From the IMG/VR virus record IMGVR_UViG_3300020205_002110, positions 1 to 44,893 of that record: DNA of 44,893 bases. One strand, written 5' to 3'. The notes beneath the pieces were generated by a model. That model saw only the letters and a list, made by a program, of their open reading frames with translations. It made no database searches and had not been told where the DNA came from. Of the stretch, positions 1-44,893 are shown piece by piece (position 1 is the stretch's first letter; each line of letters starts with the position of its first letter). This stretch comes from a virus. The position numbers and the translations under genes are program-made.

Positions 1-99
1 CGACATTGATGACAGGGCAGAGATAATTGACGGACCTTCTGACACGGTCACCGTCATGCAGTTGCCTCGCCAAATTCCGTCCAAGTCGATGGCAGGAAA
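1..99. repeat. Terminal direct repeat, left copy
   Basis: Bases 1-99 are identical to bases 44,795-44,893. A perfect overlap of exactly 99 bases is what a k-mer assembler leaves on a circular or terminally redundant molecule, so this is most simply the join of a complete genome and not a biological repeat. The giant reading frame passes through the join without a shift. Confidence 0.95.
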
Positions 100-3000
100 G
101 GTTCTCGAGCTTGTTGGCATCTCTATCTCGAACGCATGGGTGATCTCAAAGCGAACGATTGAAAACTCGATGCTCAAAGACAAGACGGTCAATGCTCGCA
201 AGACGACCGCCAAGGCGTACTACGAAGCCAATCTTGATCGATTTGCGCCAGACGAAGAGAAGGCAAACGCACTTGCCATTGATGTTGCATCCATTTCTGA
301 AGATCCCGCATACGAGAAGATGAGCGGCAAGGGGAAGAACTTCCTCAAGGCTGCAATTGCAAGCGCACGCAAGATCAAGGGAAATGACCTTGACGATGCA
401 ATGAAGTTTTCGCGCAAGTTGCCAACCGACATGGAGGATGCAATTGCATCTGTAATCTCGTCCTCCAAGGCGACTGGCAAAGTCAAGTCCACAATGGAGT
501 TCTTGATTCGCATTGTTGCAAACGACCAGTTTGGTCAGCAGATTGACGACAATGCCAAGCGGCGCGCTGGCGATCCGGGATGGATCATTCCACCTGTCAA
601 ATCAATCAGCATCTCTGATGGAGAGATTGCGTTCGACACCGGCAAGATTGGCTGGCAGTTGGTTGGAGAGCAAAAGTCTCTGGTTGGACTTTCAAAGGAT
701 GAACGCAAGAAAGCTGTTGCTGAGAACGCGGAGAAGCGTTCCAAGAACAAATCTGTCGCGGTTAAGAACATTGTTGACCGCTTCAATGATCTCAACGAAC
801 GCGCCAAGAACGGCGACGAGCGCGCTCAAAAGATCATTCGAGAGAACAGGTGGTACAACGAGATCTTTAATCGCCTTCATGTGGCGTTTGGAAACCACCA
901 GATCATGTTCTCTGAGTTGCTTGCCGCACTCAGCCCACAGACTCCAGCGGATACCAACTACAGGAACGCTGTCGATGCAATGCGCAACTTTACAGCGGGC
1001 AAGTACGACGCCCTCCTGTCTGCGTATGTCGATTGGGTGACCGACAAGACTCGGCTTGATGCGCTCAAGAACATCAACGCGATGATCAAGGTTCGCGATA
1101 ACGAACTTGCAGCACTTTCAAGAAAGACCGGACGAAAGTACCCCGCAAATAAGGACGCGACCCGTGCTCTCCTTGCTAAGAAGCGCGCTGATCTTTCCCT
1201 TTACACCGGCCCAACTCCATTCCGCGACATCATCCTGACACAGGGGAAGCCTTTCCCATCCGATCCATACGAGAACAAGGACGGACAACTTGTTTATCCC
1301 AAGCAGAGGATGTTCCAAACCATCGATCACCTTGCAAATTTCTATGGACCCCCAAAGGAAGATTTCAAGGGTTCAAAGCGGGCATACAACAAGGCGCGCA
1401 AGGAATGGATTGCATCGGTTCAAGTTGCAAACCCGGCTTCCTTTGACAGCAAGGGCAATCTTGTAGATGGAGCAAGCATTGCTATGAACCGAAAGTTCGG
1501 CATGAACTCTCGGCCTGCCCTCAATGTCATGGCTGGAATTTGGGCGCAAGAGATCTCAAGCCCAAAGGTGCACACCTTCTTCAGCAATCTGTCAGGACTC
1601 GGCACAAACGCAACCATCGACCTATGGGCTGCGCGTGCAATCAGGTCCGCATATGGCATGGCAAGAATTCCTGCATACGCCGAGACTGCGGTACAGGGAC
1701 AAGTCCAGCAGGGCAACATCGATCAGATCACTGGCGAATATGCATTTGCGCAGGAGATTATGAACGACGCTGCTCGCCAACTCAACATGGAGCCGATGAA
1801 CCTACAGGCTCTCATGTGGTTTGCGGAGAAGGATCTCTGGGACGAGAATGGCTGGACCTCGGCAGCAGGTCAAGCTGGATCGTTTGAGCGTTCGTTTGAT
1901 CGCGATCCGCTCACCCTGATCGAGACCGAGATTAACACCACGGACATTGATCCTGAGTCGGATGTCCTGAAGCCGCTCATCGACGAACTGAAGAATGACA
2001 ATGCTGTCATCTCTATTCAGTACAACGAAGACCAGCGTGGCGTTGGCCGACGCATTGGCATTGGCATCACGGTTCGTTACCTGAAGTTTGACAGCAATGC
2101 CTTTGCCGAACGCATTGCAAAGGCAATCAGGAATGCTGGTTCCACAAGCCGAGTGACCGTGACGCAGACCCTTCCGTATGGGATCGAGCGGACACCCAAC
2201 TCTCGACCTGCTTTCACGGTCAACTTCAAGACGGCAAGGTCAATCGCAGAAGCGACCGGACTCATTGCGCAAATCGAGCAGTCGAATCCGGGATGGCACA
2301 TTGAAGTGCTCACGGATCCGCGCGTTGATCGCAATGGAGTGAAGATCTCAAATCCTGCCATTGGGCTTCGCATCCATTACGCCGGAGAAATCGATCCGGC
2401 AATGCGCGCCAACGCAATGCGCTCATCTGATGGAACCACAGCGTCACAGTCTTCAATCATGGCGCTTCGCACGGATGCGCTCATTGACTACCTTTCCCAG
2501 TGGCATGCCACTGGCATCATCAACGACTCTGCGCGCGCTATGGCCGTCGAGTCAATTACCTACGGACTTGAAGGAGTTCCAGATGACAAACGAGGAATGG
2601 CTGCGTTCTCTGATTTCAGGAAAGGGGAACCGGTCCAATCGCGATCCATTCAGGCAATCGTTGCTGAAGCAGTTGGGATCGAGTCTGGACTTGGAGACCC
2701 AGAGCGTGTGGGCGACGAACCTGCCGATGGATACCCTGAAGGAACAGACGCCATCGAAGGACGAGTTGTCCCAGAGGAAGTCGGCAGAGAACATCGACGA
2801 GCTGTAGAAAACACATTCCCTGATGACGGACAACTGACCGAAGAAGAACAGCAGGAGGAGCCATACACCGGACCTGAATTGGCAATTCGGAGTTCGCCAG
2901 TTCCGTCGATGGAAATGGTCGATTCAGACGAAGATACTGATCTTGCTCTTCCTGCCGCATTGGAGACTCCTGCACCTCGCGGGGGAGCTCTTTCAGCTCT

Positions 3001-5812
3001 GCGCAATTTCTTTGGAACAAGCAACGAAGTAGCGGTCGTGAGCCGGAAGCAACCCGGTGACCTTGGCATGTTCCGTAGGTGGTTTCTCCCACTCATCGGA
3101 TCGGCATGGTCATCTTCTAACCGGCAGATCCGCTTTGTCGCAGAAGAACTAGTTGGGCAGGACCTTGAACGAGCGCGTGTCACACAGGGCATTGTGACGC
3201 AGGGACAGGACCTGTACTCAAAGTTGCCATCCGCGTACCGAAAGGAGAAGGGGCGCAAGTTCTACATGCTCATGGATCGGTACTACGATCCAAACAAGCC
3301 GAACTCAGATGCGCAATGGGTTGATGAAGAAGGCTCCCGTCTTTCAGACGATGTCATTGACATCCTTCGCGAGTTCAAGCGAATTGACGAAGACCAACGA
3401 CAGGGCATCATCAAGGCCAAGCGGGAATCCGCCACCGAAATCGTGCGCTACATGGGCCTTCAGCGTCTGGTGCGCGTTGCCGAAGAGAACGGTGCAAACT
3501 GGGCAGTAGAGCGCGTCCAGTACGGACCCGGTCGTCGTGACTACCAGATGTTCGTCATGGATACGGACACCGGAGACATGATGACTCCGGAAGAGGCGCG
3601 CGATGCCATTGTCAAGGTGATGGTTCCAGACGATTGGGGAAGGCAGTTCTCCCACATCTTCCATGCGTTCTTCGGCTCCTACGAGGGCTTCTGGTACTCA
3701 AAGAGCGCATACGCAGAGGCAAAGGCAGTTGAGGGAACCACCAACTCGCAAGCCATGCGAGCAGCCCGCAGGTCAATTGCAATGGATGGTGGAACCGCAA
3801 CGACCAACACCGAAGCGGAGATGACTCGTCGCCTTCTTGCCTTCCGAAAGAATCCTCCAGCCGGAGTCAACAAGGAAGACATTGGTCGCATTGAGATCAA
3901 CATTCAGACCTACATTCCGCCTGACATCGTTCGAGTCAGCGGAAAGCAGTACGACGCTCTTCGTCGTCACATCAAGCAAGCTGCGGGCATTGAAAGTGCA
4001 GCCGTCAGCGACATGCTTCGCGGACGCATTGGGCGAGCAGAAGGAAAGCAGAGGTTCTACGCGCCACTCCTTGAGCGAACAGGCAAGGAAGGCTTCGATA
4101 TGGACTTCATGCGTGCATGGGAGTCTCAGACCGCTGGCTATTACAAGTGGCTGTACTTCAACCGCCTCCGCCGCAATGTTGCATCAACCATCGAGGATCT
4201 TCGCCGTCAGGGCTACATTGGATGGGCAGCGCACTTCCAGGACACGCTTGACTACACGACGCAGTTCCGTCAGAGTCAGTTTGAGCAAGCTCTTGATGGC
4301 CTTGTTGCAGCAATTCCAGGCATAAGGACGATGGTTGGTCCTATGCCAACTCGGCGATGGATGTCAATGGTTCGCACGGCAAATGTGGTTCGCCAACTCT
4401 GGACGGTTCGCCAACAAGTCGTCAACTCAATGCAGCCATTCCAGACGGTCTTCCCAATCATCGGAGGAGTTCGATTCCTCTCGTATATGAAGCGGTACAA
4501 CACCCGCGAAGGCAAGGAAATTCTTTCACGCTTTGGCTATCTGCGCCCTAACGGCCAGTGGTATGAAGGTCGAGAGTTCCGCATGACAAGCGGTACTGGC
4601 TGGCTCACTCGCGTGTATGAGCCAATCAAGAAGATCATGCAGAAGTCGCCAATCGGCGAAGCAGAATCTCGGAATCAGAACTTCACCTTTGTTGCGTTCT
4701 ACCTGTACGCCAAGGAAGAACTCGGTATGGCTGACAACGAAGCCGCGCGACACGCGCTGCTTCGCGTTGCCCAGACCCAGTTTGCCTTTACCAAGGCAAA
4801 CAACCCGGTTGTCTTCCGTGGACCGACAAGGGCAACTCTCCTCCAGTACAAGCGATTTATGCTTTCGTCGGTTGGCCTTGCTTACGACGGCATTCTCATG
4901 GCTCGTCATCCAGTAACTGGAGAACGACTTCCCATGCGGACACGAAGCGCAATGTTTACCCGTTGGCTTGCGACATTCATTGTGCAGGGTGGTGTAAAGG
5001 GTCTTCCCGTCTACTTCTTGTTTGATGCACTTGCTCGTCTTCTGACCGATGAAGAAGACAAGGCAACGGGCTACGACATTTATCAGGGACTTCGCGAGCA
5101 GTTGGGCGAGAACTGGGCCAATGTCGTTGTCATGGGCCTTCCGGCTGCGGCAGGAATTGATATCTCTGGTTCGATCGTCCTGTTTCCCAAGCCGTACGGA
5201 AGAACCACTTATGAGCAGCTTGGATCGTTTGTTGCTGGACCAACATTGTCCGCAATGGGAGACATCTACACATCATTGGACAACAAGGATGCCGTCTACC
5301 AAAGCGGGTTCCGCGAGTTCACCAATGCGGCCTACGCGTCATCTCCTGCCGCACAGCAACTTGGAAATGCCATCGACATCATTGCCGGTGAAACCGAGCA
5401 ATACGATGTACAGGGACGCCTGAAGTTCAGGAAGACTACGGCTGAACAGGTCAGGGGAATCATGGGCTTCCGCACGATTCGCGAAAGCCTTGAGAGCCTT
5501 GAGTACAACAAGATCGTCGTTATGAAAGAGGCGATGGACGCATACAAGGACGAGATTGCAACGCTTGCAGCTTCAGGGATGATCGTGGAGATGCAGCAAC
5601 GGATCCGCCATTGGAACGGCATGTTCCCTGATATGCCGCTTCCATTCACCATGAAGGCGCTGATGAAAGATCCAAGCATCGGTCGGCGTATCAAGCGCAA
5701 GATTGACGACAGGACTCTTGACACCCGTCAGAGGCGCATGGAATCGGTCAATGACGATCTTGCCCGCCGCCTTGTCGAGAAGTACGGCATGGATGTAGAC
5801 TCCGAAGAATGA
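1..5812 (+). CDS. Giant multidomain (polyvalent-type) virion protein, 3' part, residues about 1966 to 3902
   Basis: Continuation of the gene that begins at 38,898. The first full codon is at base 2 (residue 1967) and the TGA stop is at 5,810-5,812. The ATG at 56 is internal (residue 1985) and is not a start. A conserved-looking patch (LLAALSPQT) lies near residue 2276. An acidic Glu/Pro-rich linker at about 2880-2960 separates two large globular parts. The last ~550 residues look like the well-conserved C-terminus seen in many giant phage proteins: many aromatic and basic residues, FTFVAFYLYAKEEL near 3524, a TQFAFTKANNPVVFRGPTR stretch, and a hydrophobic segment near 3621-3648. A gene for a 51-residue ribbon-helix-helix protein overlaps the stop (ATGA). 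An ejected or internal capsid protein is the likeliest role; specific enzymatic activities of this half are not recognisable by eye. Confidence 0.85.
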   Translation, partial: DIDDRAEIIDGPSDTVTVMQLPRQIPSKSMAGKVLELVGISISNAWVISKRTIENSMLKDKTVNARKTTAKAYYEANLDRFAPDEEKANALAIDVASISEDPAYEKMSGKGKNFLKAAIASARKIKGNDLDDAMKFSRKLPTDMEDAIASVISSSKATGKVKSTMEFLIRIVANDQFGQQIDDNAKRRAGDPGWIIPPVKSISISDGEIAFDTGKIGWQLVGEQKSLVGLSKDERKKAVAENAEKRSKNKSVAVKNIVDRFNDLNERAKNGDERAQKIIRENRWYNEIFNRLHVAFGNHQIMFSELLAALSPQTPADTNYRNAVDAMRNFTAGKYDALLSAYVDWVTDKTRLDALKNINAMIKVRDNELAALSRKTGRKYPANKDATRALLAKKRADLSLYTGPTPFRDIILTQGKPFPSDPYENKDGQLVYPKQRMFQTIDHLANFYGPPKEDFKGSKRAYNKARKEWIASVQVANPASFDSKGNLVDGASIAMNRKFGMNSRPALNVMAGIWAQEISSPKVHTFFSNLSGLGTNATIDLWAARAIRSAYGMARIPAYAETAVQGQVQQGNIDQITGEYAFAQEIMNDAARQLNMEPMNLQALMWFAEKDLWDENGWTSAAGQAGSFERSFDRDPLTLIETEINTTDIDPESDVLKPLIDELKNDNAVISIQYNEDQRGVGRRIGIGITVRYLKFDSNAFAERIAKAIRNAGSTSRVTVTQTLPYGIERTPNSRPAFTVNFKTARSIAEATGLIAQIEQSNPGWHIEVLTDPRVDRNGVKISNPAIGLRIHYAGEIDPAMRANAMRSSDGTTASQSSIMALRTDALIDYLSQWHATGIINDSARAMAVESITYGLEGVPDDKRGMAAFSDFRKGEPVQSRSIQAIVAEAVGIESGLGDPERVGDEPADGYPEGTDAIEGRVVPEEVGREHRRAVENTFPDDGQLTEEEQQEEPYTGPELAIRSSPVPSMEMVDSDEDTDLALPAALETPAPRGGALSALRNFFGTSNEVAVVSRKQPGDLGMFRRWFLPLIGSAWSSSNRQIRFVAEELVGQDLERARVTQGIVTQGQDLYSKLPSAYRKEKGRKFYMLMDRYYDPNKPNSDAQWVDEEGSRLSDDVIDILREFKRIDEDQRQGIIKAKRESATEIVRYMGLQRLVRVAEENGANWAVERVQYGPGRRDYQMFVMDTDTGDMMTPEEARDAIVKVMVPDDWGRQFSHIFHAFFGSYEGFWYSKSAYAEAKAVEGTTNSQAMRAARRSIAMDGGTATTNTEAEMTRRLLAFRKNPPAGVNKEDIGRIEINIQTYIPPDIVRVSGKQYDALRRHIKQAAGIESAAVSDMLRGRIGRAEGKQRFYAPLLERTGKEGFDMDFMRAWESQTAGYYKWLYFNRLRRNVASTIEDLRRQGYIGWAAHFQDTLDYTTQFRQSQFEQALDGLVAAIPGIRTMVGPMPTRRWMSMVRTANVVRQLWTVRQQVVNSMQPFQTVFPIIGGVRFLSYMKRYNTREGKEILSRFGYLRPNGQWYEGREFRMTSGTGWLTRVYEPIKKIMQKSPIGEAESRNQNFTFVAFYLYAKEELGMADNEAARHALLRVAQTQFAFTKANNPVVFRGPTRATLLQYKRFMLSSVGLAYDGILMARHPVTGERLPMRTRSAMFTRWLATFIVQGGVKGLPVYFLFDALARLLTDEEDKATGYDIYQGLREQLGENWANVVVMGLPAAAGIDISGSIVLFPKPYGRTTYEQLGSFVAGPTLSAMGDIYTSLDNKDAVYQSGFREFTNAAYASSPAAQQLGNAIDIIAGETEQYDVQGRLKFRKTTAEQVRGIMGFRTIRESLESLEYNKIVVMKEAMDAYKDEIATLAASGMIVEMQQRIRHWNGMFPDMPLPFTMKALMKDPSIGRRIKRKIDDRTLDTRQRRMESVNDDLARRLVEKYGMDVDSEE

Positions 5813-5964
5813 GCACCCGCAAAGAACCGACGCAGAGCATCAGGATCAGGCAATCAGACTACGACATCCTGATCGGCATCATGGATCAGGAGGGCCTCAA
5901 GACAATCACAGAGGCCATTTCCTGGTCAATCCATGCAGCCGCAATCATGTCCAACCGAGAGTAA
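5809..5964 (+). CDS. Small ribbon-helix-helix DNA-binding protein (51 aa)
   Basis: A 51-residue frame starts within the stop of the giant gene (ATGA, 5,809-5,812) and ends TAA 5,962-5,964. The N-terminal stretch TQSIRIRQSDYDIL has alternating polar/basic and hydrophobic residues like the beta-strand of MetJ/Arc/CopG ribbon-helix-helix proteins. It is followed by helix-turn-helix-like GLKTITEAISWSIHAAA, with a glycine turn typical of the family. Such proteins bind palindromic operators as dimers, so it is one candidate ligand for the repeated palindrome in this genome, one copy of which lies 10 bases downstream. Translation is probably coupled to the giant gene. The assignment rests on pattern only. 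Confidence 0.6.
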   Translation: MSTRKEPTQSIRIRQSDYDILIGIMDQEGLKTITEAISWSIHAAAIMSNRE

Positions 5965-5968
5965 ATAG

Positions 5969-5996
5969 AAAGGGCCTGCCATGTGGCAGGCCCTTT
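5969..5996. terminator. Bidirectional intrinsic terminator between convergent blocks
   Basis: A 12-bp perfect stem (aaagggcctgcc / ggcaggcccttt, loop atgt) flanked by A-run and T-run. It lies between the end of the plus-strand giant gene/RHH pair and the end of the minus-strand head operon, so it can stop transcription in both directions. Its core is a copy of the genome's recurrent palindrome. Confidence 0.8.
5974..5991. repeat. Palindrome copy 1: GCCTGCCA-TG-TGGCAGGC
   Basis: Eight-base arms separated by two bases, sharing the core CCTGCCA-NN-TGGCAG(G) with copies at 13,131, 18,589, 28,737 and 35,828. This copy is embedded in the convergent terminator. Confidence 0.75.
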
Positions 5997-6023
5997 CATT
6001 TGATTGATCAGCCGATGCTGTTG

Positions 6024-6788
6024 TCAGCGAGTGAACGCAGCAGCGATGTAGTCAACTTCTGCGGCAACCGCCGCCGTGTTTGTCGTCTGCACGGCCATGT
6101 AGATGCCCATAGCCGCAGTCGTTGCAGCAGCAAGAGTGACGGGGTTGCCGACCTTCTTGCCGTTGTAGAACGCCTGAACGGTATTTCCGTTGCAGAGGAA
6201 ACCAACACGCTGAAATGCCGTGATGCTGATGGTTTCGCTCAGGGGGCATACGGTCTCAACCATCGAGTTCGTGCCGTCGCGAGTGAACAACTGGATGTTT
6301 CGTCCAGCCGTTGCACTTGCGCCGGTGAGCGAATCAGTTCCCTGATCTCGACCAACCATGATGCTGTTGATAGGAACAGAAACTGCGGCGGCTGAGAACA
6401 CGGTCGTTGCGGGAGCCGCAGCCGTAAGGCCGAGGACCCAGTTTCCGGTTGCTACAAACGAGGATGCGCTCTTGAATCGAACTTCAATGTACGCACGACG
6501 ACCGCCGGTCAACTCAAACAGATCGATAGGACTAGCAATGATTGCCTGATCGTTTGCTGTTGAACTTGCAGCAGTTGAAAGAGTGAGCGTGCCACCGTGC
6601 GCGCTGTTCTGAGTAAAGGCGGCGGCTCCCGTTCCAACGCTGTTTGTCGCGATAAAGTAATCGTTCGCGGCGTCGTACTGAATGAAGTCAACAAAGTAGC
6701 TGAATGAGTTCTGCGGATCGAACTGTGCGTCCGCAAGTTCAGCCCATCCGAGAGAACCCTGGTTGTACTTAGTGAGAATTTGTCCCAT
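6024..6788 (-). CDS. Structural protein, capsid decoration/head-fibre-like (254 aa)
   Basis: Last gene of the leftward head operon, immediately downstream of the capsid gene (21-bp gap) with a strong ribosome site (AAAGGAG, 8 bases from ATG). The protein is Ala/Thr/Ser-rich, low in charge and almost free of cysteine. It is dominated by alternating short strands such as RRAYIEVRFK and RVGFLCNGNTVQAFYNGKKVG, a pattern of beta-sandwich or lectin-like jelly-roll folds. The 'FYNGKKVG' turn is typical of concanavalin-like domains that bind glycans or decorate capsids. A role as a decoration protein or head fibre follows from position and composition only; no family was recognised with certainty. 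Confidence 0.6.
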   Translation of the reverse strand: MGQILTKYNQGSLGWAELADAQFDPQNSFSYFVDFIQYDAANDYFIATNSVGTGAAAFTQNSAHGGTLTLSTAASSTANDQAIIASPIDLFELTGGRRAYIEVRFKSASSFVATGNWVLGLTAAAPATTVFSAAAVSVPINSIMVGRDQGTDSLTGASATAGRNIQLFTRDGTNSMVETVCPLSETISITAFQRVGFLCNGNTVQAFYNGKKVGNPVTLAAATTAAMGIYMAVQTTNTAAVAAEVDYIAAAFTR

Positions 6789-6809
6789 TGTGCAATCTCC
6801 TTTCGAGGA

Positions 6810-7877
6810 TCAGGCAGAGACATCCGGAGACGCCGTAGCGAGAACAAAGTTCACGCGTCGGTTGGTGCACTGGAGGTTCATTGTGGTGTCGATGTGAGTG
6901 ACGAAAACGGTGTGTTGGTTGCTTGCCTTGGTCGGACCTTCCTCGCGCATGTACTCGCCAGAAAGGAAGACGGGACGGTAAGAACCCCAATTGATGCCGT
7001 AGATCGGATCACCGGCACGGCCTTCAAGGTGTGGACACCAGGTCACAGGAACCTGACGGAAGGTCACGCGACCATCCTTGGACGCAACATCGTTGCCCAG
7101 ATTATCGTTCTGGGTTTCGAGGACGCGCTCAAGCTGACCGATGACATTGTAATTGGTGTAGTACCCGTACGAATTGCCGTTCTGGTAATCCGGCTGCGCG
7201 ACGGGCGCCTTGAAGTTGGTGAAGGTCGATGCCTTGCGCCACTTCGCAACCAGATCATCCTTGGTGACTGCGGTGTACTTTCCGCACCAGTTGGTCCAAC
7301 GGTTGTACGCGGTGGAATCGACATTACCAGCGCCCGACGCAAAACCGGTCGGATTGCCTCCATCGAAGCCACCGTTGGCGTTGGTGGAAGAGTTGTCGGT
7401 CCAGGTGATCCAATACGGAACACCGTAGATCGAGAGGGTGTCGGTCGAACCGCTAGGACGACGCCAGAAGCGCGTCTCCATGAAGCCGGCCATGTCCACC
7501 ATTGCATCGTGACGGCGGATGCGGACAAGGTCCACGATCTGCGATGGCGAGCGATTGATGGCAATTTCTCGGCGCTCAATAGCGTACGAGGTGTTGATAT
7601 GGCGCCACGGGATATTGGCCGTGATCATCACATCAGACACATTGACGCTGTCGGTTGCGTAGAGACCGGTCTCCTTGGTGGAGCCAGTAGTGCCGATCAT
7701 CAAGTTCCACTGGATGCCGGTGCCGCTGTTGAAAGAGACCTTGTTCTTGTTCAGGAGCTGCGGGAGAGCAATGTGCTCCTGAAGGCTGTAGGACAGGTCG
7801 GTCCACTTCATCTCGCCCAGATTGCGCTGGGTCGTCGTGATCAGATCTGCAATGTCATCTGCCTGAAGAATAGGCAT
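6810..7877 (-). CDS. Major capsid protein, HK97-fold type (355 aa)
   Basis: A 355-residue protein following the candidate scaffold gene by 18 bp, with ribosome site GGAG 6 bases before ATG. The N-terminal MPILQADDIADLITTTQRNL and the following LSYSLQEHIALPQLL look like the N-arm and spine-helix region of capsid proteins of short- and long-tailed phages. The conserved order portal, scaffold, capsid supports the call. Middle and C-terminal parts are rich in Trp, Tyr, Asn and Gly, including GYYTNYNVIGQLERVL. No protease-like or delta domain was seen, so a separate scaffold is expected. Expected to be the most abundant virion protein. Confidence 0.85.
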   Translation of the reverse strand: MPILQADDIADLITTTQRNLGEMKWTDLSYSLQEHIALPQLLNKNKVSFNSGTGIQWNLMIGTTGSTKETGLYATDSVNVSDVMITANIPWRHINTSYAIERREIAINRSPSQIVDLVRIRRHDAMVDMAGFMETRFWRRPSGSTDTLSIYGVPYWITWTDNSSTNANGGFDGGNPTGFASGAGNVDSTAYNRWTNWCGKYTAVTKDDLVAKWRKASTFTNFKAPVAQPDYQNGNSYGYYTNYNVIGQLERVLETQNDNLGNDVASKDGRVTFRQVPVTWCPHLEGRAGDPIYGINWGSYRPVFLSGEYMREEGPTKASNQHTVFVTHIDTTMNLQCTNRRVNFVLATASPDVSA

Positions 7878-7895
7878 GATTTACTCCGTTTCTTG

Positions 7896-8741
7896 TTACT
7901 CGAAGGTGTCCTGCGCTGCGCCGTACGGATCGAGACCCTTCGCTCGGAACCAGTCAGCCACACCCTGGGCAGCGCGCATTCGCGGGTTGCCAGAGGATGC
8001 GGTGCGAGTTCCGGGACGAGAAACGATCTGACTTGCACGCTTGGCAACCTTGTCGGTGAATTGGTTGCGTGCGATTTCACTTTGACGGTCTCCGAACGAC
8101 GCGTTCAGAGCCATCTTCAAGACTTCCTGATCAACAGGAAGGCGCTTGTGGCGCGCCGCGAAACCCGCACGAATGGTCTGCACGGATTCCTCAAGCATCT
8201 TGATGTTCTCGGTGTTCGGCTTTTCGTCGGTCCCAAACACCGTGCGCCATTCAGCGCCAAGCGTCTTGACCCAAGAACGCGTTCCGCCAAGTGAATCGGC
8301 GTCCTTTCGATCGGCGATTCTCGATTCGAGTTCGCGGATTCGATTGGAGTAGAACGAGTTCATCGCCTTCAATGCGCGTGCTGCATCCGGATCGAATGCA
8401 GTCGATTCATCGATGTCGAGAAGGAACTCATCCGCAGCCTGCTTCGGTTTGTATTCAACCTCTGCAACTGTCGGCTGAGTGGTTTTCTGGACGGTTGATG
8501 CGATGATCGACAGCAAGTCGTTCACGGCATCCATGCCTTCCAGTTTGTTGATTACATCTGCGGACAGTCCGCGCTCGCGCGCCTGCCTCACAAGTTCGGA
8601 TTGCCAGTTTGATGCATCCGGATCCGCAAAGGTCTCAAGTGCTTCTGCACTCTGACCGCTATTCACGGCATCATCGATTTCCATCGAGGTGTCACGGATG
8701 TCAAACGGGTCGTCAACGGGAGTGTTCTTGTTATCAATCAT
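7896..8741 (-). CDS. Capsid assembly scaffold-like protein (281 aa)
   Basis: Acidic, highly charged and helix-rich, lying between the portal group and the major capsid gene, which is where scaffolds sit. The N-terminus is rich in Asp/Glu (DDPFDIRDTSMEIDD), the centre has coiled-coil-like LKAMNSFYSNRIRELESRIADRK, and the C-terminal third turns basic with many Arg/Ala. Scaffolds usually contact the capsid through a basic C-terminal tail. I start at ATG 8,741, which has GGAG 7 bases upstream. A TTG at 8,747 would add two residues and overlap the gene upstream. No cysteine or enzymatic motif is visible. Probably released or degraded during head maturation. Confidence 0.65.
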   Translation of the reverse strand: MIDNKNTPVDDPFDIRDTSMEIDDAVNSGQSAEALETFADPDASNWQSELVRQARERGLSADVINKLEGMDAVNDLLSIIASTVQKTTQPTVAEVEYKPKQAADEFLLDIDESTAFDPDAARALKAMNSFYSNRIRELESRIADRKDADSLGGTRSWVKTLGAEWRTVFGTDEKPNTENIKMLEESVQTIRAGFAARHKRLPVDQEVLKMALNASFGDRQSEIARNQFTDKVAKRASQIVSRPGTRTASSGNPRMRAAQGVADWFRAKGLDPYGAAQDTFE

Positions 8742-8743
8742 GG

Positions 8744-9112
8744 TCAATCTCCATAACCCCCGCTTCGATCATACATTCCCTTTGCCTTCAGGAAAGCACT
8801 TCTGTGAGATCTTGACTCAAAGATTGCCTGTCCAGTTTCAGGATGGAACTGCGTGGGGATTCCGAATCCAACGCTTTCCTTGAACGCAGCACCGATCTGC
8901 GAGGGATGCACTCCTGCACCGTCACTCAGCATGGGCCAGTTACTAGGAGTGTTTGAGAATCCACCGTGCTCTGAGGTGATGTCCCTATGCAGGGTCCGAC
9001 CTTCGTGAGCGAGCGTTCCATTCTTCTTCTGACGACGCATCATCTCTGCGATCGTCATCATCAACTCAAACTTCTCGCCTGTCTTCCTGTCGATGTAGTG
9101 GTAGAACGGCAT
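8744..9112 (-). CDS. Conserved small phage protein of head operon, FmdB-like N-terminus (122 aa)
   Basis: The N-terminus MPFYHYIDRKTGEKFELMM resembles FmdB-type zinc-ribbon proteins (PFYDY-C-CG-FE), but both CxxC pairs are missing, so metal binding is unlikely. The C-terminal part, GVHPSQIGAAFKESVGFG followed by SRSHRSAFLKAKGMYDRSGGYGD, is a pattern I associate with small proteins encoded next to portal genes in uncultured phages. Start and stop are tightly coupled: its ATG overlaps the portal stop (TGATG) and it ends 2 bases before the scaffold start. Function unknown; a minor head or packaging accessory role is suggested by place only. Confidence 0.6.
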   Translation of the reverse strand: MPFYHYIDRKTGEKFELMMTIAEMMRRQKKNGTLAHEGRTLHRDITSEHGGFSNTPSNWPMLSDGAGVHPSQIGAAFKESVGFGIPTQFHPETGQAIFESRSHRSAFLKAKGMYDRSGGYGD

Positions 9113-10860
9113 CAGCCTGCTCCCTGATTTGCCTGCTGCATCATCTGAGCGACAACCTGATCGCCCTTGGAAATACTGTCTCCACCTCGGTCGGAGCGCA
9201 CATAGTTGCGCGTCGTGTTCGCAGGACCAGCACCACCTGCACCACCACCGGGAGCCGGAGGACCTTGCATGAGTTCCTGTGGAGGAACCTTCATCACAAG
9301 GTCCATGATTTCTGGAGTGCCGCTGAGTTCGGCAGACATCTTGAGGAACGCCTCGATGTTGGGAACAAGTCCACGCTGCTGAAGGAGAGCGGACATCGGA
9401 ACGATGTATGTCTGCATGACCTGCATTGCGCTTTGAAGTCGCTCGGATGGAGTGCGAGACTGCATTGAGAACGGAACGATCTCAATCGCGTAGTCAGGGA
9501 ACTCTCCGTTGCGCTTCTCTGGCTTCATCTCGGCCATGATTGTCATGTCCGAGTTTGGAATCTTCTTTGGGATCCTGTATGCGCGAATTGGATCGTTCCA
9601 CATGTAGAACGCAATTGCCTTGATCACATCAGTCGATGCAGCCGTGGCACGCTCCTGCATGTCAGCAATGCGCATCGTGGCCTGGCTTTTAACCAACTGC
9701 TCTTGTGATGCCGTGTTCGTCGCATTGTTGAGACCACCAAGGGTTTCAAGGTTGCCACCGAAGTACGAAGTCAACTGGCGCAACTGCTGGAAGAACGCAA
9801 GACCTGCCTGATCAACGCCGCCGTATCGAACATCCTTCGTTGCTTCAGGACGATCAACCGCAACGGCGTCTCCATCGTTTGCGTTTGTGATTCGACGACC
9901 ATCGTCTTGATTCGCAGAGGCAACAAGCGTGACGGTCTTCTGTCGATCTGCTTGACGAGCAAGCTTGCGGAACACTCGGTTGCCGAGTTCATGCAAGTCG
10001 ATCATCAGAGCCGCTGGAGGGAGCGGCATGATCTGACCTGGAACATCGCCAAACGAAAGCAGGTGATATGGGCCACCTTCGGGGCCATCCCACTCAACAA
10101 CACGAAGAGGCTCTCGATCTTCGAGGCCACCATTCGGATCGGTTTGGAAAGTCGCGACCACACCCTCGTATGGGAGCCAGATGTCCCACAACTCAACGAG
10201 GTCCATGTACGACTCTTCTCCGTACGAACCACCGTCATCGACCATGTTCGAGATCTTCTGGTCGCCCTGCTCGTTGGTTGTACGACGCTCGTACTTCGAC
10301 AGATCCTTCTTTGGGAACATCTTGAGGTCTTGCACGGCCTCAAGTGGAAGTGCGTAGCGGTTGCCACAGAACTGCACTTGGTCCCATCGCTTGGCGGTGA
10401 TGTCGAAGACGAAGTCCTCGAAGTCAACGACATCGGCAAACGGTTGTCCTGGATCGTGAGTGAAACCCATGATCTCGCGCTGGTCGCTTGGAGCAAGGCC
10501 GACCTTGAGGACGCCCATACCAAACATCGCCTCAAGTACCCACCGGCGCATCGTCTCGTCGAACTTCATGTCTTCGATTGCAATGTTGAGCGCAATCTCA
10601 AGATCATCTGCAAACGAAATGTTATCACCGTCCTTGGAGCGGACCATCACGCGGGGAGCACGAGCTGCCACCTGCCTGCGGTAGATGTTCAACGCCATCT
10701 CAAGAAAGTTGACCGGCACGCGATCAGGAGCACCACCATCGGACCATGCTCCACCAACGAATTGACGGATCATGCCAAGACGCCGCTCACGGAAAGTCTG
10801 CAACTTCCTGCGCGAGTGGTCAAAGGCAGTTACGAGGCGAGATACACGGTCAAGCTTCAT
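9112..10860 (-). CDS. Portal protein (582 aa)
   Basis: Sits directly after the terminase large subunit, the usual portal position, and has the right size. Visible features include an Arg/Lys-rich N-terminal helix, NIYRRQVAARAPRVMV, a long helix-rich centre (RNRVFRKLARQADRQKT appears in part as GNRVFRKLARQADRQ), and a Gln/Gly-rich C-terminus with APGGGAGGAGPANTTRNY. Portals form the dodecameric channel through which DNA enters and leaves and bind terminase. I prefer ATG 10,860, which forms TAATG with the terminase stop and has GGAAG 7 bases upstream. ATG 10,866 would add two residues with a worse-placed ribosome site. Confidence 0.85.
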   Translation of the reverse strand: MKLDRVSRLVTAFDHSRRKLQTFRERRLGMIRQFVGGAWSDGGAPDRVPVNFLEMALNIYRRQVAARAPRVMVRSKDGDNISFADDLEIALNIAIEDMKFDETMRRWVLEAMFGMGVLKVGLAPSDQREIMGFTHDPGQPFADVVDFEDFVFDITAKRWDQVQFCGNRYALPLEAVQDLKMFPKKDLSKYERRTTNEQGDQKISNMVDDGGSYGEESYMDLVELWDIWLPYEGVVATFQTDPNGGLEDREPLRVVEWDGPEGGPYHLLSFGDVPGQIMPLPPAALMIDLHELGNRVFRKLARQADRQKTVTLVASANQDDGRRITNANDGDAVAVDRPEATKDVRYGGVDQAGLAFFQQLRQLTSYFGGNLETLGGLNNATNTASQEQLVKSQATMRIADMQERATAASTDVIKAIAFYMWNDPIRAYRIPKKIPNSDMTIMAEMKPEKRNGEFPDYAIEIVPFSMQSRTPSERLQSAMQVMQTYIVPMSALLQQRGLVPNIEAFLKMSAELSGTPEIMDLVMKVPPQELMQGPPAPGGGAGGAGPANTTRNYVRSDRGGDSISKGDQVVAQMMQQANQGAG

Positions 10861-12590
10861 TACCATGCTTCCATTCTTCGCCTTCGATCCGACGCTGCGG
10901 TGCGGCGGGCGAGAATGCTGCCTTCAGGGATGCGGTCCACGACCTCCGTGGGCGCAGGTGTTCTTCTTGCAAGAGCATAGCAGCACAGGGCATCGGCGGT
11001 AGGTCTGTCGCCGTGATTATCGCGCGCTCCGCTCGGGTCAATCGTCCTTACCGATTTCGAGTGCTCAATCGATCCGTTGGCCGTGTAGATGATTTCGCGC
11101 AATTCGTTCATCGCGTCACTCGATCGGTTGATGAACCGACCGTCGATGAGAGCTCGCCTGTAGTCGCCGAACACGGCTCGTTTGGCGTCCTTTACCGGCC
11201 ACCATCCGGGAATCTGAGTCTGGTTCTTTGCGAGGGACTCTTCCCTCGTGCGGTAGTAAACATTCCGGTATCCGGCTTCGATGACCACATCACCAAAGTT
11301 TCTACCAGGGCCAGGAGCCTCCCAGATGATGTAGGCCCCGTTACCCGTGTCGTCTCGAAGCCACCTAGCAAGGGCCACCGCGTACCTGCCGAGTTCGTCC
11401 GGTCTCATGTGTGGAGTAACCAACTCAGCAATCTTCTCGCCGGTCTTTCTGTCTGCGACCGAAATGACCGAGTTGCTGCTCCCTGTGCCCGTTGCAATGT
11501 CCACACCCATGACATACCCACGGTCCGAAGAGACATTGCCAGCCGCATCAATTCCACACCAAAGGCGCAGATTGCCTCTTGGGGACGCTTCAAATCGGCG
11601 AGGGATCAAGGAAGTGTGGTCGAAGTCAATGTCGCCAACAAATAGTGGCTGCTTGCAATACTGCACCACAAGTCGTGTGATCTCTTTGGGATCAAAGAAC
11701 TGGTAGTCCGACCCCTCGAAGTCAATGTCGAGTTCCTGTGCAATCTCTTGTGGGTGGATACATCGCTTGCACTCATCGTCGTACCAAGGACTGTGAGGCT
11801 TGCCATCCTCACCCACATACAAGCCTTCGGCCTTGACGGGGTGCTTCGTCCAATGCAGGGCAACCTGCTTCATCTGCTGATTGTGGGCGACATCGTAGAA
11901 AGCGTTGCCAACTCCATCAGGAGTGGAATTGAAGATGCGGGAGCGTGTCGCGTCTCGGGTGGATGACAGGGCCTTGTACCCAGCATCAACATCGAAAGCC
12001 GCAAACTCGTCCATGCCGATGGCTGTGCGCCGGTCACCACGAGCAACATCGCCGGTCGTGCTTTCCCCATCGATCGAAGAACCGTTCTCTTCGTTGGTAA
12101 GCCTCAAATGGGTACGGGTGTACTTGGGAAGGAGCCATCCCGGTTGGTTCTTGAGGATGTAGTCAATCTTCCAGAACAGGCACTTCGAGTTACCGGGCTT
12201 GTCAACATACTCCTCGTTGCGGCTGACCAACAGGAAAGACTGACCGTCCCGGAAATGCCAGCGCCACTCGAACAAGGTGCAGAGCATCCAGCTTGCACCC
12301 ATGTCACGGCTCTTCTTGATGCAGATGTCCTTCTTGCCAATCGCTTCGTTCAAGTCCAAGAATGTCTCGTCTTGGAACGGGTAGGTGATGAACGGGACCG
12401 TGGGACTGTCAAGTCGAGGATCGTATGTCCAGCAGAATGCATTCACATAGAACAGAAGGTCCTCGGAACACATCTTGCGCAGAGCGCGGCGGTCAGCCTC
12501 AGAACCACGAGCGGCCACATAGACAGACTTGCGCCAACGCAAGTTCTCCTCGTACCCCTTTGGAACTAGGTGGAGCCACTTACCGCTCAA
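10860..12590 (-). CDS. terL: Terminase large subunit, packaging ATPase-nuclease (576 aa)
   Basis: Packaging motor that pumps DNA through the portal and cuts concatemers. The ATPase half shows the deviant Walker A IKKSRDMGASW (about 91-101), the form typical of terminases, and Walker B AIGMDE (190-195) with the catalytic Glu. The RNase-H-like nuclease half begins at GYVMGVDIATG (Asp 364) and ends with HGDRPTADAL near 530, supplying further acidic residues. The start is TTG 12,590, preceded by a strong GGAGG site about 6 bases away; no ATG fits as well. It follows a 38-codon gene by 12 bases and overlaps the portal start. Among the safest calls in the window. Confidence 0.93.
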   Translation of the reverse strand: MSGKWLHLVPKGYEENLRWRKSVYVAARGSEADRRALRKMCSEDLLFYVNAFCWTYDPRLDSPTVPFITYPFQDETFLDLNEAIGKKDICIKKSRDMGASWMLCTLFEWRWHFRDGQSFLLVSRNEEYVDKPGNSKCLFWKIDYILKNQPGWLLPKYTRTHLRLTNEENGSSIDGESTTGDVARGDRRTAIGMDEFAAFDVDAGYKALSSTRDATRSRIFNSTPDGVGNAFYDVAHNQQMKQVALHWTKHPVKAEGLYVGEDGKPHSPWYDDECKRCIHPQEIAQELDIDFEGSDYQFFDPKEITRLVVQYCKQPLFVGDIDFDHTSLIPRRFEASPRGNLRLWCGIDAAGNVSSDRGYVMGVDIATGTGSSNSVISVADRKTGEKIAELVTPHMRPDELGRYAVALARWLRDDTGNGAYIIWEAPGPGRNFGDVVIEAGYRNVYYRTREESLAKNQTQIPGWWPVKDAKRAVFGDYRRALIDGRFINRSSDAMNELREIIYTANGSIEHSKSVRTIDPSGARDNHGDRPTADALCCYALARRTPAPTEVVDRIPEGSILARRTAASDRRRRMEAW

Positions 12591-12602
12591 TTGGCCCTCC
12601 GG

Positions 12603-12719
12603 TCACATGCCGCTCTGATACGGTTTCTTCACAGGCTTGGCGATCTTTGCGGCGTACTTCTTTGCCGCCTTCTTGCCTGCGGGAGTGTACGGAAACGATT
12701 TCTTTCCAACTTTGGGCAT
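12603..12719 (-). CDS. Small lysine-rich protein (38 aa)
   Basis: Reading MPKVGKKSFPYTPAGKK and on to KPYQSGM, 38 residues with about a third Lys. Its ATG overlaps the stop of the upstream gene (TGATG) and it ends 12 bases before the terminase start, so it is translated within the operon. The MPKVG-K-FPYT start is a pattern I have met in small phage proteins near terminase genes. The charge suggests binding to DNA or to acidic head proteins. Nothing more can be said of function. Confidence 0.6.
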   Translation of the reverse strand: MPKVGKKSFPYTPAGKKAAKKYAAKIAKPVKKPYQSGM

Positions 12720-13345
12720 CAAAGGGCCTCTCTCTGTGATTCGGTGTCATCTCGCATCTTGAGAAGGCGAGTTGCCGTCTCTTCCATGCGGATTCCATCA
12801 TCAGAATAGCGTTGCTCTGCCTCAATTGCACTACGCGACGGCAGAAGTTTAGCGTAAATCGAACCCCAGAACTGACTCTCGTTGACCGGGCTGCGCCGTG
12901 CCCACACCAGCATGCCCCACGCCTCACTACTCGGAGCGTCAGAAGGCAACACATCCTCCACCTGCATGTTGCTCGCGACCCATTCAACCACCTTGACCGT
13001 CGCAACCTTCTTCCCAGCGAACACAGCCTTCGTAGCAGCCTCACCCGCTTGCGCCGGCTTACTCACAACAGGCGCACTCTCCCCCTGCACCCCCTCTTGA
13101 TCCTGATCGGGTTCGCCCGCCAACGGCGCCGACCTGCCATGTGGCAGGTCAAGACGAGTCGAAGACTGACCGCCCACATTCCCCCACATCTCAGAGTCCA
13201 ACTCCCTCGCCGCCTCCAACCAAGCATCAGCAGGCGGCATCCCGTCCTTCTTCAAGCGTTCGCGCACATCCACGAACTGCTTCCAAAGGCCACTCTCTTC
13301 AGCCCACTTCCGGATCTGTACTTTGATTTGAGTTGAACCGCGCAT
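12719..13345 (-). CDS. Putative terminase small subunit or packaging accessory (208 aa)
   Basis: First gene of the leftward head operon, two genes before the large terminase, which is the usual place of the DNA-recognition subunit. The N-terminus is helical with VQIRKWAEESGLWKQF. A polar linker (Gln/Gly/Ser/Asp, about 60-105) leads to a helical C-terminal part ending EETATRLLKMRDDTESQREAL. No clear helix-turn-helix of the TerS type is seen, so the call is positional. The linker-coding DNA contains a perfect copy of the recurrent palindrome (13,131-13,150), which might be a recognition site. No ribosome site precedes ATG 13,345; a TGG-TAAACT extended -10-like element 6 bases upstream would give a leaderless message. 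Confidence 0.45.
   Translation of the reverse strand: MRGSTQIKVQIRKWAEESGLWKQFVDVRERLKKDGMPPADAWLEAARELDSEMWGNVGGQSSTRLDLPHGRSAPLAGEPDQDQEGVQGESAPVVSKPAQAGEAATKAVFAGKKVATVKVVEWVASNMQVEDVLPSDAPSSEAWGMLVWARRSPVNESQFWGSIYAKLLPSRSAIEAEQRYSDDGIRMEETATRLLKMRDDTESQREAL
13131..13150. repeat. Palindrome copy 2: GACCTGCCA-TG-TGGCAGGTC
   Basis: Nine-base perfect arms with a 2-base centre, the longest pairing after the terminator copy. Unlike the other full copies it lies inside a coding region (the putative small terminase), where it encodes RLDLPHGR on the minus strand. Confidence 0.8.
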
Positions 13346-13842
13346 GTCGGGAGTTTACCACAAGTCGGAATGCAGTCTCGGGAGGGGGTTAGATTAATGG
13401 TTTGTTGACCCCCCAGGTCCGGGTTCAGGCGCGGGCGCGCGCGCGCGTGGGCGGGCGGGCGCGATCGCGGGCCGCACGCGAGGGGCGCGACCTGCGGCGG
13501 CTGGCTCGATTTTTCCAGCGCGCACCGCCGCCCTTTGCACCTTTCACCAGGGCGCAGGGCGCGTCACCAGGGCGCAGGGCGCGGGCCGCCGAAGCCCACC
13601 CGAAGCACCGTGAAAGTGGGGATCCGAGGGTGGCACTTCGATGGCCTCGCCGTGCTTCGATGGCCGCCGCGCGCCGCGCCCGCGAAGCAAACGGCGCGCC
13701 TTCGACGGATGTACCCGTGCCATTCTGAGCCGCCCGCACCGATCCTATGAATTGTGCGGAGTCGATCCGCTACAAGCCGACAACCGTGATACACTTCAAT
13801 GCCGCAATTCTGCGGCTTCAAGCTCTCACCAAAGGCTCTTCA
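13346..13842. other. GC-rich divergent intergenic region, about 500 bp
   Basis: Lies between the leftward head operon and the rightward GC-rich island, so it should hold promoters for both. It starts with an AT-richer stretch (attaatggtttgttgacc) near 13,394 and then becomes extremely GC-rich with alternating GC runs near 13,430-13,470. It contains a perfect 20-bp tandem repeat and a short hairpin (gccgca-attc-tgcggc, 13,801-13,816) just before the AAA+ gene. Open frames here (for example 13,402-13,728 plus) have GC-driven composition and no credible protein features. The compositional jump marks the left edge of the island. Confidence 0.6.
13544..13583. repeat. Perfect tandem repeat, 2 x 20 bp
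   Basis: The 20-base unit beginning tcaccagggcgcag occurs twice head to tail (13,544-13,563 and 13,564-13,583) in the noncoding region before the AAA+ gene. It could be a binding-site array or simple slippage in GC-rich DNA. Confidence 0.85.
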
Positions 13843-14913
13843 ATGTCAACCGTGAACACGACCCCGCCCGCCCCCGCCAACGCCCTCGACGCATTGCTCG
13901 CGTCCCCTTCAATCGCCGCCATGATTTCCGTGGCCCCGCCGCTCGCCGCCGCCGCCGTGGCAGCGCGCGCCGAGCGTGGCCGCCTGATCACCGCCGCCGC
14001 CGCCGCCGCCGCGTCCCCCTTCGGCGCATCGGTTCCATCCGCCGATGGCCCCGCGCCGATCGTGCGCGCGCCGTGGGTTGGATCCGTACCCACCGCGCCG
14101 ACACACTTCACCGCGCCGCCCGCCTTCCTCACAAGGCTCCGCGTCCATGCCGAGGTGGGCCGTCCCGTCCTCTTGACGGGGCCGAGCGGTACAGGCAAGA
14201 CGGAAGCCGTGATGCTCACGGCCAACGCGCTAGGAAGAGCGTTCGTGAAGGTCGATTGCGGCCCCGTGCGCGAGAGTTCCGATTGGTTCGGCTCGCAGAC
14301 CATGACGGGCGGCCGAGTCGGTTGGCAGGATTCGACCCTTGTGGCGGCCCTCGAAACCGAGGGCGCAATCATCCTCCTCGACGAAGTGAACCGCGCGGCG
14401 ACCACCGCGCTAAACGGCTTGTTCGGAATTTTGGACGGGACGCGCGTGGCCCACTTCCCGCAGCGCGCCGAGGCCGTGCGCCTCGCCGATGGGGTCGCGA
14501 TCTTCGCCACGGCAAACATCGGTCTGAGCTACAGCGGGACGGGCGCGATCGATCGCGCATTTTCCAACCGCTTCACGACGATTCCGACCGACTACCTCGC
14601 ACCCGAAGACGAGGCCGCACTACTCCGCAAGCGATACACCGCGCTCCCCGTGACCACGGCGAACGCCATCGCGCGCATCGCCGCCCATACCCGTACCGCC
14701 GCATTCGTTGCAAGCGGAGGTGATGAGATTTCAACGCGGCAAGCATTGGTCTGCGCGGATATGGCGGTGGCGTTCGCCTTGAAGGGTCACGCCGAAGCCC
14801 TCGCCATTCAGGGGCTGATTGACTCACAATCCGCCGAGACGATGGGCGCGGCATCGTCGCCGCGCGCCGCCCTCTCCGCATTCGTGGCGCGCACTTTCCC
14901 TTCCTTCATCTGA
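13843..14913 (+). CDS. MoxR/CobS-type AAA+ ATPase (356 aa)
   Basis: Walker A GPSGTGKT (113-120), Walker B IILLDE (176-181), sensor-1 ATAN (N225) and the arginine-finger region DRAFSNRF (R238/R243) are all intact, so it should be an active AAA+ ring ATPase. The spacing and the LLDEVNRA after Walker B fit the MoxR/CobS group, whose members remodel complexes with a partner carrying a VWA domain; such a gene is two places downstream. The N-terminal ~80 residues are Ala/Pro-rich. I start at ATG 13,843 (AAAGG 7 bases upstream); an in-frame ATG at 13,747 would add 32 residues over a hairpin. The target is unknown. Confidence 0.85.
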   Translation: MSTVNTTPPAPANALDALLASPSIAAMISVAPPLAAAAVAARAERGRLITAAAAAAASPFGASVPSADGPAPIVRAPWVGSVPTAPTHFTAPPAFLTRLRVHAEVGRPVLLTGPSGTGKTEAVMLTANALGRAFVKVDCGPVRESSDWFGSQTMTGGRVGWQDSTLVAALETEGAIILLDEVNRAATTALNGLFGILDGTRVAHFPQRAEAVRLADGVAIFATANIGLSYSGTGAIDRAFSNRFTTIPTDYLAPEDEAALLRKRYTALPVTTANAIARIAAHTRTAAFVASGGDEISTRQALVCADMAVAFALKGHAEALAIQGLIDSQSAETMGAASSPRAALSAFVARTFPSFI

Positions 14914-14935
14914 CCCCCCAACCGAGACCCACACA

Positions 14936-16102
14936 ATGGCACACACCGTCACACTTTCACCCGCCGATACCATCGCGCTTTCCCCCGCTGCGGGTGGCAT
15001 CGCCACCGCCGTCCGCCGCCTCGCGGGTTCGGCCTTCCGCCCTCACTCATGGCCGACTGATGCTCGCGGATCAGTCACCGCCGCCGCCGCGTTCGTCGCT
15101 CGCGTGGGCTTCCCTTGCGACCTCGACCACGCGGGCAGCGTGACCATCGGCACACACCCTCGCGGGACAGCCGCGCACGGCTACGCGCCGTCCCTTCCCT
15201 CGCGCCTCGTCATCGTCGCCGTGGCCGTGGCCGATGCCGAAGGGGCATCGCCGCAACCGTATCTTGACCGAGCATATGACTTGCTCGCGGGCCTCTGCCT
15301 CTGCCACGGCAACCGCCGCGCGACTTTGCTTGGAACGATTTCAATGCACGGATTCGGCTTCACCATGTCGCGCATCGATCGCGCAACCGAAGGCAAGGTG
15401 CGCGCATTGTTCGCGATCGATCGCCGCAATGTCGAAGTACGCGCGGGGTTCGTGACTCGCCCGCAACGGTCGCTACATGACGGCGCGCTTCGCGTCCTCG
15501 CTGCGCAGTATGAAGCCGAGGCCGCCGATGCGACCCTGCCACCGCTCGACCGTGCGCGCCGAGTCGCTGCCGCAGCAAGAGCGGCGGGGGCTGGATGGAA
15601 AAAATTTACCGCATTCGGATCCGATGAATGCGGCGAAGCACTCGCGCTCTATGCCGAGGTGGCCGCCACCGATGACGGGTCCGAGGCGTGGGCGCGCTTC
15701 GCATCGCCGTCCGACAGAGCGAACATAGAGCGCGAGCCGAGCGGCGAGCCGAACAATGAGACAATGAGCCGCGCCGATGAGGACGCCGACAACGCGCGCT
15801 CCGAAGCCGAGAGCGCAGCGCGCACCGATCGCGAGGACGGATCCTCACCCGATGCGGATGCGTTTGCATCGGAGACGGGAGCGGAGGGCAAAGAACGCCG
15901 CGCCCGAGCGAAGCAATTGAAGGCCGCGCCGAAGGGTCGAAGCAAGGCCGACCAAGCCGCGAGCGAATCCGCCGAGGCCGCCGCCGTATCGAACGGGGCC
16001 GCCGCCGCCGCCGAGGTCGCGAGTCGATCCGAAGGCGGCGTAGATACCACCGCGAGCCGTCAACGCAACCGCGCGCCTAACGGCGTGATCCTCGCCGACT
16101 GA
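14936..16102 (+). CDS. Unknown protein with long acidic low-complexity tail; middle member of AAA+/VWA set (388 aa)
   Basis: Residues 1 to about 250 look globular: Ala/Val-rich with an RNVEVRAGFVTRPQ stretch and a helical RVAAAARAAGAGWKKF. From about 260 to the end the chain is Asp/Glu/Ser/Ala/Arg-rich and probably disordered. It lies between the AAA+ and VWA genes (22- and 34-base gaps), so the three are probably one unit. The cobaltochelatase subunit CobT has an N-terminal domain, an acidic disordered linker and a C-terminal VWA. This gene plus the next would match a CobT split in two; that is inference from architecture. No ribosome site is visible before ATG 14,936. Confidence 0.6.
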   Translation: MAHTVTLSPADTIALSPAAGGIATAVRRLAGSAFRPHSWPTDARGSVTAAAAFVARVGFPCDLDHAGSVTIGTHPRGTAAHGYAPSLPSRLVIVAVAVADAEGASPQPYLDRAYDLLAGLCLCHGNRRATLLGTISMHGFGFTMSRIDRATEGKVRALFAIDRRNVEVRAGFVTRPQRSLHDGALRVLAAQYEAEAADATLPPLDRARRVAAAARAAGAGWKKFTAFGSDECGEALALYAEVAATDDGSEAWARFASPSDRANIEREPSGEPNNETMSRADEDADNARSEAESAARTDREDGSSPDADAFASETGAEGKERRARAKQLKAAPKGRSKADQAASESAEAAAVSNGAAAAAEVASRSEGGVDTTASRQRNRAPNGVILAD

Positions 16103-16136
16103 CCAACACCAACACCAACACCCAAGGAATACCACC

Positions 16137-16928
16137 ATGCTCAAAGCGACAACCAACATCACACACAACGCCTCCGACTTCGCTGACGCGCGGCTCGCGT
16201 CCCTCGCCCTCAACGCCGAGGCCGCCGCTACCGCCGCCCTCCGCCGTGTCGGCGGCACGGCCGTCGAATGGGGCCGCCGCAGCGGCTCCCACTTGAACAC
16301 TTCGCGCCTTGCCGCCGCATCGCTCCCCGATGCCCGCGTGTTCGGTCGCCCCGCTCACGGCGACCGCCGCCCCGAGTGCGGCATCGTCACGCTCATCGAC
16401 TCATCGGGATCGATGGGGGCGGGCGTAGTCAAGGACGGCGCGTACATCGGCTCGCGCCGAAGGGTCGCCCGATCGATCGCCGTGGGCATCGCCGCCGCCG
16501 CGCGCCGATGCGGCCTCGCGTCGATCGTCGGCCACCACGGCGACAACGGTAAGGGACCCGAGTTGGTCGCGCACCGAACCACGCGCGGCGTTCTGAGCGG
16601 ACCAACCTACGGGGGTAACTCCGATGCGTGGGCGGTCGCCGAGTTCTGTCGGTTGGTGCAGATGCCCGCCGTGGCGACCGTGTTTGTGCTTGTGTGTGAC
16701 GGCTCCCCGAACGGCGACGAGGCCGAGCATCGCGCCGTGGCCGCCGAAGCCCTCGCATGGATGCGCCGATCGGGCGTGTCGTTCGTCCTCGCCTACATCG
16801 GCGACGATTCAATCGGCCTCGAACGCGCGCGCCTTGATTGGGGAGCGCAGCGCGTAGCCGACTGCCGCGCCGACATGACCGCGCTCACGGGCGTGATGAT
16901 CCGCGCCGTAGCCGCCGCGCGCCGCTGA
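16137..16928 (+). CDS. VWA (von Willebrand A) domain protein with intact MIDAS (263 aa)
   Basis: The metal-ion-dependent adhesion site is complete: DSSGS (D88, S90, S92), a threonine at T157 in GPTYGG, and an aspartate at D188 in LVCDGSPNGDE. After this comes a strand-helix order expected of VWA. The N-terminal ~80 residues are Ala/Arg-rich. VWA proteins paired with MoxR/CobS-type ATPases act as adaptors or substrates gripped through the MIDAS. AAGGA lies 8 bases before the ATG. A hairpin without a T-run follows 15 bases after the stop. No signal peptide or membrane segment is seen, so it is cytoplasmic or in the virion. Confidence 0.85.
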   Translation: MLKATTNITHNASDFADARLASLALNAEAAATAALRRVGGTAVEWGRRSGSHLNTSRLAAASLPDARVFGRPAHGDRRPECGIVTLIDSSGSMGAGVVKDGAYIGSRRRVARSIAVGIAAAARRCGLASIVGHHGDNGKGPELVAHRTTRGVLSGPTYGGNSDAWAVAEFCRLVQMPAVATVFVLVCDGSPNGDEAEHRAVAAEALAWMRRSGVSFVLAYIGDDSIGLERARLDWGAQRVADCRADMTALTGVMIRAVAAARR

Positions 16929-16942
16929 CGGTCCCCGCTAGC

Positions 16943-16973
16943 GCGCGCCCGCCCTCACCCGAGGCGGGCGCGC
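16943..16973. terminator. Strong GC stem-loop after the VWA gene
   Basis: Arms gcgcgcccgcc (16,943-16,953) and ggcgggcgcgc (16,963-16,973) pair over 11 bp with a 9-base loop. There is no T-run, so it may slow polymerase, protect the message end, or separate the AAA+/VWA genes from the next three. The 126 bases between genes otherwise show nothing. Confidence 0.5.
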
Positions 16974-17054
16974 CTAAGCGGCGACCGTTGGCATCGTGCC
17001 GCCGTGCGCCCGTTCGTGATAGGTGGGGCAACGCCCCGAGGATCGACTACACCG

Positions 17055-17765
17055 ATGGAACCCAACCCAAACACCCCCGACCCGTTCGAGTTCAACCCCG
17101 CCGATCACGGCGACCAACCCCAACCCGCGCCCTCTGGATCGAAAAAATTTCCCGCCGCGCCCGCGCCGATCCACGGTATCGCGGGGATCCTCGACCTGAT
17201 CCCGCGCGATGTACCTGACGGGATGTGGGCTTCGATCCTGTTGCCTGACGGAACGGGAGCCGAACACGCGCAGATGAGTGAAGTAGGCGTGGTCGTGCGC
17301 CGTGAGACGATCGCGGCATCCCTTGACCGTGTCGGCTTGAAGATGGCGAGTACGGACATCGACGCGCTGTTGGTTGCAACGGGCTACGCGCTGTCCGCCG
17401 TGACCGCGCACCTGATCGTTGGCGCGGTGCAATTCGCCGAAGCGCAGCGGGTAGTGCCGCCCGAAGTTCGCGAGAGCTTCGCCGAAACGGCGCGCCGTAT
17501 GGGGACGCTCGACGATCGGCTCGCGCCCGTCTTCCGCCTCATCAACAACCTCACCGCCGAGGGTAGCGATCCTGCGGAGCGCAGGGCGCGCGATACCCGC
17601 AATGAGATCATGGCGGGTAGCACCATCATGGGGACGCTTGTGCGAACCGATGGCCACCTGATCGCCGTTGGCTCCGCAATCGCCCTCGCCGCAACGGCGC
17701 GCCTCGCCCATGAATTGGGCGGGCGACTTGAGGAAGGGGAGGCCAACGATGGGTCAAGCGAGTGA
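17055..17765 (+). CDS. Unknown protein of the GC-rich island (236 aa)
   Basis: Not recognised. The first ~45 residues are Pro/Asn/Asp-rich and disordered (NTPDPFEFNPADHGDQP), then comes PIHGIAGILDLIPRDV and a mixed alpha/beta part. The C-terminal half is helical with Ala-rich segments such as TGYALSAVTAHLIVGAVQFAEAQ and HLIAVGSAIALAATARLAHEL, which are amphipathic or weakly membrane-seeking. I start at ATG 17,055; the in-frame ATG at 17,004 would add 17 residues and lacks a ribosome site. Its 3' end overlaps the start of the next, small membrane protein gene by 17 bases, so these two are coupled. Confidence 0.6.
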   Translation: MEPNPNTPDPFEFNPADHGDQPQPAPSGSKKFPAAPAPIHGIAGILDLIPRDVPDGMWASILLPDGTGAEHAQMSEVGVVVRRETIAASLDRVGLKMASTDIDALLVATGYALSAVTAHLIVGAVQFAEAQRVVPPEVRESFAETARRMGTLDDRLAPVFRLINNLTAEGSDPAERRARDTRNEIMAGSTIMGTLVRTDGHLIAVGSAIALAATARLAHELGGRLEEGEANDGSSE

Positions 17766-17877
17766 CTTGCTTTCGTGCGCTGCCGCTGCGGCGTTCCTCG
17801 CGCTTTGCGTGACGGCCCTCATCGGCCTCGTCATGCCCGAGCGCAGAGGGAAGGGAGGCCCGAGATGCGACGACTGA
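17749..17877 (+). CDS. Small single-pass membrane protein (42 aa)
   Basis: Forty-two residues with one hydrophobic helix (AAAAAFLALCVTALIGLVM) between a short polar N-terminus and a basic C-terminal tail. An excellent ribosome site (GGGGAGG, about 6 bases) precedes ATG 17,749. It overlaps the preceding gene by 17 bases and the next by 13, which supports real translation. The positive-inside rule would place the C-terminus in the cytoplasm. Function unknown; it might anchor a partner from this operon at the membrane. Confidence 0.55.
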   Translation: MGQASDLLSCAAAAAFLALCVTALIGLVMPERRGKGGPRCDD

Positions 17878-18326
17878 TCGCGGGTTCGCCCGCCCGTGAC
17901 CGAGTGGCGCGCGCCCTGCCCCCGAGCAATCGGGGGCGGGGCCGCGCCCGTGCGCAATGGTCGGACGGCGTGAGCCGAGCCGAGGCCACGCCCGAGGATC
18001 TCCACGCCCTCGCCAACCTCGCCGAGCCGTGGATGATCCGCGAGGACCACGACCCCGCGCGAGATCAGGCGGATGCGCGCGCCGAGGTAGCGGCCCTCAT
18101 CCGTGCGGCCATGTTGTCGGGAGCCGAAGCCGAGGTAGTCGGCATGGTCGTTCGGGGGGTCACCGTGACGGCCATCGCCCGCGCTCGCGGGGTGACGCAT
18201 CAGGCGGTGCGGCTCGCCCTCGCGAACGCCATCGGGAAGATGAGCGCGCCGCCACCGACCCCCGCGCCGAAGGTGACGCTTTCGACGATGTTGAAGAAAA
18301 AAATGGGCATTCACGCCCGCGCCTGA
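17865..18326 (+). CDS. Sigma-region-4-like helix-turn-helix protein (153 aa)
   Basis: Residues about 90-135 contain EVVGMVVRGVTVTAIARARGVTHQ followed by AVRLALANAIGK, the layout of sigma-70 region 4 or a LuxR-like helix-turn-helix: 'G-T--IA---GVT-QAVR--L--A--K'. The N-terminal ~55 residues are Arg/Ala-rich with no fold signal. It probably binds DNA and could redirect host RNA polymerase to phage promoters or repress. I start at ATG 17,865 (GGGAGG 6 bases upstream), giving a 13-base overlap with the membrane protein gene. The ATG at 17,775 in the same frame would be wholly inside the neighbour. It is the last gene of the island. Confidence 0.6.
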   Translation: MRRLIAGSPARDRVARALPPSNRGRGRARAQWSDGVSRAEATPEDLHALANLAEPWMIREDHDPARDQADARAEVAALIRAAMLSGAEAEVVGMVVRGVTVTAIARARGVTHQAVRLALANAIGKMSAPPPTPAPKVTLSTMLKKKMGIHARA

Positions 18327-18350
18327 TACCCGACAACCAACCAAACGCGC

Positions 18351-18378
18351 CACGGCCATCTCGCAAGGGGTGGCCGTG
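18351..18378. terminator. Possible stem-loop terminator of GC-rich island
   Basis: Eight-base perfect arms (cacggcca and tggccgtg) with a 12-base loop, 25 bases after the stop of the helix-turn-helix gene. No T-run, so terminator activity is uncertain. Confidence 0.35.
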
Positions 18379-18588
18379 TCCAATTCCGCGCGGTTGCGCG
18401 ATCGAGCTTGGCCGCAGCTTGCGCCTCGTGCGCGCGCTGGCGCAATTTTTCCGCCTCGTGCGCCCGACCGCCCGCCCGCCGCCGACCCCCGCGCCAACCT
18501 GGGGCGCGCGCCCACGGCGGCCCTCGAACATCGACGGCTGTTGATTGACGGGTGTTGACTACCGATCGTGATAGTAGAGGAAGAGAAG

Positions 18589-18606
18589 ACCTGCCAAATG
18601 GCAGGT
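18589..18606. repeat. Palindrome copy 3: ACCTGCCA-AA-TGGCAGGT
   Basis: Perfect 8-base arms, 2-base centre. It ends 29 bases upstream of the -35 box of the early promoter, an activator- or operator-like position. Confidence 0.8.
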
Positions 18607-18635
18607 GGAAATCTCCGCAGATCCGTGCAACCCCA

Positions 18636-18663
18636 TTGACAGGTTGTAATCGGGGGCTATGAT
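18636..18663 (+). promoter_or_regulatory. Near-consensus sigma-70 promoter for the early operon
   Basis: TTGACA (18,636-18,641), 16-base spacer, TATGAT (18,658-18,663): a perfect -35 and a one-mismatch -10. Predicted transcription start is near 18,670, giving a leader of about 95 bases before the first early gene. Such strength suits transcription by unmodified host polymerase right after infection. Confidence 0.8.
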
Positions 18664-18666
18664 GTA

Positions 18667-18746
18667 GACATCTTTTCCCCCTGCGGTGTAGCGGGTGTGT
18701 AGCCCGCTGCACCGTTTCGCAAGTCATGCCGCCTGTGTTGGGCGGC
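18667..18746 (+). promoter_or_regulatory. Structured 5' leader of the early transcript
   Basis: Two hairpins: 12 bp with one G-U pair (18,684-18,695 with 18,703-18,714, 7-base loop) and 6 bp (18,728-18,733 with 18,741-18,746). The leader begins with gacatcttttccccc, which recurs exactly at 28,461-28,475 in the other hairpin-rich noncoding region. It may be a stabilising leader, an attenuator or a binding target; no known riboswitch was recognised. Confidence 0.45.
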
Positions 18747-18763
18747 AATCAAAGGAACCCGAC

Positions 18764-19300
18764 ATGACTGATAAGCAATACGGACAGTTGACCCCGAAGG
18801 GTCAGGCGTGGATCGACGATGAGATCCGCCTCCGAGAGGAAAGCATCACCCGCATCATGGCAGCGAGACGATGCGACCGACTCCTAGCGATGGTCATCCA
18901 TGACAGCGAGAAGGCGGAGGTTGTGACGCAAGGAAAAATCCTCCGCACCCTTGGATTCATTCCCAAGTCCAAGACCCCTGCGGACGCGGATGAATCCGTT
19001 GTGCATGACCGACTGTGGGACATCATCAACGGCCTTGCGTTCTTGAACACATACCTCACCTCGACCAACCATCTCTCCGACCGAGAGTTGCTTGACAGGC
19101 TGGAGAGCAAAATCCTCAAGGAGCCGATCCGCTTCATTCCGCCGACCCGTGACATGAACGAGTTCATCGACATGAACCCGAATTGCATCGACGGTTTCGT
19201 GACTGACCGAGACAGCGAGTTGCTGCCGCTCTGCTCCCATGTGAAGGACGCGCACGATCTCGCGCTGTTTCATGGCCCCGCCGATCACACCTCCAACTAA
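18764..19300 (+). CDS. First early protein, unknown (178 aa)
   Basis: Not recognised. A mostly helical, charged protein (DEIRLREESITRIMAARR) with a long helical middle and a polar C-terminus containing three cysteines/histidines in NCIDGF and LCSHVKDAH. As the first gene behind the strongest promoter it is likely among the most abundant early products, a place often held by host-takeover or anti-defence proteins; that is inference. I start at ATG 18,764 with AAAGGA upstream. The in-frame ATG at 18,695 lies inside the leader hairpin. Confidence 0.65.
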   Translation: MTDKQYGQLTPKGQAWIDDEIRLREESITRIMAARRCDRLLAMVIHDSEKAEVVTQGKILRTLGFIPKSKTPADADESVVHDRLWDIINGLAFLNTYLTSTNHLSDRELLDRLESKILKEPIRFIPPTRDMNEFIDMNPNCIDGFVTDRDSELLPLCSHVKDAHDLALFHGPADHTSN

Positions 19301-19318
19301 TTCATGTTGGGGTCTACA

Positions 19319-19352
19319 GCCCCCCGTCACTCTCGCGTGAGTGACGGGGGGC
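19319..19352. terminator. Very stable stem-loop between early genes 1 and 2
   Basis: A 14-bp perfect stem (arms gccccccgtcactc and gagtgacggggggc) with loop tcgcgt, followed by atcttta. It would attenuate read-through, making early gene 1 much more expressed than the rest, or act as a processing site. The T-run is weak. Confidence 0.6.
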
Positions 19353-19376
19353 ATCTTTATGAACAAGGAGAACGCG

Positions 19377-19595
19377 ATGCAAGATCCAATATTCAGCCAA
19401 CCCGTGTGGAGAGTCAAAGTGATGCGACCCGTCACCTATTTCGGAGTCGTGTACATCGAAGCCGACTCATCTGAGGTAGCGGTCGAGAAGGCAATCGAGA
19501 TGTTTGGCGAAGAAGATGTTGACAAGTTGATCACCGACCAAGAGACAGGGGTCGTGTCTGTCACGAATGTCGAGCGCATGGAGGGTGACCTGTGA
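19377..19595 (+). CDS. Small early protein, unknown (72 aa)
   Basis: Acidic protein with an apparent beta-beta-alpha-beta core (WRVKVMRPVTYFGVVYIEA then EVAVEKAIEMFG), a compact pattern seen in small phage proteins. Start ATG 19,377 is fixed by AAGGAG 6 bases upstream; an earlier in-frame ATG at 19,359 lacks such a site. It ends overlapping the GTG of the next gene. Function unknown. Confidence 0.6.
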   Translation: MQDPIFSQPVWRVKVMRPVTYFGVVYIEADSSEVAVEKAIEMFGEEDVDKLITDQETGVVSVTNVERMEGDL

Positions 19596-19966
19596 AACCG
19601 AACACCAAGGCCATTCTGGTCACAGCCAACGGGTGTTGCCGACCAGTGTTGCTTGACGACATCGAAGACATTTACAAGTACCTCGGATGTCAGTTTTTCG
19701 ATGTCGTGCGTGTCACTCCCGACACGGACATCTTCATTGACGACGCGGGACTTATCAATAAGCGGCCAACGAACATGGTCGCGAGCTTGATCGCGATAAC
19801 GAAGACGGGCCTCCCGTATCAACTCGTCGGTGACGCGCTGATCTTCGGACATGACGGACATGGTGAAAGCGCGGACTGCCCGAAGTGGGTGTACGGCGCG
19901 TTGTCGGCACTCGACGAAAAAACAAGCCCAGCGAAGAAGGAGGACAGCGATGCAACAGCCGTTTGA
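19592..19966 (+). CDS. DUF3846-like early protein (124 aa)
   Basis: The layout KAILVTANG..P, a helix, then FFDVVRVTPDTDIFIDDAGLI, PTNMVASL and VGDALIFGHD resembles phage DUF3846 proteins (an ILV-x-P start, a VGG-x-IE strand, a D-E-G turn, LP-N and a GD-hydrophobic-G end). Family members are small, common in phage early regions and of unknown function. The GTG start overlaps the upstream stop and has GGAGG 7 bases before. The C-terminal ~25 residues are polar and probably flexible. Confidence 0.55.
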   Translation: MKPNTKAILVTANGCCRPVLLDDIEDIYKYLGCQFFDVVRVTPDTDIFIDDAGLINKRPTNMVASLIAITKTGLPYQLVGDALIFGHDGHGESADCPKWVYGALSALDEKTSPAKKEDSDATAV

Positions 19967-20213
19967 AGTTGACTACAAGGCCACATTGCTCAAGTGGATT
20001 ACAGCGATCGCGACCTACCGACTCAACATCTCCGAGGTAGCTCGGATGTCGGGCGTGACGCGGCAGCACATCACAAACATTCTCAATGGCTCGGCGGTTC
20101 CGTCGATGCTCGTTGCGGAACGGATCGACAGGGCCATCGACGCGAGTGTTGAGGCTCGTCACGAAATACGGCGAACCGCACTCGCGGTCGCGGAGGTGAA
20201 GGATGTTGAATGA
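19950..20213 (+). CDS. Cro/CI-type helix-turn-helix regulator (87 aa)
   Basis: Residues about 25-60, LNISEVARMSGVTRQHITNI followed by LNGSAVPSMLVAERIDRAI, form a clear XRE-type five-helix signature with the recognition helix TRQHITNILNG. Such short proteins act as dimeric repressors or Cro-like switches. Start ATG 19,950 is fixed by AAGGAGG 6 bases upstream; longer in-frame starts run through the previous gene. It is a good candidate for binding the genome's repeated palindrome, since XRE dimers use such sites, but nothing in the sequence proves it. Confidence 0.75.
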   Translation: MQQPFEVDYKATLLKWITAIATYRLNISEVARMSGVTRQHITNILNGSAVPSMLVAERIDRAIDASVEARHEIRRTALAVAEVKDVE

Positions 20214-20475
20214 CAAACCAAAGTTTGCGATTGTCGCCATCACAGGCGAAACCCTTAAGGCAATTGAGAGCGGACTTGAGACGACGGTCAAAGACAAGGC
20301 GATTATGACTGTTTGGCTCATCACGAAGAGCGAGAAGCGATACCTAGCGATACTCGGATCTGACGCTATCTCCCTGGACATTTCATCCGTTACCGACAAA
20401 GAGAGAAGGAGGACTGTTTGGCTTCCTGAAGGTGACATCGAAATCCTCGCCGAGATGGAAGGGGTGCTGAAGTGA
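20203..20475 (+). CDS. Small early protein, unknown (90 aa)
   Basis: A mixed alpha/beta protein with strand-like KFAIVAITGETLKAI, KAIMTVWLITKSEKRYLAIL and a C-terminal EIEIL-type strand (GDIEILAEME). No family recognised. It overlaps the regulator gene by 11 bases with GGAGG 6 bases before ATG 20,203, and its stop overlaps the GTG of the nuclease gene. Coupled translation suggests stoichiometric production with the nuclease. Confidence 0.6.
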   Translation: MLNDKPKFAIVAITGETLKAIESGLETTVKDKAIMTVWLITKSEKRYLAILGSDAISLDISSVTDKERRRTVWLPEGDIEILAEMEGVLK

Positions 20476-21374
20476 AGATCAAAGAGATCCACAGCAGCGA
20501 CCTGACGGCCTCGTGCATGAAGTTCGTTCAGCTCCGCCTTCAGGGAAAACTTCGTCCAGCGGCCACGACTGCGTTGTTTCGTGGACTCGTTATGGGAGAG
20601 GCACTTCGATACCTACACGAGCGGGTGTTGCATAACGGATCCGAAGAACCCGCCCTCTACACGCTCCTTGTGAACGAGGCAGTCGCGACGGTGCGCAAGA
20701 CGCTCACCGATGAAGGGCGCACCCCGACCGATGCCGTCGAGACAAACATGAACGAGATCGTCTCGGACATCGGTATGTTCATGGAGAACTACTACCGACG
20801 CTTCAAGGAACGCTTCGCGGCATCGCAGTTCCTCGGCTGTGAGGTTCCCGTGCGCTGGAAGTTTGCTCCGAGGATGCCTGAGTTCGCATCCCACATTGAC
20901 CTGCTCATCAGGGACAGGAACGGGATGCTCGTGTTCATCGATTGGAAGTTGCGCGAACAAGCTCCGACACACGCTTACCTGTCTCGCAATCTCCAATTCG
21001 CTTCTTACTACGGATGCTGCCTCGAAGGGAAGTTCCTGTTGAGTGACGGGCTTTCATCAGAGTGGAAGCGATTCGGCGAAGAGTCCATCGGCGTGTGGCT
21101 CCATGTGAATCACCTCGCACCATTTGGTCGGAAGACTAAGTGCGAGGACGATCGCGGCATGGAGCGCGAGTTCGTGAAGGGTGACGACCGGCCAACTCGG
21201 ATGTCTTGGCGGGAGGTCGAGTACCACTCGAACTCCATCGAGATGATCCGTGGTCAGTTGATGGAGCGCGTTCGATTGCTGAAGCAAGACATCTTCCCAA
21301 GCAACCCTGATCCTGTCGGATGCACCCTGTGCGAAGCAGAATCGTTCTGTCCTCGCTTCGACACCGTCCTGTGA
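20472..21374 (+). CDS. Cas4/AddB-like PD-(D/E)XK nuclease with Fe-S cluster cysteines (300 aa)
   Basis: Core HIDLLIRD (D143) followed by GMLVFIDWK (D157, K159) matches the D...(D/E)-x-K active site of RecB/Cas4-type nucleases. Four cysteines, C15 near the N-terminus and C284, C287, C293 in the C-terminal GCTLCEAESFC, have the split 1+3 spacing that holds a 4Fe-4S cluster in AddB, Cas4 and Dna2. A DNA end-processing exonuclease is expected, probably making single strands for the Bet-type annealing protein encoded 1.2 kb downstream. GTG start at 20,472 overlaps the upstream stop. All catalytic positions look intact. Confidence 0.8.
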   Translation: MKIKEIHSSDLTASCMKFVQLRLQGKLRPAATTALFRGLVMGEALRYLHERVLHNGSEEPALYTLLVNEAVATVRKTLTDEGRTPTDAVETNMNEIVSDIGMFMENYYRRFKERFAASQFLGCEVPVRWKFAPRMPEFASHIDLLIRDRNGMLVFIDWKLREQAPTHAYLSRNLQFASYYGCCLEGKFLLSDGLSSEWKRFGEESIGVWLHVNHLAPFGRKTKCEDDRGMEREFVKGDDRPTRMSWREVEYHSNSIEMIRGQLMERVRLLKQDIFPSNPDPVGCTLCEAESFCPRFDTVL

Positions 21375-21384
21375 GGAAAGACCG

Positions 21385-21573
21385 ATGAAGAAGAAGCCCA
21401 GAGTCAACTGTGCTGTCGCCGTAGGAGCGGATATGCACAAGGTCATCACTGATCTTTCCAAGGAATACACGGCATCAATGGGATACCCCGTGAGTCGCAC
21501 AATGGTCATCCGAATGAGCTTGACCGCGCTGATGTACCTGCGCGATCGAAAGGCAGCACGAAATGCACAATGA
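21385..21573 (+). CDS. Small ribbon-helix-helix-like protein (62 aa)
   Basis: After a basic N-terminus, the chain has a short strand (VNCAVAVGADM) and two helices (KVITDLSKEYTASMG, TMVIRMSLTALMYLRD) separated by YPVSR, an order seen in ribbon-helix-helix proteins. A ribosome site (GAGGAAAG) precedes ATG 21,385. It lies 10 bases after the nuclease gene. A DNA-binding regulator is plausible; the match is by eye only. Confidence 0.45.
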   Translation: MKKKPRVNCAVAVGADMHKVITDLSKEYTASMGYPVSRTMVIRMSLTALMYLRDRKAARNAQ

Positions 21574-21694
21574 AATCGCCGAAGTAATCATTTCCATGAT
21601 CATCCTTGGATCGTGCGTTTATGCGCTTTACCGCTCTCTTGCACCAATTGTCGAAATGAAAGAAGAGGACGCGCATGACGATATCGAACATTGA
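21563..21694 (+). CDS. Small single-pass membrane protein (43 aa)
   Basis: Reads MHNEIAEVIISMIIL then GSCVYALYRSLAP and an acidic tail ending DDIEH. One hydrophobic helix of about 20 residues and an acidic C-terminus. It overlaps both neighbours (11 and 20 bases), as expected in this packed operon; the ribosome site (AAAGG, 9 bases) is weak. It could be a spurious frame. Confidence 0.4.
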   Translation: MHNEIAEVIISMIILGSCVYALYRSLAPIVEMKEEDAHDDIEH

Positions 21695-22505
21695 CCATTA
21701 CCTCATCGAAACACCGTTCGTTGTTTCGTTTAGCGGTGGTCGCACAAGCGCATTCATGCTTCGCAATATCCTTGACGCATACGGGGGTTCGTTACCTGCG
21801 CAAGGTCATGTGGTGTTTGCGAACACGGGCAAGGAACACCCTGCCACGCTGGACTTCATAAAGGAAATTGAAACGCGCTGGAGCGTTCCAATCCAATGGG
21901 TCGAGCGTGACTTCAAGAACGAAGCAGGGGTGCGATTGGTGAACTTTGATACCGCGTCCAAGAACGGCGAGCCGTTCGGAGACTTGATTACCAAGAAGCA
22001 CTACCTACCAAACCCCATCACTCGATTCTGCACAGAGGAACTCAAGGTCAAGGCGATCGCGAAGTACATGAAGAGCATCGGCGTTGAATCGGGAACTATG
22101 GCTGTCGGACTACGCGCTGATGAGCCGCGCCGAGTGCATCGCGTCAACGGAGATACTCGCAACGGATTCGACTATGTATGCCCAATGCACTCCGCTGGAC
22201 ATGTCATTGCAGATGTACTCGACTTTTGGAAGTCATCCGACTTCGACCTCATGTTGCCGAACAATGACCGCGCTTTCGGAAACTGTGATCTCTGCTTCTT
22301 GAAGGGCAGGAGCATCCTTGAACGAGTTATCAGGCACGACCCATCACTTGCCGATTGGTGGATCGAACGAGAGAAGGAAATCGGCGCGAAGTTCAGGAAG
22401 GACATTCCAACCTTCGCTCAGATGGTGGTTCAGATACGCATTCAGCCCGAACTGTTTGGTGAAGAAGATGACGATGACATCATCCCATGCCTCTGCACCG
22501 ACTAA
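21675..22505 (+). CDS. PP-loop / PAPS-reductase-family enzyme (276 aa)
   Basis: SFSGGRTSAFML (18-29) is the PP-loop that binds ATP pyrophosphate. It is followed by family-typical VFANTGKEHPATLDF, RFCTEELKVKAI and GLRADEPRR, with a C-terminal GNCDLCFLKG cysteine pair. The enzyme group covers adenylyl/phosphoadenylyl sulfate reductases, DndC (DNA phosphorothioation) and phage relatives of unknown substrate. With no DndD/E or sulfur-assimilation genes nearby, phosphorothioation is not supported. An adenylating enzyme in phage nucleotide, tRNA or DNA modification is possible. The cysteine pairs hint at an Fe-S cluster or thiol chemistry. Confidence 0.8.
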   Translation: MTISNIDHYLIETPFVVSFSGGRTSAFMLRNILDAYGGSLPAQGHVVFANTGKEHPATLDFIKEIETRWSVPIQWVERDFKNEAGVRLVNFDTASKNGEPFGDLITKKHYLPNPITRFCTEELKVKAIAKYMKSIGVESGTMAVGLRADEPRRVHRVNGDTRNGFDYVCPMHSAGHVIADVLDFWKSSDFDLMLPNNDRAFGNCDLCFLKGRSILERVIRHDPSLADWWIEREKEIGAKFRKDIPTFAQMVVQIRIQPELFGEEDDDDIIPCLCTD

Positions 22506-22534
22506 ACCCCAACCCAGTTTCTAAGAGGAAACCC

Positions 22535-23425
22535 ATGTACACCTACAGCGAATCAGAACTCAAGTTCATTCAGGCCAAGAACAAGCTCACCGACATCGAG
22601 ATGGATGTCTTCATGGGCGCAGCGCATCGCTACGGACTCAACCCGCTTGCGAATCAGATCTACCCGCAGGTACGCACCGACCGCAAGACAGGCGATCGGC
22701 AGATGGTCATCGCAACGGGCATTGACGGATACCGCACCCTTGCTGATCGCACGGGCTGCTACGCGGGCAACGATGATCCCATCTTCGATGAACCCGATGG
22801 CCCGCCGAAGAAGGCAACGGTCACCGTCTACAAGGTGGTTGGCGGTGTTCGCTGCCCGTTTGCCGCGACGGCCCGATGGGATCAGTATGTCCCTGCGGAG
22901 GCTATGGCGTTCATGTGGCGCAAGATGCCACACTTGATGCTGGGCAAGGTTGCCGAGGCTCTTGCTTTGCGCAAGGCGTTCCCCGCAGCCATGTCGGGCA
23001 TCTACACCGTCGAGGAGATGGATCAAGCGGGACCAACGATCAACATCGAGGCAGAGGCCGCTGCACCTGCCACGAGTCAGGTCAAGCCTCCGCCGCAGCG
23101 TCCCGTTCCTGAGCAGAAGAAGACCAAGGTCAACAAGGATTGGGATCCGAAGAAAGAGTCGCCCAAGGAAGCGTTCGTCCGCATGATGAAGGAGTGGACA
23201 GGCTTCGAGAAGGCCGCCCTGATGGAGAGTTGCAAGCAGGTCATGTCCGCTCACGATGTTTCGACCGACGGCAAGGCGGACCCATCCGATTTCCTGTGCT
23301 GCATTCAGTTCTGTGAGAAGTATTCGTCCGAGATGCGCATTGGAGAGGCTCTCGAAATGATGAACGCGTCAAAGGAATTGGCTGATGTTGAGCCTGGAAT
23401 GATCAAAGAAGGAGATGAGTTCTGA
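22535..23425 (+). CDS. bet: Bet/RecT-type single-strand annealing protein (296 aa)
   Basis: The N-terminal two thirds carry the family signature: AAHRYGLNPLANQIYPQVR, then IATGIDGYRTLADRTGCYAG and a MWRKMPHLMLGKVAEALALRKAFP helix. Such proteins coat and anneal complementary single strands in phage recombination and replication restart, usually with a partner exonuclease such as the one at 20,472. The C-terminal third is a Pro/Lys linker and a helical domain. Start ATG 22,535 has AAGAGGAA just upstream; the in-frame ATG at 22,487 lies in the preceding gene. The stop overlaps the next ATG. Confidence 0.85.
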   Translation: MYTYSESELKFIQAKNKLTDIEMDVFMGAAHRYGLNPLANQIYPQVRTDRKTGDRQMVIATGIDGYRTLADRTGCYAGNDDPIFDEPDGPPKKATVTVYKVVGGVRCPFAATARWDQYVPAEAMAFMWRKMPHLMLGKVAEALALRKAFPAAMSGIYTVEEMDQAGPTINIEAEAAAPATSQVKPPPQRPVPEQKKTKVNKDWDPKKESPKEAFVRMMKEWTGFEKAALMESCKQVMSAHDVSTDGKADPSDFLCCIQFCEKYSSEMRIGEALEMMNASKELADVEPGMIKEGDEF

Positions 23426-24126
23426 TGCCTACGAACCTGACCAAGATCGCCGCCGAGGTGGTCGGCAATGAGATGACGACGGCAGAGCGACTTCCTGTCC
23501 TCTGTGAGATCGTGCGCAAGACGGAACACTTGCAGGTGCGAGCGATCGCCGTGCTTTACGCGGATTGCGAGTGGGAGAACACCCATGAGACATGGACGAA
23601 CTTCTGCCGACACGAGTTCAATTGGGACGACTCGTACGCGAGTCGCATGAAGAAGGCCGCGCAGATGATCATCGGCGGCACGACCATCACCAACGAGTCT
23701 CAGGCGCGCGCGCTTGCAACCGTTTCCCCTGACAAGCGGGAGGATGTTCTTGGCAAGGCCCGAGACAAGGCTGGATCCGAGCCGTCGGCAACACAGATCA
23801 GCGCGGTTATCAAGGCTGAACAGGCCGAAGGCTCCGCTTTGACAGACGGCATGACTGAGGCGCAGGATGAGATTGACGACTGCATCTCGGATCTGCGCGC
23901 CGTCCTGAAGCGCATCAAGGCACTTGATCCCAAGAATGTCGGTCGATGGATCAACCTGGCTCATCTCATTGCCGACATGAAGAGCGCGGCTGACACGCTC
24001 AAGCACGCACGACCGCACGCGGCGTGTGACGAGTGGGGCAACCATGACGCGAGCTGCCTGTGCGGAGGCAACAACTGGTTGCCAAAGCATGTCATTGAGC
24101 GTCCGAAGTCGGAGAAGAACAAATGA
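23425..24126 (+). CDS. ParB-HTH-like helical protein with Cys-rich C-terminus (233 aa)
   Basis: Residues 45-110 contain WENTHETWTNFCRHEFNWDD and SYASRMKKAAQMI, then TNESQARALATVSPDKR, an order that resembles the 'W-s-Y...R-i-A...SESQAR-L' helical region of phage ParB/KorB-like DNA-binding proteins. The C-terminal ACDEWGNHDASCLCGG supplies three Cys and a His that could hold zinc. It lies between the annealing protein and the helicase, overlapping both by 1-4 bases, so a DNA-binding part in recombination or replication is likely. No nuclease motif is seen. Confidence 0.5.
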   Translation: MPTNLTKIAAEVVGNEMTTAERLPVLCEIVRKTEHLQVRAIAVLYADCEWENTHETWTNFCRHEFNWDDSYASRMKKAAQMIIGGTTITNESQARALATVSPDKREDVLGKARDKAGSEPSATQISAVIKAEQAEGSALTDGMTEAQDEIDDCISDLRAVLKRIKALDPKNVGRWINLAHLIADMKSAADTLKHARPHAACDEWGNHDASCLCGGNNWLPKHVIERPKSEKNK

Positions 24127-25760
24127 AATTGCGTCCATACCAACAAGATGCACTCAACGGGATCTGCCAAGCCCTTCGGGAATGCGACAGCACGCTGTTG
24201 TGCCTCCCAACGGGCTGCGGAAAGACTGTGGTGTTTGCTTCGGCTGCGAAATTGGCGAAGAAGCGCGTCATGGTGATCGCTCACCGAGACGAGTTGATCC
24301 AGCAGGGTGCGTCGAAGATTCATGCTGTGACGGGTGAGCGTCCGAACATTGAGAAGGCCGAGCAGTACAGCAATGAGGGCACAATGTTCCCATCGAAATG
24401 CGTTGTGGCTAGCGTTCAGACGCTCAACGCGCGCATGGGTGATGGCCGTCGTGTTGATCGGTTTGACCCCGACGACTTCTCCCTACTGATCATCGACGAG
24501 GCGCATCACGCCGTGGCCTCCTCGTACCGCAATGTGATCTCGCACTTTCAGAAGAACTCTGGATGCAAGTTGCTTGGTGTCACGGCAACACCCGACAGGT
24601 CGGACGAGATCGCGCTGAAGGAGGTGTTTGATTCGGTTGCGTACGAGTACAGCCTGTTGGACGCGACGAGGGAGGGATGGCTTGTGCCTGTGCGCTCCAT
24701 GCCCGCCCGCATCCTCGGTCTCGACTTCAGCGGAGTGAAGGATGTCGCGGGCGACTTTAATCAGGGCGAACTGTCAGAGATCATGGAGCGAGAAGGCAAC
24801 CTTCATGGTGTCGCCGACGAGACTGTCCGCAGGATGGGAGACCGCAAGGTTCTCGTGTTCTGCGTGTCTGTGGCGCAGAGTGAGTTGCTCTCCGAGATCT
24901 TTGAGCGGCATCGACCGAACTGCGCACGGTTCATCAGCGGGGATACGCCTCCAGAGGAACGCCGTCAGGTGTTGCGCGACTATGCCGAGAGTCGGTTTCA
25001 GATCCTCGTGAATTGCATGGTCGCAACCGAGGGATTCGACTGTCCTGACATTGGGATGGTCGTGGTAGCGAGGCCGACAAAGTCGCGCAGCTTGTACGCG
25101 CAGATGGTCGGTCGAGGCACTCGTCCCCTGCCCAATACCGTTGATGGGCTTGCGGAGGCAGACGAGCGAAGGTCGGCAATTGCGTCGAGCAGAAAGAAAG
25201 ACTGCATCATCCTCGACTTCTGTGCCAATGCGGGAAAGCACTCACTTGCATCGCTTCCCGACATCCTCGGTGGCAAGATGTCTGAGGATGTAATCAAGCG
25301 AGCCAAGCAACATCAGGAGGAGTCGGCTGATTCCGATCAGCCCATCGATGTCATCGCCCTCCTTGAGCAGGCTGAACTAGATATCGAAGAAGAAGAGAAG
25401 GAGCGAAGGGATAAGGAGAGACGCAGGGTGGTCGTCGGAAAGGCGAAGGTATCCGTCGGAGAGATCGATGCGTTCTCTGTGTATGGACTCTCCACCCGTG
25501 GTCGAGATACTTTCCGCGTTCTGCCGCTCACCGAGGGACAGAAGGAGGTTCTGCGCAAGCAGGGCGTTCCATTCGATCGTCTCGACGCTTGGCAACAGCG
25601 AGAACTGTTCAAGGAAACCGTGCGCAGGTTCAAGCAGAACCGCTGCTCGTTCAGGCAGGCCAAGTTGCTCAATCGGTTTGGGCAATCGTCAGACTGCTCG
25701 TTTGATCAGGCGAAGGCGGTCATTGACCGGCTAGCGAAGAACAATTGGAGGTCTGAATGA
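24123..25760 (+). CDS. Superfamily 2 DEAH-box helicase (545 aa)
   Basis: Walker A PTGCGKT (29-35), DEAH (125-128), TATPDR for motif III, a second RecA domain with FCVSVAQSELL and VATEGFD, and motif VI QMVGRGTRP are all present. The Y-Q-x-D (YQQD) upstream motif Q is also visible at 6-9. It resembles RadD/type III-restriction-like SF2 helicases of phage. The C-terminal ~150 residues are charged, with a coiled-coil-like EEEEKERRDKERRR, and finish in a helical module. DNA unwinding during phage replication or recombination is expected. ATGA overlaps join it to both neighbours. Confidence 0.87.
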   Translation: MKLRPYQQDALNGICQALRECDSTLLCLPTGCGKTVVFASAAKLAKKRVMVIAHRDELIQQGASKIHAVTGERPNIEKAEQYSNEGTMFPSKCVVASVQTLNARMGDGRRVDRFDPDDFSLLIIDEAHHAVASSYRNVISHFQKNSGCKLLGVTATPDRSDEIALKEVFDSVAYEYSLLDATREGWLVPVRSMPARILGLDFSGVKDVAGDFNQGELSEIMEREGNLHGVADETVRRMGDRKVLVFCVSVAQSELLSEIFERHRPNCARFISGDTPPEERRQVLRDYAESRFQILVNCMVATEGFDCPDIGMVVVARPTKSRSLYAQMVGRGTRPLPNTVDGLAEADERRSAIASSRKKDCIILDFCANAGKHSLASLPDILGGKMSEDVIKRAKQHQEESADSDQPIDVIALLEQAELDIEEEEKERRDKERRRVVVGKAKVSVGEIDAFSVYGLSTRGRDTFRVLPLTEGQKEVLRKQGVPFDRLDAWQQRELFKETVRRFKQNRCSFRQAKLLNRFGQSSDCSFDQAKAVIDRLAKNNWRSE

Positions 25761-26968
25761 AAGCTGGAAGCCTGTTTGCGGGCATCGGAGGATTCGACCT
25801 TGGGTTCGAGCGCGCTGGGTTCGATGTTGCTTGGTGTGTCGAGAAGGACGAGCATGCTCAGAAGGTTCTGCGCGCTCGGTTCCCGAATGCTCAGATCTAC
25901 GGTGACATCACCGCCGTCGATCCATTGTCTCTGTGTCCTGTCGATGTCGTCTATGGCGGATTCCCATGTCAAGATCTTTCCGTCGCGGGTCGCCGTGCCG
26001 GTCTTAAAGGAGAGCGAAGTGGACTGTTCTTTGACGCAATGCGGATTGTTCGGTCAGTCCATCCAAGGCTGCTCGTACTCGAAAATGTCCCTGGAATGCT
26101 CACAAGCAATAACGGACTCGACTTCGCCGCCGTTATCCGTGAAGTGGGCGAAGGCTGGGATTGTGAGGAGGTCGCGTGGCGAGTTCTTGACAGCCGCTAC
26201 TTCGGAGTGGCCCAGCGACGGAAGCGTTGCTTTCTTGTGGCAAGTGCTACAGAGGGATGCGCCGAGCAAATACTCGCTCTCAGCGAGAGCATGCTCGGGG
26301 ATCCTCCGACGAGCATCGCGCCGAGGCAAGGAATTGCCGCCGACGCTCAAGAAGGCTCTAGAGGATGCGGCAGGTGGCGGGATGGTGGAGACACCGCCGC
26401 AAGCTTGACTACGAAGTCCAACGAGCAGTACATGCCCGACAAGGGAAACTTCGCTGCGGTGGTGATCGACAGGGCTGCATACAACCAAGGTGAGAACGCG
26501 GCGTACGAGCCTCACATCAAAGAAGAGGACACCATGCCTGCTCTTGTAGCCCGTGGACCGCATGCGGTCGCATTTCGCAAGGTGAAGCGTGCGCAGACCA
26601 ACACCGACAACGAGACATGGATGGAGGACTCGATCGCAAACACGCTGAACGGATTTGATCTTGGAGACACGCGGACTACCCATGTCATCGCGGAACCCGA
26701 CATGATTGTTCGTCGCCTGACTCCCGAAGAGTGCGAGCTCCTACAGGGCTTTCCTGTCGGATGGACATCGGTTGGAACTCATCAGAAGCCGACTTCTGAC
26801 AGCCGCAGGTACAAGCAATTGGGCAACGCGGTCACGGTAAATGTTGCTGAATGGATTGCGCGCCGTGCTCATGGTGTACTGTGTCGTCAAGGAGTAGGCC
26901 ATGCAGAAAGAACTCATCCAAGAGATCGCAGAGAACAACCCGAAAGCGTGCTTCATCCAGGGGCATGA
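25757..26968 (+). CDS. DNA cytosine-C5 methyltransferase (403 aa)
   Basis: Motif I SLFAGIGGFDLGFERAGF, motif IV GGFPCQDLS (catalytic C71), motif VI LENV (109-111), motif VIII VAQRRKR and C-terminal motifs IX/X, LTPEECELLQGFP and QLGNAVTVNVAEWI, are complete, so the enzyme should be active. The region between VIII and IX is the target-recognition part. Phages use such orphan enzymes to mask their DNA from host restriction. The last ~30 residues (after WIARRAHG) extend past the usual end and overlap the next gene by 68 bases. No restriction enzyme is nearby. The target sequence cannot be read from the protein. Confidence 0.9.
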   Translation: MKAGSLFAGIGGFDLGFERAGFDVAWCVEKDEHAQKVLRARFPNAQIYGDITAVDPLSLCPVDVVYGGFPCQDLSVAGRRAGLKGERSGLFFDAMRIVRSVHPRLLVLENVPGMLTSNNGLDFAAVIREVGEGWDCEEVAWRVLDSRYFGVAQRRKRCFLVASATEGCAEQILALSESMLGDPPTSIAPRQGIAADAQEGSRGCGRWRDGGDTAASLTTKSNEQYMPDKGNFAAVVIDRAAYNQGENAAYEPHIKEEDTMPALVARGPHAVAFRKVKRAQTNTDNETWMEDSIANTLNGFDLGDTRTTHVIAEPDMIVRRLTPEECELLQGFPVGWTSVGTHQKPTSDSRRYKQLGNAVTVNVAEWIARRAHGVLCRQGVGHAERTHPRDRREQPESVLHPGA

Positions 26969-27206
26969 CAACGCAATCGTCGGCATGGTGAAGCAGCATG
27001 GGAAGTTCTGCCTCATCCTCTACGACCCGCTCAAGATCATCGACAACCTGATGGTGAAAGACGAGATGTCTTACGACGATGCCGTCGAGTACTACCAATA
27101 CAACATCGAGTGCGCGTATGTAGGAAAGTACACGCCCGCGATGCTTGTTCGACTAGAGAACATGAGGCCCTCACATGAACCCGATGTGGAAAAGGACAAC
27201 CCGTGA
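26901..27206 (+). CDS. Small acidic phage protein, unknown (101 aa)
   Basis: Mixed alpha/beta: helix QKELIQEIAE, strand-turn-strand IVGMVKQHGKFCLILYDPL, then helix SYDDAVEYYQYNIECAY ending VGKYTPAML. The pattern 'D-A-EYY-YN-ECAYVGKYTP' is one I associate with small phage proteins in replication regions. AAGGAG 6 bases before ATG 26,901 fixes the start, which lies inside the methyltransferase tail. It overlaps the primase start by 32 bases. Function unknown. Confidence 0.65.
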   Translation: MQKELIQEIAENNPKACFIQGHDNAIVGMVKQHGKFCLILYDPLKIIDNLMVKDEMSYDDAVEYYQYNIECAYVGKYTPAMLVRLENMRPSHEPDVEKDNP

Positions 27207-28011
27207 AAAACCTTGTCCTGTGTGTGGAAAGAGCGATTGGTGCATGCTGTCTTCAAACGGTTCGGTGGCTATCTGCCCTCGGATCGAGGCTGGGGCGCAG
27301 AAGTACCTTGACGGTAGTGGATACCTGCACATCATCGACAAGACTGTGCCAATTCCGGACCGGCGCGACGAGGGGGGTCAAGAACTACCCGAACACAATC
27401 TTGTGCTGTCAAGCATCTCGTCAAAAATGATGGTCGCTTGCACGGATGACCGTGTTGTGAAGTTAGCCGACGGACTTGGGGTCGCATCGTTCTCGTTGCG
27501 CCTCCTGCGCATCGGCTGGTCGGCGACATCAGATGCCTTTGCGTTCCCGATGTTTCGCTTCGGCCAAAGGCTGATCGGAATACGACTTCGATCCGAAGCA
27601 GGAAAGAAGTGGGCAATCAAGGGATCTCGGCAGGGACTATTCATGCCACTAGAATGGCCCTGCATCAAGAAGGGCGTTCTGATTTGCGAGGGTCCGACAG
27701 ACACGGCTGCGATGTTGAGCCTCGGATTCAATGCGATTGGAAGGCCCAGCGCGATGGGAAGCCACGCGCTTGTCGAAGAGGTCGTCTCTAATCGGCCCGT
27801 CTGCATCATCAGCGACTCCGACAATGTCGGGATCGACAGCGCGCGCAAGCTCGCACAGCACCTACGGAGTAAGTCATGTCAGAAAGTGGGAATCATCGTT
27901 CCGCCCGCAAAGGACGCAAGGGAGTGGAAGAGGTCAGGAGTGACGAGGGAGCAGGTGTCGGAGATGGTCTCGAAGTCACTCGTCTCGGATGGTCCGTTAC
28001 TTTGCCGCTAG
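27175..28011 (+). CDS. DnaG-type primase: zinc finger plus TOPRIM (278 aa)
   Basis: Four cysteines C14, C17, C23 and C34 in CPVCGKSDWC...AICPR form an N-terminal zinc-binding site for template recognition. The TOPRIM part shows LICEGPTDTAAML (catalytic E172) and ISDSDNVG (D214, D216), with the conserved glycines. There is no helicase domain attached, so it should act with the host replicative helicase or the SF2 helicase at 24,123. The middle of about 100 residues is compact. It is shorter than bacterial DnaG, as is common in phages. The last 136 bases overlap the RusA gene in another frame. Confidence 0.8.
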   Translation: MNPMWKRTTREKPCPVCGKSDWCMLSSNGSVAICPRIEAGAQKYLDGSGYLHIIDKTVPIPDRRDEGGQELPEHNLVLSSISSKMMVACTDDRVVKLADGLGVASFSLRLLRIGWSATSDAFAFPMFRFGQRLIGIRLRSEAGKKWAIKGSRQGLFMPLEWPCIKKGVLICEGPTDTAAMLSLGFNAIGRPSAMGSHALVEEVVSNRPVCIISDSDNVGIDSARKLAQHLRSKSCQKVGIIVPPAKDAREWKRSGVTREQVSEMVSKSLVSDGPLLCR

Positions 28012-28379
28012 ACATGCCGTCTTTGAACGCGTACATGCGCTGGCACTTCAGGAAGCAAAAGTCTTGGCGTGAGCGGATCGAGCAATACATCTTTGTCCTT
28101 GGATCACCACTTCCAAAGTACGAATGCCCGGTGTCTGTGACGATCACTCGGTTCTACGGTCACAGGAAGCGGGCTTATGACACCGACAACCTGTACGCCG
28201 CAGCCAAGCCAATCCTCGATGCGCTGAAGTCACCTCGCGGAAGGAGCCGACACGGACTGTCCGTGATCCTTGAGGACAACCCCGAGTACTGCCACTTGAA
28301 GGTGCAACAAGAGAAATCGAAGGACAAATCAACGAGAATCGTTGTCGAGGTCATTGACCTTGTAGATTCCCGACGATAG
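27876..28379 (+). CDS. RusA-like Holliday-junction resolvase (167 aa)
   Basis: VTLPLDMPSLNAYMRWHF, then RAYDTDNLYAAAKPILDALK and VILEDNPEYCHLKVQQ follow the RusA pattern, with the acidic residues of DTDN and EDN as the metal site. RusA-type enzymes resolve recombination junctions before packaging. ATG 27,876 has GGAG 6 bases upstream, so I keep it, although it makes an unusually long 136-base overlap with the primase gene and adds about 40 residues of basic/acidic low-complexity N-terminus. ATG 28,014 would cut into the family's first strand. Last gene of the early operon. Confidence 0.8.
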   Translation: MSESGNHRSARKGRKGVEEVRSDEGAGVGDGLEVTRLGWSVTLPLDMPSLNAYMRWHFRKQKSWRERIEQYIFVLGSPLPKYECPVSVTITRFYGHRKRAYDTDNLYAAAKPILDALKSPRGRSRHGLSVILEDNPEYCHLKVQQEKSKDKSTRIVVEVIDLVDSRR

Positions 28380-28385
28380 GGTGTG

Positions 28386-28519
28386 TTCGGGTTGGTCGGG
28401 TTCCAATCCCCACTCTCACCTGTCGCACCCGACAGGTGAGGGTTTAGGACGAAAGTCCACGACATCTTTTCCCCCAGAGCGCCCATTACCGATCCGATCT
28501 TGGTAGTGGGTGTTTTTTT
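28386..28519 (+). ncRNA. Candidate structured RNA: four hairpins ending in an intrinsic terminator
   Basis: Hairpins in order: 28,389-28,409 (7 bp with one G-U); 28,415-28,440 (10-11 bp, perfect, loop cacc); 28,447-28,458 (ggac-gaaa-gtcc, a GNRA tetraloop); and a terminator stem (28,482-28,510) followed by T7. Such a series just after the early operon could be a structured 3' end or a separate small RNA. gacatcttttccccc (28,461-28,475) is shared with the early leader. No tRNA or known RNA family was recognised. Confidence 0.45.
28480..28519 (+). terminator. Rho-independent terminator of the early operon
   Basis: Arms cgcccattacc (28,480-28,490) and ggtagtgggtg (28,502-28,512), 11 bp with two G-U type pairs, loop of 11, then seven T. 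It is the best terminator in the window. Confidence 0.8.
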
Positions 28520-28736
28520 GAACAACTAAGTTAGTCATGCTTGCCTGACGAAGGTTGAGGCCACGCAAGCACCCTGCCGCGTTCGTGGGTTTGTCACGGA
28601 TGCAACGATGAGCAATCGTCGTTTCGATCCCGCTTCGGTGCGCGTACGACACCCTGCCGAAGCCCTCCATCTGAGCCGTGGTTGTCCGTGGGATCGATGG
28701 GCAGGGTAAACCCTGGATGCCCAAACCAAACACCAG

Positions 28737-28754
28737 ACCTGCCACATGGCAGGT
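28737..28754. repeat. Palindrome copy 4: ACCTGCCA-CA-TGGCAGGT
   Basis: Perfect 8-base arms, 2-base centre; 45 bases upstream of the candidate late promoter -35. Differs from the early-operon copy (18,589) in one centre base only. Confidence 0.8.
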
Positions 28755-28799
28755 GACCCCCGCAAGGGGTCGGTGCGTCCTTATGGGGAAGATCAGGGG

Positions 28800-28826
28800 T
28801 TGAAGTTTGGACGATGTGGATACAAT
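28800..28826 (+). promoter_or_regulatory. Candidate promoter of the lysis/tail operon
   Basis: TTGAAG (28,800-28,805), 15-base spacer, TACAAT (28,821-28,826). The -10 is good; the spacer is short, which suits promoters helped by an activator. Transcription would start at about 28,833, only 3 bases before the ATG, so the first message may be leaderless. Confidence 0.4.
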
Positions 28827-28835
28827 CCGCGCGCC

Positions 28836-29105
28836 ATGTCGGAACCTAGTCGCAGCAACATGTCCAATATCATTCAGGTGCTCCAGTTAGTGGCCCTGAT
28901 GCTTGGTGTTCTTGGCTTGTTTACTTTCGTTGGAAAGCGCGATCAACAGTTGACTCAAGTGTCTACTGACCTTGACAAATTGGTTGGCGCAGTCAACGAT
29001 CTTGCAAAGGCGCAAGCAAGCACCGCTATTAGCGATGCGATGCAGGAACGCGCTCTTGAAGACATTCAGCGCCGACTCAACAACCTCGAACGGAGCCACA
29101 AATGA
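28836..29105 (+). CDS. Small membrane protein with coiled-coil tail, lysis-region type (89 aa)
   Basis: A short polar N-terminus, one hydrophobic helix (QLVALMLGVLGLFTFVG) and a long heptad-like helix (LTQVSTDLDKLVGAVNDLAKAQ ... ALEDIQRRLNNLERS, quoted in part). This single-pass-plus-coiled-coil form is typical of inner-membrane spanins or pinholins. It overlaps the next, holin-like gene by ATGA. Start: ATG 28,836 has no ribosome site but follows a -10 box closely; ATG 28,860 is an alternative, and ATG 28,746 would run back into the palindrome. Lysis role is inferred. Confidence 0.55.
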   Translation: MSEPSRSNMSNIIQVLQLVALMLGVLGLFTFVGKRDQQLTQVSTDLDKLVGAVNDLAKAQASTAISDAMQERALEDIQRRLNNLERSHK

Positions 29106-29299
29106 ACAGTTGGAAGACTACTACCGCCGGTATTGGCGCGATCCTCGTTGCCGTTGGCACAGCAATGAAGGCAATGTTCGACAACGATCCATCGACCGTG
29201 CCCGAATGGGGCGCCGTGGTTGCTGCAATCATTGCAGGCATTGGCTTGATCGCTGCGCGTGACAACAATGTCACGAGTGAGCAGGCTGGGGTGAAGTGA
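29102..29299 (+). CDS. Holin-like two-helix membrane protein (65 aa)
   Basis: Two hydrophobic segments, TTTAGIGAILVAVGTAMKAMF and EWGAVVAAIIAGIGLIAARD (given in part), joined by a short polar turn DNDPSTVP. Size and topology fit a class II holin, and the sequence type (SWKTTTAGIGAIL...) is common in phage lysis regions. Holins make the lesions that let an endolysin reach the wall. It sits between a coiled-coil membrane protein and a lipoprotein gene. No endolysin is recognisable in the neighbourhood. Confidence 0.55.
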   Translation: MNSWKTTTAGIGAILVAVGTAMKAMFDNDPSTVPEWGAVVAAIIAGIGLIAARDNNVTSEQAGVK

Positions 29300-29559
29300 A
29301 TGCTGTCTTCTCAATCATCTCTTCGATCCTTTCATCGGTGCTTCAGCATTTGCTTCTGCGCTCGCGGACTGGAATTAATGCAGATGACGATGTGGGTCGT
29401 CTTCGCCGTGCTGGCAATCGGATCGATGAGTGGTTGCGACAGAGCCGTGTTCGTCCCAGAGATGTCCCCGATGCGAGTGGGTCCAAGCTCAAGGATGCAG
29501 GTCTACATGCTGATCGAGGGCAAGTGGATCAAGTCAAGCAACCAGATCGCAGTTCCTGA
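29296..29559 (+). CDS. Small protein with N-terminal membrane helix, overlapping the lipoprotein gene (87 aa)
   Basis: GTG 29,296 overlaps the stop of the holin-like gene. The N-terminus VFSIISSILSSVLQHLLL is amphipathic/hydrophobic; the rest is highly charged (RLRRAGNRIDEWLRQSRVR). The frame contains, in another phase, the lipoprotein gene from 29,378 (182 bases shared). A membrane protein with a charged helical part nested with a lipoprotein is the arrangement of Rz/Rz1 spanin pairs. The basic composition after residue 50 could be a by-product of the overlap, so reality is unsure. Confidence 0.4.
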   Translation: MNAVFSIISSILSSVLQHLLLRSRTGINADDDVGRLRRAGNRIDEWLRQSRVRPRDVPDASGSKLKDAGLHADRGQVDQVKQPDRSS

Positions 29560-29608
29560 AGGGTGGTACTTAGTGCCACCCTCATATGTTTCGGAGGATG
29601 CGAAGTGA
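29378..29608 (+). CDS. Small lipoprotein, candidate outer-membrane spanin (76 aa)
   Basis: A hydrophobic signal (MWVVFAVLAIGSMSGC) ends in a lipobox-like MSGC, after which the mature protein begins CDRAVFVPEMSPMRVG and ends around PEGWYLVPPSYVSED. Lipid attachment to the Cys is expected, though the -3 residue is Met and not the usual Leu. The mature part looks like a small beta domain. If the host has an outer membrane it may be the outer partner that fuses membranes at lysis. I start at ATG 29,378; the longer frame from 29,300 would put the signal far from the N-terminus. Confidence 0.6.
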   Translation: MQMTMWVVFAVLAIGSMSGCDRAVFVPEMSPMRVGPSSRMQVYMLIEGKWIKSSNQIAVPEGWYLVPPSYVSEDAK

Positions 29609-29850
29609 AGACTCCAGCATGGCAGCGCAAGGAAGGTCAGAACCCGAAGGGCGGCTTGAACGCCGCTGGCCGTCAAGCCTACAACAACGCCACCGGCGGA
29701 AACCTCAAGGCGCCACAGCCCGAAGGTGGTTCCCGCCGCGACAGCTTCTGTGCTCGTATGAGCGGCATGAAGAAGAAGTTGACGAGCGCAAAGACCGCGA
29801 ACGACCCGAACAGCCGCATCAACAAGAGCCTTCGGGCGTGGAAGTGCTGA
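29605..29850 (+). CDS. Small conserved Gly/Lys-rich phage protein, DUF6321-like (81 aa)
   Basis: Sequence pattern PAWQRKEGQNPKGGLNAAGR, then NLKAPQPEGG, SFCARMSGMKKK and LRAWKC is a recognisable conserved small protein of many phages, often near structural genes, which I believe is DUF6321. It is basic, glycine-rich and has two cysteines (CARM and the terminal WKC). GTG 29,605 has GGAGG 7 bases upstream. It probably binds DNA or is a minor head protein; function is not established. Confidence 0.7.
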   Translation: MKTPAWQRKEGQNPKGGLNAAGRQAYNNATGGNLKAPQPEGGSRRDSFCARMSGMKKKLTSAKTANDPNSRINKSLRAWKC

Positions 29851-29851
29851 C

Positions 29852-30244
29852 ATGGCAAACGAGATCCAGATCACAACCGTCATGCAAGTCAACAAGGGTC
29901 TGCTTTCGTACTCGCAGATCCCAGGTACTGCCCTGTTCGACATGACCGGAACGAAATCAGCCGGCGGCGCACAGGCCGCTGCGATTACAAATGGCGTTGC
30001 CATTGACCTGAACACGCTGACCGGTACAACGGTTGGATACGCCTACTTCAGAAACACATCGACCACCGTAGGCGAGAACATTCAGATCGGAACCGGTCTA
30101 ACGACATCGTTCGTTCCGTTCATGGAACTCAAGCCGCGCGAAATGGCAATTCTCCGAATCAACTCAAGCGGATCGGGAACGGTTCCCACATTCCGCTCAC
30201 TCGCAGGCACTCCCGTACTTCAGTACTGGATTGCAGAAACATAA
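29852..30244 (+). CDS. Small beta-rich virion protein, unknown (130 aa)
   Basis: Thr/Gly/Ala-rich with strand-like repeats: IQITTVMQVNKGLLSYSQ, GYAYFRNTSTTVGENIQIG, FVPFMELKPREMAILRIN. This fits a single beta-barrel or sandwich, as in tail or capsid accessory proteins. The phrase 'ELKPREMAIL-RI' recalls small proteins of uncultured phage structural operons. One base separates it from the gene before. No cysteine. Structural role inferred from composition and position. Confidence 0.55.
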   Translation: MANEIQITTVMQVNKGLLSYSQIPGTALFDMTGTKSAGGAQAAAITNGVAIDLNTLTGTTVGYAYFRNTSTTVGENIQIGTGLTTSFVPFMELKPREMAILRINSSGSGTVPTFRSLAGTPVLQYWIAET

Positions 30245-30255
30245 GGAACAGAAAC

Positions 30256-30372
30256 ATGAAGAAGAAAATGGCAACCGCAGCGAAGAAGATCGTTGGAAAG
30301 AAAGTTGCAGCGGCAAAGCGTCCAGGCGTTAGCGGACCGAGCGTCGGTGGTGGTGGAAAGGCCACTCGCTGA
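30256..30372 (+). CDS. Tiny basic protein (38 aa)
   Basis: MKKKMATAAKKIVGKKVAA followed by a Gly/Ser/Arg tail, 38 residues, very basic. AAGGAA (30,243-30,248) lies 7 bases before the ATG. It lies exactly between two real genes with small gaps (11 and 2 bases). Resembles histone-like or nucleoid-tail peptides; it may condense DNA or be a minor virion part. Confidence 0.45.
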   Translation: MKKKMATAAKKIVGKKVAAAKRPGVSGPSVGGGGKATR

Positions 30373-30374
30373 CT

Positions 30375-30602
30375 ATGGCGAGGGACTACGCCAAGGAATA
30401 CCGTGATTTTCACGGCAAGCCAGAACAGGTTGCGGCGCGATCCAACCGCAACAAGGCTCGCCGTAGCATGGAAACACTCGGCAAAGTCCACAAGGGTGAC
30501 GGACGCGATGTGGATCACCGCGACTCGAATCCTATGAACAACAAGCCCTCGAACTTGCGCGTGCAGTCGAAGTCGAGGAACCGATCAAGAAACGGAAAGT
30601 GA
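30375..30602 (+). CDS. HNH-like small nuclease domain (75 aa)
   Basis: RSNRNKARRSMETLGKVH followed by GRDVDHRDSNPMNNKPSNLRVQSKSRNRSR is the core of HNH-type nucleases: the 'DVDH-D-NP-NN---NLRV' stretch carries the catalytic His and the NxxN loop. It is a minimal version with no zinc cysteines. Phage HNH proteins next to structural genes can assist terminase cutting; here it sits far from terminase, so a homing or accessory role is as likely. Confidence 0.65.
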   Translation: MARDYAKEYRDFHGKPEQVAARSNRNKARRSMETLGKVHKGDGRDVDHRDSNPMNNKPSNLRVQSKSRNRSRNGK

Positions 30603-30603
30603 C

Positions 30604-31227
30604 ATGGCCGCTTACTCAAAAACATTTCTTGCGTTCCCAGACGGTTTCAGTCAGACAGCTAGTCAGACAATCTGTCTTGCTGATTCGTCTATTACCTCTG
30701 GCATACCCAATCCGCAGGCTTCATATGTTGCAGCAGCCCAGTCTGGTTGGTACAAGAATCTTCCGAAGATCGTGCTGTCAGGTAACACATCCGTACAGAT
30801 TGCTTCTCTGATTCCATGCCTCGGATATGAAGAGGCGTACCTGATGCCAGTTAGTGCTTCAGCCGCAACGCATACTTTCGATCTTTACGCCATCTATGGT
30901 GACTACGCGTCTGGAGGAGAAGCAACCCGATGGCTTGTGCAATACATGTACGGGACTGGAACAATGGCAACATCCGCATCAATGCTCGCAATGCCTTCTC
31001 CAGCGGGAACCGCGTACACGACCTTCTCTGGTCTTGGAACCGCAGTACCCGCCTTCAGCGCGGCTCTTGACGGTGTAATTGGATGCACCACTACGCCGCT
31101 TGCCGGATCTGCAACCGTGCCGCAGATTTACTCATTCCCGCATCTTGGTGGCGCTGATTACCTGGCGATCTGCGCATCAACAGGAGCGGCGGCAACTGTG
31201 TTCAACTGCTATGTGAGACTCGGATAA
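30604..31227 (+). CDS. Structural protein, unknown (207 aa)
   Basis: Thr/Ser/Ala-rich and poor in charge, with many aromatic-ended short strands (FLAFPDGFSQTASQTICLAD, VQIASLIPCLGYEEAYLMPV given in part). Four cysteines are spread out. The composition is that of beta-rich virion proteins. It ends TAATG with the following gene. No family recognised; tail or decoration protein by context. Confidence 0.55.
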   Translation: MAAYSKTFLAFPDGFSQTASQTICLADSSITSGIPNPQASYVAAAQSGWYKNLPKIVLSGNTSVQIASLIPCLGYEEAYLMPVSASAATHTFDLYAIYGDYASGGEATRWLVQYMYGTGTMATSASMLAMPSPAGTAYTTFSGLGTAVPAFSAALDGVIGCTTTPLAGSATVPQIYSFPHLGGADYLAICASTGAAATVFNCYVRLG

Positions 31228-32330
31228 TGCCCGCGTCATCACCGCACACATCACTTGCAATGTCACTCGACTCGTGGAGAAGCGAGATCGGGCGATACTT
31301 TGGATTCGGTCGGACATATTCGTCTATGACCGCTTCACAGCAAGCGGATGTCGATGCGGTGATTGACCGAGGCATGCGCCAGTTCTACGCGCCTCCGCTT
31401 CTTCAAGACGGAACTGCACACATCTGGTCGTTCATGCGACCAACGATGAACATCGTGGTGCACGCTCCATATTCGGAGGATGGCGATCCTGGGAATGGTT
31501 GCACGCTTGTTGACGATACTCCAATTGCGTATGCCACTTTCTTTGGAGCAACCATTCCAACATGGTGCACCAATGGCGTGCTCGAATACACGCATCCAAC
31601 CACGGATCAAAATTGCATCATCCACATCCACGCAAGGGTGTCGAACTCACAAGTCAATCTTGAAGACGCGGTAACTGCTGACGATTTCACGGTTGGTACT
31701 GGAAACGGAATCGCATTCACGATCACCGATGCGATCTATGCGCTTCCAACATCGTTCGGTGGCATCGAGGGCGACATCACTCTTGAAGCTGCGAGTGGGT
31801 ACATGCCCGTCCGTCAGGTTGGAGACGATCAGATTCGGGAGATGTTCCTGAACACCCTGATCCAGACGGGAACACCCGCATACTTCTGCGTGCGTCCTTG
31901 GAGAGACCCAGGCATCGACCGCCTTGGAACTCTTGGGTCCACCGGCATGTACACGAGGTATGAACTCGTGTTCTTCCCAAGGCCGGATCGGACCCTTCGC
32001 CTGTCTTTCCGCTATCTGTTTGTGTTTCCAGGAGTCGCAGACTGGATCGCAACCGGAAACGCAACAACCGACATCCATCCTCCCGGAATGGCCTACCACC
32101 ACGAGACGATGCTTGCGTCCTGTCTTGCCGTTGCGGAGCAGTACGCAGATTCTCCAAACGGAGAGCACCGCGAATACTTTGCCAAGCGAATCGCGGCAAG
32201 TGTCGCACTCGATCGAAAGACCGCCGGCTCTGCATATTTCGGAAGAAATCTCGACAGGAGCGATACACTCTACAGTCAGGGTCGTTCGCCTTTCTCAACA
32301 GATATCACCTACAACAACACTCTCTACTAG
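31227..32330 (+). CDS. Head-tail adaptor / tail tubular A-like protein (367 aa)
   Basis: The N-terminus SLDSWRSEIGRYFGFGRTYSSM is followed by ASQQADVDAVIDRGMRQFYAPP, a helical pattern like the N-terminal core of podovirus gp4/gp11-type adaptors that dock on the portal. The insert (about 90-210) is beta-rich, and the C-terminal part (YHHETMLASCLAVAEQYAD, EHREYFAKRIAASVALD) is helical again. Adaptors complete the head and hold the tail. The assignment is from helix pattern and size; a related neck function would also fit. Confidence 0.55.
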   Translation: MPASSPHTSLAMSLDSWRSEIGRYFGFGRTYSSMTASQQADVDAVIDRGMRQFYAPPLLQDGTAHIWSFMRPTMNIVVHAPYSEDGDPGNGCTLVDDTPIAYATFFGATIPTWCTNGVLEYTHPTTDQNCIIHIHARVSNSQVNLEDAVTADDFTVGTGNGIAFTITDAIYALPTSFGGIEGDITLEAASGYMPVRQVGDDQIREMFLNTLIQTGTPAYFCVRPWRDPGIDRLGTLGSTGMYTRYELVFFPRPDRTLRLSFRYLFVFPGVADWIATGNATTDIHPPGMAYHHETMLASCLAVAEQYADSPNGEHREYFAKRIAASVALDRKTAGSAYFGRNLDRSDTLYSQGRSPFSTDITYNNTLY

Positions 32331-32338
32331 GAGCAATC

Positions 32339-32575
32339 ATGTCTGCACACAATCAGATCAGCGAACTCAGCGAAGCAGTTGGCCCGACCGGAATTGGAAC
32401 CTCGCAGGGCAAATGCTTTGCATGGTTCAATGGCGTTCCAACCGCAAGCGTTTCTGGATACGCCAAGGGTTGCCTCGCGATCAATGTCGCTGGCAGCAGC
32501 ACCACCACCCGTCTGTACATCAATTACGGAACAAACGCTGCCGCAAGCTGGGCTACCTTTACAACCAGCGCATAA
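32339..32575 (+). CDS. Small virion protein, unknown (78 aa)
   Basis: AGGAG 5 bases before ATG 32,339. Short helical start (NQISELSEAVGPTG), then strands rich in Ser/Thr/Gly (KCFAWFNGVPTASVSGYAKG) ending SWATFTTSA. A compact beta fold is likely. Its place in the row of structural genes suggests a minor tail or decoration protein. Confidence 0.5.
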   Translation: MSAHNQISELSEAVGPTGIGTSQGKCFAWFNGVPTASVSGYAKGCLAINVAGSSTTTRLYINYGTNAAASWATFTTSA

Positions 32576-32583
32576 GGTGATTT

Positions 32584-33075
32584 ATGGCAACCGTATCACT
32601 TGCAAAGCCAGGAACGGCTGGAACGGCTGTTCTACAGATCATCAAGTCGAGCACCGTCACGGTCACTATGCAACTGAAGTTGCAGGCTTGCGACATCACA
32701 TACACGCAGGATGTCGAGGACACGACTGGCGGAACTGATTCTACGGCTGACGCATACCACACCGCTGAAGGATCTGGGCTGCTCGGTGGTCAGGTTGCCT
32801 TTCAAGGTCTTCTCATTTCCACAAAGGGTCCAGTCAATCAGGGTGGTGCATCCTCGTACATTGGACTTGGGAACATGTTCTCGACCGACGACACATACTG
32901 CCGCATGAGATGGTCCGTGCAGTTATCAAGTGGCATCTATCTTTCAGGCTCAATGATTGTTGAGTCAACGAAAGTGAGATGGGTCAGGACTGCGGCGACC
33001 GTTCAGATGACCATTGTTGGTCGAATTACGGACACCGCGCGAAATGACACGGAAAGGTTTACCGCACTTACATGA
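32584..33075 (+). CDS. Virion protein, possible tail tube or stabiliser (163 aa)
   Basis: Alternating strands through the whole chain: TAVLQIIKSSTVTVTMQLKLQ, YCRMRWSVQLSSGIYLSGSMIVE, VQMTIVGRITD (in part), the pattern of beta-barrel tail proteins. It overlaps the next gene by 4 bases (ATGA). Two cysteines. No family recognised. Confidence 0.5.
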   Translation: MATVSLAKPGTAGTAVLQIIKSSTVTVTMQLKLQACDITYTQDVEDTTGGTDSTADAYHTAEGSGLLGGQVAFQGLLISTKGPVNQGGASSYIGLGNMFSTDDTYCRMRWSVQLSSGIYLSGSMIVESTKVRWVRTAATVQMTIVGRITDTARNDTERFTALT

Positions 33076-33317
33076 TCGATCCAACAGAACAAGACATGCA
33101 GGCGTACGCAAGTAGCCCAAGCCTACTTCAACAGGCATCGCAGTTCACAAACGGCGAACCTCAGACTGATTCGGCGGCGGTAGGTTCTTCCTCTACCTCA
33201 TCTACCGGCCAGGACTTCTCGTTTGGAGAACTTGGACTCGACGCAACCACGCAGTTGCTTGAGCAGATCCTTACTGAGTTGCGCACGCTCAACCAGAACT
33301 TCCGCGACATGAGCTGA
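33072..33317 (+). CDS. Small Ser/Gln-rich protein with C-terminal helix (81 aa)
   Basis: The first ~50 residues are polar and disordered (SSPSLLQQASQFTNGEP, SSSTSSTGQDFS); the last 30 form a leucine-rich heptad helix (TTQLLEQILTELRTLNQNF). Such linker-plus-helix proteins often act as adaptors or chaperones. Coupled by ATGA to the preceding structural gene. Confidence 0.5.
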   Translation: MIDPTEQDMQAYASSPSLLQQASQFTNGEPQTDSAAVGSSSTSSTGQDFSFGELGLDATTQLLEQILTELRTLNQNFRDMS

Positions 33318-33320
33318 CAC

Positions 33321-34109
33321 ATGGCAAACATAAAGACGCACATTCCTGGGACTTCGATATCCATTGGATACGAGTCCGAGACCGCAGATCGTGCAACAAT
33401 CAGATGCCTTGCTACTGGCTACACAGCGCAGAAGGATGCAATCGATGCCGCAGTTATTGCGGTGGGCGAAACCTTGTACAGCGGCATTCTCAATGTGCCG
33501 CTCATTTCCGCAGAATCGACGCGATGGGGAAACGGCAAGTACATCGTGAGTCTGATGTATGGTCGCAATCAGCGCGCGCAACGCAGGAACCAGACGCAGC
33601 GCCGAGTTCGCATCCAGAGCACGGTTGAGTATGTCGATGCGTACCTGATCAACTCAGCAAGCTTCACCAATGGGTACAGGCACAATGCCGACCCTGCGGT
33701 CACCGATTGGTTCTCAATCCAACTTCGTCCAGGAAACTTGCAAACTCCGGAGTTGTATCCGCGACCGTACAAGATCCAGCGACCGACAATGAAGATTGAA
33801 CTGGAGTACACGACTCCGGTCCTGTCAGTCAATGATGCCGAACTTGCGAAGACAGGAAAGTTGAACTCGAATGCCTTTGCCATTGGCGAGCTTGGTGGAG
33901 TCTTTGCGATAAACACCCTCAAGTACGAGGGATTTCAAAACGCAAAGAACGACATCGGACAATATCCGTGGTTCAACTCTGTCGTGCTCACATACGACCC
34001 GTTCGGCCACTACCGCCAACAGGCGGTTTGGGATCCGGCTCTTGACAGCGGAAACGGCAAGTGGAAGACCGTCAGCAATCAACTTGTGTCTGAATCAACA
34101 ACATTCTGA
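33321..34109 (+). CDS. Virion protein, unknown (262 aa)
   Basis: Two parts: an N-terminal ~100 residues with strands and a basic NQRAQRRNQTQRRVR stretch, then a beta-rich C-terminal part (WFSIQLRPGNLQ, KIELEYTTPVLSV) with aromatic residues near the end (QYPWFNSVVLTYDPFGHYRQ). No cysteine in the C-terminal part. TGATG overlap with the next gene. Tail or connector protein by context only. Confidence 0.5.
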   Translation: MANIKTHIPGTSISIGYESETADRATIRCLATGYTAQKDAIDAAVIAVGETLYSGILNVPLISAESTRWGNGKYIVSLMYGRNQRAQRRNQTQRRVRIQSTVEYVDAYLINSASFTNGYRHNADPAVTDWFSIQLRPGNLQTPELYPRPYKIQRPTMKIELEYTTPVLSVNDAELAKTGKLNSNAFAIGELGGVFAINTLKYEGFQNAKNDIGQYPWFNSVVLTYDPFGHYRQQAVWDPALDSGNGKWKTVSNQLVSESTTF

Positions 34110-34591
34110 TGCCGCGCAAAATCTCACAACTCCTTCCTAATTCAGTTGCAAGAAGGCAGGCTGATGCGTGGCGTGAGTTGGAAAGCCAACTGTCTGAAAT
34201 TGATCGGATTGTAAATAGTGCTTCACGCACGGCTAGTAGTCCAGATCGTGCAGAAGACCGGCTTGTTCCACAGGTGTTTGGCGCAAAAATCCTAAATGCT
34301 TCGGCGCAAACACCGGTTGGAGGAAAGAACTGGTGGCTGTACACCTGGGAAGAGGTTGAGCGATCTGCAACTGGCGGAACATGGAACACCGTGTCGAACG
34401 GTCGCAACTCAACGCGAAGTGGTACTGCGTACAACTCTTACGAAACAACTATTGCAAATGATGGTGGCAACATCCTTAGTGCAGTACCAACTCGGCTTGC
34501 GTATCCGCTAAATGCCGTTGTCCAGATGATCATCGACCCAGCGGGTCGCGCATGGTTTGACAATCCGAATCCAATTCAGATCTGCCCATAA
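34109..34591 (+). CDS. Virion protein with helical start and beta-rich end (160 aa)
   Basis: The N-terminal ~45 residues are helical (RRQADAWRELESQLSEIDRI), the rest is Asn/Thr/Gly-rich with Trp pairs (GKNWWLYTWEEVE), a form common in tail-fibre attachment or baseplate proteins. Stop and next start overlap (TAATG). It directly precedes the cysteine-rich gene, so it might be its anchoring partner; this is inference. Confidence 0.5.
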   Translation: MPRKISQLLPNSVARRQADAWRELESQLSEIDRIVNSASRTASSPDRAEDRLVPQVFGAKILNASAQTPVGGKNWWLYTWEEVERSATGGTWNTVSNGRNSTRSGTAYNSYETTIANDGGNILSAVPTRLAYPLNAVVQMIIDPAGRAWFDNPNPIQICP

Positions 34592-35544
34592 TGCTTGGAG
34601 CCTACGCCAACTCGTGCTGTTGTGATTCTGTGCCGACATCGTGCTGCGATTGGTGGGCGTGCCCTGAAAATGCGGCCCCGATCACGAACATCACGGTCAC
34701 AAACACTTATAAAATCACCCGCTATTACGACACTGGCGAATCGATAGAAACTGTAAATGGTAGTTGGACTGTTCAGTCGGTTGGTTTGTTTACTCGACAA
34801 GGAGCCAACTGCACGGTAGGACTATTAGATGGATGCCCGCAGGCAACGGTCACATGGAATGTTGTGCTAAAAACACCTGTTTTTAATCACATAGGTTTTG
34901 GATCAACATTAGACGGAGAGACAGAAACAGGTTCAGTTATTTGTTCTGGCTGTCTGTATCCGGGGCCGTCATGCAGGTACGACGGCGAAATGTGCGTTGC
35001 AATGATTGAGAACTATTACGGATCGCAAACCGTTACTGGAGGTCCGAACGCAATGCGTTACGAGTGCCACACGGGTTGCGCTGGATGCGTTCGTCCAATG
35101 GTGAGTTACACGCCAGTGTTCCCTGCTGACATAAATCTTCTTGGCCTGTACACGCGAACGGAGTCATCTGCGTGCTGCTTTAGTGGAGCTGGTGACACTG
35201 GCCCAGATCCCGCCTACATCGGTTTTAACGGTTTTCAGGTAGGAGGAAAGTGTGGATGTCCAGCCATTGACACATGGGACATCCCTATGTCGCTTGTGTT
35301 TGGCGCTAGTTCGGGTCCGGGAGAGTGCGCACCGTCAAATTTTCCCTACAACAGTTGCGTTCTTGCGTGCAACTGTGAATACATCAATTCTGCTGATATT
35401 AAAACTGCTAGCGGCGCAGATGTCTTCACTTGGCAATGCGAAGATTACTACCCTGACCCATTTAACCCCAGCATCGTTCAATGCGAGCGCGTCATCAAAT
35501 GGTACGACATCTGTGAGCACCTCTTTACGGTGAGCGTTTCGTGA
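34591..35544 (+). CDS. Cysteine-rich protein of the tail region (317 aa, about 26 Cys)
   Basis: About 26 of 317 residues are cysteine (roughly 8%), spread from SCCCDSVPTSCCDWWAC at the start to CEHLF at the end, in no fixed zinc-finger spacing. High Gly, Thr, Tyr and Asn content and lack of long helices suggest a beta-rich domain held by many disulfides or by metal clusters. No signal peptide or collagen-like repeat. Its place, last of the virion genes before the internal protein block, is where tail-fibre or receptor-binding genes often lie. Base composition is slightly AT-richer than its neighbours, with runs such as aaaacacctgttttt. Not recognised as any known family. Confidence 0.55.
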   Translation: MLGAYANSCCCDSVPTSCCDWWACPENAAPITNITVTNTYKITRYYDTGESIETVNGSWTVQSVGLFTRQGANCTVGLLDGCPQATVTWNVVLKTPVFNHIGFGSTLDGETETGSVICSGCLYPGPSCRYDGEMCVAMIENYYGSQTVTGGPNAMRYECHTGCAGCVRPMVSYTPVFPADINLLGLYTRTESSACCFSGAGDTGPDPAYIGFNGFQVGGKCGCPAIDTWDIPMSLVFGASSGPGECAPSNFPYNSCVLACNCEYINSADIKTASGADVFTWQCEDYYPDPFNPSIVQCERVIKWYDICEHLFTVSVS

Positions 35545-35777
35545 CTTGCGTCCACCTGAACATCCATTGCACGAATCCAGCAGCGCCAACCAATGGCGTT
35601 CGAGTCCACCAAAGCGTCTGCTCCATCTGCCCGCACTACGAAGGACCGCCGCGCGGCCTTGGCGACAGAGTGCACACGGTGTTGGGCGCGATCGGCGTGC
35701 ACAAGGTCGTCCGCAACTGCGGAGGCTGTGCGGAACGCCGCGCTGCGCTCAATAAAGCGTTGCCCGAAACTGACTGA
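35541..35777 (+). CDS. Small zinc-binding-type protein with CxxC pairs (78 aa)
   Basis: Cysteines in VCSICPHYEG and NCGGCAERRAALN form two C-x2-C pairs about 40 residues apart, as in a zinc ribbon, with extra Cys/His at the start (TCVHLNIHC). The 'CPHY-G--RGLGD ... NCGGCAERRAALN' order is one I have met in small phage proteins beside tail genes. GTG 35,541 overlaps the stop of the Cys-rich gene. It could help fold or assemble that protein (for example thiol chemistry), but no CxxC thioredoxin fold is visible. Confidence 0.6.
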   Translation: MTCVHLNIHCTNPAAPTNGVRVHQSVCSICPHYEGPPRGLGDRVHTVLGAIGVHKVVRNCGGCAERRAALNKALPETD

Positions 35778-35827
35778 CACGGCTAAATCGTGGGTTCTCA
35801 AGCACATTATTGGCTAGTATCATTGAC

Positions 35828-35845
35828 ACCTGCCATATGGCAGAT
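35828..35845. repeat. Palindrome copy 5: ACCTGCCA-TA-TGGCAGaT
   Basis: Seven of eight arm bases pair. A TAGTAT -10-like hexamer (35,815-35,820) without a good -35 places a possible transcription start at about 35,827, so the palindrome would be the first sequence of the message or an operator at +1, 14 bases ahead of the ATG of the next gene. Confidence 0.7.
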
Positions 35846-35859
35846 TCCAGGAGACTCTG

Positions 35860-38800
35860 ATGCCGAACCCACCTATTGACCCAACCTTGCGTAAGCAGCA
35901 ACAGATTCAACAGGCTTATTCGGGTCGGCGTGCACGGCTTGATGCAATCAAGGCGCAGGAACCGCAATACGACCCGTCAATGCCTGCTTCTTTAGGAAAC
36001 ATGCCTCCAAGGCCACCGGCAAACCCCAACAATCCGCCATTGCCGAAGCAATACGACCCGTCAATGCCTGCTTCTCTGGCAAACATGCCGCCGAGTAAGC
36101 CGGTAAACCCAAACAATCCGCCGTTGCCGCAAGATTGGAAGCCGCCGGTAAAGCCGGTAAACCCGAACAATCTTCCACTTCCAAAGGACTGGAAGCCGCC
36201 GGTCAACCCGAACAATCCAGTATTGCCGCAGGATTGGGCGCCACCTGGGGGTATTCCTGGGCGCGCAGGGCGAGATGAAGCGCGCGCCCTCAAGCTTGAC
36301 AGCGCCGCCCGACACCTTGGTTTTGGAGGAACAAGCGGTGGCTACCACTTAGGGACCGACATCCCAGCTCCTCCGCCACCGCCCCCACCTGGCGCGCCCA
36401 TCAAGTCCCCCGCTGGACAACAGCCGCCACAAGCGCCACAGGCGCCCGGACAGCCACAAGCGCCACAGGCGCCAAGAGCGCCCGGACAGCCACAGCCGCC
36501 GCAGCCAGGCGCACAGCAGCCCGAACAGCAGAGCGCGCCGTACAACCCGCTGTACCCTACTTCTCCAACAAACTTGCCGCCAGAAATTCCTGCACCTGAT
36601 CTTGGAGCTGGAGACTTCGGACCGGCTGATCGCGCATCAAACCTACCTCCGGGTGGTACGCAGCAAGAGTACAAAGATGCGATTGTCGAACTTAATAGGT
36701 CGATGAAGAGTGTCGCTAATGACAAGCGCTTCAGTCCAGAACAGCGTGCTCAGGCAATTGAAAAAATTCGCGCAGAAGCAGACAGGCTTAAGCAGGCATA
36801 TTCGGAGGCAAAGCCTCTTGATAGCGTCGAATATGGCCTCGACACTCCGCCTCCAGAACAGTTTGCAGAGGTTCAACAGGGAACTGGCCTCCAGTCCACT
36901 CAGGACGGCGGTTTCCGCAATCCTAGAACAAACGAAATCATGCCTTCCGTGCGAGCATCAAACGGACAACTTGTCCCTGTTCCGGGTTCGCAATCGGCAA
37001 TCGAACAACTTCCTCCCGGAACCCGCTATGTGGATATGGAAGGCAAGCTCCAAATGACGCCGGCGGCAGGCGGAGGTCAAGGTCGTTCTGCATCGGCGGG
37101 CACAGGCACGCAGCGAGCGGCTGGAGGCGGCGCTCCCATGAACGCAGAAGATGCTCTTGCTGCCTACGAAAAGTGGTCTAAGGAACAGGATCCAGCATCG
37201 ACTCCAAGTGAGCGCCAAGTGATTGCAGATGCTGTGGCACAGATTACAGATCCCAATCAACGCGAACAATTAACAGAGATGATGCAGAACGATCCAGAAG
37301 CGGCCCTTGCTGTATTGCAAGAGCAGGGCATCGATTTGAACGATGAGCTTGATCAGGCTCGCATTCAGGATTTTGCCAAAGAGCAGAACGCAAAGGGAGA
37401 ACGAGCCAAGCGGGTCGCTAAGTCTCTGAACATTGATGTCCCCGAAGCGAAGAAACCCGCGCTTAATCCAGAGTGGTATCGCATAGAACAAGGTTCAAGG
37501 ACCGGAAGTAGGCAGGCGGTACGCCGTGGAAGCAACATTGCCATCCCGCTGATTGATGGACCAAACGGCGAGCAGATCCCCGCACCAAGGCAGATGCGCC
37601 AACTTGCTGACCTTGAGGTAGACACGGAGTTTGCAAACATCGTTACGCGAGATAATGGAGACGAACTTCGTGTTCTTCCGTTCTCGCAGCAGACGGTCAA
37701 CCTCGGAAACTTTGCACTCAACGACGCACAAAGAAAGTTGTTCTCCAAGGAAACATCAAACATCCGCGCTCGTCCTCCCGAAGAGTGGGCGAAGTTGGAG
37801 GATCTGCTTCAGAAGTTCCAAACAACCGACGAAGCATGGGACCCTGAGAACAGCAACGCGCAGGCTCAACTTGAGGCAATCGTCGGTAATTTCTACGGCG
37901 AATTGGAACCCGCAGGTCGCGCAATGATGACGATGTACATCGCGCACTCGCTTGGCTACAAGATTGATAAGAGGCGCGGATTCGACAGCACCGGATGGGC
38001 AAAGAATCCTGATAAGGCCAACAAGCCTTCTGATCGGGCTGGAGCCAATCTTCCGACCAGCAACATGGCTAGCGAAATTGGAGACAAGGTATACAAACTC
38101 GGATTTGCCGATGTTTCCGACTCTGAGTTGCAAGCCGGAGGAGGGCGTACTCCCCAGTACGCGCAAGGCATCAATGACATGGCGCAGAACATCTTTACTG
38201 TTGCCCAGGAGATGGAGGGCCGCGCGCAGAGCGGAAGTGAACAGGCTCGCAAGGATTTTGGCAACAAGTATCGTCAGATCGATCGCATGGTCGAATCCGT
38301 TGCAAAGCAAAATGGATTTGGAAACAGCGTAAAGGGCAAATTGATTGTGGAGGATCTTCGCAAGCGTCTGCGCTCAATGATCGGAGAGAACGCCCCACAG
38401 ACCGCTCCAAGGGGCGCGACCAATCCAAGTGCTCCCGCTCGACCTGTTTCTCGCCCGTCGGCTTCGACTACTCCACCCGCTTCTGCCCAACCTGTTTCTC
38501 GTCCGTCTGCTCCTGCTGCATTGCCGCAACAGGATCGGCCTATGCAACTTCAAGACATGGGCACAGCGGCGACAAGCGGGAATGCAGATCAAGCCATGCG
38601 TTCCAAGCAACGAGCCAATGTCGCTACGCCTGCTCCTCCAGCAGACATGAATTGGAAACCAGAAGAAGCCACATGGCTAAGCACTTTATTTGGAGGGCCA
38701 AATAAGAATGAGGAGGCTAAACAAAGACTCCGTGATGAGTACAAGCGTCTCGAAAACCAGGTTGTGAAAGCACAGGACCTTTTTGATCGCAATCCAAACG

Positions 38801-38901
38801 ATCTAAGTTCTGGCAGAAGTGCCGATCAAACCAAGCGTGACTTTGCCGAATTCGTAAAGACGAAGGGCGCATCATTCCAGCAGAAGGACCGTAAGCGATG
38901 A
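35860..38901 (+). CDS. Proline-rich internal virion protein, partner of the giant protein (1013 aa)
   Basis: AGGAG 6 bases before ATG 35,860. Residues about 35-130 hold degenerate repeats of QYDPSMPASLxNMPP and NPNNPPLPxDWKPP; about 165-235 is Pro/Gln/Ala-rich (PPPPPPPGAP, QAPQAPGQP). The rest is helical: RFSPEQRAQAIEKIRAEADR, a central Glu/Ala/Gln-rich part, a folded-looking block around 640-830, another Pro/Ser linker near 850-890, and a charged C-terminal helix. No cysteine was seen. It overlaps the giant gene by ATGA. Large, low-complexity proteins before a giant gene are typical of ejected core proteins in short-tailed phages. No enzyme motif recognised. Confidence 0.7.
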   Translation: MPNPPIDPTLRKQQQIQQAYSGRRARLDAIKAQEPQYDPSMPASLGNMPPRPPANPNNPPLPKQYDPSMPASLANMPPSKPVNPNNPPLPQDWKPPVKPVNPNNLPLPKDWKPPVNPNNPVLPQDWAPPGGIPGRAGRDEARALKLDSAARHLGFGGTSGGYHLGTDIPAPPPPPPPGAPIKSPAGQQPPQAPQAPGQPQAPQAPRAPGQPQPPQPGAQQPEQQSAPYNPLYPTSPTNLPPEIPAPDLGAGDFGPADRASNLPPGGTQQEYKDAIVELNRSMKSVANDKRFSPEQRAQAIEKIRAEADRLKQAYSEAKPLDSVEYGLDTPPPEQFAEVQQGTGLQSTQDGGFRNPRTNEIMPSVRASNGQLVPVPGSQSAIEQLPPGTRYVDMEGKLQMTPAAGGGQGRSASAGTGTQRAAGGGAPMNAEDALAAYEKWSKEQDPASTPSERQVIADAVAQITDPNQREQLTEMMQNDPEAALAVLQEQGIDLNDELDQARIQDFAKEQNAKGERAKRVAKSLNIDVPEAKKPALNPEWYRIEQGSRTGSRQAVRRGSNIAIPLIDGPNGEQIPAPRQMRQLADLEVDTEFANIVTRDNGDELRVLPFSQQTVNLGNFALNDAQRKLFSKETSNIRARPPEEWAKLEDLLQKFQTTDEAWDPENSNAQAQLEAIVGNFYGELEPAGRAMMTMYIAHSLGYKIDKRRGFDSTGWAKNPDKANKPSDRAGANLPTSNMASEIGDKVYKLGFADVSDSELQAGGGRTPQYAQGINDMAQNIFTVAQEMEGRAQSGSEQARKDFGNKYRQIDRMVESVAKQNGFGNSVKGKLIVEDLRKRLRSMIGENAPQTAPRGATNPSAPARPVSRPSASTTPPASAQPVSRPSAPAALPQQDRPMQLQDMGTAATSGNADQAMRSKQRANVATPAPPADMNWKPEEATWLSTLFGGPNKNEEAKQRLRDEYKRLENQVVKAQDLFDRNPNDLSSGRSADQTKRDFAEFVKTKGASFQQKDRKR

Positions 38902-41900
38902 GCACGATCAACAAGCCGCCATTCGATCCAATCACTGGACGCCCGCTCCTCATGCCTGCGGAACCGATGCTCAATGAGGTTGCGCCTCAGATGGATGTCG
39001 GCGGCGCAATAAACCGCGCAGCCAGTAGAGCTTCTGATCCAACATCGCCATCGTTCAATCCATACATGGCGCAGAAGGAGTTGGAGGCGGTTGGAACGGC
39101 GATGTCAAGCAGTTCTGACGCTGCTGATCGTCGCCTTAAGGAATCGCAGGGCATCTACGAGCCGACTCCGGAGGATGCTAAATACAAAGTTGGCGGAACC
39201 GCTGGCGGAATTGACGCTGAATCATGGATCAAGCGTCAGCAGAAACTTCCTAGCGGTCCTCGCGGCTATTCGGCTGATCGCAACATCGATGACTTTGTCG
39301 ATTATTATTCGCAGAACCTCGACACGCTGTCTCAGCCAGACATGCAGTCGGTCATTGCAGATCGGAATAAACGCGAAAAAATGCGGACGGATCCGAATGC
39401 GTTTGAGCGCATATTTACGGATCCGCGCACTGGTCAAAGTCTTGGCGATGAAGGTCTTGTTGTTCGCAGCAACGAATCGCTCTCGCAAGAAACGCAAGGC
39501 GTGATGCAATTTCTTGATCTCAAGAGTGCAGTCCGCAAGCGAGTTGATCAGCAGAAGGCAATTGACCGAGGAGAATGGGGAGCATGGGTCAATCGAGAAC
39601 TTGAAAAAAAGTCCATCGATATCCAGCGCACCGGAGGATCGGGGAAACTGCGTGGCGTTGCACTTTCTGTGCCAACGGGCGTACTGAGCGGACTTCAGTC
39701 GATTAGTGGATTTGCATCCCTGCTCGGCAGCGGACTTGAGTCATGGTCCGAGGACATCTTCGGCTTTCAAACAGGAACAACCGGAGAAGCGGCGTCTACC
39801 TTCTTTAACAACTTTTCTGGAGTGCTTGAGCTTGGCAAGCAGTCGATGACAGGATCGACTGATCAGACCGTGCAGGTCTTGAATGCAATGGGCGATGGCG
39901 CAGGACAACTTGCCGTTTCGCTTGGTCTTGCAATTATGACCGGAGGAACTGGCGCACTCCCAATGTTCCTCGGAAGCGCAGGCGCACAGGCGGCAGGTGG
40001 CGCATACAACTCGTCGTATCGTCAGGCACTCCAACTTGGATATGACGACGAAGGAGCGCGGGCAATTGCGTCAGTCGATGCAAGCCTCTACGGCATTGCA
40101 TCAACCGTGCTTCAGATGATTCCCGGTCACGCGCTGCTTGGAAAGGCAGAGCAAGCTGCTGCACAGACCCTAGCGCGAGCCGCAGTCGCCGCGTCGGTCA
40201 AGAAATTGAGCAGCAATTCCGTGATCATTAGGAAGGTCGCTGCGGGAGCGTTTGCTGAAGGTTTCCAGGAAGTTGCGGAAGACGCGCTCGGAACCCTTGT
40301 GCAAATTGCCGCATGGGATGCTTCTGGCGGAGATCCTCTTAAACGAGCACAGGTCTACCGCGACCTGACAAGCGATAATGAGGACATTAAAACTGAGGCT
40401 TGGAATCAGGTCATCACTCAGTTTTTGGGCAATCTCCTTGGAGGAGCGGGCGGCGGTGGCGTTGCAGGGCGCATTGTTGCGGCAACAGATCTTTCGCAGT
40501 ACCGGCAGGAGATGACTAGCCGCGAGCGCGCGTGGAAGGCTTTCGAGCAGGGCATCAAGGAGAGCGGAGCATTTACCCGTGGCAATGCCACAGATCTCTC
40601 TCAGCAGCAACTTGAAGATGCAGCACGCGGCAAATCGGTTGGAGACACGACTGAGGTCGATACCAGCGCGGGAGCAACTACCCTGCGCGTCAGGCCGCAA
40701 GATGCAATTACGGAACTCAAGCGTCGTGGACTTGCTGTTCCATCCGATGCTGTTTCCATTCCTGCGGAGCCTTCGCCGGCAGCGGTCAAGAAATCCTTGA
40801 CACCTGGCGTACCAGCGGCAGGAACGCGATCAATCCTTGATGGCGTTGAACTTGTCGATCGAAAGACGAAGACACCGATCAAGATCGAGAACGGTGGCAT
40901 TGATGCAGCGAAACTTGCTGCGCTTGATGATGCAGAGATCGACAAGCTTGTTGGGTTGAACCCAACTGCGGTCCAGATGATCCTTGCCACCGCAGGTCTT
41001 GCTCCAACTGCGGCCAACATCGGGCGACTCTTCTCCGACCCTAAGTTGTCGGCTGCAATGGCGGCTGTCCTCGGCGACAACGCAAAGCGGTCCGAACTGG
41101 TTGCCAAGTTGATGCGAGCATCGGCAAAGGCTGGTGGATACTCCGCTCCCAAGACGGCGCCTGCGGCACTTACCCCAGAAGAGCAGAAGCGCCTTGACGA
41201 GATCGACGGCATGCTTGCCGATGAGACGAAGCGTCCAAAGGGCGCAGATCTCCTCAAGATGCTCAAGGAGCGTCAGGAACTGTTCTCGCGCAAGGTCTTC
41301 GGAACTAAGGACGAGGATCTTGATCCCCTGTCTCCGTACGAAATCGAGCAGTTAAGGTTGAAGAAGGCTGCGTTTGCCAGTTCGATTGTAGTTGACGCTA
41401 AGGACAAGGAGCGCCTGAAGACTGAGATCGACATGCTTGAGCGCCGCTCGCGCAGCGCCAAGAAGTTTACTGCTCCAGCCCTGCCAACGGTCACTCCAGT
41501 CCCCACCGGCAAACCGCTTACAGAGGGAGAGAAACGCCGTCTCAAGGAGATCGCAACTGCCCTGACAGATGGCAGGCCGATGAAGGCAGAGCAGCGCATC
41601 AAGTGGGAGGAAGAGTTCAAGCGCCTCAAGGAACGCGAGGGCATTGCGGCTCCCGCGCCCGCGCCAGCCCCTACGCCCGCTCCCACTCCTGCACCGGCAG
41701 CTCCTACAAAGCCAGAGGACCTCAAACCTCTGAGTCCGTATGAGAAGCAGCAGTTGGAGTTGAAGAAGCGAGCCTTCTTTGCCCCAACGGCAACCGCAGC
41801 CGACAAGACTCGACTTCAGAAAGAGATCGACGAACTGACGGCTCGTCTTGCGGCCACAAAGCCGTACGAGGCGCCACCGCTTCCAAAGGTCACTCCGGCT

Positions 41901-44893
41901 ACCACTGGGAAGCCACTCACCAACACCGAGAAGGATCAACTCGCTCGTCTTGAGACTGGCCTGACAGATGGCAGGCCGATGTCTCCTGAGTCGCGTGTCA
42001 AGATGGAGACCAAGTGGTCGGACTTGAAGTCGCGAGAGGGAATTGCTCCTACGGCCAAGCCTGCTCCGGCAACTCCTACTCCTACCGCAACTCCTACAGC
42101 CCCAACGGCTGCCCCTGCGGCCCCTGCGCCTGCGTCCACTCCAGAACCAGCCCCATCCCCAGAGCCTGCCCCTGAGCCTGCGCCTACGGGCACAGAGCCT
42201 GCGCCTACGACAGAGCCAGCCCCTGAGCCTGCGGCGACTCCTCGTGACCTGTGGGCGGAAATCACGGAAGAGCGCAATCGCACAGGCAAGCAGCCACCTG
42301 TTTTCATTGCCGAGCTGATCGGACAGGATCCTGATTCGATCGATTTTACTTTCCTTACTTATGGTGACGCGTTGAGGGCGCTCATCAACAAGCTTGCAGA
42401 CAACGAAGCGTTTACTCGCGACGAATGGAACGCCTCGACCTTTGACCCCATTGGCCTCGATCTGATGGTTGGTCTTGGCTACATCAGGGACAACGGAGAC
42501 GGAACCTATTCGACCTATGGAATGTCCGGTGGAACTTCCGCTGAACCGGCTGCTCCCACTACTCCTCCAGAGGCTCCTACTGCACCCAAGCCCGTGGCCC
42601 CTGCGCCAACTCCAAAGAAGCCAGCCGCTACCGCAGTCGCGATGATGGCAAGGCGTCGAAACCGGATCAAGTCCATTGCAAGCATGCTGTTTGGTATTGA
42701 GCCAAATGGAACAGGGATAATGCTTCTTACGGGCCGTTTTTCTAAGGCTGGTGTAGTAAATGGCATGAGCAGCCTTCTGGGCCAATCATGGGCGCGGCTC
42801 CTGTCGCATACTCCACCAAGTGAATTGCTTGTTCAAGCTGCAGACAAGGCTGCGACTATTGCAGGACTTGCGGATAGAAAATTCCTCGTGTCTTTGTATG
42901 CCATAGATCATAGGAACTACGGAAAGCACGACCACGCCATCTACAACCAGTTGACTGAAGCTGAACGCGCAGCCTTAATTGACACTGGGTTTTTTGAGAT
43001 CTATGAAGACGCAAAGGGATTTCGCATTGCTCTTGCTCCAATATCAGTAACAGACATCATGCAGGCTCAGGCATATGGTGCGGTGGTCGCCGCAAATGCT
43101 GCAACTGTTGACAAGGACGCAGATCCTGAAGCAGCGTTTGCCGGTCCAAGAATGCCGACGACTGCAAACGCTGATCTTCCTTCTGCAAAGTGGAAAAAGC
43201 GGAGCGCGAAGTCAAGGACTGCTCCTCCTCGACCAGCAACTACGCTTTTCACAATTGTGAAATGGACAACATCGTTGATGGTTGGCGCATCTGGTGCAAG
43301 GCATTCATTGCGTTCATCAACCGACACAAAGCCAGGCGATCTTGGATACATCGAGAACGATCAGAAAAAGTTGACTGTGGAGCAAATTGGCAATGCCGCA
43401 AGGGCGGCACAATTGTTTCTTGCTCGTGGAACCAAGGACAATGCTTCTCCAGGACATTATTTAATTACTCCTTATACGGAAGCACCAAATTTTGCACATG
43501 AAGGACAAGCCAACATTGGTCGGCTTGCAAGTATGACTGGAGATCAGCAAAGATTTGCCGATCCAAAGGTACTTGCAGACCAATTTGGCTTTAATCCAGA
43601 CGAGAACCCAATCACGCACGCCAATGAAAATGGCGTCATTGTGCTGGAGAGCACTCGTTCTCCTGACAGTAGGTGGGCAGGCGCGTTTATGAACGGTATG
43701 TCAATGAACATGCGCATGAAGGAGGTTGTCGCTTCGGATGGAACAAAGTCATATGTTGTGTCCGATGTTGCAGCCGATATCCCGCTTCAGGAAGGAGAGT
43801 TTTACCTGAACATGCCAGTAATTCAGTATTCCAATAATGTCAATAGGTCAGCAGGTGCAGGAAGGGGAACAGACGCCGAACGCGCTGGAATTCTTGACAC
43901 CATCTATCACGAAATGTGGCATGCCCTGTTGCTAGGCATCCAAGCTGATGATAAGGGTAATTACGACAATATTACAAATGCAAACCACGCGGCCATTCTT
44001 GACAAGTTGCACAAGGCATCTCCAGAGTTGTACGACTTGATTATGCGACAACTAGACCCAGGCTTGACGCGGGATGGATATTCGCGTGAGAGCATGAATA
44101 AAGAGCGCGCGGTCCGTATTGCCTCAAAGATTTCGACGCTAATCCTGTCGGATCCACGGGAACTTCACATTGTCCTCAAGACGATTGTTGATGAGGCCAA
44201 GGCACGCAATGCATCTGGCGTCACATTTGAGTGGATCATTGCATCGATGAACGCTGCAACTGAATTGATGATGTCTGTTGCAAAGCGTTTTGGAGGCGCT
44301 GAATTTGTATCGTCTGCGGTTGGTCGTGCAAACGATGCACTTGAAACACTTGGATTTCCGGCTTCAATTATTGCAGCGGATAAAAAGACCTTTTCATCCC
44401 TTGCTCTTGCATCTCTTGTTGCAGATCCAGAAAGCGCGCAAGCGGCTGGAAACCGCATGGCAATGATGGCCGCAGAACTGCGCCTTTTGATCAACACAGG
44501 ATCTAAAGAATACATTGGCAAAATGCGCCCCGGTACGCCTTTTGATGTTGAGATCGGTAGGGCAATGCTCTCGCTTGCAGGCAAAACGGGCAAGCCAGAC
44601 GAGGCTCTTGACGCGCTTGTTGATTTTATTCTTGCGGCAAACGAATCATTCCGACCGCTTGCTCTTGCAACTGCAATGCGTAGCGGACTTCAGAATACGA
44701 CAAAGCCAACCATTGATCCCGGAGTACCGGCCGCAACGACTAGACCTGTAGAAAATGTGGCAGAGCCGTTGTTTGAGGCGCTTGTGATTGGAAACGACAT
44801 TGATGACAGGGCAGAGATAATTGACGGACCTTCTGACACGGTCACCGTCATGCAGTTGCCTCGCCAAATTCCGTCCAAGTCGATGGCAGGAAA
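38898..44893 (+). CDS. Giant multidomain (polyvalent-type) virion protein, 5' part, residues 1 to about 1999 of 3902
   Basis: Codon-by-codon translation from ATG 38,898 is open to the end of the window and continues in frame at base 2 (see 1-5,812). The whole product is 3,902 residues, over 400 kDa. The start overlaps the stop of the upstream gene (ATGA). In order, this part has: a polar N-terminus; Gly/Ala-rich hydrophobic stretches at about 250-285 and 335-370 that could insert in or cross a membrane; a charged helical part; two copies of a Lys/Glu-rich module (about 811-918 and 945-1050); Pro/Ala/Thr/Glu linkers near 1050-1115 and 1210-1240; and HEMWH at 1671-1675 (43,908-43,922). HExxH is the zinc-binding motif of metallopeptidases. 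By size and position it resembles giant internal-virion or 'polyvalent' proteins that phages inject with their DNA. That role, and the protease activity, are inferred. Confidence 0.85.
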   Translation, partial: MSTINKPPFDPITGRPLLMPAEPMLNEVAPQMDVGGAINRAASRASDPTSPSFNPYMAQKELEAVGTAMSSSSDAADRRLKESQGIYEPTPEDAKYKVGGTAGGIDAESWIKRQQKLPSGPRGYSADRNIDDFVDYYSQNLDTLSQPDMQSVIADRNKREKMRTDPNAFERIFTDPRTGQSLGDEGLVVRSNESLSQETQGVMQFLDLKSAVRKRVDQQKAIDRGEWGAWVNRELEKKSIDIQRTGGSGKLRGVALSVPTGVLSGLQSISGFASLLGSGLESWSEDIFGFQTGTTGEAASTFFNNFSGVLELGKQSMTGSTDQTVQVLNAMGDGAGQLAVSLGLAIMTGGTGALPMFLGSAGAQAAGGAYNSSYRQALQLGYDDEGARAIASVDASLYGIASTVLQMIPGHALLGKAEQAAAQTLARAAVAASVKKLSSNSVIIRKVAAGAFAEGFQEVAEDALGTLVQIAAWDASGGDPLKRAQVYRDLTSDNEDIKTEAWNQVITQFLGNLLGGAGGGGVAGRIVAATDLSQYRQEMTSRERAWKAFEQGIKESGAFTRGNATDLSQQQLEDAARGKSVGDTTEVDTSAGATTLRVRPQDAITELKRRGLAVPSDAVSIPAEPSPAAVKKSLTPGVPAAGTRSILDGVELVDRKTKTPIKIENGGIDAAKLAALDDAEIDKLVGLNPTAVQMILATAGLAPTAANIGRLFSDPKLSAAMAAVLGDNAKRSELVAKLMRASAKAGGYSAPKTAPAALTPEEQKRLDEIDGMLADETKRPKGADLLKMLKERQELFSRKVFGTKDEDLDPLSPYEIEQLRLKKAAFASSIVVDAKDKERLKTEIDMLERRSRSAKKFTAPALPTVTPVPTGKPLTEGEKRRLKEIATALTDGRPMKAEQRIKWEEEFKRLKEREGIAAPAPAPAPTPAPTPAPAAPTKPEDLKPLSPYEKQQLELKKRAFFAPTATAADKTRLQKEIDELTARLAATKPYEAPPLPKVTPATTGKPLTNTEKDQLARLETGLTDGRPMSPESRVKMETKWSDLKSREGIAPTAKPAPATPTPTATPTAPTAAPAAPAPASTPEPAPSPEPAPEPAPTGTEPAPTTEPAPEPAATPRDLWAEITEERNRTGKQPPVFIAELIGQDPDSIDFTFLTYGDALRALINKLADNEAFTRDEWNASTFDPIGLDLMVGLGYIRDNGDGTYSTYGMSGGTSAEPAAPTTPPEAPTAPKPVAPAPTPKKPAATAVAMMARRRNRIKSIASMLFGIEPNGTGIMLLTGRFSKAGVVNGMSSLLGQSWARLLSHTPPSELLVQAADKAATIAGLADRKFLVSLYAIDHRNYGKHDHAIYNQLTEAERAALIDTGFFEIYEDAKGFRIALAPISVTDIMQAQAYGAVVAANAATVDKDADPEAAFAGPRMPTTANADLPSAKWKKRSAKSRTAPPRPATTLFTIVKWTTSLMVGASGARHSLRSSTDTKPGDLGYIENDQKKLTVEQIGNAARAAQLFLARGTKDNASPGHYLITPYTEAPNFAHEGQANIGRLASMTGDQQRFADPKVLADQFGFNPDENPITHANENGVIVLESTRSPDSRWAGAFMNGMSMNMRMKEVVASDGTKSYVVSDVAADIPLQEGEFYLNMPVIQYSNNVNRSAGAGRGTDAERAGILDTIYHEMWHALLLGIQADDKGNYDNITNANHAAILDKLHKASPELYDLIMRQLDPGLTRDGYSRESMNKERAVRIASKISTLILSDPRELHIVLKTIVDEAKARNASGVTFEWIIASMNAATELMMSVAKRFGGAEFVSSAVGRANDALETLGFPASIIAADKKTFSSLALASLVADPESAQAAGNRMAMMAAELRLLINTGSKEYIGKMRPGTPFDVEIGRAMLSLAGKTGKPDEALDALVDFILAANESFRPLALATAMRSGLQNTTKPTIDPGVPAATTRPVENVAEPLFEALVIGNDIDDRAEIIDGPSDTVTVMQLPRQIPSKSMAG
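41328..42050 (+). repeat. Duplicated module inside the giant gene (two units, 402-nt period)
   Basis: Unit 1 begins LSPYEIEQLRLKKAAF (41,328, residue 811) and unit 2 begins LSPYEKQQLELKKRAFF (41,730, residue 945). Both go on through a TGKPLT segment and L-TDGRPM to REGIA, ending near 41,650 and 42,050. The units are separated by a Pro/Ala/Thr linker and a longer one follows. The sequence is Lys/Glu-rich and probably helical. The offset is 134 codons, so the copy is in frame. The DNA coding L-TDGRP contains a one-mismatch version of the genome's CCTGCCA-NN-TGGCAGG palindrome in each unit. Confidence 0.85.
44795..44893. repeat. Terminal direct repeat, right copy
   Basis: Exact second copy of bases 1-99. 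Removing one copy gives a 44,794-bp unit. It lies inside the giant gene, so the physical DNA ends of the virion, if fixed, are probably elsewhere. Confidence 0.95.

Follow-up and report, generated by a model that had tools for sequence, protein, structure and literature searches.

A viral CobS-type ATPase and a stand-alone CobT-type VWA protein encoded around a protein of no known family: a candidate divergent AAA+/VWA remodeling machine

Viral cobST clusters have already been published, as has a CobT encoded by two ORFs in the haloarchaeal virus HHTV-2 (PMC8651126). Viral CobST is widespread. Its annotations mostly name a role in cobalamin synthesis or a peptidase, and the literature searched contained no functional test. 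Most such ATPases in the viral contigs searched are followed by a VWA protein, either fused with an HExxH domain or split in two. Besides HHTV-2, whose gp2 (355 aa) carries the HExxH motif LSHEVQHH and an acidic tail, split CobT is present in IMG/VR loci L114, L141, L144 and L151-L153, with HExxH in the first half in all of them; the split CobT-N proteins of other phages have 345-386 aa and acidic tails. In the related NorQ-NorD system, NorD consists of an N-domain, a disordered linker and a VWA domain (PMC9976466), and work on this system shows a VWA loop in the AAA+ pore with the MIDAS toward the target, and the N-domain as a second leverage point connected via the linker (PMC13036017, PMC9976466). 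Exchanging T534 and D562 of the NorD MIDAS abolishes cNOR activity, both Thr and Asp being required (PMC9976466).

The sequence analyzed here is an IMG/VR virus record of 44,893 bases, referred to as the window. It contains three adjoining ORFs, separated by 22 nt (ATPase/middle) and 34 nt (middle/VWA), which the original prediction considered a candidate undescribed module. This can be maintained for the present form, but not beyond it, viral cobST, two-ORF CobT and plasmid clusters of ATPase, DUF3150 and VWA genes being known. The features of the locus are collected in Table 1.

Table 1. Features of the locus in the window
Feature	Position	Strand	Basis or remarks
Small-terminase-position gene	12719..13345	-	Upstream of large terminase gene; kept upstream of termL in many loci
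GC-rich divergent intergenic region	13346..13842	.	Between small-terminase-like gene (-) and ATPase (+); sequence
Predicted CobS-like AAA+ ATPase, 356 aa	13843..14913	+	PHROG 249, Pfam AAA_5, motifs, tree
Middle protein, 388 aa, no known family	14936..16102	+	Homologues in L012, L014, L074, L075
Predicted stand-alone CobT-type VWA protein, 263 aa	16137..16928	+	Alignment, structure model, Foldseek, CobT profile match
GC-rich hairpin, terminator-like, without U-tract	16924..16992	+	Folding energy -61.4 kcal/mol, z -5.67
Fourth island gene, 236 aa, family unknown	17055..17765	+	Adjoins VWA gene also in G008/L074
Fifth island ORF, 153 aa	17865..18326	+	Weak helix-turn-helix (GerE/sigma-like) C-terminus

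All three genes are coding and under purifying selection, since dN/dS values against the sister contig L012 were 0.26 for the ATPase, 0.37 for the middle gene and 0.44 for the VWA gene. They look like one transcription unit, because the strong hairpin that closes them begins at the VWA stop codon. A perfect 20-bp tandem duplication (13544-13583) was located by repeat search in the intergenic region upstream. The GC-rich island proposed around the three genes is real, with 0.66-0.71 GC per kb compared with ~0.55 elsewhere in the window, but it is larger than had been noted: it extends over ~13.4-18.55 kb, with a sharp GC step at either end, and holds two further ORFs. The first of these gave no match in Pfam, and in a pairwise comparison with its G008/L074 homologue it scored 100 (shuffles 38 +/- 6.6). 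The second had a Pfam GerE match of 0.004, under the curated cut-off, and is at most a candidate member of the module. An exonuclease gene and RecT are found a few kb downstream of the module. A general association of phage CobS-type ATPases with exonuclease/RecT genes was not supported: in 94 loci plus the window, such neighbors were limited to the plasmids and the sister locus L062, apart from a single weak exonuclease match (L106).

The proposal of a CobS-type ATPase with all its motifs intact was borne out. The best PHROG of the first gene product was 249 ('porphyrin biosynthesis', the cyanophage CobS family; 1.3e-32) and its Pfam match was AAA_5 (2.5e-17). Walker A (~14179-14202), Walker B (~14371-14385), the sensor 1 Asn (N225), the Arg finger (R243) and the sensor 2 Arg (R299) showed no variation in an alignment of five sister-phage sequences. 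In a tree of 79 ATPase domains, in which long branches were flagged and the finer branching is unsure, the sister-phage ATPases and the long-branch row L106 formed one clade within the viral CobS radiation. The viral CobS clade holding the window ATPase comprised 35 rows, with support of 100/99, and included ATPases adjoining a fused HExxH-VWA CobT, while the plasmid CobS proteins (L007-L009), the NorQ-like L163 and the ATPases of L041 and L062 fell outside it. The closest solved structures were midasin, NorQ, CbbQ and CobS, all from AAA+/VWA machines. Assignment of the first gene product as a CobS-type AAA+ ATPase nested in the viral CobS radiation is therefore supported at the level of sequence.

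With respect to the third gene, a VWA protein with an intact MIDAS had been anticipated. The VWA fold, the D88-x-S90-x-S92 motif (16398-16412) and D188 are all there, but Asn161 occupies the position where Thr was expected. This residue is unchanged in the alignment of the three sister proteins that make up the VWA sample, and an Asn-type MIDAS (N at the Thr position, DGxP motif) is also present in L080, L116, L110 and L004, the last three of which belong to the 35-row ATPase clade together with the window. The variant is worth attention because NorD needs both the Thr and the Asp of its MIDAS. In Pfam the protein gave a sub-threshold CoxE match only and lies below CobT_C detection. Comparison by hhalign with a profile of 31 CobTs (27 fused and 4 split; nearly all viral, one from a plasmid) gave 98.8% and E 1.3e-16, and the profile of the four split VWAs gave 94.8%; hmmsearch with the 31-CobT profile matched all three VWAs at 1e-13 or better, E-values from such tiny search sets having a relative meaning only. 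The match takes in a CobT-type segment preceding the VWA domain (R..G..L[ND]...L....RVF.R). The value against NorD was 12.9%, but a single NorD sequence was used here, and this tests less powerfully than a profile does. A VWA fold was predicted in the structure model (pLDDT 63, pTM 0.72), and Foldseek matched this model to solved VWA domains. These results support the third gene product as a stand-alone VWA protein of the CobT type that retains the pre-VWA segment.

The middle protein is represented by five sequences, one of them partial, all from uncultured phages. The four long homologues align over ~256 residues, and the layout is that of a conserved domain (~1-256) followed by a variable, disorder-like tail (~257-388). 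Of the long, acidic, disordered tail originally described, the disorder-like character stands (132 aa, with 8% large hydrophobic residues), but the acidity is only mild (26 D/E vs 19 K/R). The tail would correspond in position to the linker of CobT, but it is not joined to the VWA domain. No match to the protein was obtained in Pfam, PHROGs, NCBIfam, PADLOC or PDB sequences, its AlphaFold model was poor (pLDDT 42), and HExxH is absent from the alignment. Comparisons by hhalign with the 31-CobT profile (0.1%, E 0.48, confined to 14 columns), with the CobT-N profile (0.2%) and with HHTV-2 gp2 (E 0.95) gave no support to the idea that this is the N-terminal half of CobT. As positive controls, N-domain profiles built from four CobTs that had been excluded from the target scored 99.6-100% against the CobT profile, HHTV-2 gp2 as a single sequence scored 96.8%, and the HExxH-less viral CobT L086 was marginal (22.9%, E 9e-4). 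Judging by these controls, the profiles among which were comparable in depth, an ordinary CobT N-domain would have been found. Consequently, of the claim that CobT has been cut into two genes, the half concerning the VWA protein is sustained, while the half concerning the middle protein is not.

The simplest way to save that claim would be to regard the middle protein as a fast-evolving CobT zincin-like N-domain with the remnant of an acidic linker, which has lost HExxH. Its location between the ATPase and the VWA protein and its globular plus disordered build, like those of split CobT-N proteins elsewhere, would agree with this, as would the case of L086, a related viral CobT that has also lost HExxH and is only marginally recognizable. 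The middle protein may contain a strongly degenerated CobT N-domain. Nevertheless, the gap between its value and those of the like-depth controls, and the fact that split forms of other phages retain HExxH, make a simple split of CobT rather unlikely. What the sequences indicate is that the second gene fills the slot taken in CobT by the N-terminal zincin-like (HExxH) domain and the charged linker, with no detectable similarity to CobT. An orphan protein occupying the CobT-N slot is the new point of this locus, since viral cobST and split CobT were known before and novelty is limited to the present form.

The distribution of the module was analyzed among related viruses. Scans of viral contigs with patterns from each of the three proteins returned nothing, short exact peptides being prone to miss diverged kin, while a large-terminase scan yielded 53 related loci, which were compared using the small-terminase-position gene as synteny anchor. 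More distant relatives carry other cargo at the same genomic place. The ATPase gene was found upstream of the anchor in L012, L014, L018 and L021 (it is cut in L010) and also in G013 (L075), where, provided that the contig is circular, the gene order suggests an inverted orientation of the module with respect to the terminase. The contigs of L042, L011, L013, L016 and L023 end at the edge of the island. The middle gene follows the ATPase gene in all five contigs that extend far enough (window, L012, L014, G008 (L074) and G013), although the G013 (L075) protein is partial (score 64, shuffles 31 +/- 4.7), and the VWA gene comes next in 3/3 such contigs (window, L012 and G008 (L074)); in L074 the middle gene shares 4 nt with the VWA gene. 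The expectation that the three genes would occur together elsewhere was thus confirmed. Relatives of the middle or VWA proteins were not detected in bacterial or archaeal genomes by pattern-based alignment scans, which miss diverged kin. By these searches the middle protein appears solely in sister phages, and a wider spread is possible.

A recently acquired foreign cassette with a role in defense or anti-defense could be imagined from the sharp GC steps at 13.4 and 18.55 kb and from the different cargo found at this place in more distant relatives. However, the sister phages share both the module and the GC step at the same locus. Identities were 89, 83, 81, 77 and 77% for the terminase and 71, 57, 49, 49 and 44% for the ATPase, dropping in the same order, as vertical inheritance predicts. 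Where the core of a sister phage has 0.50-0.60 GC, the island has 0.62-0.72 GC, ~10 points richer. GC at codon position 2 was 0.51-0.60 in island genes vs ~0.44-0.47 in terminases, and in the GC3-rich sisters L021 and L023 the third-position contrast vanishes. Base composition is distinct, as had been pointed out, but it is not evidence of recent acquisition, because lower-GC sisters keep the richer island at the same place; it is an old inherited property of the island genes, with no sign of recent arrival. Given also that the PADLOC search produced weak ATPase-domain matches only, we consider a recent cassette very improbable.

Participation in cobalamin synthesis has also to be weighed, with the phage proteins hijacking host CobN as helpers of a cobaltochelatase. 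Such a role has been proposed for viral cobST (PMC8651126), and the window ATPase groups with those viral CobS proteins. Yet CobN was not found in the window or in four sister records, in a search for which positive control genomes were used, and a cobalamin riboswitch was looked for and not found, so that a cobalt-chelatase role is unlikely, although the host may have a CobN of its own. The N-domain of CobT is not recognizable either, and NorQ, CbbQ and midasin are machines of the same type that are not tied to corrins. Overall, boosting of host cobalamin synthesis seems quite improbable. Even less can be said for a phage-borne version of the plasmid/ICE-type module formed by an AAA ATPase, a DUF3150 protein and a VWA protein, which we regard as the least probable of the alternatives. 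The plasmid pALVIN02 shows the same three-gene order beside RecT and an exonuclease, which the window also has downstream, but on the plasmid the VWA protein is a complete CobT that includes the N-domain (Pfam CobT 1.3e-11), and the plasmid ATPases fall outside the clade of the window. DUF3150 as the identity of the middle protein was ruled out at the sequence level (hhalign 0.1%, E 0.71; no Pfam match).

The interpretation we favor, and hold to be probable, is that the three genes encode a divergent viral AAA+/VWA remodeling machine of the CobS/CobT type, in which the equivalent of CobT is distributed over two genes and the second gene supplies the target-recognition subunit. By analogy with NorQ-NorD, the ATPase would form a hexameric ring on which the VWA protein would dock, and the metal at the MIDAS would hold the target by one of its acidic residues. 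The conserved domain of the middle protein could provide the second target contact, as a recognition or adaptor subunit, with its disordered tail as the tether between this domain and either the ring or the VWA protein. Driven by ATP hydrolysis, the VWA domain would then turn against the second contact, which might pull open a protein complex of the phage or of the host. The sequences themselves show the families of the ATPase and the VWA protein, the gene order, the co-conservation and purifying selection of the genes, and the lack of a recognizable CobT-N domain. We infer complex formation, this mechanism and the role of the middle protein from the comparison with known machines, and likewise that the CobT N-domain has been either replaced or changed beyond recognition. 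In the mechanism proposed for NorQD, the linker that is stretched joins the N-domain covalently to the VWA domain, and the lack of such a link in the window counts against the proposed machine. More specifically, the recognition domain of a CobS/CobT machine could have been exchanged in this phage lineage for an unrelated protein acting as a separate subunit, a tentative idea with slightly more against it than for it. If true, the ATPase-VWA core would be a modular motor that can be re-aimed at a new target, and the recognition domain would not need to be covalently joined to the VWA.

That the motor and the VWA protein are kept without a recognizable CobT N-domain argues for protein remodeling, and not corrin chemistry, as the conserved function, and a small three-gene system such as this one is suited to testing it. 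The locus also bears on how force is transmitted in AAA+/VWA machines, the NorQD proposal needing a covalent linker that natural split systems do without.

Compared with known systems, the locus shares with NorQ-NorD, CbbQ-CbbO and midasin, which include the nearest solved ATPases, an AAA+ ring protein and a VWA/MIDAS partner, but in those machines the N-domain and the VWA domain are covalently linked and targets differ, and the NorD VWA is a weak match. More distant relatives of the phage (L062 and L041) likewise have an AAA+ ATPase and a partner at the same genomic place, although that ATPase belongs to a distant branch, the partner is DUF7192 and no DxSxS VWA gene was found there. The plasmid/ICE cluster of pALVIN02 also consists of three genes for an ATPase, an extra protein and a VWA protein, but its DUF3150 protein is unrelated to the middle protein and its VWA protein is a full-length CobT. 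Split viral CobTs (HHTV-2 gp2/gp3; L114, L141, L144, L151-L153) share the layout, with the VWA in an ORF of its own after a protein with a globular part and a disordered tail, but their N-half retains HExxH and is recognized as CobT, neither of which applies to the middle protein. The split in the lineage of the window is independent of that in the L114-L153 phages, because these lie in another half of the ATPase tree. A further comparison is with the viral CobST clusters (cyanophage CobS/'peptidase' CobT, Microcystis phage Mae-Yong1326-1, Druskaviridae/Saparoviridae; PHROG 249), where a CobS-type ATPase of the same clade is likewise followed by a protein with a CobT-type VWA. Their CobT is usually encoded by a single ORF and includes a zincin-like N-domain with HExxH as well as a long acidic linker, whereas in the window the VWA protein stands alone and an unrelated-looking protein takes the N-terminal slot.

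The place that holds the ATPase-middle protein-VWA protein module in the window has other gene content in other phages (see the table for coordinates). In the more distant relatives L062 and L041 it is taken by an AAA+ ATPase of 492 aa that differs from the ATPase of the window, and in L062 this gene is followed by one encoding a DUF7192 protein (Pfam, 7.9e-14), so that a second kind of ATPase-partner pair occupies the module locus there. In the relatives L028 and L030, a DUF7227 gene and small genes, rather than the module, occupy the GC-rich place. The locus looks like a cargo site.

Sister-phage contigs L010, L011, L013, L015-L017, L019, L020, L023 and L042 start around 100-900 bp upstream of the gene in the small terminase position, as if the GC-rich island were a breakpoint of their assemblies; among those stopping there, L042 has a terminase with 99% identity. 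In another contig, L075 (G013), the ATPase-middle gene pair points away from the gene that the window has downstream of its island (compared with L023), as if the module were inverted, an arrangement that is unproven because the sequence of L075 breaks off within the middle gene.

Both in the window and in sister phages, short GC-rich tandem repeats lie in intergenic stretches of the island. Elsewhere in the window, a gene resembling phosphoadenosine phosphosulfate reductase lies between an exonuclease gene and a RecT-like gene.

Features of the window and of the compared viral loci
Feature	Location	Details
GC-rich short tandem repeats	window 13544-13583	intergenic, island
GC-rich short tandem repeats	L074 3682-4203	intergenic, island
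GC-rich short tandem repeats	L075 about 1424-1700	intergenic, island
Phosphoadenosine phosphosulfate reductase-like gene	window 21675-22505	PHROG 424, 4.9e-52
AAA+ ATPase/partner region	L062:4710-7140	upstream of terminase, same place as module; more distant relative
AAA+ ATPase region	L041:420-1682	upstream of terminase, same place as module; more distant relative
DUF7227 gene	L028:5577-6275	Pfam match
DUF7227 gene	L030:6106-6798	similar to L028 copy by eye
One-piece viral CobT without HExxH	L086:8796-10826 (and L087)	
Split CobT	L114:8765-10621	HExxH half + VWA half
Split CobT	L141:5496-7345	HExxH half + VWA half
Split CobT	L144:8734-10683	HExxH half + VWA half
Split CobT	L152:6490-8441	HExxH half + VWA half
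Split CobT	L151 and L153	HExxH half + VWA half

Other viral CobT proteins depart from the usual form. That of L086 (and L087) has lost HExxH and its N-domain is recognisable only marginally; the CobS adjoining it shows 37% identity to the ATPase of the window. A natural split of CobT was found in the uncultured phages L114, L141, L144, L151, L152 and L153, in addition to the case published for the haloarchaeal virus HHTV-2.
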